Below the pieces are notes generated by a model, which was given only the letters and a program-made list of their open reading frames with translations, was not told the origin of the DNA and searched no databases. This document shows positions 1 to 64,000 of a stretch of 64,000 bases of DNA, one piece after another (within the stretch, counting starts at the first letter, position 1; every line of letters starts with the position of its first letter). The DNA is from Solimonas sp. SE-A11. Its GTDB lineage: Bacteria; Pseudomonadota; Gammaproteobacteria; Nevskiales; Nevskiaceae. The translations under genes were made by a program, and so were the position numbers. The DNA lies in contig NZ_JAUASX010000015.1 in assembly GCF_030345715.1 (NCBI RefSeq), positions 55,580 to 119,579 on the forward strand, in the 5' to 3' direction.

Positions 1-10
1 AAGCTCCGAA

Positions 11-36
11 GGGGCGGCGGCTCGTGCCGCCGCCCC
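11..36 (-). terminator. Hairpin terminator after the DUF1329 gene
   Basis: A perfect 10-bp stem (GGGGCGGCGG against CCGCCGCCCC) with a 6-base loop lies 6 bases beyond the stop codon of the DUF1329 gene. The T tract on the minus strand is weak, so the stem strength is the main evidence. It probably ends the alkB-RND-DUF1329 transcript. Confidence 0.6.
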
Positions 37-42
37 GTCTTC

Positions 43-1398
43 TTACTTGGACGTGCGCTTCTGCACCGTCTCGGCCTCGAACGTGCTGTCGGTGAAGGAC
101 ACCGTCGCGTCGTAGGGCTGGTCTTCGTTGATCATCGCGGTGACGAAGTAGCGGCCGGAGTTGAGGTGATAGATCACCTCCGGCTGGGTGGTCGCCGCCA
201 GGATGTTGAAGTACGGCACCAGGTGCCCTTCCTGGAACTGCATCAGCTTGCCCTGCTGGTCATAGTCGTCGATGGCGACGATGTTCCAGCTGTCCTCGTC
301 CAGGTAAATGCGACGCTTCTTGAAGGTGTGGCGCTGGTCTGGCTTGTTGTCGGCCTCCACCACCCAGACACGGTGCAGCTCGTAGCGCGGCAGATCCTGG
401 TTGATGTGGTTGGGCCGCGCGATGTCGGCATACTTGGTCTTGTTGCCGGCGATGCGGTAGGCGTTGTACGGGATGTACATCTCCTTCTTGCCCACCAGCT
501 TCCAGGTGAAACGCTCCAGCACGCCGTTGTACATGTCCACCTGGTCGTAGAACTGGTGGCCGTCGGTGCCTTCATACGGGTTGTCGCAGCAGACCGCAGG
601 GGCGCGGCGGATGCGCTTGAGCACCGGCGCGTACAGCCAGGCGGCGCGACCTTCCGTGCCGAAGCCCGCCTTCTCGTGCACCAGGATGAAGGTGCCGGCG
701 ATGCGCGGCGGCGAGATCGTCTCCGACAGGTAGCGCAGGAAGTCGGTGCCCGGCTTCAGCTCCGGCGGGTTGGCGTTGCCGACGTTGGCGTAGTAGAACT
801 TCACGTCCTCGACGATCTTGGTCAGCGTGAACTTGCCGTCCTGCTGCACGATCATCTGGTTGTTGTAGCGACGCAGCGCGTCACCGCGCCACTTCACGCG
901 GTGATTCCAGATCGGCTCGGCACCGGAGCGCGGGATCGGGAACGGAAAGCCGACGAAGGCGCCCTTGGGGTTGTCCACGCCTTCCAGCTCGGCGCGGGTG
1001 GCATTCTTCACCGTCTCCGCCAGCACCTTCTCGGGGAAGTTCACCTTGCGGTGGCTGGGGTAGACGTTGAGCTTGTAGCTGGCCGGGAAGCGCTTGAGCA
1101 GCTCCTTGTGGCCCTCGGTCAGCTTGTCGGCGTACTTCGCCTGGTTCTTGGCGTCGATCGTGAACAGCGGCTTCTCGCCTTCGATCGCCGGATCGGAGGG
1201 GAACTGCCCCTTCAGCGCGCCCGACTGCTTGGCGGGCTTCCACTCGGGGATGGTGCCGTCCTTGTTGCCGGCGCGCTCGGCGCCCACCGGGGTCAGCTCC
1301 TTGCCCAGCTTGGCCGCCTCTTCGGCGGACACCTTGGCCAGCGCCGCCGATGGCAGCGCGGCCGCCAGCGCCACGATGGCGAGTATTCGCATCTTCAT
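43..1398 (-). CDS. DUF1329 domain envelope protein
   Basis: A 451-residue exported protein of the DUF1329 family. Residues 1-21 form a signal peptide ending ALA before KVSAEEA. The mature part shows family features: the opening block with LTPVGAERAGN, tryptophan- and tyrosine-rich strands, a CC pair near the DNPYEG motif, and LDEDSW near the C-terminus. Known members are periplasmic or outer-membrane-associated, have a LolB-like beta fold, and are commonly encoded beside RND/MMPL exporters and DUF1302 proteins. Here the exporter lies 39 bases upstream on the same strand and alkB lies beyond it, so a role in moving hydrophobic substrates across the envelope is inferred. A DUF1302 partner is not in the window but could lie beyond the left edge. 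Confidence 0.85.
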   Translation of the reverse strand: MKMRILAIVALAAALPSAALAKVSAEEAAKLGKELTPVGAERAGNKDGTIPEWKPAKQSGALKGQFPSDPAIEGEKPLFTIDAKNQAKYADKLTEGHKELLKRFPASYKLNVYPSHRKVNFPEKVLAETVKNATRAELEGVDNPKGAFVGFPFPIPRSGAEPIWNHRVKWRGDALRRYNNQMIVQQDGKFTLTKIVEDVKFYYANVGNANPPELKPGTDFLRYLSETISPPRIAGTFILVHEKAGFGTEGRAAWLYAPVLKRIRRAPAVCCDNPYEGTDGHQFYDQVDMYNGVLERFTWKLVGKKEMYIPYNAYRIAGNKTKYADIARPNHINQDLPRYELHRVWVVEADNKPDQRHTFKKRRIYLDEDSWNIVAIDDYDQQGKLMQFQEGHLVPYFNILAATTQPEVIYHLNSGRYFVTAMINEDQPYDATVSFTDSTFEAETVQKRTSK

Positions 1399-1437
1399 CT
1401 CGATTTCTCCTCTGTCACTTCTGTAAGGGGGGACAAC

Positions 1438-4029
1438 TCAGGTCACTTGCGGGCCGGCCACCGGTGCCGAAACCGCGGTATCGGTGGGGGGACGCAACAG
1501 GAAGGCGGCGAAGGCCGGCAGCAGCACCACGGCGGCCACGGCGTTGGCGACGAACATCATGGTCAGCAGGATTCCCATGTCGACCTGGAACTGCAGGCCG
1601 GAGAACAGCCAGGTGCAGACCGTGGCCGCCAGCGTCAGCGCGGTGAAGATCACCGCCTTGCCGGTCTGGTGCAGGGTGTTCTCGTAGGCCTCGCGCAGCT
1701 TCATGCGCTTCTGCAGCACGTTCTCTTCCAGCACCGAGTAGATGTAGATGCCGTAGTCCACGCCGATGCCGGCGGCGAAGGCCGCCACCGCCAGGTTGGA
1801 GATCTTGATGCCGATCTCCAGGTAGACCATCACCGCATAGGACGCCACGTGCACCAGCGCCAGCGGCACCAGCACGCAGACCAGGCCGGCGACGCTGCGG
1901 AACGAGGCCAGCACGCAGATGCCGATACCCACGAACAGCCACAGCAGCACCGAGAACTCGGTGTCCTTGATGACGTCGTTGGCCGCGGCCATCACGCCAA
2001 CGTTGCCGGTAGCCAGGCGGAACTTGACCGGCGCGTCCTCCGGCAGCTCGGAGACGAACTGGTTGACCGCGGCCACGATGGTGTCGATGGTCTCGGCCTT
2101 GTGGTCGCGGGTGAAGACCAGCACCGGCATGGCGCTGCAGTCTTCGTTCAGCAGGCCCGTGGAGCTGGGGAAAGGCTGCACGGTGATCACCAGCGCGCCG
2201 CTTTCACGCGGCAGCGTGTTGAACTTGGGGTTGGACTCGCTGTAGCTGTTGAACACCTTCTGCTGCAGCTTGGGCAGCGACAGCGTGGACTGCACGCCCG
2301 GGGTGTTCTCCATGCGCCAGGCGAAGCGGTCCATCAGCGAGACGATGGAGTGATCGATGCAGCCGTCGGTCTTGCCCTCGGCTACCACCTTGAGCACGTC
2401 CACGCCGATGGAGAAGTCGCGCACCACGGCGGCGGAGTCCAGGTTGTAGCGCGAATCCGGGCGCAACTCGGGAACGCCGGCATGCAGCTCGCCGATCTTC
2501 AGATCGCGCGCCACCCACTCGCCCCAGCCCCACAGCGCGGCGGCAGCCACCAGCACCACCGCGGCCACGGGCTTGGCGGTCAGGCCCGACAGCATGCGCC
2601 AGATCGGGGCGAACTGGCGGTCACGAGCCTTCTGGTGGGCACGGAACTTCACCGGGTCCTTGACCGTGGCGAAGGTCAGCAGGCAGGGCAGCAGCATCTT
2701 CTTGCACAGCACGATCGCCAGCAGGCCAAGCATGGCGTTGATCGCCATCTCGCGGATGATGTCGATGGGGATCAGCAGGATGGTGCCGAAGCCGATGAAG
2801 TTGGTGGCCAGCGCCGACAGGCCCGGGATGACCAGACGGCGGTAGGTGGCCACCGCAGCTTCCAGCGGCGGCAGGCCGTTGTCGGCCACTTCGTTGAGCC
2901 AGAAGCTGGTGATCTGGATGCCGTGCGAGGTGCTGATGGCCAGCACAATGAAGGGCATCAGCACCGCGAACGGGTCCAGCGCCAGACCGACCATGTGCAG
3001 CAGGCCCAGTTCCCAGATCACCGCGAGCACGCCGCAGGCCAGCGGCAGCAGCGCCACCTTGGGCGAGCCGCAGTAGCGCCACAGCAGCAGCCACACCAGC
3101 AGCACGGTCAGGCCGAAGAAGCTGAACACCTCGACGGCGCTGTCGGCGATATCGCCCACGGCCTTGGTGAAGCCGATGATGTGCACCTCGATGCCCGGGT
3201 TGTAGTCCGGGTTCGCCACTTCCTTCACGTCGATCTGGTAGCCGCGGAAGCTCTGCGCCACGCCATCCTCGCCCGGCGCTGCGTTGACGCTCTTGAGCGC
3301 GAACAGCAGCCCGCGCGGGTCGCTGTAGGTGCTGCCGACCAGGGCACCGGCCTGCAGCGGTGGCGCGGCGGACTTGAGGTGGTACTCGTAGAGCTTGGGG
3401 CTGGTGAAGCGGCCACGCACCTCTTCCAGCCGGTGGGCGGTGTCGATGTAGTCGAGCTTCACGCCGGTGACCGGATCGCGCTCCAGCAGTTCGGAGAACA
3501 CCATGGCGCCGCCATGGTCGTTGGCGATCAGGCGGCCGACGATGCCGGCCTTGTCGACGTTGGCGCGCACGCGCTGCAGCGACTCCGGGGTCGGCTGGAA
3601 GTCGGCCGGCACGACGTTGCCGCCGGCGAAGCCGCCTTCCACTACCTCCAGGTAGCGCACGTCCGGCGTGAAGATGGAGCTGACGCGGGCGCGGTCCATG
3701 CCCGGCGTGAAGTACACCGCGTCGGTCAGCGCGCGCAGCGTGCGCATGAAGGAGGCGTTGTAGATATCGCCTTCCTTCTGGCGCAGCGCCACCAGCGTGA
3801 CGTTGGCACCGCCGAATTCCTTCTGGTACTGCTTGTAGACGCCGATGTAGGGATGGCCCAGCGGCAGCTGCTTGTCGAAACCGGTCTCGACGCGCAGGTG
3901 CGTGGCCTGCCAGCCCAGGAACACGGTGATGATGGCCAGGACGGCCAGTGTCAGGCGACGGCGGCTGAAGATCAGCGGCTCCGTCAGGCGAACAAACGCC
4001 TGCGCGAATGCGCTACGTGAATCGTGCAT
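1438..4029 (-). CDS. RND/MMPL family exporter
   Basis: An 863-residue inner-membrane transporter of the MMPL (hydrophobe/amphiphile exporter) branch of the RND superfamily. It has the two-fold layout of the family: one membrane helix near residue 30, a large periplasmic loop, five to six helices from about 290 to 450, a second helix near 480 with a second periplasmic loop, and a final helix bundle from about 690 to 850. The second bundle carries the typical FAAGIGVDYGIYIYS segment. The single polypeptide of under 900 residues fits MMPL rather than AcrB-type pumps. It sits between alkB and the DUF1329 gene on one strand, so its cargo may be lipids, fatty acids or hydrocarbons; that is inference. 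Confidence 0.88.
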   Translation of the reverse strand: MHDSRSAFAQAFVRLTEPLIFSRRRLTLAVLAIITVFLGWQATHLRVETGFDKQLPLGHPYIGVYKQYQKEFGGANVTLVALRQKEGDIYNASFMRTLRALTDAVYFTPGMDRARVSSIFTPDVRYLEVVEGGFAGGNVVPADFQPTPESLQRVRANVDKAGIVGRLIANDHGGAMVFSELLERDPVTGVKLDYIDTAHRLEEVRGRFTSPKLYEYHLKSAAPPLQAGALVGSTYSDPRGLLFALKSVNAAPGEDGVAQSFRGYQIDVKEVANPDYNPGIEVHIIGFTKAVGDIADSAVEVFSFFGLTVLLVWLLLWRYCGSPKVALLPLACGVLAVIWELGLLHMVGLALDPFAVLMPFIVLAISTSHGIQITSFWLNEVADNGLPPLEAAVATYRRLVIPGLSALATNFIGFGTILLIPIDIIREMAINAMLGLLAIVLCKKMLLPCLLTFATVKDPVKFRAHQKARDRQFAPIWRMLSGLTAKPVAAVVLVAAAALWGWGEWVARDLKIGELHAGVPELRPDSRYNLDSAAVVRDFSIGVDVLKVVAEGKTDGCIDHSIVSLMDRFAWRMENTPGVQSTLSLPKLQQKVFNSYSESNPKFNTLPRESGALVITVQPFPSSTGLLNEDCSAMPVLVFTRDHKAETIDTIVAAVNQFVSELPEDAPVKFRLATGNVGVMAAANDVIKDTEFSVLLWLFVGIGICVLASFRSVAGLVCVLVPLALVHVASYAVMVYLEIGIKISNLAVAAFAAGIGVDYGIYIYSVLEENVLQKRMKLREAYENTLHQTGKAVIFTALTLAATVCTWLFSGLQFQVDMGILLTMMFVANAVAAVVLLPAFAAFLLRPPTDTAVSAPVAGPQVT

Positions 4030-4056
4030 GGAAGGACCTCAGATGTTGTCGGGTGT

Positions 4057-4073
4057 GGGCGGCGAAGCCGCCC
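4057..4073 (-). other. Intercistronic GC hairpin, alkB to RND gene
   Basis: A perfect 7-bp stem (GGGCGGC/GCCGCCC) with a 3-base loop lies in the 52-base gap between the alkB stop and the RND start. No T tract follows. It may stabilise the upstream mRNA or partly attenuate read-through. Confidence 0.4.
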
Positions 4074-4081
4074 GGGCCAGT

Positions 4082-5479
4082 TCAGAGCGGAGCGAAGTCC
4101 GGCTTGTCGCGGACGGCGCAGTGCGGACAGCTCCAGTCCGCCGGCAACCGCGCCCAGGGCGTACCCGGCGGGAAGCCCTCGGGCAGGTACCCGAGCCTTT
4201 CGTCGTAGATGAAGCGGCAGTTGGGACACTGGTACTGCGCCGCCCCCTGGACCGGCGCCTGCGGCGCGGGTGCGGCGCCGAGCAGCGGCGGCCCGCGATC
4301 GCGATCCGCCACCGAGCGGCCCATCCAGCGGGCCAGCAGCTGCCAGCGGCGCGAGGGCTGCAGGTTGGCGCGGGTCAGGTCGCCGCCGTGGTGCGCCACC
4401 ACCCTCGGGTCCATCAGGCGGAACCACAGCGGCGGGAAGTAGGCGATCAGCACCATCGCGGCATAGCCCGAGGGCAGCTGCGGGCTGTCGTCGAAGTGGC
4501 GCAGTCCCTGGTAGCGGCGCGTGGGATTGGCGTGGTGATCGGAGTGGCGCTGCAGCTGATACAGCAGCAGGTTGGTGACGACGTGGTTGCTGTTCCAGGA
4601 GTGGCGCGGCTGGCAGCGCTCGGGACGGCCGTTGGCGTCGCGCAGGCGCAACAGGCCGTAGTGCTCCAGGTAGTTCACCACCTCCAGCAGGGTCGCGCCG
4701 TAGGCAGCCTGCGCCACCAGGAACAGCAGCGCCCAGGGACCCAGCCACACGGTGAGTGCGCCGAACATCAGCACGGTCATCGCCCAGGCCTGCAGGTTTT
4801 CGTTGCCCAGGGTCCAGGCGCCCTTACCGCTGCGCGCCAGGCGTGCGGCCTCGATGCTCCAGGCCGAGCGGATGCTGCCAATCACGGTGCGCGGCAGGAA
4901 AGCCCAGAAGCTCTCGCCCATGCGCGAGCTGGCGGGATCTTCCTGGGTGGCGACGTTCTTGTGGTGGCCCTTGTTGTGCTCGATGCAGAAGTGGCCGTAG
5001 GCCACCGGTGCCAGCGTGATCTTGGCCAACCAGCGCTCAAGCGCGTTGGTCTTGTGGCCCAGCTCATGCGCGGTGTTGATGCCCACGCCGTTGGTCATGC
5101 CCACGGTGACCACCAGGCCCACCAGTTCCCAGGCGGCCAGGCCACCATGGGCGGCGAGCCAGGCGCCGAGGATCGTCGCGGCGTACTGGCTGGGGATGTA
5201 GGCGTAGACGATGCGGCGATAGTAGGTGTCGCGGTCCAGCGCGGCGACGGCGGATTCCGGCGCGTTCACCGGATCGGTGCCGATCAGCCAGTCCAGGAAC
5301 GGCACCAGGCCGTAGAACACCACCGGCATCAGCCACAGCAGCAGGCCGTTGCCGCCCAGCATCACGCCCAGCACCGACACCGCGCCCAGCAGCGGCAGGG
5401 CCGGGCTCAGCAACCACCACCAGCGCTTGCCGTCGCGCCAGCTGGCGGTTTCTCCCATCGTCGTTTCGAACGTATTCAT
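4082..5479 (-). CDS. alkB: Alkane 1-monooxygenase with fused rubredoxin
   Basis: A 465-residue integral membrane diiron alkane hydroxylase that oxidises the terminal methyl of n-alkanes to 1-alkanols using O2 and electrons from rubredoxin. Histidine boxes are HELGH (138-142), EHNKGHH (167-173), NYLEHYG (269-275) and LQRHSDHH (309-316). A proline/alanine linker at about 395-415 leads to a complete rubredoxin domain with cysteines at 418, 421, 451 and 454 in paired CxxC motifs, so hydroxylase and electron carrier are one chain. The start MNTFETT at 5479 is chosen because the longer frame adds residues unlike the family. A divergent AraC-type regulator starts 112 bases away and probably controls it; an RND exporter and DUF1329 gene follow downstream. 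Confidence 0.95.
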   Translation of the reverse strand: MNTFETTMGETASWRDGKRWWWLLSPALPLLGAVSVLGVMLGGNGLLLWLMPVVFYGLVPFLDWLIGTDPVNAPESAVAALDRDTYYRRIVYAYIPSQYAATILGAWLAAHGGLAAWELVGLVVTVGMTNGVGINTAHELGHKTNALERWLAKITLAPVAYGHFCIEHNKGHHKNVATQEDPASSRMGESFWAFLPRTVIGSIRSAWSIEAARLARSGKGAWTLGNENLQAWAMTVLMFGALTVWLGPWALLFLVAQAAYGATLLEVVNYLEHYGLLRLRDANGRPERCQPRHSWNSNHVVTNLLLYQLQRHSDHHANPTRRYQGLRHFDDSPQLPSGYAAMVLIAYFPPLWFRLMDPRVVAHHGGDLTRANLQPSRRWQLLARWMGRSVADRDRGPPLLGAAPAPQAPVQGAAQYQCPNCRFIYDERLGYLPEGFPPGTPWARLPADWSCPHCAVRDKPDFAPL

Positions 5480-5533
5480 TTTTATAACTTTCTCCAGACG
5501 GCGTGCATGCTGCCCGTGCCTACCCACCCGTTC

Positions 5534-5564
5534 TTGTCTTTTTGCGCCATGTTGTTGTCATAAT
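5534..5564 (+). promoter_or_regulatory. Candidate promoter of the AraC-type gene
   Basis: TTGTCT (5534-5539) and CATAAT (5559-5564) are separated by 19 bases, a little long for sigma-70. An AGGAG Shine-Dalgarno at 5582-5586 precedes the ATG at 5592. The gap between alkB and this gene is much more AT-rich than its surroundings, so operators for the regulator are likely here. Confidence 0.35.
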
Positions 5565-5591
5565 GAGACAGGACCCCAGGTAGGAGCCCCC

Positions 5592-6638
5592 ATGGCCAGG
5601 CAGGAACTGCGCGTGCCAGCGCGGTACTACATGCGCTTGCAGGAAGTGCTGGCACGCCAGGGCATTGACATGCGCGACCTGCTGCGCGATCTGTCGCTGC
5701 CGGTGGCCGCGCTGGAGCAGCCCGACGCCACGCTGTACTTCTCGCAGGTGGAACAGATCATCGCGCGCGCGGTGCAGGCCAGCGGACGCAGCGATCTCGG
5801 CTTCGAGCTCGGCAAGCTGCTGACGGTGAGCTCGCACAGCATCGTCGGCTTCGGCATGGTCAACAGCCCGACGGTAGAGCACGCGATGCATTTCGTGGCG
5901 CGCTACTTCCGGCTGGTGCTGCCGAGCTTCCGCATGCGCTACTCCAGCGGCCCCGATCACGGCGAGCTGCTGTTCACGCCGACCGCCGCCATGGGTCACC
6001 AGTGCCTGTCCTTCCATATCGAGACCATCGCCATGGCCTCGCTGCGCGACGTGCACGACATGGTCGGCTCGCGCATCCCCTGCCGCATGTACCTGACCAT
6101 CGCCGAGCCTTCGCACCTGCATCGCTATACCGAGATCCGCGACCTGCACTGCACGTTCGGCACCGACCGCGAGCCCAGCGTGCGGCTGCAGTTCAACGTC
6201 GATTTCCGGCGCTACCCGATCGCGATGGCCGACGCCAATGCCCTGAAGGTGGCGGAGGAACGTTGCCGCGAGCTGGTGCAGCAGGTCACCGACGTTCGCC
6301 AGTTCGCCGACTGGGTGGCGATGACCCTGCGGGAGGTCGGCGACGGCGTGCCCACGCTGGCCGAGCTGGCCGGGGCGCTCAACCTGTCCACCCGCACCCT
6401 GAACCGCTACCTCGAACGCGAAGGCACCAGCTACCGCGAACTGGCCGGGCGCATCCAGCACGAAATGGCCTGCGAGCGGCTCGCCGCCGGCGTGCTCAGC
6501 ATCACCGAGATCGCCTATTCGCTGGGCTTCCGCGACACCGCCAACTTCACGCGTGCCTTCCGCAGCCGCGCCGGCTGCAGCCCGCGCGACTACCGCATCC
6601 AGCTGGCCAGCAAGGCGCCGTCATTACCTGAGGGGTAA
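5592..6638 (+). CDS. AraC-family transcriptional regulator
   Basis: A 348-residue regulator. The N-terminal two thirds match the arabinose-binding-like sensor domain found in many regulators of lipid and hydrocarbon genes (PF12625 type). The C-terminal 100 residues form the double helix-turn-helix of AraC proteins: LAELAGALNLSTRTLNRYLEREG, then ITEIAYSLGFRDTANFTRAFRSRAGCSPRDYR. The start at 5592 has a good AGGAG site 5 bases upstream. It is divergent from alkB and 56 bases ahead of a membrane-protein/hydrolase cluster, so it probably responds to an alkane-derived or fatty-acid signal and controls one or both sides. That target assignment is inference. Confidence 0.88.
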   Translation: MARQELRVPARYYMRLQEVLARQGIDMRDLLRDLSLPVAALEQPDATLYFSQVEQIIARAVQASGRSDLGFELGKLLTVSSHSIVGFGMVNSPTVEHAMHFVARYFRLVLPSFRMRYSSGPDHGELLFTPTAAMGHQCLSFHIETIAMASLRDVHDMVGSRIPCRMYLTIAEPSHLHRYTEIRDLHCTFGTDREPSVRLQFNVDFRRYPIAMADANALKVAEERCRELVQQVTDVRQFADWVAMTLREVGDGVPTLAELAGALNLSTRTLNRYLEREGTSYRELAGRIQHEMACERLAAGVLSITEIAYSLGFRDTANFTRAFRSRAGCSPRDYRIQLASKAPSLPEG

Positions 6639-6694
6639 TTGAGACTCCGCGCCCACGGCGGGAAGCTGCAGCCTCCCAAGACAAGGAGACTGCG

Positions 6695-7009
6695 ATGAAC
6701 CTCAACACCCTGCTGCTGGCCGTCCTCTTCGCCGCCTTCGGCGCGCTGAGCCTGGTGGCGATCGCCGAACACGGCTACATCGGCATCTTCACCAACCTGT
6801 TCCAGAACACCGCCGGCTGGCAGGCCCTGGCCGACCTGGGCATCGCCTGCCTGTTGATCGTGATCTGGATGGTGGGCGACGCCCGCCGCAGCGGCCGCAA
6901 CGCGTGGCCGTATGTGCTGCTGACCCTGGCCGCCGGCTCCTTCGGCCCGCTGCTGTACCTGCTGGTGGGCCAGTTCAGCGGTGCCAAGGCACGCCATGCG
7001 CTGGCCTGA
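6695..7009 (+). CDS. Small DUF2834-like membrane protein
   Basis: A 104-residue protein with three predicted membrane helices (about 5-25, 43-61 and 70-90). The pattern of F-x-N near residue 35 and a D-x-G-x-A segment before the motif WMVGDARRSGRNAWPY resembles the DUF2834 family, whose function is unknown. A clear AAGGAG site precedes the ATG. It overlaps the next membrane-protein gene by 14 bases, which suggests translational coupling. Confidence 0.6.
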   Translation: MNLNTLLLAVLFAAFGALSLVAIAEHGYIGIFTNLFQNTAGWQALADLGIACLLIVIWMVGDARRSGRNAWPYVLLTLAAGSFGPLLYLLVGQFSGAKARHALA

Positions 7010-7391
7010 GGCCCTGCTGAGCTTCAGCTTGGTCGCGGCCGGAGTGCTGCACCTCCTGCCGCTGACCGGGCTGCTGTCCGCCGCCCGGCTCGAAGCGCTC
7101 TACGGCATCCCGGTGCGCGACGCCTCGCTGGAACTGCTGCTGCGCCACCGCGCCCTTCTGTTCGGCCTGCTCGGCGCGCTGCTGATCGCCGGTGCCTTCC
7201 GCAGCGAACTGCGGGCCGCCGCCATCATCGCGGCGCTGGCCAGCATGGTCGGCTTCCTGCTGCTGGCCGTGCAGGTCGAGGGCCTGGCCGCGCCGCTGCG
7301 CCGCGTCGCTCTGGCCGACGGGCTCGCTACGCTGCTGCTGCTCATCGCCCTGGCCGTGCATGCCTGGGGCCCCAAGGGAGACTCTGCTTGA
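6996..7391 (+). CDS. Small integral membrane protein, unknown
   Basis: A 131-residue, very hydrophobic protein with about four membrane helices and the motif RHRALLFGLLG in the middle. Similar pseudomonad and xanthomonad proteins are often labelled phosphopantetheine adenylyltransferase in databases. Nothing in this sequence resembles the CoaD nucleotidyltransferase fold, so that label should not be copied. The ATG at 6996 is preferred over an in-frame GTG at 6981. It overlaps the upstream gene by 14 bases and the following hydrolase gene by 4. Confidence 0.6.
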   Translation: MRWPEALLSFSLVAAGVLHLLPLTGLLSAARLEALYGIPVRDASLELLLRHRALLFGLLGALLIAGAFRSELRAAAIIAALASMVGFLLLAVQVEGLAAPLRRVALADGLATLLLLIALAVHAWGPKGDSA

Positions 7392-8248
7392 TCCAGGCCC
7401 AACCCCTGTCCCTGCGCTGCGCGGACAGCGTCACGCTGTCCGCGCGCGAATACGCCGGCGGCGATGCCGGCGCGGTCGTGATCTCCGCCGCGCTCGGCGT
7501 GCCGCAGGGCTTCTACGCCGCCTACGCCAGCTGGCTGGCAGCGCAGGGACTGCACGTCATCACCTGCGACAACCGCGGCTTCGGCGATTCCGCCAAGGCC
7601 CTGCGTGGCATCGCCGTGGACCTGGCCGACTGGGGCCGGCAGGACCTGGAAGCCCTGCTGCAGCGCGCACGCTCGGTGAACGCACGCCACTTCCTGGTCG
7701 GCCACAGCATCGGCTGCCAGATTCCCGGCCTGGCGCCGTCCAGCTCAAGCCTCAGCGGCGCCGTGTTCGTCGCCGGCACCGCGCCGCATCTGCGCTACTA
7801 CCCCTGGGGCCAGCGTCCCGCGCTGGGCCTGCTGTGGTACGGCCTAGTGCCCTGGTTCACGCGCGGCCGCGACGCTGTGCCGCAGTCGAAGCTCGGCCTC
7901 GGCAAGGGCCCCGCGCTGCCGGTGGGCGCCGCCGCCGGCTGGGCCCGCTGGGCGCGCTCGCGCGACTACCTGTTCACGCCGGAGCTCGGGCTCGACCTGT
8001 CCGGCTATGGCCAGATCCGCGCACCGATCCTGGCCTGGAACTTCCCCGACGACCAATATGCCCCGCGCGCCGCCGTGGAAGCGCTGCTGCGCCACTACCC
8101 GCAGGCACGCATCGAGCGCTGCGGCGACGAGTTCACGCAGGGCGTTGGCCACTTCGGCTATTTCCGCGAGGCCCACCGCGACACGCTATGGCGCCGCACC
8201 GCCGACTGGCTGGCACAACAACCACCAGCTTCAGGAGCAACCCCGTGA
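7388..8248 (+). CDS. Alpha/beta hydrolase (COG4757-like)
   Basis: A 286-residue soluble alpha/beta hydrolase. The nucleophile elbow is GHSIGC (about residues 103-108), the acid is probably the aspartate in FPDDQYAP (about 223-230), and the histidine lies in VGHFGYF (about 258), so the triad looks complete. Substrate is unknown; the family includes esterases and lipase-like enzymes. Translation appears to start at TTG (7388), overlapping the previous stop by 4 bases, and its end overlaps the next gene by 4 bases (GTGA). With the neighbouring hydrolase it may act on esters or oxidised products of alkane use, but this rests only on position. Confidence 0.75.
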   Translation: MIQAQPLSLRCADSVTLSAREYAGGDAGAVVISAALGVPQGFYAAYASWLAAQGLHVITCDNRGFGDSAKALRGIAVDLADWGRQDLEALLQRARSVNARHFLVGHSIGCQIPGLAPSSSSLSGAVFVAGTAPHLRYYPWGQRPALGLLWYGLVPWFTRGRDAVPQSKLGLGKGPALPVGAAAGWARWARSRDYLFTPELGLDLSGYGQIRAPILAWNFPDDQYAPRAAVEALLRHYPQARIERCGDEFTQGVGHFGYFREAHRDTLWRRTADWLAQQPPASGATP

Positions 8249-9108
8249 TCGATGCCGGCCGCCTGTACCGCTCCCTGCCGGTGCGCGAGCTGCAGGTCGG
8301 CGACGCCAGCCTGCCCTACTGCTGCCATGGCGGCGGCCCTGACCTGCTGCTGATCCACGGCTTCCCGCTGTCCGGCTACACCTGGCGGCACCTGCTGCCG
8401 GAGCTGGCCCGGCACCATCGCTGCCATGTCGTCGATCTCGCCGGGCTCGGCGACTCGCGCTGGCGCGACGACACGGACTTCACGTTCACCGGCCACGCCC
8501 GCCGCCTGAAGGCGATGGCGGAGCAACTCGGCCTGACGCGCTACGACATCCTGGCGCAGGACACCGGCGCCACCGTCGCGCGCTGCCTGGCGCTGCTGGC
8601 CCCGGAGCATGCGCGGCGCCAGGTGCTGATCAACACCGAGATTCCCGGGCACCGCCCGCCCTGGATCGTGGAGTACCAGCTGCTGATGCGCCTGCCCTTC
8701 ACGCTGGCGATCTTCCGGCAGTTGCTGAAGTCACGGACCTTCCTGCGCTCCGGCATGGCCTTCGGCGGCAGCTTCTGTGAGCTGGACCTGATCGACGGCG
8801 ACTTCCAGCGCCGCTTCGTGCAGCCGCTGATCGAACAGCCTCAGCGCCTGGAGGGCCTGAAGCACTACCTGCTCGGTATCCACTGGCCGACGCTGGATGC
8901 GCTGGCCACGCGTCATGCGGAGCTGCGCGAAGCGGTGCTGTTGCTCTGGGGCGAGGAGGACCGGACGTTTCCGCTGGCACAGGCCCGGCAGATGCTGCCC
9001 CAATTCCACGAGGCGCAGCTGGTCTCCATACCGGGCACACGGCTACTGCCGCAGGAGGAGAAGCCGGCGGCCGTGATCAAGGCGACGCTGGAATTCCTCG
9101 GAGCCTAG
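8245..9108 (+). CDS. Alpha/beta hydrolase, haloalkane dehalogenase-like, altered triad
   Basis: A 287-residue protein of the haloalkane dehalogenase/epoxide hydrolase branch. It has the oxyanion motif HGFPLSGYTW (39-48), a nucleophile elbow AQDTGA with Asp106, and an acid in LLWGEEDRTFP (Asp239). The segment that normally carries the catalytic histidine before Q-E-E-x-P instead reads TRLLPQEEKP (265-274), with no histidine nearby. Either the hydrolytic step is lost or another residue serves. The GTG start overlaps the upstream stop as GTGA, with an AGGAG site 8 bases before it. Confidence 0.75.
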   Translation: MIDAGRLYRSLPVRELQVGDASLPYCCHGGGPDLLLIHGFPLSGYTWRHLLPELARHHRCHVVDLAGLGDSRWRDDTDFTFTGHARRLKAMAEQLGLTRYDILAQDTGATVARCLALLAPEHARRQVLINTEIPGHRPPWIVEYQLLMRLPFTLAIFRQLLKSRTFLRSGMAFGGSFCELDLIDGDFQRRFVQPLIEQPQRLEGLKHYLLGIHWPTLDALATRHAELREAVLLLWGEEDRTFPLAQARQMLPQFHEAQLVSIPGTRLLPQEEKPAAVIKATLEFLGA

Positions 9109-9117
9109 ACTCGGGGA

Positions 9118-10428
9118 TCAGGAACGCTCTGCCCGCAACTTGCGCGTCTGCGTCGGCGCGCCCGTCACCAGGCGGTCGCCGATGTGCCGCGTGAAGTACT
9201 TCCAGGTCCACTGCACGAACACGCGCAGGCGCTGCGCACCATCCACCAGCGCCGCGATATGCACGAAGGCCCAGGTCAGCCAGGCGAACCAGCCGGTGAC
9301 CTTCATGAACTTCAGGTCGCCCACGGCCTTGTTCATGCCGATCACCGCCATGGTGCCGCGGTCCACGTACTTGAAGGGCTCGGGCGCCTTGGCGCCGGTG
9401 ACGCGGGAGTGCAGCAGGTCGGCCGCGTAGCGGCCCTGCTGCATCGCGGCGGGCGCCAGGCCCGGCACTTCGCTGCCGGTGGCGTCGGTCAGGCGGGCGA
9501 GGTCGCCCAGCACGAAGATTTCCGGGTGGCCCGGCAGCGAGCAGTCCGGCTCCACCTTCACGCGGCCGCCACGGTCCAGTTGCACGCCGGTGCGCTGCGC
9601 CAGGATCTCGCCGAACAGCGAGGCGCGCACGCCGGCGGCCCACAGGATGGTCTGCGTGCGGATGGTCTCGCGGACCTCGCCCTTCTTCGTGCGCACGGAG
9701 TCGGCGTCGATGTCCTCGACCATGGTCTCGGTCAGCACCGTGACGCCGAGCTGCTCCAGGTGCTTGCGGGCGGACTGGCGCAGGCCCTCCGGGTATACCG
9801 GCAGAACGTCCTTGGCGCCTTCCACCAGCAGGATGCGCGCTTGGCTGGGGTCGATGCCGCGGAAATCGCGGCGCATGGTCTTGTGCGCCAGCTCGCCGAT
9901 GGCGCCGGCCAGTTCCACGCCGGTGGGGCCTGCGCCGACCACGACGAAGGTCAGCAGCTCGCGGCGCAGCGCCTCGTCGTCGGTCAGCTCGGCGCGCTCG
10001 AAGGCACTGAAGATCTTGCGGCGCATCTCCAGCGCGTGCTCCAGCGTCTTCAGGCCGGGGGCGAACTCGCGCCACTCGTCGCGGCCGAAGTAATGGTGCT
10101 TCACGCCGGTGGCGACGATCAGGGTGTCGTACTTCAGCTCGCCGAACTCGTGCTTCAGCACGCGCGCCTGCGGGTCCACGTCGAAAGCCGTGGTGGCCAG
10201 GCAGCGCACACGGGGATACTTGCGCAGCACCACGCGCTGCGGGATCGCGATGTCGCCGGTGGACAGCGAGCCGGTGGCCACCTGGTACAGCAGGGGCTGG
10301 AACAGCTGGAAGTTGCGCTTGTCGAGCAGGGTCACCTGGTAGCCGCGCTGGCCGAGACGCTTGGCCGCATGCAGGCCGGCGAAACCGCCGCCGACGATGA
10401 CGACATGATGCTGGTCGGGGAGGGACAT
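9118..10428 (-). CDS. ndh: Type II NADH:quinone oxidoreductase
   Basis: A 436-residue NAD(P)/FAD-dependent oxidoreductase of the NDH-2 family, which passes electrons from NADH to quinone without pumping protons, on the inner face of the membrane. The FAD-binding Rossmann motif GGGFAG is at 13-18, followed by the NDH-2 signature FQPLLYQVATG. The NADH-binding motif VVVGAGPTGVE is near 165. ILWAAGV and FVLGDLA in the C-terminal half fit the FAD-contact region, and a C-terminal amphipathic segment around FVQWTWKYFTRH probably anchors it. The start MSLPDQ is chosen because the Rossmann fold begins directly after it. Confidence 0.92.
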   Translation of the reverse strand: MSLPDQHHVVIVGGGFAGLHAAKRLGQRGYQVTLLDKRNFQLFQPLLYQVATGSLSTGDIAIPQRVVLRKYPRVRCLATTAFDVDPQARVLKHEFGELKYDTLIVATGVKHHYFGRDEWREFAPGLKTLEHALEMRRKIFSAFERAELTDDEALRRELLTFVVVGAGPTGVELAGAIGELAHKTMRRDFRGIDPSQARILLVEGAKDVLPVYPEGLRQSARKHLEQLGVTVLTETMVEDIDADSVRTKKGEVRETIRTQTILWAAGVRASLFGEILAQRTGVQLDRGGRVKVEPDCSLPGHPEIFVLGDLARLTDATGSEVPGLAPAAMQQGRYAADLLHSRVTGAKAPEPFKYVDRGTMAVIGMNKAVGDLKFMKVTGWFAWLTWAFVHIAALVDGAQRLRVFVQWTWKYFTRHIGDRLVTGAPTQTRKLRAERS

Positions 10429-10481
10429 ATTCGAGCTTTCTAGTGGTAATGTTGCACTGCGGCAAAGATTACCACAGGCCC

Positions 10482-11318
10482 TCAGCCGGGCGGGGGCAGG
10501 ACCTTGAACGGCGCCGATAAAGCCTTGTTTTTCGGGTACTTGGCATGCAGCCAGCGCTCCTGGAAGACGTAACGCGCTACCCCCGCCACGTCGTGCACGT
10601 ACCAGGCGTTCATCGATGCGCCGACCGCCGCGCCCAGCACCGGGACCACCCCCATGACCTTGCGCCGGCCCATCTGCACGCCGATGCGGCTGGCCAGGGT
10701 CTGCATGCTGAATACCGCCGCCTCCTTGGCCATCTCGCGCTCGGCCACGCGCTCCACGCCATCGCGCCAGGCCGCGTCCAGCAGGTCGCCGCGCGAGCGC
10801 AGGGCCGCCAGCGCGGCCTGCTTCTCTTCCATGGAGTTGGCCGAGGCCAGCGCGAAGATGCCGATGGCCATGGCCTTGTGGGCCTGCAGGCCGTCCTCGC
10901 CGTAGCACATGGCGGTGCGGTGGATGGTGCGCAGGCCCATGCCCAGCAGCGCCGGCACGTCCACCACCATCCCGGCCGCGCCGGCCACGCCCAGCACCGC
11001 GCCGCCCGCGCCGGCCAGGGCCATGGCGCGGCGTTCCACCTGCCGGGACAGCTGGTCGCAGACTTCCAGCGGCAGCTCGCGCAGCTGGCGCGGCTCGTCG
11101 ATGCCGGCGGTCTTCAGCAGCGCCTCGCGGCCGGAATAGCGGAAGGCCACGTCGTTGAGCCCGTTCAGCGCGGCGCGCAGCGCGGACACCGGCACCAGGG
11201 TCTTCACCGCCACGGCGGCCTTGCTGCCCGGCTTGGCCAGCAGGCGCGTACCCCAGCCCGGCGTCTCCTGCTCCCACTGGCGCAGGGCTTCCAACTGCTG
11301 CTGTTCGTACTCGGTCAT
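10482..11318 (-). CDS. EcsC family protein
   Basis: A 278-residue protein of the EcsC family. The start MTEYEQQQLEALRQWE is the usual family opening, so the longer frame from 11357 was not used. A glycine/alanine-rich hydrophobic middle (about residues 95-130 and 215-240) suggests membrane association. In Bacillus EcsC is encoded with an ABC transporter; the function in gammaproteobacteria is not established. No such transporter is adjacent here. The gene is divergent from the NRDE gene, with 47 bases between the start codons. Confidence 0.8.
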   Translation of the reverse strand: MTEYEQQQLEALRQWEQETPGWGTRLLAKPGSKAAVAVKTLVPVSALRAALNGLNDVAFRYSGREALLKTAGIDEPRQLRELPLEVCDQLSRQVERRAMALAGAGGAVLGVAGAAGMVVDVPALLGMGLRTIHRTAMCYGEDGLQAHKAMAIGIFALASANSMEEKQAALAALRSRGDLLDAAWRDGVERVAEREMAKEAAVFSMQTLASRIGVQMGRRKVMGVVPVLGAAVGASMNAWYVHDVAGVARYVFQERWLHAKYPKNKALSAPFKVLPPPG

Positions 11319-11365
11319 TTCGGCACCCGGTTGACGTGATATGCAGTCTGACAACATTCTGGCGC

Positions 11366-12133
11366 ATGTGTTTGATCGCCCTGGCCTGGCAGGCCCATCC
11401 GCGTTACCCGCTGGTCATGGCGGCGAACCGCGACGAGTTCCACCACCGCCCCACGGCGGCGGCGGCGTTCTGGCCGGACGCACCCGGCGTATTCGGTGGC
11501 CGCGACCTGTCGGGCCACGGCAGCTGGCTGGCCGCCTCGCGCGATGGCCGTATCGCCGCCGTCACCAATGTGCGGCGCATGGTCCCGCCGAGCCCGCATG
11601 CGCCCTCGCGTGGCGTGCTGGTGTCCGACTTCGTTGGCGGCCGGCTCAGCTGCGCCGAGTATGCCGCGCAGCTTACGGGCGGCGCGGCGCTGTTCTCCGG
11701 CTTCAACCTGCTGCTGATCGACAGCAACAGCGCGCTCTACGTCACCAATCAGCCGGAGTACCGCGTGGAGGTGCTGCGCCCGGGCGTGCATGGCCTGAGC
11801 AATGCCACGCTGGACACGCCCTGGCCCAAGCTGCGGCGCCTGCGCGACGGACTCTCGACCTGGGTGGCGCGCGACCGCACCGACAGCGACGCACTGTTCG
11901 AACTGCTGGGCGATTCACGCAGCGCCGACGACGCCGAGTTGCCCGACACCGGCGTGGGCCTGGAGATGGAGCGCTTCCTGTCGCCGCCGTTCATCCGCGG
12001 CACCAGCTACGGCACGCGCAGCAGCAGCCTGCTGCTCTGCGAAGACGGCCAGCTCAGTTTCAGCGAGCGCCGCTACGGCCCCGACGGCCAGCCCGCCGGC
12101 GAAACCCTGGAACGCTTCGCGCTTGGCGACTAG
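11366..12133 (+). CDS. NRDE/TANGO2 family protein
   Basis: A 255-residue protein with the family's N-terminal MCLIALAW, placing a cysteine at position 2, followed by the eponymous NRDE motif (AANRDEFHHRP), GGRDLSGHGSWL and the ITNVR-type motif VTNVRR. It is a homologue of eukaryotic TANGO2, linked to heme and lipid handling, with an Ntn-hydrolase-like fold. The molecular reaction is not settled. The start at 11366 is fixed by the cysteine-2 convention. The Ogt gene follows after 9 bases, so the two are probably co-transcribed. Confidence 0.88.
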   Translation: MCLIALAWQAHPRYPLVMAANRDEFHHRPTAAAAFWPDAPGVFGGRDLSGHGSWLAASRDGRIAAVTNVRRMVPPSPHAPSRGVLVSDFVGGRLSCAEYAAQLTGGAALFSGFNLLLIDSNSALYVTNQPEYRVEVLRPGVHGLSNATLDTPWPKLRRLRDGLSTWVARDRTDSDALFELLGDSRSADDAELPDTGVGLEMERFLSPPFIRGTSYGTRSSSLLLCEDGQLSFSERRYGPDGQPAGETLERFALGD

Positions 12134-12142
12134 GCTGCGGCC

Positions 12143-12769
12143 ATGGACGCACTGGAGCAGGAAGAGCAATTGCTGGACCAATGGCTGGAGCGCTTGCCGC
12201 AAGGCAGCGGCGCCGCCGATGTCTGGCTGCGCCGCATGCACACGCCGCTGGGCACGATGCTCGCCGGCGCAGCTGCGCAGGGCGTGGTGCTGCTGGAGTT
12301 CGCCGACGCGGCACGACTGCGCCGCGCCGGTGCCGCGTTGCGCCAGCATTTCGGCGATGACTGGACCGCCGCGGATCATCCCTGGCTGCGCCAGCTGGAA
12401 GCAGAACTGTCGGCCTACTTCAACGGCCGCCGCCATCGCTTCGAGGTACCGCTGGTGTTCCCCGGGACGCCGCTGCAGCAGTCGTTGTGGCAGGCACTGA
12501 CCGAGATCCCCCATGGCGAGCGGCGCAGCTACGAGCAGATGGCGGCTCAACTCGGCGTGCCCGGCGCCGTGCGCGCCATCGGCACCTGCAACGGCATCAA
12601 CCGCCTGGCCATTGTCGTGCCCTGCCATCGCCTGGTGAACAAGGATGGGCGTGGGCTTGGCGGCTATGGTGGAGGCTTGTGGCGCAAGCAGCGCCTGCTG
12701 GAGCTGGAATCCGCCATCTCTGTGCGAACCACGTCCTTGTCGGAGCCTCCCCGCTCGCCGACACTCTAG
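12143..12769 (+). CDS. ogt: Methylated-DNA-protein cysteine methyltransferase
   Basis: A 208-residue suicide repair enzyme that moves the methyl group from O6-methylguanine in DNA to its own cysteine. The active site PCHR is at 150-153 with acceptor Cys151, preceded by the asparagine-hinge region GTCNGINRLAIVV and followed by GYGGGLWRKQRLLELE. The N-terminal half is the Ada/Ogt ribonuclease-H-like domain. There is no Ada-type zinc domain or AraC HTH, so Ogt is the better name. The last 20 residues beyond the conserved LLELE are not part of the family core. Confidence 0.92.
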   Translation: MDALEQEEQLLDQWLERLPQGSGAADVWLRRMHTPLGTMLAGAAAQGVVLLEFADAARLRRAGAALRQHFGDDWTAADHPWLRQLEAELSAYFNGRRHRFEVPLVFPGTPLQQSLWQALTEIPHGERRSYEQMAAQLGVPGAVRAIGTCNGINRLAIVVPCHRLVNKDGRGLGGYGGGLWRKQRLLELESAISVRTTSLSEPPRSPTL

Positions 12770-12808
12770 GACCAACCCTCCCAGCGAAGGTCCCACCAGG
12801 AGCAGGCA

Positions 12809-13936
12809 GTGTCTTACAGCGGCGATCTCGCCTTCCTCCGTCTGCTCTGCAGCTCGGGGGCCGACATCATGGTGCAGATGCCGCTGGCCTCTGAGGTGCT
12901 GCGCCGCCTGATTCCGGCGTTCAGCCTGTCGATGATCCGGGTCGATGCGCAATGCGCGCCCCAGGAGCACTACAGCGAATACTTCGACGAATACAGCCAT
13001 CAGCTGTTCGCCAGCGCTGGCCATGTCTTTTCCGCGCGCAGTGACGATCCCGCTGCCTTCAGCAGCCTGCTGGCCGCACCACGAGCCTATGGCAACCTGA
13101 TCGATACCTCGGTCGACTACCAGAATGGCGCCACCTACCAGCACCTGTTCCAGCGCAATGGCATCCATCATTGCCTGGATATCGCGTTGCGGGACGACAA
13201 CGGCCCCATCGGCATCCTCGGCATCTTCCGCGAGCGAACAGCCCCTCATTTCTCGCGAAAGGACGTCGACACGGTTGGCGCCCTCTACTCTCACCTGGTA
13301 CATGCCTGTCTCGCGCGCCCGGTACCGGGCGATTTCGACGAGGTCGATAGTGCCCTGCTGATCGCCACTACCGATGGGCGTATCCAGTGGGCTTCGGAGC
13401 AGGCCTGCGTCTGGCTCGAAGCCTCGAGCTTCGGCCAGGAGCGCAGCCTGCTCCGGGATCATCGCGTTTTGCCCGAGGCCTGCCGCCGTCTCTGCCGTGA
13501 TTGGACGGCGCAGCGGCGTCCGCTGCGCAGCCACGCTTCAACCGCGCATCGGGCTCCAACCCTGACGCTGCCCGTCGCCGGTGGGCGCCTGCGGTTACGC
13601 GCCTATGGCCTGTCCTCCTCCAGCGCCGATCAATCCACCCATGTCGGCATACAGATCAGCCTGGAGATGCCGCGCGAACTGCGCGTACTCGGCGCGCTGG
13701 AGCGCAGCCCGCTGACGCCACAGCAGCGGCGTATCGCCTTCGCGCTGTGGCGCGGTCATTCTCCGATGGAACTCCGGGCCACTCTTGGCATTGGCCTGAG
13801 CACACTCAAGGCCTACCAGAAGGACCTGTATGCCCGCCTCGATGTGAGCGGCGTCACAGGCCTGCGCGAATTGCTGACACGACAGTCCGACTCCGTTGTG
13901 CTTGATCTGCAGAGGCATCAGCCCCGCTCCAACTAG
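12809..13936 (+). CDS. LuxR-type HTH regulator
   Basis: A 375-residue protein. The C-terminal 60 residues form a LuxR/GerE-type helix-turn-helix: LTPQQRRIAFALWRGHSPME, then TLGIGLSTLKAYQKDLYARL. The N-terminal 160 residues are GAF-like (FQRNGIHHCLDIALRD, GPIGILGIFRER), followed by a PAS-like stretch at about 185-210. No phospho-acceptor domain is present, so it is probably a ligand- or redox-sensing one-component regulator. The GTG start at 12809 has an AGGAG site 6 bases upstream. A perfect inverted repeat lies just after the gene, before two unrecognised secreted-protein genes that are possible targets. Confidence 0.7.
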   Translation: MSYSGDLAFLRLLCSSGADIMVQMPLASEVLRRLIPAFSLSMIRVDAQCAPQEHYSEYFDEYSHQLFASAGHVFSARSDDPAAFSSLLAAPRAYGNLIDTSVDYQNGATYQHLFQRNGIHHCLDIALRDDNGPIGILGIFRERTAPHFSRKDVDTVGALYSHLVHACLARPVPGDFDEVDSALLIATTDGRIQWASEQACVWLEASSFGQERSLLRDHRVLPEACRRLCRDWTAQRRPLRSHASTAHRAPTLTLPVAGGRLRLRAYGLSSSSADQSTHVGIQISLEMPRELRVLGALERSPLTPQQRRIAFALWRGHSPMELRATLGIGLSTLKAYQKDLYARLDVSGVTGLRELLTRQSDSVVLDLQRHQPRSN

Positions 13937-13955
13937 GTCTTCAGGCTCTGTCCTG

Positions 13956-13985
13956 TGCAAATACCCCCCTGGGGAGGTATTTGCA
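13956..13985. promoter_or_regulatory. Inverted repeat, operator or terminator
   Basis: Ten-base arms TGCAAATACC and GGTATTTGCA match perfectly around a C4-T-G4-A centre. The repeat lies 20 bases after the LuxR-type gene and 50 bases before the next start. No T tract follows, so an operator is at least as likely as a terminator. Confidence 0.45.
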
Positions 13986-14035
13986 AGATCAGGCTTCCCC
14001 TAGCATCTGACGCACCCCTCCTTGGCGCGCGTCCC

Positions 14036-14914
14036 ATGATCCAGCTTTGTCGTTGCCTTGCCCGAGCCCGGGCATACCCGTCCGTACTGCCCGGCCTGCT
14101 GCTGATGACCTGCGCCGTCACGTCCCACGCCGGCAGCGCCGTCGTCGAGAGCGGAGCCGGTGCTGATCGCCAGCGCGCCGCCCTGGACTATCGCGGCGAC
14201 CGGCTGCGCGTCGACGTGCAGGGTCAGGCCGGCGGCGCCCTGATCGTGCGCGAAGGCAGGGCCTATGCATTGGCCGAGGGCATGGTGATTGACCTCGGCG
14301 GCATGGGCGGAATGCTGGGACAGATGCAGCAGGGCGCGATCAGCGCCGGTCCCGACGATCTCGCCCGCTACATCGGCCTGGAACGCACCACGCGCAAGGA
14401 AACCATCGCCGGCGCGGCCGGCACGGTCCACCTCTTGCGCTATGAAGATGGCGCCGGGCACCCGCATAGCGAAGAGCTGGTGCTGTCAGCCGATGTGCGG
14501 GCACGCGAACTGGCCGACGCGCTGCAGCAGATGGCACTGGCCTTCCGCAACATGACCGGCAAGGCCGAAGCCCCGGGCGAGGCCGCCCTGCGCCAGCAGC
14601 TTGGCAATCAGGGCGTGCTGCGCTACGGCAGCGAGTTCCGCGTCATCAGCTTCGGCGGCCAGCCCGACGCAGCACGCTTCGACCTGCCCTCGGCGCCGCA
14701 GCAGATCCCGGCGCTGGGCAGTATCGGCGGCGAAGCCGCCGTACCCGAAGCTGCGAACAACGACGGCGGATGGCTGGGGCGCGTCCTCGGCGGCAAGGCG
14801 CAGCGACAGCAGGACCGCATCGAGGGACGCACCGAATCGGAGGCCGATGCGGCGACCGACCGGACGGTGGACCGTGTCCTCGACAAGGCCTTCGGCAAGA
14901 TCTTCGGCGACTGA
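14036..14914 (+). CDS. Exported protein of unknown function, DUF4412-like layout
   Basis: A 292-residue protein. From the ATG at 14036 a long signal region (LPGLLLMTCAVTSHAGS) suggests cleavage near residue 35. The mature part alternates short strands (ALDYRGDRLRVDVQ, ALIVREGRAYAL, MVIDLGG) in the way of periplasmic DUF4412-type proteins, though this match is weak. A methionine/glycine-rich stretch follows (GGMGGMLGQMQQG). The C-terminal 45 residues form a charged helical tail ending DKAFGKIFGD. It is 20 bases upstream of the large lipoprotein gene, so the two probably form an operon and may act together in the envelope. Confidence 0.55.
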   Translation: MIQLCRCLARARAYPSVLPGLLLMTCAVTSHAGSAVVESGAGADRQRAALDYRGDRLRVDVQGQAGGALIVREGRAYALAEGMVIDLGGMGGMLGQMQQGAISAGPDDLARYIGLERTTRKETIAGAAGTVHLLRYEDGAGHPHSEELVLSADVRARELADALQQMALAFRNMTGKAEAPGEAALRQQLGNQGVLRYGSEFRVISFGGQPDAARFDLPSAPQQIPALGSIGGEAAVPEAANNDGGWLGRVLGGKAQRQQDRIEGRTESEADAATDRTVDRVLDKAFGKIFGD

Positions 14915-14934
14915 ACATTTCCTGGATTCTCCTC

Positions 14935-17919
14935 ATGAACATGAAAACAAGATGGCCTTTTGCGGCCACCCTGATCGCCGGCCTGCTGCTGGCGGCCTGT
15001 ACCGACCAGGATGATGGCGGTCCGGACGGCCGCCCACCGAGTCCCGGGCCCGGCAAGATCATCGCCGCGCCGCTGGGCAAGGCCGTGCCCTGCCGGCTGA
15101 CGCTGACCCCCGCCCGGGCTGAGCCAGGCGAGGTCGTGCAGGTCAACGGTATCCCTGCAAGCTTCGTCCGCCCCGGCATGCGCGTCATCGCGCGCGACGG
15201 CTCGTCCGAAGCGATCGGCGCGGCGTTCTTCGAGGCGCCCGCCAGCGGCCAGCCCTCGCGCTTCACCGTGCCACCGCGCCCGGCCAAACCGCTCGAAGGC
15301 GGCCCTGTGCTGATCGAGATCGGCGACGGACGCCAGCGCTGCGAGGCCGTGTCGCTGGAGATCGGCGCTTTGCCGGATGCCGAACCCGCGCTGGTCGGGC
15401 GGGTGGCGGACAAGCTGGAGGAATGGCTGGAACTGCAGGTCCGCCTGCTTGGCGGCGATCCCGCAACCCTGCTGACCGCGGACCGCAGCGCGATCGATCC
15501 CTCCCTGCTGCCCTTTGCGCTCAACCTGCGCCTGCTGGGCAGCGAGGCACAGCCGGGCTGGTTGCGCAGGCAGGTGACGCAGGCCGTCGCCAGCGGTGAT
15601 CGTGTGATCCCCGGCGTGATGGCAGCCGCCGATCTGGAAGGCGAACTCGACCGCGCCATCGCCGAACTGCGCGAACTGCCGCTCCCGACTCTCGCCGCAG
15701 CCGTCCTGGCCAAGAACGCGCTCTGCCAGGGTGAGCAGCTGACCCCCAACCCTCCGCCGATCGGCAGCGCCGCGGAGTTGTCGCGTCGCATGCTGGCCGC
15801 CGGCAAGGGCGGGCTGTACCAGAGCAATGCGCTGGGTCAGCTCCTCGGCACGGTCGGCATCGCGGCCAGCGAGGAGGCCAGCAACGGGGCCAATGCCTTC
15901 GGAGCCGGCAACGTCAGCCTCGGGGCCAACGCCCTGGGCGCCAAGCTCTACATCCTCAAGACCACGGAAGCCGCCCGCCAAGCGCTGGAGCCCCGCACCA
16001 TCGAATCCTTCGACGTGCGGCGCGCCGACACGCTGTTGGTAGAGGACCGCCCGGCCAACCAGCCAGGCCGCTGGGAGAATGCTTCGGTCATCGCCGTCGG
16101 CACGGAGTTCAACATCAATGCCGCCGCACTGGAGGGCCTGATCACCACGGTCGGCATGATTCCCGGCCCGGTGGGCGCCGCCGTCGGCGTGGGCAGCACC
16201 GCTTTCGCCAATCCGCTCAGCAATATCCAGAGCGAGCTGACCGAGGACGGCTGCACTCGCATCAAGGCTCCGCGCTACGGCCCGATCAACGTCTCTGACG
16301 AGGACTGGACGCGCTCCGAAATCATCGGCGATGCAGTGACGCGCATCGATCACCGCACCTACCGTGGCGCAGCCATCGGCGGCGCGGAACTCAAAATCAC
16401 CCTGCGCGGCGAGAAGTTCGGCGTGCTCAGTGTCGGCATTTCCCGGACCTTCGCCATCGCCGTGAATCCGCAGATGCTGTCGCTGCTGCCTTCCTCGGTA
16501 CGCCTGTCGGCACCGGGACAGACCGCCAGCATCGGCGCCACCATCGCCAATTCCGAGGCCGGGCCCAATGGCCCGGTCAACATCGCACGGCGCATCCTGA
16601 CCCTGGGCGACCACCAGATCAGCAACACCCGGATCAGCGGTGACCTGCTGGAGGCGGATGTGCAGACCAGCGCCAAGCGTGAGGACTTCCCGCTACGCAT
16701 CGAGTTCAAGCCGCTGAATCCGGTGCTGCCCGGCGGGCCGCCGCGCGAGCGCATCGCCGTGATCGACATCGGCGGCGAACTCACGCTGAAGCGCCAGGGC
16801 AGCGCCTGCCTGCTGCCGGGCTCGGAGGTGGAGTTCCAGGCCAACCTGGCCGGATTTGCGGCCAACGAACTGGGCGTGGACCTGCAGCTCAGCGGCGGCA
16901 CACTGGTCAGCCATGCCAACAACCAGGCCGCTCAGCGCATCGTGGTGCGTGCCGGCGAAGCCGGCACGCTGAGCCTGCGCGCCACCTCGCGCGCCGACCG
17001 CAATGCCAGCGACGAGATCAGCCTGCCGGTGCTGCGCAGCTGCCTGCGCAAGGTCCACTACTCGGGCACCTCCTTCGACGCCGGTGGCATCGGGACCGAG
17101 TCCGACGGCAGCGAATCCTGCCCGCCTTTCTCGACCGTCGAGCTGCAAAGCACGCGCATCGGAGTCGATCCGGAGGAGATCGTGTTGCCGCCTGCGATCC
17201 CGCCGGACGGAAAGCTCTGGTTCGAGCGCAGCGAGCGCATCACGGCAGACTTCCTCACCGATTTCACCCTGCGCCAGGGTGACGGCGAGGGCAACTGCCC
17301 CAGCGCGCGGCTCAGCGGCAGCAGCAAAGGCGAGGGCCTGACCTATGCACGCGAGGACGGCACGCTGGGCCTGCGCCTGAATGCCGACATCAGCGGCAGC
17401 TGTGTATCCCAGGGAGATATCTCGGGCTGTAGCGGCAACCAGGCCACCGGCGTCATGAACACCCTGAGCTACTTCGAGGTCACCGAGGACACGCCCGTAC
17501 GCATCGAGGGAGAGTTGCGATGCGCGAACCTGTCCGGGCTGGTCCTGATGACGGCCTTCTCCGGTATCGCCTCGCGCTATGAAAACGGCGTGACACCCTA
17601 CATCCCGACCGACCCGATTGAGGGCAGCCTGATCCGCAAGCCCGACGGCAGCGGGCGGGTGCCGGTTCTGTGGGTGGCGGAATGCAAGTCGGCGAACCAG
17701 GTTATCCCCTTCTCCGAGACCGTGATTTTCCAGGCGCCCCGGCGGGTCGGCGGCAAGGATCTGATCATCGTCTCGACCAGCGGATCGGCCCAGGTTCTGG
17801 CGAGTGGCAAGCCCGCCATGGTACCGATCAGCGATCCGTCGCAGATTCCCTTCCCCGCCCCCGGCAACTACCGCAGTACGGCTGATGTGGAGTTCCGCGT
17901 GAAGCTGCTGCCGCAGTAG
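14935..17919 (+). CDS. Large lipoprotein of unknown function
   Basis: A 994-residue protein with a clear lipoprotein signal: hydrophobic core and lipobox LAAC with Cys22, then an acidic, flexible TDQDDGG start, which favours release to the outer membrane. The first 110 residues after the signal look like a beta-sandwich (PARAEPGEVVQVNG). A helical region spans about 130-300. A glycine/asparagine-rich segment follows (GANAFGAGNVSLGANALGA). From about 450 there are beta-rich Ig-like stretches with scattered cysteine pairs (CPPF, CVSQGDISGC). No family was recognised. The ATG at 14941 is an alternative start that also keeps the lipobox. The upstream gene is 20 bases away. Confidence 0.6.
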   Translation: MNMKTRWPFAATLIAGLLLAACTDQDDGGPDGRPPSPGPGKIIAAPLGKAVPCRLTLTPARAEPGEVVQVNGIPASFVRPGMRVIARDGSSEAIGAAFFEAPASGQPSRFTVPPRPAKPLEGGPVLIEIGDGRQRCEAVSLEIGALPDAEPALVGRVADKLEEWLELQVRLLGGDPATLLTADRSAIDPSLLPFALNLRLLGSEAQPGWLRRQVTQAVASGDRVIPGVMAAADLEGELDRAIAELRELPLPTLAAAVLAKNALCQGEQLTPNPPPIGSAAELSRRMLAAGKGGLYQSNALGQLLGTVGIAASEEASNGANAFGAGNVSLGANALGAKLYILKTTEAARQALEPRTIESFDVRRADTLLVEDRPANQPGRWENASVIAVGTEFNINAAALEGLITTVGMIPGPVGAAVGVGSTAFANPLSNIQSELTEDGCTRIKAPRYGPINVSDEDWTRSEIIGDAVTRIDHRTYRGAAIGGAELKITLRGEKFGVLSVGISRTFAIAVNPQMLSLLPSSVRLSAPGQTASIGATIANSEAGPNGPVNIARRILTLGDHQISNTRISGDLLEADVQTSAKREDFPLRIEFKPLNPVLPGGPPRERIAVIDIGGELTLKRQGSACLLPGSEVEFQANLAGFAANELGVDLQLSGGTLVSHANNQAAQRIVVRAGEAGTLSLRATSRADRNASDEISLPVLRSCLRKVHYSGTSFDAGGIGTESDGSESCPPFSTVELQSTRIGVDPEEIVLPPAIPPDGKLWFERSERITADFLTDFTLRQGDGEGNCPSARLSGSSKGEGLTYAREDGTLGLRLNADISGSCVSQGDISGCSGNQATGVMNTLSYFEVTEDTPVRIEGELRCANLSGLVLMTAFSGIASRYENGVTPYIPTDPIEGSLIRKPDGSGRVPVLWVAECKSANQVIPFSETVIFQAPRRVGGKDLIIVSTSGSAQVLASGKPAMVPISDPSQIPFPAPGNYRSTADVEFRVKLLPQ

Positions 17920-17931
17920 AGGCTCCAGACT

Positions 17932-18750
17932 TCAGCGGCTGACCGCGCGCAGCAATGCCAGCGGGCCCATCAGCCGCAGCCGCTGAAGTTCCTCTTCCCC
18001 GCGCAGCAGCAAGGTACCGGCAAAACCCAGCGCGTTGACCCCCAACCCTTCGTGCGCGCCGCGGCTGCGGCGCACCACCATCATCCAGTCCGGCGTCATC
18101 AGCAGGTTGTAGCCGCTGTAGCCCGCTGCCCCGCCGAGGCCGATCCCGGCAATCAGATGATCGTAGCGTGCTCGCAGCCGCGCGGGCTGTGCCAGGTCCT
18201 GCGGCGACAGCTCCACGCAGGCATGGGCGAAGGGCCAGCCGGCTTCCCGCTGCGCCCACTGCCGCGGGTCGAAGGGCTGCGCCTCGGCGGCTGGCATCAG
18301 CGGCCAGGGCAGCAACTGCACATGGCGGTGCCGCTGGCTGGCACCGGCGGCCGCGCCGCCGTTGAAGAAGGCAAGTCCCGCGGTCTGCCGCAACACCTGC
18401 GCCACCGCGGCGAAATCCGCTTCCTCCAGTGCCGCTTCCTGCTCGGCGAAGGCACGGGTCACCACCAGCACGTGGCCTTCCAGCACCTGGAATTTGTTGA
18501 GTAGCAACGCGTGCGTGTCAGACAGCTCGGCCACGAGCATCGCGGGGTCATAGGGCAGGAAGGGATTCGTCGGCTGCGGGGCGGCACGCTGGCGCTGCTC
18601 GGAGTCGCTCTTGCGGCGCAGGTCGCCGACACGCAGCACGAAGTCCAGCCCCTGGTCGCGCACGACCTGCGGCCGCGTCGGGATCGGCTGCAGGGCGCCG
18701 CTGTCCAGCGCGCGGCGCGTGGCCGCGCGGATCCGCTCCGGCAGGTCCAT
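17932..18750 (-). CDS. Ap4A phosphorylase-like ATP adenylyltransferase
   Basis: A 272-residue member of the HIT-like Ap4A phosphorylase (ATP adenylyltransferase) family, which splits diadenosine tetraphosphate with phosphate. NKFQVLEGHVLVVTR is the typical substrate-contact strand and GASQRHRHVQLLPWP carries the H-x-H-x motif of the nucleotidyl-histidine site. NLLMTPDWMMVVRR in the C-terminal half is also typical of the family. It starts 2 bases after the stop of the SDR gene, so the two are co-transcribed. Confidence 0.82.
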   Translation of the reverse strand: MDLPERIRAATRRALDSGALQPIPTRPQVVRDQGLDFVLRVGDLRRKSDSEQRQRAAPQPTNPFLPYDPAMLVAELSDTHALLLNKFQVLEGHVLVVTRAFAEQEAALEEADFAAVAQVLRQTAGLAFFNGGAAAGASQRHRHVQLLPWPLMPAAEAQPFDPRQWAQREAGWPFAHACVELSPQDLAQPARLRARYDHLIAGIGLGGAAGYSGYNLLMTPDWMMVVRRSRGAHEGLGVNALGFAGTLLLRGEEELQRLRLMGPLALLRAVSR

Positions 18751-18752
18751 GC

Positions 18753-19487
18753 TCAGCCCAGGCGCAGGCCGCCATCCACCGGCAGCACGGCACCGGTGAT
18801 GTAGGCCGCCTCCGGCGACAGCAGGAATTTCACGGCACGGGCGATCTCCTCACCGCCGCCCAGACGCGCCATCGGCACGCGCGCGAGTTCGGCGTGCTGC
18901 TGCAGCTTGTTGAGGCTGCCGGCCTCGGGCCAGATCATGTGACCCGGCGCGACGCCGTTGACGCGAATGCGCGGCGACAGTTCAAGTGCCAGCGATTCCG
19001 TCACCGCCCACAGGCCGGCCTTGGCCGCGGTGTAGGCGCTGTAGCCGCGCTGCGGGCGCCGGGCATGCACGTCGATGATGTTCACCACCGCGCCCTGCTC
19101 CATGCGCGCGGCGCAGGCCTGGGTCAGCAGCAGGGGCGCGCGCAGGTTGCTGCCCACCAGGTCCTCGAAGGCCGCGGCGGTCAACTCGCCGACTGGCGTG
19201 GGATACCAGGTGGAAGCATTGTTCACCAGCGCATCCAGCCGCCCCCAGCACTCGTGCGCCGCCTGCGCCAGCTTCTCCAGTGCCGCGGGGTCCAGCAGGT
19301 CGGCCTGCAGGGCCTGGGCCGAGTCCGGGCGGGCCTGGTTGAGGGTCATGGCCAGGGCCCAGGCCTCCTCGAAGGAGCGGTTGGCGTGGATCACAACACT
19401 CCAGCCCGCCGCATGCATCTCGCGCACGATGGCCGCGCCTACGCGCCGGGCGGCGCCTGTGACCAAGATCACTGGTGACATTGCCAT
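18753..19487 (-). CDS. Pteridine reductase-like short-chain dehydrogenase
   Basis: A 244-residue SDR. The cofactor motif TGAARRVG fits the TGxxxRxG form of pteridine reductases (PTR1/FolM), with an NADPH-type basic pair. The catalytic motif YSAYTAAKAG gives YxxxK, NNAS is at about 85, and GAVLPVDGG lies near the end. A role in reducing dihydrobiopterin or dihydrofolate-type pterins is likely from family knowledge. Start codons at 19487 and 19481 (MSPVILV) are both possible. It runs divergent from uppP with a 58-base gap. Confidence 0.8.
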   Translation of the reverse strand: MAMSPVILVTGAARRVGAAIVREMHAAGWSVVIHANRSFEEAWALAMTLNQARPDSAQALQADLLDPAALEKLAQAAHECWGRLDALVNNASTWYPTPVGELTAAAFEDLVGSNLRAPLLLTQACAARMEQGAVVNIIDVHARRPQRGYSAYTAAKAGLWAVTESLALELSPRIRVNGVAPGHMIWPEAGSLNKLQQHAELARVPMARLGGGEEIARAVKFLLSPEAAYITGAVLPVDGGLRLG

Positions 19488-19545
19488 GACGTACCTTTGC
19501 TTTATCCTTAGACGCTCTTTCCTCAATGCCAAGTGTAACTGTCCT

Positions 19546-20331
19546 GTGGACGGCATCCTCGAAGCGATTCTCCTCGGCGTCATCGAAGGCGTCACCGAAT
19601 TCCTCCCCATCTCCAGCACCGGTCATCTGTTGATCGCCCAGCACTGGCTGGAGCGCCGCTCGGACCTGTTCAACGTTGCGATCCAGGCCGGTGCCATCCT
19701 GGCGGTGACCCTGGTCTACCGCCGGCGCCTGCTGGACCTGGCCACCACCTGGCGCGATCCCGGCACGCGTGACTACCTGGCCAAGCTGGCCACGGCCTTC
19801 GGCGTCACTGCCGCGGGGGGCCTGACGGCCAAGAAGCTGGGGGCGGAATTGCCCGACACGGTGCAGCCGGTCGCCTGGGCCCTGATCGTCGGCGCTTTCG
19901 TGATCTTCGCCGTGGAACGCTGGAACCGCGGACGTCCGATCGTGGAGGCCGTAACCTGGAAGGTGGCGATTGCAGTGGGCGTGGCGCAGGTGATCGCGGC
20001 GGTCTTCCCCGGCGCCTCGCGCTCCGCCGCGGCGATCTTCGCGGCCTTGCTGTTCGGCCTGTCCTGCCGCCCGCGCGCGGCGGAATTCGCCTTCATGGTC
20101 GGCATCCCGACGATGTTCGCCGCCACCGGCTACGAGCTGTACAAGACCCTGGGCAACCCCGCGGCGGCACAGGCGGAGAACTGGGCGGAACTGGGCATCG
20201 CCTTCGGCGTATCGGCGGCGGTGGGCTTCTTCACCGTGAAATGGCTGATGAAGTTCATCTCCAGCCACAGCTTCGAGCCGTTCGCGTGGTATCGGCTGGC
20301 GCTCGGCGGGGTACTGCTGACGATGCTGTAG
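19546..20331 (+). CDS. uppP: Undecaprenyl-diphosphatase
   Basis: A 261-residue integral membrane phosphatase that recycles undecaprenyl diphosphate to the monophosphate carrier for cell-wall synthesis; it also gives bacitracin tolerance. The signature motif EGVTEFLPISSTGHLL lies near the N-terminus, and PGASRSAAAI is the second catalytic motif. About eight membrane helices are predicted. The GTG at 19546 (VDGILEAILLGVIEG) aligns with the usual family start; the ATG at 19486 would add a cysteine-rich leader not typical of the family. Confidence 0.95.
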   Translation: MDGILEAILLGVIEGVTEFLPISSTGHLLIAQHWLERRSDLFNVAIQAGAILAVTLVYRRRLLDLATTWRDPGTRDYLAKLATAFGVTAAGGLTAKKLGAELPDTVQPVAWALIVGAFVIFAVERWNRGRPIVEAVTWKVAIAVGVAQVIAAVFPGASRSAAAIFAALLFGLSCRPRAAEFAFMVGIPTMFAATGYELYKTLGNPAAAQAENWAELGIAFGVSAAVGFFTVKWLMKFISSHSFEPFAWYRLALGGVLLTML

Positions 20332-20374
20332 CGGCGTCCCTGTCCGCAAGGGCGGCCGTGCGGATGCAGACGCG

Positions 20375-20411
20375 AGCTTGCTGGCGGCAAGCTGCTGGTC
20401 GCCAGCAAGCT
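20375..20411. terminator. Inverted repeat between convergent uppP and cca
   Basis: Twelve-base arms AGCTTGCTGGCG and CGCCAGCAAGCT match perfectly around a 13-base loop in the 100-base gap between two convergent stops. It may act as a bidirectional terminator. It has no T tract. Confidence 0.4.
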
Positions 20412-20431
20412 GACTCGTGCATGCGTGGCGC

Positions 20432-21682
20432 TCACATCGAGTCGGGTTGCCGGACCGCCTGCTGCTGCGCCTTCCAATCCTTCAGACGCCGCGTGCGCCG
20501 CTCCTTCAGCGCCTCGCCGATGGCCGCGCCGCTGATGCCGTCGGCCATCACCTGGGCCGCCTGGATCTCGTTGGCGGCCACGCGCGCCGCGCGCAGGTAG
20601 TCGGCCTGCTCGTAGGGGCTTTCCTCGAAGCCGAGACGGCCGCGCGCATCGCAGACACTGGCCTGCAGTACCTGCTCGAAACGCTCACCCTTTGCAAAGC
20701 CTCCCATCCGCTCCAGCAGGCCCAGCAGCGTCGAAGGCTTGAGCTGCAGCGCCTGGTGGATGATCAGGTGCTCCTTGGTATGCACCAGCGCGAGGTCGCG
20801 GCAGGCCGAAGGCACGCGCAGGCGCGCACTGAAGGTCTCCACCAGCGGCACGCCGCGCATGTCGTGCATGCGGTGGCTGGGCCACTCCTGCTGCGGCGTA
20901 GCACCCTTGCCAAGGTCGTGCACCAGCACGGCGTAGCGCACCTCCAGCGGCAGTTGCAGCGCCGCCGAGGTGTCCACGCACATCAGCACGTGGACCAGCG
21001 TGTCCACTTCGGGGTGATAGTCGGCGCGCTGCGGCACTCCGTGCAGCGCCGCCAGCTCGGGCATGATGCGCGCCAGTGCACCGCACTCGTGCAGCGTGCG
21101 GAAGTAGGTGCCGGGCGAATCCGTCATCAGGCCCTTCCTGGTCTCCTGCCAGACGCGCTCGGGCACCAGGTGATCCACCTCGCCGCTGTCGACCATCTGT
21201 CGCATCAGCGTCAATGTCTGCTCGGCCACGCGGAAGCCCAACGACGCGAAACGCGCGTGGAAGCGCGCCACGCGCAGGATTCGCACCGGGTCTTCGCAGA
21301 AGGCCTCCGACACGTGGCGCAGCAGGCGCGCGTCGAGGTCGCGCTGGCCACCGTAGGGATCGACCAGCCGGCCGTCATCGTCGCGGGCGATGGCGTTGAT
21401 CGTCAGGTCACGCCGGATCAGATCGTCCTCCAGCGTGACCTCGGGGCCGGTGTGGAAGCTGAACCCGCGGTAGCCCGGTGCAGTTTTTCGCTCGGTGCGC
21501 GCCAGCGCATGCTCTTCCTTGGTCTGCGGATGCAGGAACACCGGGAAGTCCTTGCCCACCGGCAGGTAGCCGGCCGCGCCCATCTCCTCGGGCGTGGCGC
21601 CGACCACCACCCAGTCGCGCTCACGTATGGGCAAGCCCAGCCGCTCGTCGCGTACCGCTCCACCAACGAGATAGCGCTTCAC
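20432..21682 (-). CDS. cca: CCA-adding tRNA nucleotidyltransferase with HD domain
   Basis: A 416-residue enzyme that builds or repairs the 3' CCA of tRNAs. The N-terminus YLVGGAVRDERLGLPIRERDW is the class II nucleotidyltransferase motif, with RRDLTINAIA and EDPVRILRVARF following. An HD phosphohydrolase domain is present (VHDLGKGATPQQEWPSH), as in the E. coli enzyme. Translation probably starts at GTG (21682), overlapping the slt stop as GTGA, because the motif begins right there. Confidence 0.95.
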   Translation of the reverse strand: MKRYLVGGAVRDERLGLPIRERDWVVVGATPEEMGAAGYLPVGKDFPVFLHPQTKEEHALARTERKTAPGYRGFSFHTGPEVTLEDDLIRRDLTINAIARDDDGRLVDPYGGQRDLDARLLRHVSEAFCEDPVRILRVARFHARFASLGFRVAEQTLTLMRQMVDSGEVDHLVPERVWQETRKGLMTDSPGTYFRTLHECGALARIMPELAALHGVPQRADYHPEVDTLVHVLMCVDTSAALQLPLEVRYAVLVHDLGKGATPQQEWPSHRMHDMRGVPLVETFSARLRVPSACRDLALVHTKEHLIIHQALQLKPSTLLGLLERMGGFAKGERFEQVLQASVCDARGRLGFEESPYEQADYLRAARVAANEIQAAQVMADGISGAAIGEALKERRTRRLKDWKAQQQAVRQPDSM

Positions 21683-23643
21683 ACGCAGCCCGGGCTGCCC
21701 TTCAGGCAGGCCGCCGCTGCCGGCGTCGGGATCGACACCGGCAGCAGGAGATTGCTCGCATCCTGCGGCTGGCCCGAAGCCAGCCAGCCGTCGGCGGTGA
21801 TGTGCCAGATGATCTTCTGGATGTAGCCGCGCGTCTCGTTGTACGGCACGTTCTCGATCCACACGTCGGCGTCGCGCGGCTCTTGCGGCAGCCAGCGTGC
21901 CACTGCGTTGGGACCCGCGTTGTAGGCGCCCAGCGTCAGGATGAAGCGGCCGCCGAAACGGTCGGTCTGGTCGCGCAGGTAGGCGGCTCCCAGCGGCACG
22001 TTAATGGCGGGGTCGAACAGCGACTCGCGCGTAGGCGCCGGCTGCTTCCACTTGCGCGCCACCTGCTGCGCGGTGGGCATCAGCAGCTGCAGCAGGCCCA
22101 GGGCCTGCGAGCGCGATACCGCGGTGGGCAGGAACAGGCTCTCCTGGCGCATCACGCCGTAGATCCAGGGCCCCGGGATGCCGGCGAACTGGGCGCCCGC
22201 CTCGATCTCCTTGGTGAATGCCTGCGGATACAGCAGCGTCAGGTCGCGGGTCAGGTTCATCTGGTTGAGCATGCCCACCGACTGGATATGCCAGCCCCAG
22301 GCCGAGGCCAGGCGTGCGGCCTGCACGCGCGTGAGCTCGTCCGCACCCTGCAGCGCCAGGCGCCACTCGGGGTTGGCCAGGTCGGTACGCTCGATCAGGT
22401 ACAGCTCGCGGGCACGCTGCATCTCCGGCTTGGCCATCAGCTGCTGCTGCACGGCCTCGTCCACCACCAGCTTCTGCGACACCGGCACCAGCTTCTTCTG
22501 CAGGCGCCAGGCGGCCAGCACGGCGTAGTAGCCGTTGTCCTGCATCAGCGTGCTGTAGATCGGCTCGGCCTGCGCGCGACGGCCCAGCGTCTCCAGCGCG
22601 CGGGCGCGCCAGTAGCTCCAGCGCGGCTCCGCCGCCTGCGCCGCCGGCATGGCGTGCAGCCACTGCGCGGCCAGCTCCCACTGGCCCTGCCACAGCGCCG
22701 CGCGCACGCGCCACTCCTGCGCCTTGTCGTCCAGGGCGTCTTCGGGCACCAGCTTGTAGAGCGACAGCGCCTCGGAGCGGCGGTCCAGCGCGTAGCCCAT
22801 GGCCAGGTCGCGGCGCAGCTCGGCGATCTGCCGCGCGTCGATGCGGCGGCGCTCGATCATCTTGGGCAGCAGCGGCGCGATCTCGTCCGGCTTGCTGCGC
22901 GCCAGCTTGGCCCAGGCGGCTTCCAGCGGCGCCCACTCCACGGTGTCCTGCGGCGCGGCGATCAGCGCCTCGATGGCGGGGCGCGGCTCGCGCAGCAGGC
23001 GCGACCAGCGCTGCAGCGGCGCCGCGCGTGCGGCCGGCACGCCGCGCAGCAGCCAGTCAGCCAACTCCGTGTTGCCGGCCTCCAGCGCCAGGCGGGCGCG
23101 CTGCTCCAGGCGCTCCGGCGTCAACACGCCGCGCTGCTGCAGCCACTGGAACGGCGGCACGCAGGCCTGCGGCAGCTGCTGGCCGGTCATCCACACGCCC
23201 AGAATCTCGTCGCGCAGGCCGTCCTCGATACCGCCGGTCTGCAGCCAGGCGTTGTAGCGGTGACAGCGCAGGGTATCGTCGGACGCCGTCGCGTCGCTGT
23301 TGGCCAGCAGGGTGGTCCACTGCTGGCGCTGGGCCAGGTTGCCCAGCCAGTCGCGCTGCAGGGCACGCGCGGCCGGCAGCGCGGAGTTGGCCCGCAGCCA
23401 ACCGGCGATCTCGGCGTCCAGCGCCTCGCCCGGGCGGGTCTTGAGCGCCTGGCGCAGGCGCGCCGCCTGCAGGTACGGATACAGGATGTAGTTGCGCAGG
23501 CCCGGGCTTTCGGCGGCCTCACCGCCGCTCTCGACGGTCTTTAGGGCGGAACGGAACTCGACGCGCAGCACGTCGCTGGTGGTCTGGGCCGAGACGGTGC
23601 CGCTCAGGAATAAGCACAGAAGGAATGCTGGGAGACGGAGCAT
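21679..23643 (-). CDS. slt: Soluble lytic murein transglycosylase
   Basis: A 654-residue periplasmic enzyme that cleaves peptidoglycan glycan strands to 1,6-anhydromuropeptides. Residues 1-20 form a signal peptide (FLLCLFLSGTVSAQ). A long alpha-superhelical U/L-domain follows. The C-terminal catalytic domain has GVMRQESLFLPTAVS with the catalytic glutamate, then ALGLLQLLMPTA and LTLGAYNAGPNAV. The start at 23643 fits the signal peptide; a longer frame adds an implausible leader. Its stop overlaps the cca start. Confidence 0.92.
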   Translation of the reverse strand: MLRLPAFLLCLFLSGTVSAQTTSDVLRVEFRSALKTVESGGEAAESPGLRNYILYPYLQAARLRQALKTRPGEALDAEIAGWLRANSALPAARALQRDWLGNLAQRQQWTTLLANSDATASDDTLRCHRYNAWLQTGGIEDGLRDEILGVWMTGQQLPQACVPPFQWLQQRGVLTPERLEQRARLALEAGNTELADWLLRGVPAARAAPLQRWSRLLREPRPAIEALIAAPQDTVEWAPLEAAWAKLARSKPDEIAPLLPKMIERRRIDARQIAELRRDLAMGYALDRRSEALSLYKLVPEDALDDKAQEWRVRAALWQGQWELAAQWLHAMPAAQAAEPRWSYWRARALETLGRRAQAEPIYSTLMQDNGYYAVLAAWRLQKKLVPVSQKLVVDEAVQQQLMAKPEMQRARELYLIERTDLANPEWRLALQGADELTRVQAARLASAWGWHIQSVGMLNQMNLTRDLTLLYPQAFTKEIEAGAQFAGIPGPWIYGVMRQESLFLPTAVSRSQALGLLQLLMPTAQQVARKWKQPAPTRESLFDPAINVPLGAAYLRDQTDRFGGRFILTLGAYNAGPNAVARWLPQEPRDADVWIENVPYNETRGYIQKIIWHITADGWLASGQPQDASNLLLPVSIPTPAAAACLKGSPGCV

Positions 23644-23713
23644 CAGTGGGGGGTGCCTGTTGTAGGATGCGCGCCTCATTGTAGTGCGCTGCAACCTGAG
23701 AGTTCGCTGAATC

Positions 23714-24502
23714 ATGGAATCCTTGCTCATCTACCTTCTGACCGGCGCAGCGGCCGGATTGCTCGCCGGATTGTTCGGGATCGGCGGCGGCATGGTCATG
23801 GTGCCGGCGCTGGCGCTCGTGCTCCCAGGCCAGGGCGTGCCACCGGAAGTGACCATGCAGGTCGCCGTGGCCACCTCGCTGGCCGTGATCTCCGCCACCT
23901 CCATCTCGTCCATGCTCAGCCACCAGAAGCACGGCGCGGTGATCTGGCCGGTGTTCCGCTGGATGGCCCTGGGCCTGGTCGCCGGCTCGGTGGGCGGCGC
24001 CTTCGTCGCCGACCAGCTCGCCAGCCGGACCCTGGCCCTGATCGTGGGTTGCGGCGCGCTGGCCGTGGCCGCGCAGATGTTCTTCGACCTCAAGCCCAAG
24101 GCCGCCGCGCCCCTGCCCGGCCCCACCGCGCTGACCGGCACCGGCGGCGTCATCGGCCTGCTGTCGGCCCTGGTCGGCATCGGCGGCGGCTCGCTGACCG
24201 TGCCTTTCCTGACCTGGCGCAGCGTGGACATCCGCAAGGCCGTGGGCACCTCGGCCGCCTGCGGCGTGCCGATCGCCTGGGCCGGCGCCGTGGGGTTCAT
24301 CCTGTCCGGCTGGGACCGCGCGGACCTGCCCTCCCCGCACCTGGGCTACGTCAGCCTGCACGGCTTCGCCGGCCTGGCCATCGCCAGCGTGCTGATGGCG
24401 CCGCTGGGGGCGAAGCTCGCACACCGCCTGCCGCCGCGGCAGCTGAAGCGCGGTTTCGCCCTGCTGCTGACCGGCGTTGGGATCAAGATGCTGATTGGCT
24501 AG
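23714..24502 (+). CDS. TauE/SafE family membrane carrier
   Basis: A 262-residue integral membrane protein of the TSUP family, with eight predicted helices in two repeats. Each repeat starts with the family glycine motif: GLLAGLFGIGGGMVMVPAL near residue 15 and GLLSALVGIGGGSLTVPFL near 150. Members export or import sulfite, sulfoacetate and related anions. Substrate cannot be told from sequence; an ATP sulfurylase gene lies 1.7 kb away but is not in the same transcript. Confidence 0.88.
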   Translation: MESLLIYLLTGAAAGLLAGLFGIGGGMVMVPALALVLPGQGVPPEVTMQVAVATSLAVISATSISSMLSHQKHGAVIWPVFRWMALGLVAGSVGGAFVADQLASRTLALIVGCGALAVAAQMFFDLKPKAAAPLPGPTALTGTGGVIGLLSALVGIGGGSLTVPFLTWRSVDIRKAVGTSAACGVPIAWAGAVGFILSGWDRADLPSPHLGYVSLHGFAGLAIASVLMAPLGAKLAHRLPPRQLKRGFALLLTGVGIKMLIG

Positions 24503-24530
24503 AATCAGCGGGCGGCGATCATCGCCGCGG

Positions 24531-25175
24531 GTGAGAAAAGTCTTGGTCAGACGGGGAGTTATCGGGGGTATCCGCCGCAGGGGCAGCGCCATGCTGCTGG
24601 GCCTGCTACTGGCCGCCGCCAGCGCCCAGGCCGCCGAGGTCTACGTCTACCGCGAGCCCGCCGGCACCCGCCTGTTTACCGACCAGCGCGTGCGCGACCC
24701 GGCCTACGTCTTCATCTCCAAGTTCGGCCGCCCCACCGCCTATGTTTCCTGCAAGGGCATCAGCTCCGCCGGCCTGGAGGCGCGCCTGCGCAGCTACGAG
24801 GATCTGATCGTCAAGTACGCCGATCAGCAGGGCGTGGAACCGGCGCTGGTCAAGGCCGTGATGCGCGTGGAGTCGTGCTTCGACCACCGCGCCGTGTCGC
24901 GCGTGGGCGCGCGCGGCCTGATGCAGCTGATGCCCGGCACCGCCGCCGACATGGGCGTGAGCGACAGCTTCGACCCCGCGCAGAACATCCGCGGCGGCGT
25001 CACCTATCTGCGCCTGATGCTAGACCGCTTCGGCAACAACCAGAAACTGGCCCTGGCCGCCTACAACGCCGGCCCCGGCGCGGTGACCAAGCACCAGGGC
25101 GTGCCGCCGTTCAAGGAAACCCAGGCCTACGTCGAGAAGGTGCGATCGCATTACGAGCGCTACCGCTCGAGCTAG
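24531..25175 (+). CDS. Small lytic transglycosylase
   Basis: A 214-residue exported lytic transglycosylase with one SLT domain. VMRVESCFDHRAVS contains the catalytic glutamate, followed by GARGLMQLMPGTAADMGV and LALAAYNAGPGAV. A short N-terminal segment YVYREPAGTRLFTDQ resembles DUF4124. The GTG at 24531 gives a basic n-region before the hydrophobic LLGLLLAAASAQA; the ATG at 24591 is an alternative that lacks positive charge. The stop shares a CTAG palindrome with the convergent LysR gene. Confidence 0.85.
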   Translation: MRKVLVRRGVIGGIRRRGSAMLLGLLLAAASAQAAEVYVYREPAGTRLFTDQRVRDPAYVFISKFGRPTAYVSCKGISSAGLEARLRSYEDLIVKYADQQGVEPALVKAVMRVESCFDHRAVSRVGARGLMQLMPGTAADMGVSDSFDPAQNIRGGVTYLRLMLDRFGNNQKLALAAYNAGPGAVTKHQGVPPFKETQAYVEKVRSHYERYRSS

Positions 25176-26050
25176 CCCGGCTTCAGCTCGGCCAGGAAAG
25201 CCTCCAGCGCCGGACTGTGCCAGGCGCTCTTCAGCAGCACGCGGTACAGCGGCCGCCGGATGCGCAGGCCCTTCACTTCCACCACCCGAAGGATGCCGGC
25301 CTTGAGCTCGGTGCGGGTCGCCTGCGCCGACAGGAAGGCCAGCGCCACGCCGCTGGCCACGGCGTGCTTGATGGCCTCCGTGCTGGCCAGGGTCATCGCC
25401 GGACGCGGGCGGATGCCCTTGGCGGCCAGCGCGCGCTCGGTCACGGCGCGGGTGCCGGAGCCGGGTTCGTGCATCAGCAGCGGGCACTCGGCCAGCGCCG
25501 CCAGCGTCAGCGGACCCGCCGCCGCGAGCGGATGGCGCGGCGCGGCGATCAGCACCAGTTCGTCCTCGGCGTACACGCGGTAATCGAGCTGGTCGCTGCT
25601 GACCACGCCCTCGGCGAAGCCGATGTCGATCTCGCCGGCCAGCAGCTTGGCCTCGATGGCCTGTGTGTTCTCCACCTGCAGGCTCAGCTCCACGCCCGGA
25701 TGGCGCCGGGCAAAGGCCGCCAGCATCTCCGGCAGCATGTAGCCGCCGATGGTGCGGCTGGCACCGATGGCCAGGCGCCCGCGGCCGAGCTGCTGCAGGT
25801 CGCCCAGGGCCTGAGTGGCCTCGGCCTCGATCGCGAACAGGCGGTTGGCATAACCCAGCAGCAGGCGGCCGGCCTCGGTGGGCCGCACGCCGCGCGGCAG
25901 GCGGTCCAGCAGCACCACGCCCAGCGCCCGCTCGAACTCCGCCAGCTGCTTGGAGACCGCCGACTGGCTGATGTGCAGCTCGCGCGCGCCGCCACTGACA
26001 CTGCCGCTGGCGGCCACGGCCTGGAAGATGGCGAGATGGTTGAGATTCAT
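25172..26050 (-). CDS. LysR-family regulator, CysL-like
   Basis: A 292-residue LysR-type regulator. The winged HTH is at residues 1-60 (FQAVAASGSVSGGARELHISQSAVSKQL), and the effector-binding domain contains the pattern GASRTIGGYMLPEMLAAF typical of CysL/CbbR-like members. It is divergent from the ATP sulfurylase gene across 136 bases, which suggests control of sulfate assimilation. That role is inference. Confidence 0.8.
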   Translation of the reverse strand: MNLNHLAIFQAVAASGSVSGGARELHISQSAVSKQLAEFERALGVVLLDRLPRGVRPTEAGRLLLGYANRLFAIEAEATQALGDLQQLGRGRLAIGASRTIGGYMLPEMLAAFARRHPGVELSLQVENTQAIEAKLLAGEIDIGFAEGVVSSDQLDYRVYAEDELVLIAAPRHPLAAAGPLTLAALAECPLLMHEPGSGTRAVTERALAAKGIRPRPAMTLASTEAIKHAVASGVALAFLSAQATRTELKAGILRVVEVKGLRIRRPLYRVLLKSAWHSPALEAFLAELKPG

Positions 26051-26186
26051 GCCGGCCTACATATGTATTAAAGAGAACGATGGCATCTATATATTGCAAT
26101 TTATTTATGGTTCCGTGGGGGCCTACAATGCCGGTCCGGCGCCCGGAATCCCGGTGCCCGCCCCCTCACCCAAGCTGGACACGACC
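26051..26186. promoter_or_regulatory. AT-rich divergent regulatory region, lysR-sat
   Basis: This 136-base gap contains a marked AT-rich core (about 26060-26115, including TATATATTG and ATTTATTTATGG) in otherwise very GC-rich DNA. It is the expected site for LysR operator and divergent promoters. No exact T-N11-A operator was assigned. Confidence 0.4.
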
Positions 26187-27383
26187 ATGATCAAGCCCCA
26201 CGGCTCCGACACCCTGAACCCGCGCTACGTCGCCGACGATGCCCGCCGCGCCGCCCTGCAGAAGGAGGCCGAGGGCCTGCCGAGCCTGCTGCTGAACTCC
26301 GCCGCCGCCGCCAACGCGGTGATGCTCGGCGCCGGCTACTTCAACCCGCTGACCGGCTACATGAACAAGGCCGACGCCCTGGGCGTGGCCAAGGACCTGA
26401 AGACCAGCGCCGGCCTGTTCTGGCCGGTGCCCATCGTCAACCTGACCAAGGAATCCGGCATCAAGGCCGGCAGCCGCATCGCGCTGCGCGACCCCAATGT
26501 CGACGGCAACCCGGTGCTGGCGGTTATGGACGTGCAGGCCGTGGAGAGCGTCAGCGACGACGAGCTGCAGTTCATGGCCAAGGAAATCTTCGGCAACCTC
26601 GACGCCAAGCACCCCGGCGTGCAGACCTTCCTGAACCTGGGCAACACCCTGGTCTCCGGCCCCATCGAGGTGCTGAACTACAGCTACTTCCAGGGCGAGT
26701 TCCCGGAAACCTTCCGCACCGCCGTGGAGATCCGCAACGAGATCCAGCAGCGCGGCTGGAAGAAGGTCGTGGCCTTCCAGACTCGCAACCCGATGCACCG
26801 CGCGCATGAAGAGCTGTGCCGCATGGCACAGGAGCGCCTGCAGGCTGACGGCATCGTCATCCACATGCTGCTGGGCAAGCTCAAGGAAGGTGACATTCCG
26901 GCGCCGGTGCGCGACGCCTGCATCCGCACGATGGTGGACCACTACTTCCCGAAGAACACGGTGATGATCACCGGCTACGGCTTCGACATGCTCTACGCCG
27001 GCCCGCGCGAGGCCGTGCTGCACGCGCTGTTCCGCCAGAACATGGGCGCCAACTACCTGATCGTGGGCCGTGACCACGCCGGCGTGGGCGACTACTACGG
27101 CCCCTTCGACGCGCAGACCATCTTCGACGAGCGCGTGCCCGCCGGCGCCCTGCAGATCGAGATCTTCCGCGCCGACAACACCGCCTACAGCAAGAAGCTG
27201 GGCCGCGTGGTGATGATGCGCGAAGCCCCGGACCACACGCCGGAAGACTTCATCGCCCTGTCGGGCACCAAGGTGCGCCAGATGCTGGGCCAGGGCATCG
27301 CCCCGCCGCCCGAGTTCTCGCGCCCGGAAGTGGCCAAGGTGCTGATGGAGTACTACCAGCTGGAAGACGCCAAGAAAGCCTGA
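26187..27383 (+). CDS. sat: Sulfate adenylyltransferase (ATP sulfurylase)
   Basis: A 398-residue single-chain ATP sulfurylase that makes adenosine 5'-phosphosulfate from sulfate and ATP. The catalytic motif QTRNPMHRAHE is near residue 200, and GRDHAGVGDYYGPF near 295 contacts the nucleotide. The PUA-like N-terminal domain has the LNSAAAANAVMLGAGYFNPLTGYM motif. There is no APS kinase domain. This form differs from the CysDN heterodimer of enteric bacteria. No APS reductase or kinase gene is in the window. A terminator follows. Confidence 0.95.
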   Translation: MIKPHGSDTLNPRYVADDARRAALQKEAEGLPSLLLNSAAAANAVMLGAGYFNPLTGYMNKADALGVAKDLKTSAGLFWPVPIVNLTKESGIKAGSRIALRDPNVDGNPVLAVMDVQAVESVSDDELQFMAKEIFGNLDAKHPGVQTFLNLGNTLVSGPIEVLNYSYFQGEFPETFRTAVEIRNEIQQRGWKKVVAFQTRNPMHRAHEELCRMAQERLQADGIVIHMLLGKLKEGDIPAPVRDACIRTMVDHYFPKNTVMITGYGFDMLYAGPREAVLHALFRQNMGANYLIVGRDHAGVGDYYGPFDAQTIFDERVPAGALQIEIFRADNTAYSKKLGRVVMMREAPDHTPEDFIALSGTKVRQMLGQGIAPPPEFSRPEVAKVLMEYYQLEDAKKA

Positions 27384-27411
27384 AACGGCCGAGGCGGCAA
27401 GCGTTGCAAGG

Positions 27412-27440
27412 GAAAGGGGCCTGCGGGCCCTTTTTCTTTT
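27412..27440 (+). terminator. Rho-independent terminator after sat
   Basis: An AAAGGG...CCCTTT stem, extended by CC/GG with one bulged G, surrounds a short loop and runs into TTTTTCTTTT. It begins 28 bases after the sat stop. Confidence 0.8.
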
Positions 27441-27528
27441 GCCCGCCCGCCGTGTGATCCAGGTCCATGACCGCCGGGCCCGCCAGGCCTATAGTGGCAG
27501 GACTGGGAAACTGCGGGGGCAGATACTC

Positions 27529-28119
27529 ATGAGCGGACCGACATCATCGCGGCTGCTGGCGGCGGGGGCCGCCCTGGCCGCACGCTACACCCTCGAACAG
27601 CTGACACCGGAGAACGTGGCCGACACCACGGGCCTCACGCGCGAGCAGTTCGCGGCGCAGTTCGGCAACCTGGACAGCTACCTGACCGAGATGAACCGGC
27701 AGTTCCTGGATCACATCCTGGACCGCCTGGTGCGCGACGCCGCCAGCACCCCGCCGGGGCTGCCGCGCATGTGCCGCGCCACCGAACTGCAGCTGGACCT
27801 CTGCCTGGAACACCGCAGCCTGCGCCTGCTGCTCAGCGAGGCGCGCCGGGTTCTGCCCGGCATGGCGCAGGCCTTCCACAAGCGCAACCGCACCACGGCC
27901 ATGATGATCGGCGTGGAGCTCAAGTCCCTGGGTTGCCCCAACTCCAATGCCATCGGCCGGGTCTATTGCCAGATGGTGCTGGAAGCCGCGCAGATCGAAT
28001 GCGAAGCAGGCTCGCCGAACCCGGCCTTGCGCCGCGTGCTGGCGGAGTTCCTGGCCAACGCGCTGGCGGCACCGCCGGTGGCCAAGACGGCCAGCGCGCC
28101 GGTGGCGGCGAAGGACTAG
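27529..28119 (+). CDS. TetR-like transcriptional regulator
   Basis: A 196-residue protein with the size and layout of TetR regulators. The N-terminal 50 residues form a helix-turn-helix-like segment (YTLEQLTPENVADTTGLTREQFAAQFGNLDSYL) that is shorter and more divergent than usual; the rest is helical ligand-binding-like. The tail is alanine-rich and disordered. The ATG at 27529 is chosen because the longer frame adds a basic leader. It probably controls neighbouring genes; its ligand is unknown. Confidence 0.55.
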   Translation: MSGPTSSRLLAAGAALAARYTLEQLTPENVADTTGLTREQFAAQFGNLDSYLTEMNRQFLDHILDRLVRDAASTPPGLPRMCRATELQLDLCLEHRSLRLLLSEARRVLPGMAQAFHKRNRTTAMMIGVELKSLGCPNSNAIGRVYCQMVLEAAQIECEAGSPNPALRRVLAEFLANALAAPPVAKTASAPVAAKD

Positions 28120-28252
28120 GCAGGTCAAGGCATACAGGCAGGCCGTGCTGTCACTGCATATTCAGAAGAACTGACTGGAGCGTTCAAGCGCGAACGTGCG
28201 CCTGCAGCGGCTCTTTAGCTTTCATACGCGACGTGGTTGTCATTCTCACTGG

Positions 28253-28807
28253 TCAGCCTTGCCATACTTGCTTGAACGCCAGACCGAACAGTCGGTGTTC
28301 TCTCACGAGCCCCAGAAGGTTCTCCGAACCATCTTCGTGATCTGCGCAAAAAATCCCGAAGGGCTGTGCTTCGATCTTGAACAGCAATCTACGAGGAACG
28401 GCTTCCTTGATGAAAGAATACTGCTCAATGAACAACCGCTTCCCCGAGCCCTGATGAACGAGCCAAGTCGATTCTTTCTCATCCAGGCAAGGCGACAGCC
28501 CCAGCACATTGACGAGAGCTCCGTCTCCTCCGCCCCAGAAAACAGGGAGCAGTTCGCAATAGGCCTCGAGCCTTGGCCCCAACAACTTCCTTGATTCAGA
28601 CCATATCAGCAGATTCCCCGCACCAAAGCTGAATATCTGAGGCACCAAAGCCTTGTCGTTATCAAACTCCGCAGCAATGGGAGTAGTCCATTCGGCCTTT
28701 TTTGAGGAACCGTCCAGGGCCAAGAGCCTCCGGTCATTTACCGAGTCGTCCTGAGGTAAAAGACTTTTAAATCGATCAACCTCAAGTTCTATCTTGTAGA
28801 TTTTCAT
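28253..28807 (-). CDS. Orphan immunity-like protein (Imm11/Imm43-like)
   Basis: A 184-residue protein starting MKIYKIELEVDRFKSLLP. The opening, the tryptophan at W-T-x-P and the C-terminal LGLVREHRLFGLAFKQVWQG resemble DUF1629/Imm11-type immunity proteins of polymorphic toxin systems. This assignment is tentative. Base composition is clearly lower in GC than flanking genes, with AAA, TTT and ATC-rich codon use. No toxin, Rhs or VgrG gene is adjacent, so it would be an orphan. A REP-type palindrome pair lies immediately upstream. Confidence 0.5.
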   Translation of the reverse strand: MKIYKIELEVDRFKSLLPQDDSVNDRRLLALDGSSKKAEWTTPIAAEFDNDKALVPQIFSFGAGNLLIWSESRKLLGPRLEAYCELLPVFWGGGDGALVNVLGLSPCLDEKESTWLVHQGSGKRLFIEQYSFIKEAVPRRLLFKIEAQPFGIFCADHEDGSENLLGLVREHRLFGLAFKQVWQG

Positions 28808-28809
28808 CT

Positions 28810-28899
28810 GATGATCGTAGGGCGGGAAAGCGCAGCGCATCCCGCCTTGTGGATGCTCTCAAGGCGGGATGCGCTGCGCTTTCCCGCCCTACGGTCATC
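28810..28899. repeat. REP-type palindrome pair (BIME-like)
   Basis: Two 40-base arms (28810-28849 and 28860-28899) are reverse complements at 39 of 40 positions, separated by a 10-base loop. Each arm itself contains the palindrome GGCGGGA...TCCCGCC around AAGCGCAGCGCA. Units of this GGCGGGAAAGCG type are common extragenic REP-like repeats in proteobacteria. It fills almost the whole 105-base gap between two low-GC orphan genes. Confidence 0.85.
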
Positions 28900-28912
28900 A
28901 CCCTATCGACCC

Positions 28913-29323
28913 TCAGTCCTTGTCTTCAATCCAGACGCAGAAATATCGCCCATCCTCGCGGGCCACGATGATGCCCGCGGCGAAGGGGGACTCGGTGAGG
29001 GAATCCGAAATCTCTCCATCGAGCCAGTTGCCGTTCGAGTAGTACCGACTCCCGGGCTTGGCATGAGCGGACAGGATCGCGTCCGCCATCTGCTCGGCTT
29101 CGGGCCTGGACATAAGCGGCATCTGGAACGGCAGGTCCTTGTGCAAGAGAGCCGTGAGAATGGCATGAGCCGCCGTCTGATCGTGCTCGCGGAGTTGGCT
29201 GTCATCCGCCTTCAATCCCGCCTGCTCGAGCACCTTGCCCATATCCTGCGAAGGCTCGGAGATGAGCAGGCAGCGGGCATCGCCCGCGCCACGCGCGTCG
29301 ATGATTTCCTGTGAGTCAACCAT
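28913..29323 (-). CDS. Hypothetical protein in low-GC island
   Basis: A 136-residue soluble protein with no recognised domain. Features are an N-terminal MVDSQEIIDARGAGD, a glutamine-rich helix, SRPEAEQMADAIL, and a C-terminal beta-rich half (YYSNGNWLDGEISDSL, FAAGIIVAREDGRYFCVWIEDKD). Size and acidic tail would suit an immunity or antitoxin-type protein, but there is no direct match. GC content is below that of the core genes. Confidence 0.45.
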   Translation of the reverse strand: MVDSQEIIDARGAGDARCLLISEPSQDMGKVLEQAGLKADDSQLREHDQTAAHAILTALLHKDLPFQMPLMSRPEAEQMADAILSAHAKPGSRYYSNGNWLDGEISDSLTESPFAAGIIVAREDGRYFCVWIEDKD

Positions 29324-29409
29324 GAATCCAGCCTTTCGATTGCGTTGATAAGAGTGTTGCCGCTGCGTACATCAGGCAAGAAGACCGTTCCAGACCCTTG
29401 CCATGTCGC

Positions 29410-30306
29410 CTAAGCTCCCTCGCGGATCTTGGCGACAAAATCCTGCAGATACGGCTTCTCCGCCAGGCTCTCCGGCATCGCTGCATACAACTCACAACGC
29501 AGGCCCGATTCCCCCAGCGGCTTGGCCACCACGTAACCCCGCTCCAGATACGCCTGCACGCTCCACGCCGGTAGTGCCGCGATGCCGCGCCCACTGGCGA
29601 CCAGTTGCAGGATCGCCACCGTCAGCTCCGCATTGCGGCGCTTGGGCTTCACGCCGGCGGGGGCGAGGAAGTGGCGCACCACGTCGAGCATGTCGTCGTC
29701 CACCGGGTAGCTGATCAGGGTTTCGCCGGCGAAATCCTCCGGCGCCAGCCAGAGCTTCTGCGCCAGCGGGTGGTGGCGCGACAGGATCGCTACCGTCTCG
29801 TAGGTGAACAGCGGCGCCATGGCCACGCCCGTGCGCGGCGCGGGGCGGTCGTGCACCACGGCGAAGTCGGCCACGCCGGTTTCCACCAGCGAGATCGGCT
29901 CGGCCTGGAAGCCGCTGACCAGGTCCAGTTCCACCTGGGGCCAGTGCTCGCGGAAGGCGTCCATGGCGGGCATCAGCCAGTCGAAGCAGGTGTGGCATTC
30001 CACGGCCACGCGCAGCTGGCCACCCCCGCCGGAAACCCACTGCGCCACCTCACGCTCAGCCTCGGAGGTCAGCTCGCGCACTTCGCGGGCCAGGGCCAGC
30101 AGGCGTGCGCCGGCCTGGGTGAAGCGCAGCGGCTTGGTACCGCGCTCGAACAGGGGCGAGCCGTAATGGCTCTCCAGCAGCTTGAGCTGGTGCGACAGGG
30201 CGGACTGGGTGACGAAGACCCGCTCGGCCGCCTTGGACAGGGATCCGGTGTCGGCCAGGGCCACCAGCGTCTGCAGGTGGCGCATCTCCAAGGGAGACTG
30301 GATCAT
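29410..30306 (-). CDS. metR: MetR methionine regulator
   Basis: A 298-residue LysR-type activator of methionine genes that uses homocysteine as co-activator. The HTH (LADTGSLSKAAERVFVTQSALSHQLKLLE) and the domain motifs RVAVECHTCFDWLMPAMDAF, ETLISYPVDDDMLDVVRHFLAPAGV and RGIAALPAW closely follow E. coli MetR. It is divergent from metE, its classical target, with 94 bases between starts. Confidence 0.93.
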   Translation of the reverse strand: MIQSPLEMRHLQTLVALADTGSLSKAAERVFVTQSALSHQLKLLESHYGSPLFERGTKPLRFTQAGARLLALAREVRELTSEAEREVAQWVSGGGGQLRVAVECHTCFDWLMPAMDAFREHWPQVELDLVSGFQAEPISLVETGVADFAVVHDRPAPRTGVAMAPLFTYETVAILSRHHPLAQKLWLAPEDFAGETLISYPVDDDMLDVVRHFLAPAGVKPKRRNAELTVAILQLVASGRGIAALPAWSVQAYLERGYVVAKPLGESGLRCELYAAMPESLAEKPYLQDFVAKIREGA

Positions 30307-30318
30307 GAATTTCTCTCA
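30306..30318. promoter_or_regulatory. Candidate MetR box
   Basis: TGAATTTCTCTCA matches the MetR consensus TGAA-N5-TTCA with one mismatch. It overlaps the metR start codon and lies 83 bases before metE, compatible with activation of metE and autoregulation. The surrounding gap is AT-rich. Confidence 0.45.
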
Positions 30319-30400
30319 ATAAAACCATTAAAACTACGAGATTGAATCATAGCAGCGACCGGCCGACCATGAGCACCCCTCAAATCAATAGTCTCCAGAC

Positions 30401-32665
30401 ATGTCCCACGCTCATATCCTTGGCTTTCCCCGCATTGGCGCCCGGCGCGAGCTGAAGACCGCCGTGGAGGCCCACTGGCAGGGCCAGCTGAACGAAGCCG
30501 GTCTGCGCGCCGTGGGCCGCGAGCTGCGCAACCGCCACTGGGCGCTGCAGCAGGCCGCTGGCCTGGACTGCGTGACGGTGGGCGACTTCGCCTTCTACGA
30601 CCACCTGCACAACGCCACGGCGCTGTTCTCCGCCGCCCCGGCCCGCTTCGGCCTGGCCGGCCCGGTGGACCTGGCGGGCTACTTCGCCATGGCGCGCGGC
30701 ACGCCGGAGCAGCCGGCGCTGGCGATGAAGAAGTGGTTCGACACGAACTACCACTACCTGGTGCCGGAGGTGGATTCCCACACCACGTTCCGCCTCAACC
30801 GCGACTGGTTGCTGCCGGAACTGCAGGGCGCGCTGGCCGCAGGCCACCGCGCCAAGGTGGTGCTGCCCGGCCCGCTGACTTGGCTGTGGCTGGCCAGCGC
30901 GCCGGCCGGCTTCGACAAGCTCTCGTTGCTGCCGGCGCTGCAGTCGGTCTACGCCGAGCTGGCGGCTGAACTGCGCGCGCTGGGCGTGAGTTGGCTGCAG
31001 CTGGACGAGCCGATCCTGTCGCTGGACCTGCCGGGCGAATGGCTGGCGGCCTACCCGCAGGCCTATGGCGCCATCGCACCCGCGGCCCCGCCGGTGCTGC
31101 TGGCGACCTATTTCGGCAGCGTGGCCGAGCATGCGGCGCTGCTGAAGGCACTGCCGATCGTCGCGCTGCACCTGGACCTGGTCCGCTCACCGCGCCAGCT
31201 CGAGGCCTTCCTGCCGGACTGGCCGCAGGACAAGGCCCTGTCGCTGGGCGTGATCGACGGCCGCAACCTGTGGCGCACGGACCTGGCCAAGGTGCTGGCG
31301 CTGCTGCACCCGGCCAAGGCCCTGCTGGGCGAGCGCCTGTGGATCGCGCCGTCCTGCTCGCTGCTGCACGTGCCGCATGACCTGGCGCGGGAGGCCCAGC
31401 TCGATCCGACCATCAAGAGCTGGATGGCCTTCGCCGCGCAGAAGCTCGACGAGCTGTCGCTGCTCAAGCGCGCCCTGGAGCAGGGCGAGGCGGCCGTGTG
31501 GCGCGAACTGCAGGCCGCGGCTACCGCCATCGAGAGCCGCCGCCAAGCCCCGAGCACCCAGGTGGCCGCTGTGCGCGCCCGCGTCGCCGCGCTGAAGCCG
31601 GCGGATGCCGAGCGTGCCGCACCGTTCGCGCAGCGTATCGCCGCCCAGCAGGCGGTACTGAACCTACCCAAGCTGCCTACCACCACCATCGGCTCCTTCC
31701 CGCAGACCGCCGAGATCCGCGCGGCGCGCGCCGCATTCAAGGCCGGCAAGATCGGCGAGGCCGAGTACACCGCGGCGATGAAGGCCGAAATCAAGCTCTG
31801 CGTGGACAAGCAGGAGCAGTTGGGGATCGACGTGCTGGTGCACGGCGAGCCCGAACGCAACGACATGGTGGAGTACTTCGGCGAGCAGCTCGACGGCTAC
31901 ACCTTCACCCAGTTCGGCTGGGTGCAGAGCTATGGCTCGCGCTGCGTGAAGCCGCCGGTGATTTACGGCGACGTCTCTCGCCCCACGCCGATGACGGTGG
32001 AGTGGTCCCGCTATGCGCAGACCCTGACCGACAAGCCGATGAAGGGCATGCTCAGCGGCCCGCTGACGATGCTGTTCTGGAGCTTCGTGCGCGACGACCT
32101 GCCCAAGCGCGACGTGGCGCTGCAGCTGGCGCTGGCGCTGCGCGACGAGGTGGTGGACCTGGAAGCGGCGGGCATCAAGGTGATCCAGATCGACGAGCCG
32201 ACGATCCGCGAAGGCCTGCCGTTGAAGAAGGCGGACTGGCCGGCGTATCTCGACTGGGCGGTTCAGGCCTTCCGCATCACCGCCGCGGGCGTGCGCAACG
32301 AAACGCAGATCCACACGCACATGTGCTACTCGGAGTTCAACGACATCCTGTCGTCCATCGCGGCGCTGGATGCGGACGTGATCACCATCGAGACCTCGCG
32401 TGCGCGCATGAAGCTGCTGGATGGCTTCGCCGAGTTCCGCTACCCGAACGACATCGGGCCCGGGCTCTACGACATCCACTCGCCGCGCGTGCCCGCGCAA
32501 GCGGAGATGCAGGAACTGCTGCAGCGCGCGCTGAAGGTGGTGCCGGCCGAACGCCTGTGGGTGAACCCGGACTGCGGCCTGAAGACCCGTGGCTGGGCGG
32601 AGACGGAAGCGGCACTGAAGACCATGGTGGCGACGGCCCGCGAGGCGCGGGCGGCGCTGAACTGA
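30401..32665 (+). CDS. metE: Cobalamin-independent methionine synthase
   Basis: A 754-residue enzyme that transfers a methyl group from methyltetrahydrofolate-triglutamate to homocysteine. The N-terminal opening [15 protein letters not shown] is typical. The C-terminal catalytic half has [29 protein letters not shown], and the zinc ligands in [13 protein letters not shown] (His and Cys) and [12 protein letters not shown] (Cys). Length matches the E. coli enzyme. Regulation by the adjacent MetR is expected; the short leader has no riboswitch. Confidence 0.97.
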
Positions 32666-32838
32666 TGGGCTTCGGTTTCGCCAAGCGCAGCCATGACGCG
32701 GCGAAGGACGCCGCCCGGGAGGAAACCCGGGCGGCGGACCCGCTGACTCGCTTCGCCTACGTGGAGCCCACGGAAGAGGACGAACCCGAGACACACCGGC
32801 ACGGCGAATCCTGCGCCTGCCGCCTGCGTGGAGAATGA
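32665..32838 (+). CDS. Small ORF between metE and glyA
   Basis: A possible 57-residue protein. Its ATG overlaps the metE stop (TGATG) and its own stop precedes glyA by 2 bases, so it would be translationally coupled on both sides. The N-terminal part is basic and alanine-rich; the acidic middle EPTEEDEPE is followed by [11 protein letters not shown], whose two histidines and two cysteines could bind metal. No family was recognised. Conservation in relatives would be needed to prove it is real. Confidence 0.45.
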
Positions 32839-32840
32839 TC

Positions 32841-34127
32841 ATGTGGACCAACGCCCCGAGCCTTTCCGAATTCGACCCTGAGCTGTCCTCTGCCATCCGC
32901 AAGGAAGAAGGCCGGCAGGAAGCGCACATCGAGCTGATCGCCTCCGAGAACTACGCCAGCCCGGCGGTAATGGACGCCCAGGGCTCGGGCCTGACCAACA
33001 AGTACGCCGAAGGCTACCCGGGCAAGCGCTACTACGGCGGCTGCGAGTTCGTGGACATCGCCGAACAGCTGGCCATCGACCGCTTGAAGCAGGTGTTCGA
33101 CTGCGACTACGCCAACGTCCAGCCGCACTCCGGCGCCCAGGCCAACGCCGCCATCTTCCTGGCCCTGGTCAACCCGGGCGACACCGTCATGGGCATGAAC
33201 CTGGCCCAGGGCGGCCACCTGACCCACGGCAACCCCGCCAACTTCTCTGGCAAGCAGTACAAGATCGTCCCGTATGGGCTGGACACCGAGACCGGCCTGA
33301 TCAACTACGACGAGATGGAACGCATCGCCCTGGAGACCAAGCCCAAGATGCTGATCGGCGGCTTCTCCGCCTACAGCCGGGTCAAGGACTGGGCGCGCAT
33401 GCGCCAGATCGCCGACAAGGTCGGCGCCGTGTTCTGGGTGGACATGGCCCATATCGCCGGCCTGGTGGCCGCGGGTGAATACCCCAGCCCCCTGCCGCAT
33501 GCCCACGTGGTGACCAGCACCACCCACAAGACCCTGCGCGGCCCGCGTGGCGGCGTCATCCTGACCAAGGGACAGTCCGAGGACTTCAACAAGAAGTTCC
33601 AGTCCGCCGTGTTCCCCGGCATCCAGGGCGGCCCCCTGATGCACGTCATCGCCGCCAAGGCCGTGGCGTTCAAGGAAGCCCTGGACCCAAGCTTCAAGGT
33701 CTACCAGAAGCAGGTGGTGGCCAACGCCCGCGCCATGGCCCAGGTCCTGCTGGACCGCGGCTACAAGGTTGTTTCGGGCGGCACCGACAACCACCTGTTC
33801 CTGCTGGACCTGATCGCCAAGAACGTCACCGGCAAGGACGCCGAGGCCGTGCTGGGTCGAGCCCACATCACGGTCAACAAGAACTCGGTCCCGAACGACC
33901 CCAAGAGCCCGTTCGTAACCTCGGGCCTGCGCCTGGGCTCGCCGGCCTCGACCACCCGCGGCTTCAAGGAGCCGCAGATGGCGCAGGTGGCGAACTGGAT
34001 CGCCGACCTGGTGGACGCGATGAGCGCCGGTGCGGATGTCGACGCCGTCGTCGCCCGCGTGCGCGGCGAGGTCGAGCAGCTTTGCGCCGGCTTCCCGGTG
34101 TACGGCGCCATCAGGCGTGCCGCCTGA
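32841..34127 (+). CDS. glyA: Serine hydroxymethyltransferase
   Basis: A 428-residue PLP enzyme that interconverts serine and glycine and feeds one-carbon units to tetrahydrofolate, which links it to MetE upstream. The motif [14 protein letters not shown] is near the start and the PLP lysine lies in [31 protein letters not shown] is near the end. The start at 32841 is preferred over an ATG at 32835 because GGAG at 32830-32833 is then 7 bases away, whereas it would abut the earlier ATG. Confidence 0.97.
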
Positions 34128-34209
34128 CCGGGAATCGAGAATCGGGAATGGAGAATCGTAGAAGAAGGGGCGGGGAGTCTTTTGACGATTCCCGATTCCC
34201 GATTCCCGG
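34128..34209. repeat. Heptanucleotide inverted repeat after glyA
   Basis: Units of GGGAATC (with GAGAATC and GGGAATG variants) run from 34128 to 34159, directly after the glyA stop, and reappear inverted as ACGATTCCCGATTCCC at 34185-34209. The arms can fold into a long stem. It lies between convergent genes and may end both transcripts. Such GGGAATC repeats occur in other gammaproteobacterial genomes. Confidence 0.75.
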
Positions 34210-34214
34210 AAAAG

Positions 34215-35558
34215 CTAATCGTCGCGCATTTCCAGGTTGCGGTTCACGCCCAGCGCCAGCAGCGTGCCGACGGCACCCGACAGCAGGTACAGGCCGACAT
34301 AGCCCACGCCGAGATTGGAGGCCAGGAACAGCGCCACCAGCGGTGCGAAGGCGGCACCCACCAGCCAGGCGAAGTCCGAGGTGACGATAGCGCCGCTGTA
34401 GCGGTAGCGGCTGGGGAAGGTGGAGTTGATGGCGCCGGCAGCCTGGGCATGGCTGAAGCCCAGCAGCACGAAGCCGACCAGGATGAACAGGTAAGCGCCC
34501 AGGCGGCTGCCCTCCTGGAACACCGGCAGCATGCCGACGATGCTGAAGATGGCGATCAGCACGGCGCTGATCGCGAGCGTGGCACGGCGGCCGATGCGGT
34601 CGGCCACCTTGCCGGAGACCAGCATGCTGATCACGGCGAGCACCGCGCCGGCGATCTGCACGAACAGGTAGTCGGTGATGGCGTCCTGCGTGAACAGCGA
34701 GGCCCAGGACAGCGGGAACACCGTGACCAGGTGGAACAGCGCGAAGCTGCCCAGCGGCGCGAAGGCGCCGAGCAGGATGCTGGCACGCTGCGTGCGGAAC
34801 AATTCACCGAGCGGGGCCGGTTCCAGCTCGCGTGACTTCAGCAGGTGACTGAACTCGGGTGTCACCACCAGACGCAGACGGGCGAACAGTGCAACAACAT
34901 TGATGGCGAAAGCGACGCAGAAGGGATAGCGCCAGCCCCAGGCCAGGAAGTCATCGGGCTTGAGCTGCAGCAGCAGGAACACGAACAGGCCGGCCGCGAG
35001 CAGGAAGCCCAGCGGGCCGCCGAGCTGCGGGATCATGGCGAACCAGCCACGGCGCTCCGGCGGGGCGTTCAGCGCCAGCAGCGAGGGCAGGCCGTCCCAG
35101 GTTCCGGCCAGGGCCACGCCCTGGGCGATGCGGCAGATGGCCAGGATCACTACCGAGGCCACGCCGATCTTCTCGTAGCCCGGCAGGAAGGCGATGCCGG
35201 CGGTGGCGGTGCCCAGCAGGAACAGCGCGATGGTCAGCTTGGTGCCGCGCCCGTACCAGTCGTGGATCAGGCGGAATAGCAGCGAGCCGAAGGGACGCGC
35301 GACGAATGCCAGCGAGAAGATGCCGAAGGAGTAGTACATCGCCGTGGTCTTGTCGACGAACGGGAAGACCACGGACGGAAACACCAGCACGGCGGCGATG
35401 CCGAAAACGAAGAAGTCGAACATCTCCGACAGGCGGCCGATGATCACGCCGATCGCGATCTCGCCCGGCGCGACGCGAGCGTGGTCGGCTCCGGCGACGT
35501 GGGCCTGGCCTTCCAGCGAGCCGGGGCCCGCGTTCGATTCATGGCTGACGGTCGACAT
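34215..35558 (-). CDS. MFS transporter, metabolite:proton symporter type
   Basis: A 447-residue major facilitator with 12 predicted helices. The opening IIGRLSEMFDFFVFGIAAVLVFPSVVFP, the loop RPFGSLLFRLIHDWYGRG and the second-half loop SGKVADRIGRRATL resemble the MHS branch that carries dicarboxylates, betaine or aromatic acids with protons. Substrate unknown. The ATG at 35558 is preferred; an in-frame TTG lies at 35573. Confidence 0.82.
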   Translation of the reverse strand: MSTVSHESNAGPGSLEGQAHVAGADHARVAPGEIAIGVIIGRLSEMFDFFVFGIAAVLVFPSVVFPFVDKTTAMYYSFGIFSLAFVARPFGSLLFRLIHDWYGRGTKLTIALFLLGTATAGIAFLPGYEKIGVASVVILAICRIAQGVALAGTWDGLPSLLALNAPPERRGWFAMIPQLGGPLGFLLAAGLFVFLLLQLKPDDFLAWGWRYPFCVAFAINVVALFARLRLVVTPEFSHLLKSRELEPAPLGELFRTQRASILLGAFAPLGSFALFHLVTVFPLSWASLFTQDAITDYLFVQIAGAVLAVISMLVSGKVADRIGRRATLAISAVLIAIFSIVGMLPVFQEGSRLGAYLFILVGFVLLGFSHAQAAGAINSTFPSRYRYSGAIVTSDFAWLVGAAFAPLVALFLASNLGVGYVGLYLLSGAVGTLLALGVNRNLEMRDD

Positions 35559-35712
35559 CCTGCTCTCGGTCAAAAAAGGTTGAGGGATTACCCCATCTGG
35601 TGCATAACCATCTCATGGTCCGGGGTGCGCGCGACATAGGACAAAACGTCCAATCGCGGGGTCCGGTCCGGCTGCTTAAAGTGGGTCATCCGGTAACACC
35701 GAAAGATACGCC

Positions 35713-36789
35713 ATGGCTGCCAGAATTGCTCGCTGCATGCTGTTGTTCCCGCTGGTCTTTCTGCTGGCCGGCTGCGACTGGGTGGTGCTGCGCCCATCGG
35801 GCGATATCGCCATGCAGCAGCGCGATCTGATCGTGGTGTCCACGATCCTGATGCTGCTGATCGTGCTGCCGGTCATGGCTCTGACCGCGCTTTTCGCCTG
35901 GCGCTACCGCCAGTCGAACAAGGAAGCGAATTATGACCCCGAATGGCACCACTCGACCCAGCTGGAGCTGGTGATCTGGTCGGCGCCGCTGCTGATCATC
36001 ATCGCGCTGGGCGCGGTCACCTGGATCGCCACCCACACCCTGGACCCCTTCCGCCCGCTGGACCGCATCGACGCCCAGCGCCCGGTGCAGGCCGACGTGA
36101 AGCCGCTGAAGGTGCAGGTGGTGGCCATGGACTGGAAGTGGCTGTTCATCTATCCCGACTACGGCATCGCCAGCGTCAACGAGATGGCGGCGCCGGTGGA
36201 TGTGCCCATCGAGTTCAGCATCACCGCCTCCACGGTGATGAACTCCTTCTTCATCCCCGCCCTGGCCGGACAGATCTACGCCATGCCGGCCATGGAGACC
36301 AAGCTGCACGCCGTCATCAACAAGGCCGGCGACTACGAGGGCTTCTCGGCCAACTACAGCGGCCACGGCTTCTCGCACATGCGCTTCCGCTTCGCCGGCA
36401 TGAGCGGCGCCGACTTCGACGGCTGGGTGGCCAAGGTCCGGGAGGCCAAGGACCCGTTGAACCGCGAGGAATACCAGCGCCTGGATCAGCCCAGCGAACG
36501 CGTGCCGGTGCGTCACTACGGCTCGATCATGGCCGGTCTGTTCGACGCCGTGGTCAATCTCTGCGTGGACCCCAACAAGATGTGCATGCGCGACATGATG
36601 GCGATCGATGCCCGCGGCGGCCTGGGCATGGCCGGCGTCTACAACGTCTCGCGCCTGGCCTATGACCGTCCGCGCTCGCAGGTCAGCCGCGCGCAGGCCG
36701 AGGCCTTCGTGCTGTCGCTGTGCCAGGTCGGCCCCGAGGTGATGCTCTCGGCCGCCGCTGATGCCCCGATGTACGGCCTGCTTCGCTAG
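35713..36789 (+). CDS. cyoA: Quinol oxidase subunit II (CyoA)
   Basis: A 358-residue subunit II of a heme-copper quinol oxidase. It is a lipoprotein: lipobox LAGC with Cys21. Two membrane helices follow (about 40-62 and 85-105), then a cupredoxin domain with VVAMDWKWLFIYP and MNSFFIPALAGQIYAM. The CuA ligands of cytochrome c oxidases are absent, so the electron donor is quinol. First gene of cyoABCD-surf1; the next gene starts 9 bases on. Confidence 0.93.
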   Translation: MAARIARCMLLFPLVFLLAGCDWVVLRPSGDIAMQQRDLIVVSTILMLLIVLPVMALTALFAWRYRQSNKEANYDPEWHHSTQLELVIWSAPLLIIIALGAVTWIATHTLDPFRPLDRIDAQRPVQADVKPLKVQVVAMDWKWLFIYPDYGIASVNEMAAPVDVPIEFSITASTVMNSFFIPALAGQIYAMPAMETKLHAVINKAGDYEGFSANYSGHGFSHMRFRFAGMSGADFDGWVAKVREAKDPLNREEYQRLDQPSERVPVRHYGSIMAGLFDAVVNLCVDPNKMCMRDMMAIDARGGLGMAGVYNVSRLAYDRPRSQVSRAQAEAFVLSLCQVGPEVMLSAAADAPMYGLLR

Positions 36790-36798
36790 AGATTCACC

Positions 36799-38805
36799 AT
36801 GCAAGAACGTTCGGAACTGATGCAGACCCTGTTCGGCCGCCTCACGCTGGAGGCCATCCCCTACCACGAGCCGATCCTGATCTGGACCTTCGTGGCCACG
36901 GCGATCCTGGGCATGTCCCTGTTGGCCTACATCACCAGGAAGCGCGCCTGGGGCACGCTGTGGAACGACTGGTTCTGCAGCATCGACCACAAGAAGATCG
37001 GCGTGATGTACATGATCCTGGGTATCGTCATGCTGCTGCGCGGCTTTGCCGACGCCATCATGATGCGTGCCCAGCAGGCCTTCGCCTTCGGCGACTCGAT
37101 GGGCTACCTGCCACCGCACCACTACGACCAGATCTTCACCGCCCACGGCGTGATCATGATTTTCTTCGTGGCCATGCCCTTCGTCACCGGCCTGATGAAC
37201 TACGTGGTGCCGCTGCAGATCGGCGCGCGCGACGTGGCCTTTCCCTTCCTGAACAACTTCAGCTTCTGGATGACCACGGCCGGGGCCATCCTGGTGATGA
37301 TGTCGCTGTTCGTGGGCGAGTTCGCGCAGACCGGCTGGCTGGCCTATCCGCCGCTGTCGGGCATCGACTACAGCCCCAGCGTCGGCGTGGACTACTACAT
37401 ATGGGCGCTACAGATAGCCGGCGTCGGAACATTGCTGTCCGGCGTCAACCTGCTGGTGACCATCGTCAAGATGCGCGCTCCCGGCATGACGCTGATGAAG
37501 ATGCCGGTGTTCACCTGGACGGCGCTGTGCACCAACGTCCTGATCGTGGCGGCCTTCCCGGTACTGACCGCGGTGCTGGGCCTGCTGTCGCTGGACCGCT
37601 ACGTCGGCACCAACTTCTTCACGAATGACTTTGGCGGCAACGCCATGATGTACGTGAACCTGATCTGGATCTGGGGCCACCCGGAGGTCTACATCCTGAT
37701 CCTGCCGCTGTTTGGCGTGTTCTCGGAGGTAGTCTCCACCTTCAGCGGCAAGCGCCTGTTCGGCTACACCTCGATGGTCTACGCCACCGTGGTCATCACG
37801 ATCCTGTCGTACCTGGTGTGGTTGCATCACTTCTTCACCATGGGCTCGGGTGCCAGCGTCAATTCGTTCTTCGGCATCACCACCATGATCATCTCGATCC
37901 CCACCGGCGCGAAGATGTTCAACTGGCTGTTCACGATGTATCGCGGCCGCATCAAGTTCGACGTTCCTATGCTGTGGACCATGGGCTTCATGTTCACCTT
38001 CGTCATCGGCGGCATGACCGGCGTGCTGCTGGCCGTGCCGCCGGCCGACTTCGTGCTGCACAACAGCCTGTTCCTGATCGCACACTTCCATAACGTGATC
38101 ATCGGCGGCGTGGTGTTCGGCGTGTTCGCCGGCATCAACTACTGGTTCCCCAAGGTGGCCGGCTTCAAGCTGGACGAGTACTGGGGCAAGGTCTCGTTCT
38201 GGTTCTGGCTGGTCGGCTTCTGGGTGGCCTTCGCGCCGCTCTACGTGCTGGGCCTGATGGGCGTGACGCGCCGTGTCAGCCACTTCGAGGACATGAGCCT
38301 GCAAATCTGGTTCCAGATCGCCGCTGTCGGCGCAGTGCTGATCGGCATCGGCATCCTGGCCTTCCTGGTGCAGATCTTCGTCAGCATCCGTCGCCGCGAG
38401 TCGCTGCGCGACGAGACGGGCGACCCCTGGAACGGCCGCACCCTGGAGTGGGCCACCTCCTCGCCGCCGCCGGCCTACAACTTCGCCTTCACGCCGCGCG
38501 TGCACGACCAGGACGCCTGGTACGACATGAAGCGGCGCGGCCACCAGCGTCCGACCAGCGGCTTCGTGGACATCCACATGCCGAAGAACACGGCGGCGGG
38601 CATCGTACTGGCCGGCATCAGCATGCTCTGCGGCTTCGCACTGATCTGGCACATCTGGTGGTTGGCCGCGGCCTCGTTCTTCGGCCTGATCGCCGCCACC
38701 ATCATTCACACCTTCAACTACGACCGCGACTACCACATCCATGCCGATGAGGTGACTTCGGTCGAAGACCAGCGCACGCGCCAGCTCGCGGCGCAGCAGG
38801 GATAG
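36799..38805 (+). CDS. cyoB: Quinol oxidase subunit I (CyoB)
   Basis: A 668-residue catalytic subunit that reduces O2 to water and pumps protons. Heme and CuB ligands are visible: [23 protein letters not shown] with the His-Tyr pair, WLHHFF, and [11 protein letters not shown]. About 15 helices are predicted, as in the cyo branch, which has an extra N-terminal helix and C-terminal extension. The [13 protein letters not shown] segment is typical. Confidence 0.96.
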
Positions 38806-38814
38806 GCTCCAATC

Positions 38815-39438
38815 ATGAGCGCACATACCGCTGACACCACGTTCCCGCCGGACAGCTTCTACGACACCGGCGAGCATCACCCGCAGAACGGGACGATGCT
38901 GGGCTTCTGGCTGTACCTGATGAGCGACTGCCTCATCTTCGCCGTGCTGTTCGCCATGTACGGCGTGGTGGGTGCCAACTACGCCGCCGGCCCGGGCCCC
39001 AAGGACCTGTTCGACCTCGGCCTGGTGGCGGTCAACACCGCCATGCTGTTGCTGTCGTCGATCACCTACGGCTTCGCCATGCTGGAAATGGCGCGCGGTC
39101 GCCAGAATGCCGTGCTGGGCTGGCTGGCCATCACCGGCCTGTTCGGCCTGGCCTTCGTCGGCCTGGAAATCTACGAGTTCGCACACCTCATCCACGAGGG
39201 CGCGGGCCCGCAGCGCAGCGCCTTCCTGTCGGCATTCTTCGCGCTGGTGGGCACCCACGGCCTGCACGTCAGCTTCGGCATCGTCTGGCTGGTGGTGCTG
39301 ATGATCCAGGTGCGCAAGATGGGCCTGACCGAGCCGAACCGCCGGCGCCTGGCCTGCCTCAGCCTGTTCTGGCATTTCCTCGACGTCATCTGGATCGGCG
39401 TCTTCACCTTCGTCTACCTGATGGGAGTGCTGCGATGA
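38815..39438 (+). CDS. cyoC: Quinol oxidase subunit III (CyoC)
   Basis: A 207-residue five-helix subunit III. The block [22 protein letters not shown] opens the first helix, and [19 protein letters not shown] with [14 protein letters not shown] matches the family. It overlaps cyoD by 4 bases (ATGA). Confidence 0.94.
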
Positions 39439-39836
39439 GCACCGCCGATACCGAGCAGGCCTACGACCCGCGCCACGTCCACAGCCACCACCATCCCGAG
39501 GGCGAGGCCCACGGCACATTCAAGGGCTACGTGACGGGATTCATCCTGTCGGTGATCCTGACGGCGATCCCGTTCTGGCTGGTGATGGGTGACGTGCTGC
39601 CCAGCAAGCAGGCCACGGTGTTCATCATCATGGGCTTCGCGGTCGTGCAGATCCTGGTGCACATGATCTACTTCCTGCACATGAACACCAGCTCCGAGGG
39701 CGGCTGGAACATGCTAGCCATGATCTTCACGCTGGTGCTGGTGGTGATCACGCTCGCCGGCTCGCTATGGGTCATGTTCAACATGAACGAGAACATGATG
39801 CCGGTCTCGGCGCACGAGATGCGCAACGCTCCGTGA
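39435..39836 (+). CDS. cyoD: Quinol oxidase subunit IV (CyoD)
   Basis: A 133-residue subunit with three helices. [23 protein letters not shown] and [16 protein letters not shown] match the cyoD family. The N-terminus is histidine-rich ([15 protein letters not shown]). It overlaps the SURF1 gene by 4 bases (GTGA). Confidence 0.92.
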
Positions 39837-40573
39837 CGCATGAAGGCGCCAGGCCGCGCTCCATCATCAGCCTCGCGCTGCTGGGAATCGTCGGCCTGAC
39901 GCTGATCGCCGGGCTGGCCTGGCTCGGCAGCTGGCAGGTACAGCGTCGCGCCTGGAAGCTGGACCTGATCGAACGGGTGGAGCAGCGCCTGCGGGCCGTC
40001 GCCACGCCGGCGCCCGGCGCCAGCGCCTGGCGCGCCATCGACAAGGACGACGAATACCGCCGCGTCTTCGCCGAAGGCGAATTCCTGCATGACCGCGAGG
40101 CCTGTACCCAGGCCGCCACCAAGCTCGGTGCCGGCTGCTGGGTGATGACCCCGCTGCGCCAGGCCGATGGAACCCTGGTGCTGATCAACCGCGGCTTCGT
40201 GCCACCCGAGCGGCGCGATCCCGCCAGCCGCGCGGCCGGCCAGCCTGCCGGGATGCAGCGGGTCGAAGGCCTGCTGCGCCTGACCGAGCCTGAAGGCGGC
40301 TTCCTGCGCCACAACGATCCCGCCGCGAACCGCTGGCATTCGCGCGACGTGGCCGCCATCGCCGCCGCCCGCGACCTGCCGGTCGGCCAGGTCGCGCCCT
40401 ACTTCATCGATGCCGCCACCACGGTGGAAAACGGCCCGGTGGGTGGCCTGACGGTGGTGAGCTTCCACAACAACCACCTGGTCTATGCCCTGACCTGGTA
40501 CGGCTTGGCGCTGATGGTGGCGGGCGGATTGGGCATGGTGGGCCGACGCGAATGGCGGCTGAGACGCAGATAG
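39833..40573 (+). CDS. SURF1 family oxidase assembly protein
   Basis: A 246-residue membrane protein of the SURF1 family, which helps insert heme into oxidase subunit I. One helix near residue 20 is followed by GLAWLGSWQVQRRAWK, the family motif. A periplasmic domain (VLINRGFVPPERR, GLLRLTEP) follows, with a second helix near 220 (HLVYALTWYGLALMV). The GTG start at 39833 overlaps cyoD. It occupies the position where cyoE (heme O synthase) usually lies; no cyoE is in the window. Confidence 0.88.
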   Translation: MTHEGARPRSIISLALLGIVGLTLIAGLAWLGSWQVQRRAWKLDLIERVEQRLRAVATPAPGASAWRAIDKDDEYRRVFAEGEFLHDREACTQAATKLGAGCWVMTPLRQADGTLVLINRGFVPPERRDPASRAAGQPAGMQRVEGLLRLTEPEGGFLRHNDPAANRWHSRDVAAIAAARDLPVGQVAPYFIDAATTVENGPVGGLTVVSFHNNHLVYALTWYGLALMVAGGLGMVGRREWRLRRR

Positions 40574-40599
40574 ACCCGGCCCGCGGTAGGATCACGCCC

Positions 40600-41937
40600 A
40601 TGTCGCTGATCCAGTCCACCGCTCGCAACCTCTCGCTGCTCGCCTCCATGGGCCAGACGGCGGGGCAGCAGAACCTGATGCAACTGATCCAGCTGCGCTG
40701 GATGGCGGTGTTCGGCCAGGTGCTGACCATCGCCCTGACCACCGCCCTGTTCGGCATCCCGCTGCCGCTGCAGGAGATGTTCGCGGTGGTGGGCTGCCTG
40801 ATCCTGCTCAACCTGTTTAGCCTGCTGCGCCCGCGCCAGTTCGGCGAGGTGCGTAACGGCGACCTGCTGGCCGGCCTGCTGCTGGACGTGGCGGCGCTCA
40901 CCGCCCTGCTCTACTACAGCGGCGGCGCCACCAACCCCTTCGTGTTCCTCTACCTGCTGCAGGTGGCGCTGGGTGCCGTGCTGCTGGAGACCTGGTCGGC
41001 CTGGCTGCTGCTGGGCGTCACCAGCCTCTGCTTCGCCGGCCTCACCCGCTGGTACCTGCCGCTGCAGATGCCCACCCACGAGGAACTGTTCGAGCTGCAC
41101 GTGCTGGGCATGCTGGTCTGCTTCGTGCTCGACGTGGCACTGATGGTGGTCTTCATGACGCGCATCAACGCCAACCTGCGCCGGCGCGACGCGCGCCTGG
41201 CCGGCCTGCGCCAGCAGGCGGCGGAAGAGGACCACATCGTGCGTATGGGCCTGCTGGCCTCCGGCGCGGCGCACGAACTGGGTACACCGCTGGCCACGCT
41301 GTCGGTGATCCTCGGCGACTGGAAGCGCATGCCGCAGTTCCGCGACGACCCTGAGTTGCTGCAGGAGATCGTCGACATGGAGGGTGAGGTGCGGCGCTGC
41401 AAGTCCATCGTCACCGGCATCCTGATGTCGGCCGGCGAGGCCCGCGGCGGCGCCCTGGCCGTGACCACCGCCGGCAGCTTCCTCGATGAGCTGGTCGGCG
41501 AGTGGTGCAACACGCGGCCGTCGGTGAGCCTGGAGTACCGCATCGACGACAGCACGCCCCACACCTGGATGAAGGAGCCGGTGATCTCGGATTCCGCGCT
41601 CAAGCAGGTGATCTGCAACGTGCTCGACAATGCCGCCGACGCCTCGCCAGCCTGGGTCGGCCTCAGCGCCGGTTGCGCCGACGGCCTGCTGACGCTGACC
41701 GTGCAGGACCGCGGCCTGGGCTTCGCGCCGGAGATGCTGGAGAAGATCGGCAAGCCCTACCAGTCGAGCAAGGGCCGCCCCGGCGGTGGCCTCGGCCTGT
41801 TCCTGGTGGTGAACGTGTTGCGCAAGCTGGGCGGCCAGGTAATCGCGGAGAACCGGCCGGAAGGCGGCGCGCGCGTGCGCTTGCAACTGCCGCTGTCCGC
41901 CCTGGCGATCGGAGAGGACGATGAACGACGCGGCTGA
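40600..41937 (+). CDS. regB: RegB/PrrB-type redox sensor histidine kinase
   Basis: A 445-residue membrane histidine kinase. Six helices occupy about residues 35-190. The quinone-site heptad GGATNPF is at 108-114. The phospho-acceptor is His225 in SGAAHELGTPLATL, and Cys267 in VRRCK matches the redox-active cysteine of RegB. The ATP-binding domain has QVICNVLDNAADASP and GGGLGLFLV. It senses quinone pool and redox state and signals to RegA. It starts 26 bases after surf1 and overlaps regA by 17. Confidence 0.9.
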   Translation: MSLIQSTARNLSLLASMGQTAGQQNLMQLIQLRWMAVFGQVLTIALTTALFGIPLPLQEMFAVVGCLILLNLFSLLRPRQFGEVRNGDLLAGLLLDVAALTALLYYSGGATNPFVFLYLLQVALGAVLLETWSAWLLLGVTSLCFAGLTRWYLPLQMPTHEELFELHVLGMLVCFVLDVALMVVFMTRINANLRRRDARLAGLRQQAAEEDHIVRMGLLASGAAHELGTPLATLSVILGDWKRMPQFRDDPELLQEIVDMEGEVRRCKSIVTGILMSAGEARGGALAVTTAGSFLDELVGEWCNTRPSVSLEYRIDDSTPHTWMKEPVISDSALKQVICNVLDNAADASPAWVGLSAGCADGLLTLTVQDRGLGFAPEMLEKIGKPYQSSKGRPGGGLGLFLVVNVLRKLGGQVIAENRPEGGARVRLQLPLSALAIGEDDERRG

Positions 41938-42466
41938 ACGCCTGATGCTGATCGTGGAAGACGATGCCGCCTTCGCGCGCACGCTGAAGCGCTCCTTCGA
42001 GCGCCGCGGCTACCGTGTGCTGCATGCCGCCAGTGCCGAGGAAACGCGCGAGCTGCTGACGACCGCGCGGCCCGAGCGCGCCGTGGTGGATCTCAAGCTG
42101 GGCCAGGAATCGGGTCTCACGGTGGTTCAGCTGCTGCACCAGCACGATCCGGAGATGATGATCGTGGTACTCACCGGCTTCGCCAGCATCGCCACCGCGG
42201 TGGAAGCGATCAAGCTCGGCGCCTGCAATTACCTGGTCAAGCCCTCCAACACCGACGACATCGAGGCGGCCTTCAGCAGCGAGCCCGCGGAGCCGCAGGC
42301 CCAGGCCCCGGTGGCGGCGCGCCCCACCTCCATCAAGACGCTGGAGATGGAGCGCATCCACGAGGTACTGGCGGAGACCAACTTCAACATCTCCGAGACC
42401 GCACGCCGCCTGGGCATGCACCGCCGCACGCTGGCCCGCAAGCTGGCCAAGCGCTGGGTGCCGTAG
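41921..42466 (+). CDS. regA: RegA/PrrA-type response regulator
   Basis: A 181-residue response regulator. The receiver domain has VEDD (12-15), phospho-acceptor Asp57 and the lysine in YLVKPS. The C-terminal Fis-like helix-turn-helix (NFNISETARRLGMHRRTLARKLAKR) is the RegA DNA-binding domain, almost invariant in the family. It partners the kinase upstream and typically controls respiration and energy genes, here probably including cyo. Confidence 0.92.
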   Translation: MNDAAERLMLIVEDDAAFARTLKRSFERRGYRVLHAASAEETRELLTTARPERAVVDLKLGQESGLTVVQLLHQHDPEMMIVVLTGFASIATAVEAIKLGACNYLVKPSNTDDIEAAFSSEPAEPQAQAPVAARPTSIKTLEMERIHEVLAETNFNISETARRLGMHRRTLARKLAKRWVP

Positions 42467-42475
42467 GGCCGGCGC

Positions 42476-43363
42476 CTACGATTCCTTGCGGTAGAGGCTC
42501 ACGATGCTGGAGAAATCCAGCGCGCCCGATGCGGCACTGTGCAGGCCGTAGAGATTGCGCGCCAGTTCGCCCAGCGGGATCGGGCTGCCGCTGGCGATGG
42601 AAGCTTCCGCCGCCAGGCCCAGGTCCTTGAGCATCAGGCTGCTGCCGAAACCGCCGCTGTAACCACGCGAGGCCGGCACGTTGTCCTGCACGCCCGGCCA
42701 GGGGTTGTACAGCTCCAGCGACCAGTTGCGGCCGGAACTCTTCACCATGATCTCGGATAGCACCTTGGGATCCAGGCCGTTGGCGACACCGAGCGCGAGC
42801 GCCTCCGCGGTACCGGCCATGTGGATCGCCAGCAGCATGTTGTTGGCGATCTTCGCCACCTGGCCCGCGCCATTGCCGCCGGCATGGAAGATGTTCTTGC
42901 CCATGGCCGACAGGTAGGGGCGCGCGCGCTCCAGCGCCTCGGCCGCGCCGCCGACAATGAAGGTCAGCGTGCCGGCCGCTGCACCAGCGGTGCCGCCGGA
43001 AACCGGGGCGTCGATGAAGACGATGCCGCGCGCCTGCGCCGCCTCCGCCACCTTGCGCGAGCTGGCCGGGGCGATGGTAGAGCAGTCGATCACCAGGGTG
43101 CCTGCGGCGATCTTCCCGATCAGGCCATCCGTGCCCAGGTACAGCGATTCGACATGCTGGCTGGCCGGCAGCATGGAGATCACGGTCTCCGCTCCCTGGA
43201 CGGCCTCCGCCGGGCTGGTCGCCACCGTGGCACCGGCGGCACGCGCGGCCTCCAGCGCGGTGGGCGAGAGATCGAACACGCGCAGGGCGTGGCCGGCCTT
43301 GATCAGGTTGAGCGCCATGGGGCCGCCCATGTTGCCGAGGCCGATGAATGCGATTTGGGTCAT
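42476..43363 (-). CDS. mmsB: 3-hydroxyisobutyrate dehydrogenase
   Basis: A 295-residue NAD-dependent enzyme that oxidises 3-hydroxyisobutyrate to methylmalonate semialdehyde. The motif IAFIGLGNMGGPMALNLIKAGH forms the cofactor site, FIDAPVSGGTAGA is the substrate-binding signature, and the catalytic lysine lies in GQVAKIANNMLLAI. Last gene of the valine operon, separated from the hydrolase gene by a palindromic repeat element. Confidence 0.94.
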   Translation of the reverse strand: MTQIAFIGLGNMGGPMALNLIKAGHALRVFDLSPTALEAARAAGATVATSPAEAVQGAETVISMLPASQHVESLYLGTDGLIGKIAAGTLVIDCSTIAPASSRKVAEAAQARGIVFIDAPVSGGTAGAAAGTLTFIVGGAAEALERARPYLSAMGKNIFHAGGNGAGQVAKIANNMLLAIHMAGTAEALALGVANGLDPKVLSEIMVKSSGRNWSLELYNPWPGVQDNVPASRGYSGGFGSSLMLKDLGLAAEASIASGSPIPLGELARNLYGLHSAASGALDFSSIVSLYRKES

Positions 43364-43382
43364 GAAAAATCCCTTCTGTTCT

Positions 43383-43489
43383 CCTCTCTCCCGCTTGCGG
43401 GAGAGAGGCTGGGAGAGAGGGTTTCTGTAGATCTTTCGAGAACTACAGAAACCCTCTCCCTGAATCCCTCTCCCGCAAGCGGGAGAGGG
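43383..43489. repeat. Triple-hairpin palindromic element
   Basis: Hairpin one is CCTCTCTCCCGC/GCGGGAGAGAGG (43383-43408). A middle stem pairs 43415-43430 with 43443-43458 (GAGAGGGTTTCTGTAG and its complement). Hairpin two is CCCTCTCCCGC/GCGGGAGAGGG (43466-43489). The unit CTCTCCCGC-N2-GCGGGAGAG is a common extragenic repeat. It lies inside the valine operon, between the hydrolase gene and mmsB. Confidence 0.8.
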
Positions 43490-43504
43490 GACGGCAATCC
43501 GCTA

Positions 43505-44641
43505 CTAGATGCCCACCGACGCCGCGCTGTCCGTCCAGGGTGCGCGGAAGTGTTCTTCCACCCACTCCGGCGTCACCTCCGCCAGCGTCGGCGGGGTCCA
43601 CTTCGGCACGTTGTCCTTGTCGATCAGCAGCGCACGTACGCCTTCCGCGAAATCCGGATGGGCACAGCACTGCAGCGCCACGACCAGCTCCAGACGGAAC
43701 ACCTCGGACAGGCTCAATGCGGCAGCGCGCTCGCGCAGCGCCCAGACCAGCGCGGCCGTGGTGGGCGAGCCGGCCGCCAGGGTGGCGGCGGCGCGCTTGA
43801 GCCAGGGATCGTCGCCGGCATAGCCGGTAATGGCGACGTGGACCTCCGCCAGCGTGGCGCCGGCGGTGAGCGCTTCGATGGCCTGCGCATGCTGCTGCAG
43901 CGGCGAGGCCGGCAGCAGCTCCCGTGCAGGCTCGGCAAGCGTCGCCAGTACAGCACTCAGCACCGCACGATTGGCGTCGGCGTCATCGCTCCAGTCCACG
44001 GCCGCCAACTGCTGGAACAGGCTGTCGCGATCGGCGCTGCGGACGAAGTGATCGCCCAGGCCCGCCACCAGCAGGTCATGGCCGTTGATGGACGCGCCGG
44101 TCAGCGCCAGGAACAGGCCCATGCGTCCCGGCATGCGGCGCAGGAACCAGCTGCCGCCCACGTCCGGGAACAGGCCGATGGTGATCTCCGGCATGGCCAC
44201 GCGCGAGGTCTCGGTGACCACGCGATGGCTGGCGCCCGCCATCAGGCCCAGGCCGCCGCCCATGACAATACCGCTGCCCCAGACCATCAGCGGCTTGGGG
44301 TAGCGGTGGATGCGGTAGTCCAGGCTGTATTCCTCGTCGAAGAAGGCGAGGTTGGCCAGGTTCGGCGGCGGCCCCTGGTGATCCAGGATGGCGCGGTACA
44401 GGCTGCGCACGTCCCCGCCGGCGCAGAAGGCCTTTTCGCCGGCGCCGTGCAGCACCACGCAGGCAATGCCGGGATCGGACGACCAGCGCTGCAACTGCGG
44501 ATCGAGCAGGCGGATCATTGGCAGGCTCAGCGCATTGAGCGACTTCTCGACGTTGAGCTGGGCGAAGCCGATGCGCTTGCCGTTGGCCGCCTTGACCTCG
44601 CGGAACAGGACCGGCGCGTCCTGGGTGGTGGCGTCAGCCAT
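43505..44641 (-). CDS. 3-hydroxyisobutyryl-CoA hydrolase
   Basis: A 378-residue member of the crotonase fold of HIBCH type, which frees 3-hydroxyisobutyrate from CoA in valine breakdown. Key stretches are EKAFCAGGDVRSLYR (oxyanion hole), MVWGSGIVMGGGLGLMAGASHRVVTE, and MPEITIGLFPDVGGSWFLRRMPG, whose Glu and Asp positions match the hydrolase branch. The C-terminal half is the longer HIBCH extension. The start at 44641 overlaps the upstream gene by 8 bases. Confidence 0.9.
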   Translation of the reverse strand: MADATTQDAPVLFREVKAANGKRIGFAQLNVEKSLNALSLPMIRLLDPQLQRWSSDPGIACVVLHGAGEKAFCAGGDVRSLYRAILDHQGPPPNLANLAFFDEEYSLDYRIHRYPKPLMVWGSGIVMGGGLGLMAGASHRVVTETSRVAMPEITIGLFPDVGGSWFLRRMPGRMGLFLALTGASINGHDLLVAGLGDHFVRSADRDSLFQQLAAVDWSDDADANRAVLSAVLATLAEPARELLPASPLQQHAQAIEALTAGATLAEVHVAITGYAGDDPWLKRAAATLAAGSPTTAALVWALRERAAALSLSEVFRLELVVALQCCAHPDFAEGVRALLIDKDNVPKWTPPTLAEVTPEWVEEHFRAPWTDSAASVGI

Positions 44642-45413
44642 TGCGCCACTCCGGCTTGCGCTTCTCCAGGAAGGCGTTGACGCCTTCCTTCTGGTCCTGG
44701 GTGTCGAACAGGTCCACGAAGCGCTCGCGCTCCACCGGCAGGATCTGGCGCAGCGGGTTGCCGCGCGCACCCTGGATCAGCGTCTTGCAGACGGCGACGC
44801 TGGTGGGGCTCTGCTTGCTCACCTGTTCGGCCAGCTTCAGCGCCGCCTCCAGCGCACCGCCGCTGGGCACCACCTGTTCCACCAGGCCGATACGCAGTGC
44901 GGTGGCGGCGTCGATGCGCTCGCCGCAAAGGATCAGGCGCTTGGCCCAGCCCTCGCCCACCAGCCAGGGCAGGTTTTGTGTGCCGCCGGCGCAGGGCAGC
45001 AGGCCGACGGTGGCCTCCGGCAGCGCCATCTGCGCATGCTCCTCGGCGATGCGCAGGTCGCAGGCCAGCGCCGCCTCCAGGCCGCCGCCCATAGCGTAGC
45101 CGTTGATCGCGGCGATGCTGACGCCACGGAAGTCCGACAGCGCCTCGAAGGCCTCTCCGAAGCGTCGCGCCATGTCGCGTGCACGCGCCTTGTCGCCATC
45201 GGCGAACAGCTTCAGGTCGGCGCCGGCGGAGAAGAACTTGGCGCCTTCGCCGGTGACGACCAGCGCATATATCTCGCGATCCGCGTTCAGGTCCGCCACC
45301 AGGCGCCTGAGGTCGGCCAGGCTCTCCGCCGTCCAGGTGTGGGCCGGCGGGTTGCTCAAGAACAGGATGGCGGTGTGGCCGCGCTTCTCCAGCTTCAGGT
45401 TGGTGTAGCTCAT
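44634..45413 (-). CDS. Enoyl-CoA hydratase
   Basis: A 259-residue crotonase-family enzyme, probably the methacrylyl-CoA hydratase of the valine pathway. GAKFFSAGADLKLFAD gives the oxyanion hole and ALPEATVGLLPCAGGTQNLPWLVG the catalytic region, with a glutamate in the family position. It is translationally coupled: 4-base overlap with the acyl-CoA dehydrogenase gene and 8-base overlap with the hydrolase gene. Confidence 0.9.
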   Translation of the reverse strand: MSYTNLKLEKRGHTAILFLSNPPAHTWTAESLADLRRLVADLNADREIYALVVTGEGAKFFSAGADLKLFADGDKARARDMARRFGEAFEALSDFRGVSIAAINGYAMGGGLEAALACDLRIAEEHAQMALPEATVGLLPCAGGTQNLPWLVGEGWAKRLILCGERIDAATALRIGLVEQVVPSGGALEAALKLAEQVSKQSPTSVAVCKTLIQGARGNPLRQILPVERERFVDLFDTQDQKEGVNAFLEKRKPEWRNG

Positions 45414-46570
45414 CTCAACTCCTCGGTTGCGCCCTCGCGCAAGATGGCGCGGGCGACGATCACCCGCATGATTTCGTTGGTCCCTTCCAGGATCTGGTGC
45501 ACCCGGTTGTCGCGCAGGTGGCGCTCCAGCGGGAATTCCTTCATGTAGCCGTAGCCGCCGTGCAGCTGCAGCGCCTCGTTGGCCACCTTGAATCCCGCAT
45601 CGGTCGCATAGCGCTTGGCCATGGCGCAGTAGGTGGTGGCATCGCTGCTGCCGGTATCCAGCTTCCAGGCGCCGAGCCGCACCATCTGCCGCGCCGCCAC
45701 CAGTTCCGTCAGCATGTCGGCGAGCATGAACTGCAAGGCCTGGAACTGCGCGATGGGGCTGCCGAACTGCTTGCGCTCGTGGATGTAGCCCTGCGCACGA
45801 TCCAGCGCCGCCTGCGCGGTGCCGATCGAGCAGGTGGCGATGTTGATGCGCCCGCCGTCGAGCCCCTTCATGGCGATGGCAAAGCCCTGGCCCTCGGCGC
45901 CGATGCGGTTCTGTTCGGGCACCTCGACGTTGTCGAAGCTGATCATCCGCGTGGGCTGGCTGTTCCAGCCCATCTTGTGTTCCTTCTTGCCGTAGGAGAT
46001 GCCCGGGCTGTCCGCCGGCACCGCGAAGGCGCTGATGCCCTTGGGTCCTTCCGCGCCGGTGCGCGCCATCACCACGAGCCAGTCGGTGGAGCCGGCGCCG
46101 GAGATGAACACCTTGGTGCCATTGAGCAGGTAGTAGCCGCCACGCTTCTCCGCGCGGGTCTTCAGCGCCGCCGCATCGGAGCCCGCTCCGGGCTCGGTCA
46201 GGCAGTACGAGGCCAGCAGTTCACCGGCCGCGAGCCTGGGCACCCACTGCCGGGCAAGCTGCTCCTGCCCCCAGGTGGCGAACATCCAGGTCGCCATGTT
46301 GTGGATGGTGATGAAGGCCGTGGTGCTGGTGCAGCCGGCCGCCAGCTCCTCGAAGATGACCGAGGAGTCGAGGCGTGACAGGCCCAGGCCACCGAGCGCC
46401 TCCGGCGTGTAGAGGCCGCAGAAGCCCAGCTCGCCGGCCTTGGCGATCGTCTCCCGTGGAAACTCGGACTCCGCGTCCCATTGGGCAGCGTAGGGCGCCA
46501 GTTCATGGCGCGCGAAATCACGCGCCGCCGCCTGCAACGCACGCTGCTCGTCGTTGAGTGAGAACTCCAT
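45410..46570 (-). CDS. Acyl-CoA dehydrogenase, isobutyryl-CoA type
   Basis: A 386-residue FAD enzyme. SYCLTEPGAGSDAAALKT is the substrate and flavin motif and the catalytic glutamate lies near QILEGTNEIMRVIVARAIL. Its position between mmsA and the hydratase/hydrolase genes points to isobutyryl-CoA as substrate, giving methacrylyl-CoA. Exact chain specificity cannot be proven by sequence alone. Confidence 0.9.
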   Translation of the reverse strand: MEFSLNDEQRALQAAARDFARHELAPYAAQWDAESEFPRETIAKAGELGFCGLYTPEALGGLGLSRLDSSVIFEELAAGCTSTTAFITIHNMATWMFATWGQEQLARQWVPRLAAGELLASYCLTEPGAGSDAAALKTRAEKRGGYYLLNGTKVFISGAGSTDWLVVMARTGAEGPKGISAFAVPADSPGISYGKKEHKMGWNSQPTRMISFDNVEVPEQNRIGAEGQGFAIAMKGLDGGRINIATCSIGTAQAALDRAQGYIHERKQFGSPIAQFQALQFMLADMLTELVAARQMVRLGAWKLDTGSSDATTYCAMAKRYATDAGFKVANEALQLHGGYGYMKEFPLERHLRDNRVHQILEGTNEIMRVIVARAILREGATEELR

Positions 46571-46581
46571 GACGCATGGCC

Positions 46582-48105
46582 TTATTTCAGGCTGATCGTG
46601 GTGTTCACGCCGACCGACAGCGTGCTGTCGTCGAACCAGCGCTGCGTGACGGTCTTGGTCTGGGTGTAGAACAGGATGACCTGCTTGCCGTAGGGCCCCA
46701 GGTCGCCCAGCTTGGAACCGCGCGAGCCGGTGAAGGAGAACAGCGGCACCGGTACCGGGATCGGCACGTTGATGCCGACCTGGCCGACGTCGATGTCTTC
46801 CTGGAACTTGCGCGCGGCGGCGCCGGACTGCGTGAACAGCGCCACGCCGTTGCCGTTGGGGTTGCTGTTGATCAGCTCGATCGCTTCATCCAGCGTGTCC
46901 ACCGAGACGATCACCTGCACCGGCCCGAAGATCTCCTGGTCGTAGATCGACATGCCGGGCCTGGCGCCCGAGAAGATCGTGGGGCCGACGAAGTTGCCGC
47001 TCTCGTAGCCGGGAACGGACGGATTGCGCCCGTCCAGCTCCAGCGTGGCGCCGTCGGCCAGGCCGCGGGCGATCAGGCCGTCGACGCGCTCGCGCGCCGC
47101 GCGGGACACCACGGGGCCGACATCGGTACCGGGCTCATGGCCGGCATTGACCTTGAGCGTCCTGGCCTTGGCGACGATCTCGGGAATCCACTGCTTGGCC
47201 TCGCCCACCAGCACCGTCACCGAGGCCGCCATGCAGCGCTGGCCGGCGGCGCCGAAGGCCGCGCCGGCGAGGTTGTTGAGCGCCTGCTCCTTGTTGGCGT
47301 CCGGCAGCACCACGGCGTGGTTCTTGGCGCCCATCATGCACTGGGCGCGCTTGCCGGCCAGGGTTGCGCGGTTGTAGACGTGCGTGCCGACCTTGGTCGA
47401 ACCCACGAAGGACACGGCCTTGATGTCCGCGTGATCGCAGATGCCGTTGACGATGTCCGGGCCGCCGTGGATCACGTTGAGCACGCCCTTGGGAATGCCG
47501 GCCTCCAGGGCCAGCTCCACCAGGCGCATGGTCACCATCGGGTCCTGCTCCGAAGGCTTCAGCACGAAGGTGTTGCCGGTGGCGATGGCCATGGGGAACA
47601 TCCACAGCGGGATCATCGCGGGGAAGTTGAACGGCGTGATGCCGGCGCAGACGCCCAGCGGCTGCAGGATGGTGTAGGTGTCCACGCCGCCGGCGACGTT
47701 GGTGGCCAGTTCGCCCATCTGCAGCGTGCCGATGTTGGCGGCGTGCTCCACCACCTCCAGGCCGCGGAACACGTCGCCCTCGGCGTCCGGCAGGGTCTTG
47801 CCCTGCTCGGCGGTGAGGATGGCGGCGAGTTCCTTCATGTTCTCGCGGATCAGCTGCTGGTACTTCAGGAAGATGCGTGCGCGCACACCGATCGGTGTCT
47901 TGCGCCAGGTCTTGAAGGCGTCCTTGGCGGCTGCCACGGCGGCGTCGAGCTCTGCCGGCGTGGCAAAAGGCACGCGGGCCAGAACCTGCTGCGTGGCCGG
48001 GTTGATCACGTCGCGCCACTCGCGCGACTGCGACTCGATGAATTCGCCGTTGATCAGCAGCTTGACGCCGGGGATTGCCGCGTTGGGCTTGAGGACAGCC
48101 GACAT
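46582..48105 (-). CDS. mmsA: Methylmalonate-semialdehyde dehydrogenase (CoA-acylating)
   Basis: A 507-residue aldehyde dehydrogenase that turns methylmalonate semialdehyde into propionyl-CoA and CO2. VLKPSEQDP forms the cofactor pocket, SFVGSTKVG the NAD motif, and [10 protein letters not shown] holds the catalytic cysteine. The start MSAVLKPN (48105) has a GGAG site 8-9 bases upstream; the longer frame was rejected. First gene of the valine operon, with a 5' leader of about 370 bases that contains a cobalamin riboswitch. Confidence 0.95.
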
Positions 48106-48255
48106 GATGTGTGCTCCGCAAAACGTCGCGGTCTGCCCGGGGAAGGCGCGCACAGCCGCCCGGCCGGACAAGGCTCAGGTCAGGGCACGCACGCTTCGTG
48201 TTTCCGTCTGCAAACCGCCATGCCGTCACGCCCACCGCGAACGGGATTCTTGAAC

Positions 48256-48281
48256 GCATGGCCTGGCTTTCCAGGTCATGC
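48256..48281 (-). other. Candidate expression platform of the riboswitch
   Basis: On the minus strand GCATG-A-CCTGG and CCAGG-C-CATGC form a hairpin directly after riboswitch P1. Its CAGGCC segment (plus-strand 48260-48265) can instead pair with GGCCTG in the 3' B12 box region (48287-48292), so two exclusive folds are possible. No U tract follows. Confidence 0.4.
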
Positions 48282-48282
48282 G

Positions 48283-48472
48283 CATGCAGGCCGGTCTCCG
48301 GACTTGCAAGGATTTCTGCGCGGCCTTCCCGATGCATGACATCAGTGGCGTAGAAGCGCAGCGACGCTTGCTTACCGTTGCGGGGGCAGTTGCGGAATGT
48401 CCGGGCGAGTTCGCCGGGGGCACCGTATTCCCGTTTCACCCTGCGTCCGGAAAGGACCAGGGCACCTGCATG
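48283..48472 (-). ncRNA. Cobalamin riboswitch
   Basis: Read on the minus strand, the conserved parts occur in order. P1 CATGCAGG/CCTGCATG lies at the ends (48465-48472 and 48283-48290). GGGAATACGGTG is at 48421-48432, and the core CTGCCCCCGCAACGGTAA at 48372-48389. GCCACTG is at 48343-48349, GGGAAGGC at 48323-48330, and the B12 box AGTCCGGAGACCGGCC at 48289-48304. All match the adenosylcobalamin aptamer consensus. It sits 178 bases before mmsA in the same direction, with no btuB or cob gene following. Confidence 0.93.
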
Positions 48473-48478
48473 GCGCGG

Positions 48479-48484
48479 ATTCTA
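48479..48484 (-). promoter_or_regulatory. Candidate -10 box for the riboswitch transcript
   Basis: TAGAAT on the minus strand matches TATAAT at five of six positions. Transcription would begin near 48472, where riboswitch P1 starts. No good -35 hexamer was found. Confidence 0.4.
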
Positions 48485-48546
48485 GTGCGAGTCCCGGACG
48501 ATGGCAGTGACGGAATCCGTCCATCGGCATGATCTTCTTTGCCATG

Positions 48547-48567
48547 TCCGGCCCATTGCGGGCCGGA
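48547..48567 (-). terminator. Hairpin after the ArsC/Spx-like gene
   Basis: A perfect 8-bp stem, TCCGGCCC/GGGCCGGA, with a 5-base loop lies 16 bases beyond the stop at 48583. There is no T tract. The remaining unassigned bases between the riboswitch and this gene hold only the -10 candidate and a short imperfect repeat. Confidence 0.4.
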
Positions 48568-48582
48568 TTACGGCGATGGAAT

Positions 48583-48936
48583 TCAGCGCAGGCGGTCGAG
48601 GATCGCCGCCTCGTCCGCCGCGGCAAAGCCCGCATGCAGCCAGCCATCTTTTGCAATGACCGGCCGCTTCGCCAGCGAAGGCTGGGCCGAGAGCAGCGCC
48701 GCCGCGTTGACCGCCGTGAGCCCTTCGCGCGTCGCCTCGTCCAGCTTGCGCCAGGTGGTGCCCTTGCGGTTCACGATGAGGTCCATGCCCAGCGCGTCGA
48801 CCCAGGTCTGTGCCAGCTCGCGCGGCAGCCCTTCTGCCTTGAAGTCGTAGAAGCGATAGGCGATGCCCGCCTCCGTCAGCCGGCGCAGCGCGCGCTGCAC
48901 CGTGTCGCAATTCTTGATGCCGTGCACGACGACCAT
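48583..48936 (-). CDS. ArsC/Spx family thioredoxin-fold protein (YffB-like)
   Basis: A 117-residue protein of the ArsC/Spx family. The N-terminus VVVHGIKNCDTVQRALRRL has a single cysteine in place of a CxxC or CxxS active site, as in YffB/Spx-like members. NRKGTTWRKL and KRPVIAKDGWLHAGF match the family. It is unlikely to be a true arsenate reductase; glutathione-linked reductase or regulatory roles are proposed for relatives. The start follows from the family N-terminus. Confidence 0.85.
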   Translation of the reverse strand: MVVVHGIKNCDTVQRALRRLTEAGIAYRFYDFKAEGLPRELAQTWVDALGMDLIVNRKGTTWRKLDEATREGLTAVNAAALLSAQPSLAKRPVIAKDGWLHAGFAAADEAAILDRLR

Positions 48937-48968
48937 GCGGGCCACCGGTGATGAAAGGGCCGCCGAGC

Positions 48969-50180
48969 TTACTGCATGTCCGACTGCAGCACCGTCTGCA
49001 GCAACGCGCGGTAGTAGGCCACGCGCGGGAAGCGGTTGATGCCGAGGTTGAAGGTCCGGTAGCTCACGCCCCAGTGGTGCGTGCGCACGGCGCCGAGATG
49101 CAGGCGGTGCTGCGGCGGAACCTGCGGCGCCTCGGGCAGCAGGTTGTCGGGCAACGCCACCTGGCCGTCGTTGTAGACGGTGAGCGGTGCGGTCACCAGC
49201 GCCTGGCGGTGCATGGCCCAGTCGTCGAAGTTGAACTGCCACCAGCGCCGGCGGTAATCGGTCAGCGGCATGATGGCGGCGGCGGTGTAGTAGCGCAGCT
49301 GCGGCGGCAGGCGCGGCGCATAGTCCCGTGCCCGCTGCTGCCGTACCTCGTGCCCCAGTGCGCGCACACCGTGGATCATGTCGTCGCAGAGCTGCGGCGT
49401 GCCCAGGCCCAGCAGCCTGCCGATCCAGGGATGCCGCCGCGCGAAGGCCACCAGCTTGTCCATGGGCACCAGCTGCGGCGACTCGCCGACGCAGTCGTCC
49501 GCCAGGTACGAACCACCGATATCACCGCAGAGCCCCAGGAAGCCGCGCGTCGCCGGCAGGATGAACTCGTCCGCGAACACGCCGCTGTGCAGATCAGCCA
49601 GCAGTTCCAGCGACAGCGGCGCACCATAGGAGTAGCCGACGAAGAACAGGCGATAGCCCTCGCCCACCCAGCGCCGCAGGCTGGCGCTGCCATGCAACAT
49701 GCGGAACATCGTGGGCACGATGTGCTCGCTGGCGGCGTTGGAGCGCGGGTAGCGTAGATACACCAGCTTGAGGCCGTCGCCGCTCTGGTAGAGCTGTTCG
49801 CGCGTCTCGCCTTGCGCCGGGTGCAGCATCAGCACCGTGTGCGGCGAGCCCTTGCGTTGCACCTGCTCATGCCAGGAGAAATTCTTCAGCGTCTCGTGCG
49901 TGAAGCCCGGCACCATCACCAACACGGTCTTCTGGTTGCGGAAGAAGGCCTCGTCGATGCGCGGCTGCGGCTCCTGCAGGCCGGCGAGCGCCGACTCCAC
50001 CTCCTCGGTGCTGTAGGCGATGCCGGATAGGTCCAGGTCGCGACGCGCCCCGGCGATGCGCAGGTCCTCGACGCGGTAGGGCTTCCACATCCAGCGCGCG
50101 ATCTGCGCCGGATCATGGCCCTCGGCCCGCAACTGCCACAGGAAATTGTCCCGGAAGCGCCGGGCGGCCTCCTCGCTCAT
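48969..50180 (-). CDS. Alpha/beta-hydrolase-like protein, unknown
   Basis: A 403-residue soluble protein. TVLVMVPGFTHETL resembles the oxyanion strand and RLFFVGYSYGAPLSLELLADL has a nucleophile-elbow pattern GYSYG, so an alpha/beta-hydrolase fold is likely. The N-terminal 90 residues are helical and basic with many tryptophans. HHWGVSYRTFN near the C-terminus could supply a histidine. No closer family was recognised. It is encoded directly upstream of the ArsC-like gene (32-base gap). Confidence 0.6.
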   Translation of the reverse strand: MSEEAARRFRDNFLWQLRAEGHDPAQIARWMWKPYRVEDLRIAGARRDLDLSGIAYSTEEVESALAGLQEPQPRIDEAFFRNQKTVLVMVPGFTHETLKNFSWHEQVQRKGSPHTVLMLHPAQGETREQLYQSGDGLKLVYLRYPRSNAASEHIVPTMFRMLHGSASLRRWVGEGYRLFFVGYSYGAPLSLELLADLHSGVFADEFILPATRGFLGLCGDIGGSYLADDCVGESPQLVPMDKLVAFARRHPWIGRLLGLGTPQLCDDMIHGVRALGHEVRQQRARDYAPRLPPQLRYYTAAAIMPLTDYRRRWWQFNFDDWAMHRQALVTAPLTVYNDGQVALPDNLLPEAPQVPPQHRLHLGAVRTHHWGVSYRTFNLGINRFPRVAYYRALLQTVLQSDMQ

Positions 50181-50255
50181 GCTGTCCCCTGGATCTTCAT
50201 GTCCTTAGTTTTGCTGGCAAGATAGCGCGAAGAACCGCGATTCATCGAGTCGCGC

Positions 50256-50284
50256 TTGCAATGTGCCATTGAGCGATGTAAATA
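50256..50284 (+). promoter_or_regulatory. Candidate promoter for the PF10118-type gene
   Basis: TTGCAA and TAAATA lie 17 bases apart, 40 bases before the start at 50324, in the 143-base gap between divergent genes. The -10 match is weak. Confidence 0.3.
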
Positions 50285-50323
50285 TTTCGACATGACGAGT
50301 CGTCTGTCGGAGTCCGAAACATC

Positions 50324-51244
50324 ATGACCCGCAGCACCGAGCAGCATCCGCTGAAGGCGCGCCGCGCCCGCTTCGATTTCAGCGACACGCCGCTGCACTG
50401 GATTCCCGGCGACGCGTTTTCCACGCACCTGGTCAACGGCATCCACCTGCTGCTGCCCGCCGGCGAGCTCTGGTTCTGCCGCGTCTACAACCAGGCACTG
50501 CCGCTGATCCGCGACGAGCGCCTGCGCGAGGACGTCGAGGGCTTCATCCGCCAGGAGGCCTGGCATGCGCGCGCCCATATCGGCGCGCAGGCCTACCTCC
50601 AGCGCCACGATCTGCAGACCGAGGCCTTCCTGGCGCGCGCCGACCGCCTGTTCGGCGAAGTGCTGGGCGATGCGCCCTTCGGCCTCAAGCAGATGCAGCG
50701 CGATCCGCTGAAGCGCTACTGGCTGGTACTTCGCGTGGGGCTGATCGCCGCCATCGAGCACTTCACCGGCATGCTCGGACAGTGGGCCATGGACAACAAG
50801 ACCTGGGACAAGGCCGACCCGGTGATGGCCGACCTGTTCCGCTGGCACCTGGCCGAGGAAGTGGAGCACCGCTGCGTCGCCTTCGACCTGTTCGAGCACT
50901 TGTGCCGCACGCAGCTGGGCTTCTACGTCAGCCGCCAGGTGCTGATGGCGGCGGTGTTCCCGCTGTTCATCCACTTCCTGCTCGACGGCTACCGCGAGCT
51001 GGCCGCGCAGGACCGTGACGACCGCGCCAGCCGCCGCATGGCGCGGCGCTCGCTGCTGCGCCTGCTGGTGGAGCTGGAGCGCGTGGGCCGCCGCACGGAG
51101 AACATCCCGCCGCTGAGTTTCCTGCTGGCCGGCGCACTGCGCTGGATTTCGCCGCGCTTCCACCCGATGACCGAGGGCGACACGCAGCAGGCACTGGACT
51201 ACTTGGCGCGCTCGCCGGCCGCCAGGGCGGCGACGCTGCAGTAG
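50324..51244 (+). CDS. Metal-dependent hydrolase family protein (PF10118-like)
   Basis: A 306-residue protein of the COG3687 type. A ferritin-like helical core shows repeated Glu/His motifs: FIRQEAWHARAHIGAQ near residue 75, IAAIEHFTG near 145 and HLAEEVEHRCVAFD near 180, which fit a diiron site. Two hydrophobic stretches (about 205-225 and 265-275) suggest membrane contact. The hydrolase label is a historic prediction; an oxygenase-like activity is just as plausible. Substrate unknown. Confidence 0.75.
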   Translation: MTRSTEQHPLKARRARFDFSDTPLHWIPGDAFSTHLVNGIHLLLPAGELWFCRVYNQALPLIRDERLREDVEGFIRQEAWHARAHIGAQAYLQRHDLQTEAFLARADRLFGEVLGDAPFGLKQMQRDPLKRYWLVLRVGLIAAIEHFTGMLGQWAMDNKTWDKADPVMADLFRWHLAEEVEHRCVAFDLFEHLCRTQLGFYVSRQVLMAAVFPLFIHFLLDGYRELAAQDRDDRASRRMARRSLLRLLVELERVGRRTENIPPLSFLLAGALRWISPRFHPMTEGDTQQALDYLARSPAARAATLQ

Positions 51245-51269
51245 CGCCTCCGGCGCGCGCGGCAAGCCT

Positions 51270-52217
51270 TCAGTGCTTGCCGTCTTCCTGCAGCTCGGCG
51301 TCCGGCAGGTAGCTCACGCCCTTCATGCCGGACTCCAGGATCGCCTGGCGCAGCACCGCGATCGCCTTGCGACGCGGCCAGGATTTGCGCCAGATCAGCG
51401 CGATACGGCGCTGGGGGCCGGGCTGCACGAAGGGCTTGGACAGCAGGTGCCCGGGGTCATCGCCGCGGTTCTCCACCGAGGCACGCGGCAGCACGGTGAT
51501 GCCCAGGCCGCCTACCACCATGTGGCGGATCGTCTCCAGGCTGCTGCCGGTCTGCGGGCGCGGGCCGGCGCCGTCCGGCTCCACGCATTTGGGGCAGGCC
51601 TCGATCACCTGCTCGCGGAAGCAATGCCCGGGACCCAGCAGCAGCAGTGGCTCGCCGGCGAGCTGGCGGGCCGGGATCTGCTTCTCGTTGGCCCAGTGAT
51701 GGTCTCGCGGGAGCAGCACCACGAAATCCTCGTCGTAGACCGGCCAGGCCGCCAGGCCCGTCAGGTCCACCGGCAACGCCAGCAGCGCCACGTCCAGCTC
51801 GTTGTCGCGCAACTGCTCCAGCAGCTTGGCGGTGAAGTTTTCCTCGATCACCAGCGGCATCAGCGGCGCGCGCTCGCGCATCAGCGGCACCAGGCCCGGC
51901 AGCAGGTAGGGGCCGACGGTGTAGATCGCGCCGAAGCGCAGCGGGCCGTTGAGCTCATCGCGGCCTTCGCGCGCCATGTCCTCGATCAGCTTGGACTCGG
52001 CCAGCACGCGGCGCGCCTGGGTGATGATGCGCTCGCCCACCGGCGTGGGCTTGGCCTCGCCGCGGTTGCGCTCGAACAGGATCACGCCCAGCTCGTCCTC
52101 GAGCTTCTTCACCGCGACCGACAGCGTCGGCTGCGACACGAAGGAACGCTCGGCGGCGCGGCCGAAGTGGCGCTCCTTGTCGAGGTTCACCAGGTAACGG
52201 AGTTCGGTGAGGGTCAT
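51270..52217 (-). CDS. oxyR: OxyR peroxide sensor
   Basis: A 315-residue LysR-type regulator. MTLTELRYLVNLDKERHFGRAAERSFVSQPTLSVA opens the HTH. The redox pair Cys199 and Cys208 lies in GHCFREQVIEACP, at the same numbers as in E. coli, so hydrogen peroxide sensing by disulfide formation is expected. The start at 52217 aligns exactly with the family. It is divergent from a class D beta-lactamase gene with a 67-base gap. Confidence 0.95.
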   Translation of the reverse strand: MTLTELRYLVNLDKERHFGRAAERSFVSQPTLSVAVKKLEDELGVILFERNRGEAKPTPVGERIITQARRVLAESKLIEDMAREGRDELNGPLRFGAIYTVGPYLLPGLVPLMRERAPLMPLVIEENFTAKLLEQLRDNELDVALLALPVDLTGLAAWPVYDEDFVVLLPRDHHWANEKQIPARQLAGEPLLLLGPGHCFREQVIEACPKCVEPDGAGPRPQTGSSLETIRHMVVGGLGITVLPRASVENRGDDPGHLLSKPFVQPGPQRRIALIWRKSWPRRKAIAVLRQAILESGMKGVSYLPDAELQEDGKH

Positions 52218-52284
52218 GGCCTTTAGCCTAAACGCTGCCGGCCCCGGCGCAAAGCCATGCCAAGGTATCCTTGCGGCCCGCCCC

Positions 52285-53076
52285 ATGGATGGAGCCGCCG
52301 TGCTGCGCCGCCTGCTGATCCTGCTGTGCTTCTGCGCCCTGCCCGCCAGGGCCGGCTTCATCGACGAGCGCCCGGACCTGGAACCCCTGTTCGGCGGCAC
52401 GCCCGGCTGCTTCGCGCTCTACGACGTGGCCGCCGACCGCCTGCTGCTGGTGAACCCCGGGCGGGCGAACACGCGCTACATCCCCGCCTCCACCTTCAAG
52501 CTCGCCAACAGCCTGATCGCGCTGGAGACCGCGGCCGTGCGCGACATCGACGAGGTGATCCCCTACGGCGGCCAAGCCCAGCCCTTCAAGGCCTGGGAGA
52601 AGGACATGCCGATGCGCGAGGCCTTCCCGGCGTCCAACGTGCCGGTGTACCAGGAGATCGCGCGCCGCGTCGGCCTGCCGCGCATGCAGGCGATGCTGGA
52701 ACGCCTGGACTACGGCAACCACAACGCCGGCACCGTGGTGGACCGCTTCTGGCTGCGGGGCCCGCTGCAGATCAGCGCGGTGGAGCAGGCCCGCTTCGTC
52801 GCCCGGCTGGCGCAGGGCCAGCTGCCGTTTTCAGCGGGCAGCCAGTCCGCCGTGCGCGAGATCGCGGGGATCGAGACCCGTGGCGGCGACGTGCTTTATG
52901 GCAAGACCGGCTGGGTCTTCGGCACACAGCCGCAGATCGGCTGGTGGGTGGGCTGGGTGGAACGGGAGGGGCGCGTCTACGGCTTCGCCCTCAACATCGA
53001 CCTGCAGGGCGAGCAGGACATCGGCAAGCGCCGGCAGGTCGGCGAGGCCATCCTGCGCCAGCTGCAGTTGTTCTAG
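52285..53076 (+). CDS. Class D (OXA-type) beta-lactamase
   Basis: A 263-residue exported serine beta-lactamase. A signal peptide of about 23 residues ends ARA. Class D motifs are complete: STFK with Ser69 and the carbamylatable Lys72, SNV at 117-119, YGN at 143-145 and KTG at 207-209. The [13 protein letters not shown] segment (156-168) is also typical. The ATG at 52285 gives the signal peptide. It is chromosomal, with no integron or IS nearby, so it is an intrinsic enzyme. Its stop shares a CTAG palindrome with hemF. Confidence 0.92.
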
Positions 53077-53981
53077 ATCCAGGTACCCGGCTTGAGATAG
53101 CGCTCCAGCAGCGCCGCCTCGGGCGAACCCGGCTCGGCGTGATGGTCGTACTCCCAGCGTACCTGCGGCGGCATCGACATCAGGATCGACTCGGTGCGGC
53201 CGCCAGACTGCAGGCCGAACAGGGTGCCGCGGTCCCAGACCAGATTGAACTCGACGTAGCGCCCGCGGCGCAGCAACTGCCACTGCCGCTCGCGCTCGCC
53301 GTAGGGCTGGTCCTTGCGGCGCGCCACGATGTCCGCATAAGCCGCGCCATAGGCATCGCCCACACGCTGCATCAGCGCGAAGCCGGCCTCGAAGCCGCCC
53401 TCGCTCCAGTCGTCATAGAAGATGCCGCCGATCCCACGCGGCTCGTTGCGGTGCTTGAGAAAGAAATACTCGTCGCACCACTGCTTCAGCTTCGGATAGA
53501 CGTGAGCCCCGGCCGGCGAACAGGCGTCACGTGCCGCGCGATGCCAGTCGCGGCAGTCCTCGTCATAGCCGTAATAGGGCGTGAGATCAAAACCGCCCCC
53601 GAACCACCAAACCGGCTCTTCACCCGGCTTCTCCGCCAGGAACAGACGCACGTTGCAATGGCTGGTGGGCGCATGCGGGTTGCGCGGATGCATCACCACC
53701 GACACGCCCATCGCGCGCCAGCTGCGTCCCTGCAGTTCCGGCCGGTGGGCCGTGGCGGAGGGCGGCAGCCTGGTGCCATGCACCAGCGAGAAGCCCACGC
53801 CACCACGCTCGAACACGGCACCGTCCGCCATCACGCGCGAGACGCCGCCACCGCCCTCGGCACGCTGCCATTCGTCACGCCCGAAACTCACCTGGCCGTC
53901 GATGGCTTCGAAGCGTTCGCACAGACGCTGCTGCAGGCCGCGCAGCCAGGATTCGACAGCGGTGAAGTCGGGCGTGCTCAT
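53073..53981 (-). CDS. hemF: Oxygen-dependent coproporphyrinogen III oxidase
   Basis: A 302-residue enzyme of heme synthesis that makes protoporphyrinogen IX using O2. GVSLVHG-type motif ([13 protein letters not shown]), [31 protein letters not shown] and [11 protein letters not shown] are all present, as is [19 protein letters not shown]. It overlaps tsaC by 4 bases (ATGA). Confidence 0.96.
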
Positions 53982-54538
53982 CGGCGCAGGATATGTCCGG
54001 TCGAAACATCACGGATCGTGGTCGGCTTGCTCAAGTGGCCCAGCGCCCCCGGCATCAGGAAGTCGATCTCGTCGCCGAAGTACAGGCGCACCTGCGCCAC
54101 CGTCATGGCCGGCGCACGGCCAGCGGGGTTGGCGCTGGTGGAGACGATGGCTCCGCCATAGGCCTCGCAGAGTTCTACCACGGCCGGGTGGCTGCTGACG
54201 CGCACGGCGACGCCGTCATGGTCGCCGCTGATCCACATCGGGGTGTAGTCCCTGGCCGGGAACACCCAGGTCGCCGGGCCCGGCCAGGTGGCGGTGGCGC
54301 GCTTCAGGGCGTTGTTGGACGGCACCTGCACGTAGGGCTCCAGCTGCTCGAAGCGCGAGGCGATCAGGATCACGCCCTTTTCCCAGGGGCGATCCTTGAT
54401 CTGCAGCAGGCGCATCACGGCGCGCTCGTCCTGCGGCTCGCAACCCAGGCCCCAGACGGCCTCGGTGGGATAGGCGATCACACCGCCGCGCTGCAGCGCG
54501 CGGCAGGCAGCTTTCAGGCGCAGCGGTGCAACGTTCAC
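53978..54538 (-). CDS. tsaC: Threonylcarbamoyl-AMP synthase
   Basis: A 186-residue YrdC/Sua5-domain enzyme that makes threonylcarbamoyl-AMP for the t6A base at tRNA position 37. [19 protein letters not shown] is the nucleotide-binding start, [17 protein letters not shown] and [12 protein letters not shown] are catalytic motifs. The short form without the Sua5 linker domain fits TsaC. It starts 3 bases after topA. Confidence 0.94.
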
Positions 54539-54541
54539 GGA

Positions 54542-57037
<2,496 letters not shown>

Positions 57038-57039
57038 TA

Positions 57040-57307
57040 AGAGCCTATCCGTGAGTGATACGCGCACGCGACGGCGTGCCATTTTTGTGTCCCGCTAACC
57101 CTATCGACCCGCGGTGTACGCGAGTACATAAGGGGCGATAGGGGCTGCGGGGCGCAAAAATAGCCCCGTCCCTCCGGATTGCGCCGGAAATCGCGCCATG
57201 CGGCGCCAGCCGCTGCTTATTGGGACCCACCCAACCGCGCATCGGCTGACTTGCCTGGCGCGATTTCTGGCAGCAACGCGTGTGCGTATGACTCACGGAT
57301 AGGCTCT
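57040..57307. mobile_element. MITE-like element with TTA duplication at the topA start
   Basis: A 268-bp element bounded by 31-base terminal inverted repeats (57040-57070 and 57277-57307; 29 of 31 matching, starting AGAGCCTATCCGTGAGT). The flanks are TTA on both sides (57037-57039 and 57308-57310), as expected for a 3-base target duplication. Inside are two further imperfect inverted repeats (57078-57106 with 57136-57164; 57184-57198 with 57256-57270). No coding sequence is present. The TTA duplication fits IS5-family relatives, which is inference. On the minus strand its end supplies GGATAGG 6 bases before the topA ATG. Confidence 0.78.
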
Positions 57308-57324
57308 TTAAAGCGCTCGGCGCG

Positions 57325-57340
57325 GCGGGCGACTGCCCGC
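57325..57340 (-). terminator. Short GC hairpin downstream of smg
   Basis: GCGGGC/GCCCGC, 6 bp with a 4-base loop, between the smg stop and the MITE. There is no T tract on the minus strand. The rest of 57308-57416 shows no gene or repeat. Confidence 0.3.
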
Positions 57341-57416
57341 AGGGGCCTGCTTATATGCGGAAGACGCGCCGCCTGTCCAGCGCCGAAATACGGTGGCGGA
57401 CCGGCAAGCCCCTGAT

Positions 57417-57884
57417 TCAGTGCAGGAATTCGCCGCTGTAGTAGACCATCTCCTCGAGATGGGCAAAGGCGTCTTCCGCGTCCGGCTCGTTCATCAGCAC
57501 CAGCAGGCAGACCCATTTGACCCGTTCCAGGTCGATTTCTTCGTTCAGCGCCATCAGCCGGTCGATCACCAGCTCGCGGGCCTGGGCGCCGAAGATGCCC
57601 AGCTGCTCCAGGTACATGATGAAGCCGCGCACCTCGGTGGATAACTTCGACAGCTCCTCCCGGGCGTAGACGCGGATGGCCCCACCGGGGCCGAAGACGA
57701 TCGGGAGTTGCCGCTGCTGCGCCAGGCCGTCGACCCAGTCGAACGCGTGGGCAACCTCCTGGTCGGGAAATCCGGCCGCGATCAACTCGTCGCGCAAAGT
57801 GACCTGATTGTCGGAATCGGAGAACTCGCCTTCCTGGTAGTTCTCGAACAGATACATCAGCACATCCAGTACGGTCTCTTTCAT
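57417..57884 (-). CDS. smg: Smg family protein (DUF494)
   Basis: A 155-residue protein of the Smg family. The N-terminus KETVLDVLMYLFENYQ and the C-terminal KWVCLLVLMNEPDAEDAFAHLEEMVY are characteristic. The function is unknown, but the gene almost always sits between dprA and topA in gammaproteobacteria, as here. It starts 165 bases from dprA and has an AT-rich upstream region. Confidence 0.93.
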   Translation of the reverse strand: MKETVLDVLMYLFENYQEGEFSDSDNQVTLRDELIAAGFPDQEVAHAFDWVDGLAQQRQLPIVFGPGGAIRVYAREELSKLSTEVRGFIMYLEQLGIFGAQARELVIDRLMALNEEIDLERVKWVCLLVLMNEPDAEDAFAHLEEMVYYSGEFLH

Positions 57885-57971
57885 GAAACGCTCCGGTGCT
57901 GTGTGTTTTTAATGTATTTCAAAGCAAATATGTTGAAATTATGTGAATCCCTTGATTTCGCCACCCTGTTG

Positions 57972-57992
57972 TTGTGATTTTATATATCACAA
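57972..57992. promoter_or_regulatory. Palindrome upstream of smg
   Basis: TTGTGAT and ATCACAA are perfect 7-base arms around TTTATAT. The spacing is too wide for a standard CRP site. It lies 88 bases before the smg start in an unusually AT-rich stretch (57895-58015) and may be an operator. Confidence 0.4.
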
Positions 57993-58049
57993 TTTACGAG
58001 ACTCTCAAGTTAAATCACGAGCGGGCCACTGCCCAGGATCGTGCAGCAA

Positions 58050-59147
58050 TCATGCCGTAACCCGCAGCTTTTGGTATGTCCCTCCCGCCGCCGACGCGAC
58101 CTCCCCGGCCAACTCCAGCGCCAGCAGCGCCTCGCTGAGCGCCGCAGCGTCCAACCCGCTACCCATCAGTAGTTGATCGAAGGACTGCGGTTCGGTTCCC
58201 AGGCTGTCCAACACCCGCGCCTGCACGGGATCCTCTGGCGGCGGGGCCGCCACCAGCGCCGCGCGCCGCGCGCGCAGTTGCGGGGCGATCTCCTCCAGGA
58301 TGTCGTCCACCGACTCTACCAGCTTGGCGCCCTGGCGGATCAGTCGGTGGCAGCCACGCGCCATCGGGCTGTGGATGGAGCCGGGGATCGCAAACACTTC
58401 GCGGCCCTGCTCGTTGGCATAGGCCGCCGTGATCAGCGAGCCGGACTCCGGCGCCGCCTCCACCACCAGCACGCCCATCGACAGGCCCGAGATGATGCGG
58501 TTGCGACGCGGGAAGTGCTCCGGCAACGCCGCCACCCCCACCGGAAACTCCGAGATCATCAGCCCCTCGCGCACGATGTCATGGGCGAGCTGGCGATGGC
58601 GCGCCGGATAGACCCTATCCAGGCCGGTGGCGCAGACCGCGATCGTCATGCCGCCGGCCTCCAGGGCGCCGCGGTGGGCCGCCCCGTCGATCCCCAGGGC
58701 CAGGCCGCTGGTGATGCACAGCCCGCGGCGGGCCAGCTCCGCGGCGAAGGCACGGGCGTTCTCCAGGCCCTGCGGCGTCGCCGAGCGGGCTCCGACGATG
58801 GCCAGCTGCGGCAGCGCCAGCAACTCCGGATCGCCCTGGTAGAACAGCGCCCCGGGCGCCTGGGCGATCTGCCGCAGCCGCTCCGGGTAGCGCGGGTCGT
58901 CCAGCGTCAGCAGGCCGCGTCCGGGCTGGTCCAGCCATTCCAGGTCCAGGGCCAGGCCCTCCGGGTCACCCTGGACGAAGAACTGCAGGGTTTCGTCGGA
59001 CAGACCCAGGGGGCGCAGCGCCGCAGCGCCGGCGGACACAGCCGCCTCCGCCGAGCCGAAGGTGGCGAGCAGGCGCGCCACGGTGGTGCCGCCGACGCCA
59101 GGGGCGCGCAGCAGGGTCAGCCAGGATTGCAGGGCAGGAAGTTTCAC
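58050..59147 (-). CDS. dprA: DNA-processing protein DprA
   Basis: A 365-residue protein that loads RecA on single-stranded DNA during natural transformation. The Rossmann-fold core has AIVGARSATPQG, GLCITSGLALGIDGAAHRGAL, FPRRNRIISGLS and EAAPESGSLITAAYANEQGREVFAIPG. An N-terminal SAM-like domain and a C-terminal winged helix (about 310-360) are present. The GTG at 59147 (VKLPALQSWLTLLRAPG) is the likely start. Confidence 0.94.
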   Translation of the reverse strand: MKLPALQSWLTLLRAPGVGGTTVARLLATFGSAEAAVSAGAAALRPLGLSDETLQFFVQGDPEGLALDLEWLDQPGRGLLTLDDPRYPERLRQIAQAPGALFYQGDPELLALPQLAIVGARSATPQGLENARAFAAELARRGLCITSGLALGIDGAAHRGALEAGGMTIAVCATGLDRVYPARHRQLAHDIVREGLMISEFPVGVAALPEHFPRRNRIISGLSMGVLVVEAAPESGSLITAAYANEQGREVFAIPGSIHSPMARGCHRLIRQGAKLVESVDDILEEIAPQLRARRAALVAAPPPEDPVQARVLDSLGTEPQSFDQLLMGSGLDAAALSEALLALELAGEVASAAGGTYQKLRVTA

Positions 59148-59241
59148 GACCGGAGCGTGAAACAGAACGCCCGCCGGGGGCAAGCCGTCTTGTGACGGGT
59201 TGCTGCCGGCGGGCGTGCAAAATCTCCGTGGCGCGGGGCGC

Positions 59242-60432
59242 TTACTCGATGGCGACGCGCGTACCAGGCTTGACCACCTTGTCCAGCGCATGGACCGGGC
59301 GGATCGCCGACATGACCAGCGCGTAGGACACGCGATCCTCGAGCTTGAACACCATCACCTGGCCGGCATAGGTCTCCGGCAGGGCGACGTACTTGATGCC
59401 ATGCGGGTCCTTCGCGCTACGGCCGGCTTGCAGGATATCCAGCACGTGGCCCGCTTCCAGGCCATCGCGCGCGCCCTTGCTCAGCGTCACGACCTGGTAC
59501 TGGCCGATTTGCGAGACGCCGTCGAACACCGACAGGATGCGGCCGGTGAACGGGCCCTTGGGCACGTGCGGGTAGAAGTTGGCCTCGAAGGTCTCGGACA
59601 GCGGCTTGATCAGGTAGTCGCCGGCGCGGGTCTCGCGATAGCTCTTGGTTAGCATCACCGTGCCGGGCTCGGCGAACTCGCGCACCTCGGCCTGCGCCAC
59701 CGGGATGGCCTCGTAGCCGAGCAGCTCCTTGGTGTCCGGATCGATATAGCTCTGCCCCAGGCGCACCGCCTCCAGCGAGCTGCCGTGGCTGCGCTTGAGC
59801 TTCTTCACGTAGGCACCGTTGCCGCTGGCGCCGACGATGTGCAGATCGACGAAGTCGAGGATGTACGGCGCCTGCTTGAGCTGCTCCAGCGTCACCAGGC
59901 GCGGGCTGCGCAGGAAATCGCGGATCGCGTCGAGCGGGATCACCGGGATGGCCGCGCCCAGGTCGGACTCACGGATGCGCGGCGACAGGCGGTCCGAGGC
60001 TAGCTCCGGCTCGCGCGCCACGCGCGGGCGGCCATCGCGCCAGATCAGCGTCAGCACGTCGCCGGGGTAGATCAGGTGGGGATTCTTGACCTGGTCGTTG
60101 ACGATCCAGACCTCGGGCCACTGCCAGGGCTCGACCAGGAACTTCTGCGAGATGCCCCAGAGCGTATCGCCCTTCTTGACGACATAGCGCAGCGGCGCGT
60201 CCTCGCGCACCGGGCTGCCCTCATCGGCGGCCACCGCCGCACGCTCGTCGTAGCTCAGCCCCTCGACCTCGGCCTGCAGCGGCTCCGCCACCGGCGCAGG
60301 ACGCGCCACGGGCGCAGGAGGCTGCACGTTGGACGAGCTGCGTTCGCCCGGCGCCGTCGCGCAGCCGGCGGCGAGCGCGGCCGCAGCCAGCGCCAGAGCT
60401 TGAACTCGGTATAAAACGCTATACTTCCGCAT
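59242..60432 (-). CDS. LysM-domain lipoprotein
   Basis: A 396-residue lipoprotein with lipobox LAAGC (Cys24) and a proline-rich linker. One LysM domain is at about 80-130 ([39 protein letters not shown]). The remainder is a beta-rich domain common in this LysM family encoded beside def-fmt and dprA. It probably binds peptidoglycan from the outer membrane. The start at 60432 gives a basic n-region. It is divergent from def with 108 bases between starts. Confidence 0.9.
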
Positions 60433-60540
60433 GGCGGCACCTTCCCCGCGGTTACGCCGGATTTGCAGCAAACTCTAGATGAGTCAATCGTTTGCCGTCA
60501 AATCCAACAGTCGTTTCTAAGTTGTAGGCTGGTTCCTGAC

Positions 60541-61056
60541 ATGGCATTACTCGAAATCCTGCAGCATCCCGATCCCCGCCTGCGGCAGAAAGCCGCCCCG
60601 GTGACGCAGTTCGACGACGCCCTGCAGCGTCTGATCGACGACATGTTCGAGACCATGTACGCCGCCCCCGGCGTCGGTCTGGCCGCCACCCAGGTCGGCA
60701 TTCCCAAGCGCCTGGCGGTGATGGACACCAGCGAGGACAAGGGCGAACCCAGGCCCATGGTAGTCATCAACCCCGAGATTTTCGAGGCCGGCGACCGCCA
60801 GAGCATGGACGAAGGCTGCCTCTCCGTAGCCGGCTACAGCGACAAGGTGGACCGCTACAACCGCCTGAAGATGCGCGCCCTGGACCGCCACGGCCAGCCT
60901 TTCGAGCTGGAGGCCGAGGGCCTGATGGCCCAGGCCATCCAGCACGAGATCGACCACCTCGACGGCAAGCTCTACATCGACTACCTCTCCAGCCTCAAGC
61001 GCGAACGCCTGCGCAAGAAGATGGAGAAGGAAGCCCGGCACAAGGCGAAGGGTTAG
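60541..61056 (+). CDS. def: Peptide deformylase
   Basis: A 171-residue metalloenzyme that removes formyl groups from nascent proteins. [10 protein letters not shown] (45-54), EGCLS with Cys93, and QHEIDHLDG with His135, Glu136 and His139 are complete. The ATG at 60541 is the conserved family start. It is followed by fmt after 5 bases. Confidence 0.97.
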
Positions 61057-61061
61057 GCCAC

Positions 61062-61979
61062 GTGCGCCTGGTCTTCGCCGGCACGCCGGACTTCGCGGTC
61101 GCGGCGCTGGATTCCCTGCACACCGCCGGCCACCAGATCGTCGGCGTCTATACCCAGCCGGATCGCCCCTCGGGCCGCGGCCAGAAGCTCAGCCCCTCGC
61201 CGGTGGCGCTGCGCGCCGCCGAGCTCGGCCTGCCCCTGTTCAAGCCCGAGAAGCTGCGCGGCGAAGCGGTGGACGAGCTGCGCGCCCTGGCTCCGGACGT
61301 GATGGTGGTGGTGGCCTATGGCCTGCTGTTGCCACAGGCTGTGCTGGACATCCCCCGCCACGGCTGCCTCAACATCCATGCCTCCCTGCTGCCACGCTGG
61401 CGCGGCGCGGCGCCGATCCAGCGCGCCATCGAGACCGGCGACGCGCAGACCGGAGTTACCATCATGCGCATGGACGCCGGCCTGGATACCGGCCCGATGC
61501 TGCTCGAAGAAGCCATCGCCATCACGGCCGACACCACCGCCGCCTCGCTGCATGACGAACTGCAGGCGCTGGGCAGCCGCCTCATCGTGGAGGCCGTGGC
61601 CGGGCTGGAGCGCGGTGGCTTGCAGGAACGCACGCAGCCCGTCGACGGCGCCACCTATGCCCGCAAGCTGAGCAAGGAAGAAGCGCGCATCGACTGGACG
61701 CGCCCCGCCGAGGAGATCGCGCGGCGCATCCGCGCCTTCAACCCGGTGCCGGTGGCCTGGAGCGAGCTGGGCGGCGAGCGCCTGCGCCTGTGGCTGGCAC
61801 GTGCCGAGGCCGGCCGCGGCGAGCCGGGCACCATCGTCGCGGCGGATGCCCAGGGCATCGCGGTGGCGGCGGGCGAGGGCATCGTGCGCCTTCAGCAACT
61901 GCAATGGCCCGGCGGCAAGGCCATGGACGCCGCCACCGCGGCCCGCGGCCGCAAGCTCGCAGGAGAGCGCTTCACATGA
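61062..61979 (+). CDS. fmt: Methionyl-tRNA formyltransferase
   Basis: A 305-residue enzyme that formylates initiator Met-tRNA. RLVFAGTPDFAVAALDSL opens the formyl-transfer domain; NIHASLLPRWRGAAPIQRAI holds the catalytic Asn-His and LDTGPMLLEE the aspartate. A C-terminal tRNA-binding domain follows. GTG start at 61062. It overlaps the next small ORF by 4 bases (ATGA). Confidence 0.96.
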   Translation: MRLVFAGTPDFAVAALDSLHTAGHQIVGVYTQPDRPSGRGQKLSPSPVALRAAELGLPLFKPEKLRGEAVDELRALAPDVMVVVAYGLLLPQAVLDIPRHGCLNIHASLLPRWRGAAPIQRAIETGDAQTGVTIMRMDAGLDTGPMLLEEAIAITADTTAASLHDELQALGSRLIVEAVAGLERGGLQERTQPVDGATYARKLSKEEARIDWTRPAEEIARRIRAFNPVPVAWSELGGERLRLWLARAEAGRGEPGTIVAADAQGIAVAAGEGIVRLQQLQWPGGKAMDAATAARGRKLAGERFT

Positions 61980-62185
61980 GCGGTGTACAGCCCTTCCGCT
62001 ACCCGACCCCGGACGAAACCGACCTGCCGCCATACCCGGACCAGCCGGACTGCTGCAATGGCGGCTGCGCCGTCTGCGTGCTGGAAGGCTGGCCGGAAGA
62101 AGTGGCTGCGTGGAAACAGCAGGTGGAAGAGATCAGGGCGAAGCGCGTGCCCGCCAGCCCGGGTCCGGAGCAAGCCTCATCGTAG
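61976..62185 (+). CDS. Oxidoreductase-like domain small protein
   Basis: A 69-residue protein with the PF09791-type domain: PPYPDQPDCCNGGCAVCVLE followed by WPEEVAAWKQQVEEI. The cluster of four cysteines (CC-x3-C-x2-C) is the family signature, shared with mitochondrial OXLD1. Function is unknown; metal or redox binding is possible. It is translationally coupled to fmt with an AGGAG site upstream. Confidence 0.8.
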   Translation: MSGVQPFRYPTPDETDLPPYPDQPDCCNGGCAVCVLEGWPEEVAAWKQQVEEIRAKRVPASPGPEQASS

Positions 62186-62252
62186 GAGCGGCCGTTGGCC
62201 GCGACCTCTCGACTTTGGTGACTGCCCTGTCGCGGCCAACGGCCGCTCCCAC
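62182..62252. repeat. Extragenic palindrome after the fmt operon
   Basis: GGAGCGGCCGTTGGCCGCGA (62185-62204) is exactly repeated in inverse at 62230-62249, with 25 bases between; one mismatch allows extension to 62182 and 62252. The GTAGGAGCGGCC type unit is widespread in Pseudomonas and Xanthomonas relatives. Its first bases overlap the stop of the upstream gene. It lies between convergent genes. Confidence 0.8.
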
Positions 62253-62362
62253 CCAAAACCTGGAAAGCCAGGCGCCCGCCCGTTCCTCGGGACGGGCGGT
62301 GCTTCGCCACTACCCATCACCGCCCCCGCGATTCCGTGTTCCCCTTGCGCCCGCGCGCGCAC

Positions 62363-64000
62363 TCACTGCGCCAGCAGTGCTTCCATGTCCTTGGGCGACA
62401 TCGCCGCCCCCAGCAGGTTGCCCTGCACCAGGTCGCAGCGGTGCTCACGCAGGAACGCCAACTGCTGCTGCGTCTCCACGCCCTCCGCCACCACTTGCAG
62501 GCCCAGGGTTCGCGCCAGCGCGATGATCGCCTTGCAGATCGCCGCGTCGCTGTCGTCCACGCTGATGTCGCGAACGAAGGTCTGGTCCACCTTGAGGCGG
62601 CTCAGCGGGAAGCGCTGCAGGTAGGCCAGCGACGAGTAGCCGGTGCCGAAATCGTCCAGCGCCAGCTTCACGTCCATGCCGCGGATTTCCTGCAGGATGC
62701 CGACCACGCGCTCGACGTCCTGCATCAGCACCGACTCGGTGACCTCCAGCTCCAGCCAACGCGGGTCCAGGCCGCTGGAACGCAGCGCACGACTCACCTT
62801 GGAGACGATGTCGCGGCGGTAGAGCTGGAAGCCCGACAGGTTCACCGACACCGGCACGGTCCTGAAGCCACGCGCCTGCCAGTCGCGCGCCTGCCGGCAC
62901 GCCTCGTTGAGCACCCAGTCGCCGATCTCCTCGATCAGCCCGCTCTCCTCCGCCACGCGGATGAACTGCCCGGCCAGCAGCAGTCCACGCTGCGGATGCT
63001 GCCAGCGGATCAGCGCCTCCATCGCCAGCACCTCACCACCGGCCGTGTCGAACTGCGGCTGGTAGTGCAGGCGGAACTCGCCGTTCTTCAACGCGCTGCG
63101 CAGGTCGTTCTCCACGCGCAGGAACTCGCGTACGCGGGCGTTCATGTCGGCGGTGAAGAACTGGAAGCTGTTGCGTCCAGAATTCTTCGCCACGTACATC
63201 GCGGCGTCGGCATTCTTCATCAGGCTCTCGGCGTCCTCGCCGTCGCCCGGATACAGGGCGATGCCGATGCTGCAGGTCACGCTGAGCAGGTGCTGGTCGA
63301 TGGTCAGCGGCTGCTCGATCATGGCCAGCATCTTGGTGGCCACCTGCGACACCTGCGCCGCGTCCTGCACCTGCGGCAGCACCACCACGAACTCGTCGCC
63401 GCCGTGGCGCGCCAGGATATCGCTGCCGCGCACGCACATGCCGAGGCGCCGCGCCATCTCCTGCAGCAGCGTATCGCCGGTGCCATGGCCCAGCGAGTCG
63501 TTGATGTTCTTGAAGCGGTCGAGGTCGATGAACATCACCGCGAACGGCTGGCGGCTGAGGCAGGCCTCGGCCAGGATCTCCTCCAGGCGGCTGGCCAGCA
63601 TCGAGCGGTTCGGCAGCCCGGTGAGCGCGTCGCTCTGCGCCAGGTAGCGGATATGCGCCTCGGCGTTCTTGCGCGCCTCGATGTCGGTGCAGACCACCAC
63701 GTAGTGCTGCGGGCGGGAATCGCCGACGCGGATCGCGGACACCGTGGAATCGGTCCAGGCATGGCGTCCACCGGCCGCGCGGAAGCGCTTCTCCAGGCGG
63801 TAGCTGTCTCGGCGCCCCGATTCCACCTCCCGGAACAGCTCCATCTCGCGCGCGATGTCCTCCGGGTGTGTCAGCGAGGGGAAGTCCATGCTGCGCAGCG
63901 CCTCGGCGGAATAGCCGAGCTGCGCCTGGAACGCGGCATTGCTCTGCAGGATGCGTCCGCGGGCATTGGCGAAGGCGATGCCGGTGCTGGCGCTCTCGAA
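62363..64000 (-). CDS. PAS-GGDEF-EAL signalling protein, N-terminus beyond window
   Basis: At least 545 residues, open to the window edge. Order: PAS domain from the window end to about 63650 (AFQAQLGYSAEALRSMDFPSLTHPED, VVCTDIEARK), GGDEF domain with RHGGDEF and an intact I-site RGSD five residues before it, then EAL domain with AMEALIRW, DDFGTGYSSLAYL and EGVET. Both catalytic motifs are intact, so the protein could make or break cyclic-di-GMP. The ATG at 63889 is inside the PAS domain and is not the true start. Confidence 0.93.
   Translation of the reverse strand, partial: FESASTGIAFANARGRILQSNAAFQAQLGYSAEALRSMDFPSLTHPEDIAREMELFREVESGRRDSYRLEKRFRAAGGRHAWTDSTVSAIRVGDSRPQHYVVVCTDIEARKNAEAHIRYLAQSDALTGLPNRSMLASRLEEILAEACLSRQPFAVMFIDLDRFKNINDSLGHGTGDTLLQEMARRLGMCVRGSDILARHGGDEFVVVLPQVQDAAQVSQVATKMLAMIEQPLTIDQHLLSVTCSIGIALYPGDGEDAESLMKNADAAMYVAKNSGRNSFQFFTADMNARVREFLRVENDLRSALKNGEFRLHYQPQFDTAGGEVLAMEALIRWQHPQRGLLLAGQFIRVAEESGLIEEIGDWVLNEACRQARDWQARGFRTVPVSVNLSGFQLYRRDIVSKVSRALRSSGLDPRWLELEVTESVLMQDVERVVGILQEIRGMDVKLALDDFGTGYSSLAYLQRFPLSRLKVDQTFVRDISVDDSDAAICKAIIALARTLGLQVVAEGVETQQQLAFLREHRCDLVQGNLLGAAMSPKDMEALLAQ

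Follow-up and report, generated by a model that had tools for sequence, protein, structure and literature searches.

In the window, the whole 64,000-nt stretch of Solimonas sp. SE-A11 DNA that was analysed, a cobalamin riboswitch precedes mmsA, the first gene of a valine-degradation operon. The riboswitch is real and recurrent, its target is unusual, and one published precedent was found; the riboswitch, the operon and the link between both are supported by profile matches and by recurrence in relatives. As a reason for this arrangement it is proposed, and considered fairly probable, that low B12 turns on the operon as a B12-free isobutyryl-CoA route when the B12-dependent enzyme IcmF cannot work.

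Aptamer, promoter and operon

The window was scanned against Rfam using cmscan, and the single match at or above gathering score was RF00174 (Cobalamin), at 109.6 bits (gathering score 31.5, E 1.5e-26). An earlier note, made from the letters of this DNA, had placed a cobalamin riboswitch at 48283-48472 on the minus strand and proposed scoring it with the Rfam cobalamin model; that interval lies inside the full-length match (48484-48273), well over the cut-off. The order of the genes that follow on the minus strand, as read in the same note, was borne out, with profile matches over their cut-offs for all but the acyl-CoA dehydrogenase. The features are:

48479..48507, minus strand: sigma70-like promoter CTGCCA-N17-TAGAAT at the 5' edge of the aptamer, read by eye
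48273..48484, minus strand: cobalamin riboswitch aptamer, full length (RF00174, model 1-189 of 189)
46582..48105, minus strand: mmsA, methylmalonate-semialdehyde dehydrogenase (TIGR01722, 720.7 bits, cut-off 448.5)
45410..46570, minus strand: acyl-CoA dehydrogenase, presumed isobutyryl-CoA dehydrogenase from its place in the operon
44634..45413, minus strand: enoyl-CoA hydratase (PRK09076 subfamily, 458.7, cut-off 286)
43505..44641, minus strand: 3-hydroxyisobutyryl-CoA hydrolase (PRK05617, 355.2, cut-off 274)
42476..43363, minus strand: mmsB, 3-hydroxyisobutyrate dehydrogenase (TIGR01692, 424.3 bits, cut-off 291.6)

The substrate of the acyl-CoA dehydrogenase is taken from the operon because no NCBIfam equivalog reaches its cut-off for this protein. 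The aptamer is on the same strand as mmsA, whose start is 167 nt downstream, and the promoter-like site lies at the aptamer edge. The -10 element at this edge reads TAGAAT in all five Nevskiaceae leaders and TACACT in 10/10 leaders from the family of Luteibacter. The ligand is presumably adenosylcobalamin. Two candidate reading frames in the leader were rejected: a longer MmsA start just 3' of the aptamer, for which the frame is open in L036 and L038 and contains a stop codon in the window, and a short upstream open reading frame seen by eye, for which the frame is gone in L037.

The window genome has one further cobalamin riboswitch, located before a putative TonB-type receptor gene (named by reading). 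metE is within the window (30401-32665, plus strand), and the cmscan run over the whole window found no Rfam riboswitch match there, in agreement with the earlier remark that metE has no such leader. The window also carries a chromosomal class D beta-lactamase gene (52285-53076, plus strand), which scores 273 bits with the general NCBIfam class D model (cut-off 250); no named OXA model reaches its cut-off.

Recurrence upstream of mmsA

Searching 58 Nevskiaceae genomes yielded 75 cobalamin riboswitch matches in 55 of them. Targets were named by clustering and tblastn, with names other than mmsA and BLUF given by sequence reading only: 63 matches precede TonB-type receptors, 5 mmsA, 4 BLUF proteins and 1 a PepSY-like protein, and 2 are near cobO at a distance of 600-735 nt. 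The receptor-gene riboswitches, one of which is in the window genome, share the Rfam aptamer of the mmsA leaders and are far more common (63/75 versus 5/75). RF00174 was found upstream of mmsA in 4/4 genomes of the window's genus and in G041, a member of another Nevskiaceae genus. Since 36 copies of MmsA (TIGR01722) are present in 29 of the 58 genomes, the switch is absent from most copies.

The search was extended to 80 named mmsA loci (one short of upstream DNA), where the motif was present in two, Luteibacter rhizovicinus and Solimicrobium silvestre, both confirmed by Rfam (97.1 and 110.8 bits, respectively). In the family of Luteibacter, a close MmsA (E <= 1e-180) was found in 10 of 117 sampled genomes, and each of these ten MmsA genes is preceded on its own strand by an RF00174 match (97-115 bits); the remaining 107 may hold more distant MmsA proteins. 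No riboswitch precedes the close MmsA of L165, a Luteibacter metagenome-assembled genome (MAG) outside this sample. In a class-level sample, at least four of 369 genomes contained a close MmsA (E <= 1e-220, with up to four candidates scored per genome), and the motif was in none of the three besides the window's own. A plasmid search gave one match, weak and partial. The regular expression used for spotting riboswitches recovers 71 of 73 fetched Rfam-positive regions, and absence was judged by it alone for most Nevskiaceae mmsA loci and for every named locus except L140 and L143.

The check for the same leader in relatives, also proposed in the earlier note, thus found it across the genus and in G041, Luteibacter's family and Solimicrobium. 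In 16/16 cases the riboswitch is close upstream of mmsA on the same strand, and the five-gene order after the switch is identical in the five Nevskiaceae genomes and also in L140 and L143. Because the pairing recurs in relatives, mere coincidence is disfavoured. In a phylogeny of 125 MmsA proteins, produced by a quick search and with 49 of 116 inner branches unsupported, the distribution of the switch (16 rows) requires five changes, at least three of them forced by well-supported branches; the switch has therefore been gained or lost repeatedly, or has moved.

Three of the four genomes of the genus encode a second MmsA (L269, L270 and L271), a distant paralogue of ~49% identity, beside which neither a riboswitch motif nor another operon gene was found; the window's genome, unlike these congeners, has a single MmsA. 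The BLUF cases are L039, L040, L049 and L055 (Nevskiaceae genomes G020, G013, G016 and G019), each with a cobalamin riboswitch upstream, and at 123.4 and 122.9 bits the riboswitches of L039 and L040 score highest in the family. The protein is ~430 aa long and carries a BLUF blue-light domain at its N-terminus; the C-terminal stretch of the L040 protein, which was scanned, weakly resembles SCHIC (AppA) and B12-binding domains, both below Pfam cut-offs. The protein is possibly a light receptor tied to B12. At L060, two cobalamin riboswitches on opposite strands lie back to back (G001:C1:421996-422265 minus and 422301-422513 plus); the gene after one of them encodes a TonB-type receptor and the gene after the other a PepSY-like membrane protein (both named by reading).

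Leader elements and a Streptomyces precedent

Between the aptamer and the mmsA start, candidate elements of an expression platform were located, listed here with the aptamer loop that the first of them may pair with:

48380..48387, minus strand: aptamer loop L5, GCCCCCGC, from the sequence and the Rfam structure line
48232..48238, minus strand: putative L13 partner GCGGTGG, complementary to L5 at 6/7 positions
48114..48131, minus strand: predicted hairpin CCGCGA-cgtt-TTGCGG over part of the mmsA Shine-Dalgarno GGAG

The motif GCGGNGG, picked after the leaders had been viewed, occurs within 50 nt 3' of the aptamer in 15/15 leaders, versus 1.41 expected from shuffles. These 15 are the leaders with an assigned start codon; the sixteenth is L143. 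Against L5 the motif matches at 6/7 positions, with one mismatch. An unbroken L5 complement of at least 5 nt is missing from 4 of the 16 leaders, the window's included; L143 passes this test with GCGGG.

In the window, the predicted hairpin gives GGAG a pairing probability of 0.66, and the Shine-Dalgarno region is predicted to be mostly paired in 15/15 leaders (0.63-1.00; AGGA was used instead of GGAG for L227, L229 and L230). The predicted pairing comes from long stems in the leaders of Luteibacter's family; in Nevskiaceae it comes from a local hairpin that is short and lies ~100 nt after the L13-like motif. Folding energies compared with shuffles gave z from 0.33 to -4.03, clearly better in only some leaders, and four of the five Nevskiaceae leaders resembled shuffles. 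For Luteibacter's family, RNAalifold assigned the leaders a covariation term of +0.74, which leaves the global structure unsupported. Swapping of arms, in windows selected after the folds were seen, gave weak support for compensatory change in Luteibacter's family, where own arms pair better (as low in 461 of 20000 permutations), and none in Nevskiaceae (4015 of 20000). The presence of an L13-like motif and a predicted hairpin on the mmsA ribosome-binding site suggests translational control, and the aptamer may be coupled to the Shine-Dalgarno hairpin.

The arrangement had been described in the earlier note as not a standard one. This is fair, and it is already in print for one organism: in Streptomyces griseus, the methylmalonate-semialdehyde dehydrogenase gene SGR_RS05925 is preceded by a cobalamin riboswitch, and the authors noted no cobalamin work on these enzymes (PMC8914203). 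Since this paper dates from 2022, the pairing is not new as such. The pairing takes up a single paragraph of its results and some of its discussion, and the text available holds no comparative or IcmF explanation. As far as that text goes, S. griseus shares with the present cases the riboswitch family (by Rfam), the type of target gene and valine-degradation genes downstream; it differs in being an actinomycete in which transcription ends prematurely and control is apparently transcriptional, whereas the leaders here look translational. In a partial full-text literature search the pairing was described only in PMC8914203, and a link between it and IcmF was not met; it is not described in the available part of PMC11494915. 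Operons of Streptomyces ambofaciens are stated in the main text of PMC8388888 to carry cobalamin riboswitches, which are itemised in its supplement.

B12-dependent enzymes and a proposed reason for control

The window genome lacks a canonical methylmalonyl-CoA mutase. Its PF01642 gene encodes a fused protein of 1148 aa that scores 1668 bits with the NF045497 equivalog (cut-off 1500) and matches the solved IcmF (PDB 4xc6). Judged by sequence, the genome would have a B12-dependent enzyme for the operon's substrate, given the activity expected of IcmF and the substrate presumed for the dehydrogenase. Propionyl-CoA also has a route, in that prpB is beside prpC, an aconitase-family gene, prpF and prpR, a methylcitrate gene cluster, and prpB is over its cut-off in all five Nevskiaceae genomes with the switch. 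The mutase domain of the IcmF at L187 6790-10236 (G000, contig C9) carries an insert of ~40 residues, by which its Pfam match is split; many relatives show the same pattern, and the forms of G041 and Solimicrobium are without the insert. The cellular role of IcmF is poorly defined.

Riboswitch and IcmF were compared over 89 MmsA rows from 88 genomes for which both traits were known. From the 125 rows, 10 of the paralogue clade, L178 (short upstream), 6 duplicates, 18 Variovorax loci and L134 were left out; G016 is counted twice, and an internal stop interrupts one of its copies, L268. Proteins were called IcmF by their pattern of PF01642 matches and by open-frame length, using pieces in some fragmented genomes (G026, G012), with two proteins checked by NF045497 and five by full alignment. 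An IcmF-type gene is present in 16/16 genomes with the riboswitch before mmsA and in 16 of 73 mmsA rows without it. Fisher's test gives p = 3e-9 with kinship ignored; three independent pairs were available on supported branches, of which IcmF agrees in two to three and opposes in none (sign test 0.25-0.5). The association is only suggestive because the contrasts number about three independent lineages. IcmF occurs without the riboswitch in 15 Nevskiaceae rows (14 genomes) and in L162; it is therefore insufficient, and does not require the switch.

The proposal that we prefer is a plausible one built on gene content. At high adenosylcobalamin, a class-I-type cobalamin riboswitch would repress the operon for degradation of valine (isobutyryl-CoA). 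The bound ligand would lock L5 and L13 in a kissing loop and favour the hairpin that hides the mmsA ribosome-binding site, and without B12 the operon would be translated. IcmF would convert isobutyryl-CoA to n-butyryl-CoA for beta-oxidation with B12, and the operon would carry isobutyryl-CoA to propionyl-CoA and the methylcitrate cycle without it. In Streptomyces albus, the accessible part of PMC8176718 reports that valine-derived isobutyryl-CoA goes to butyryl-CoA with isobutyryl-CoA mutase raised. The riboswitch would then govern a B12-free substitute for a B12 enzyme, as with metE and metH elsewhere. There, cobalamin riboswitches act on metE, which stands in for metH and needs no B12 (from the consulted text of PMC9600662), and the hypothesised likeness is that the alternative is repressed when the B12 enzyme can work; the difference is that a whole alternative pathway, not an isozyme, would be controlled here.

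The riboswitch could instead act for a reason independent of IcmF, such as a general adjustment to scarce B12, with IcmF present through shared ancestry. This accords with the few independent contrasts and with the near universality of IcmF in both main families (PF01642 is in 110 of the 117 genomes of Luteibacter's family, mostly as the fused type), but switch and IcmF co-vary between the tree neighbours G041 (both) and G043 (neither), between L140 (both) and L165 (neither; a MAG), and between Solimicrobium (both) and Comamonadaceae with the canonical mutase, and we regard such a reason as unlikely.

The operon could also be a B12-free propionate shunt (propionyl-CoA to acrylyl-CoA, 3-hydroxypropionate, malonate semialdehyde and acetyl-CoA), on at low B12. 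In Caenorhabditis elegans such a shunt is repressed by B12 and combines acyl-CoA dehydrogenase, hydratase, hydroxyacyl-CoA hydrolase and hydroxyacid-oxoacid transhydrogenase enzymes with a homologue of ALDH6A1 (PMC4951191, in part). The last is of the MmsA type, and four of the five enzyme types are present in the operon. The shunt was initially favoured and was downgraded given the methylcitrate genes, which in the window genome already form a B12-free propionate route, and the absence of a canonical methylmalonyl-CoA mutase to bypass; the fourth enzyme here, moreover, is a 3-hydroxyisobutyrate dehydrogenase (HIBADH) and not a transhydrogenase. It is now considered quite improbable. Production of a short regulatory RNA that leaves mmsA uncontrolled would fit the leader's own promoter-like site and the premature ends in S. 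griseus, but is very improbable given the constant position close upstream of mmsA on the same strand and the hairpin predicted over its ribosome-binding site. The reason offered in the earlier note, that B12 supply is matched to methylmalonyl-CoA mutase handling valine-derived propionyl-CoA, follows known propionyl-CoA chemistry and is scarcely credible, as the genomes examined contradict it: the canonical mutase is in 0/16 genomes with the switch versus 44/73 mmsA rows without, the B12 enzyme shared by all 16 belongs to the IcmF type and acts earlier in the valine route, and with its methylcitrate genes the window genome should not need B12 for propionyl-CoA.

The IcmF proposal can be stated more widely, and more tentatively, as a claim just short of probable: in several bacterial lineages, a B12 riboswitch on the valine operon would switch isobutyryl-CoA between IcmF and the B12-free route. 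If this is true, an RNA reroutes a whole catabolic pathway by a vitamin, with the IcmF branch ending in butyryl-CoA and acetyl-CoA and the B12-free branch in propionyl-CoA. Such rerouting would parallel, in bacteria, the propionate shunt of C. elegans, sharing similar enzyme types and a hypothesised induction at low B12, whereas the shunt is transcriptional, acts on another substrate and belongs to an animal (comparison with the portion of PMC4951191 seen). In a survey of cobalamin riboswitch regulons, the genes were sorted into those for making B12, for taking up B12 or cobalt, and for isozymes of B12 enzymes (from the section of PMC3766115 consulted). If an entire route of amino-acid catabolism is recurrently under such control, these gene classes would be extended, and IcmF would gain a testable place in valine metabolism.
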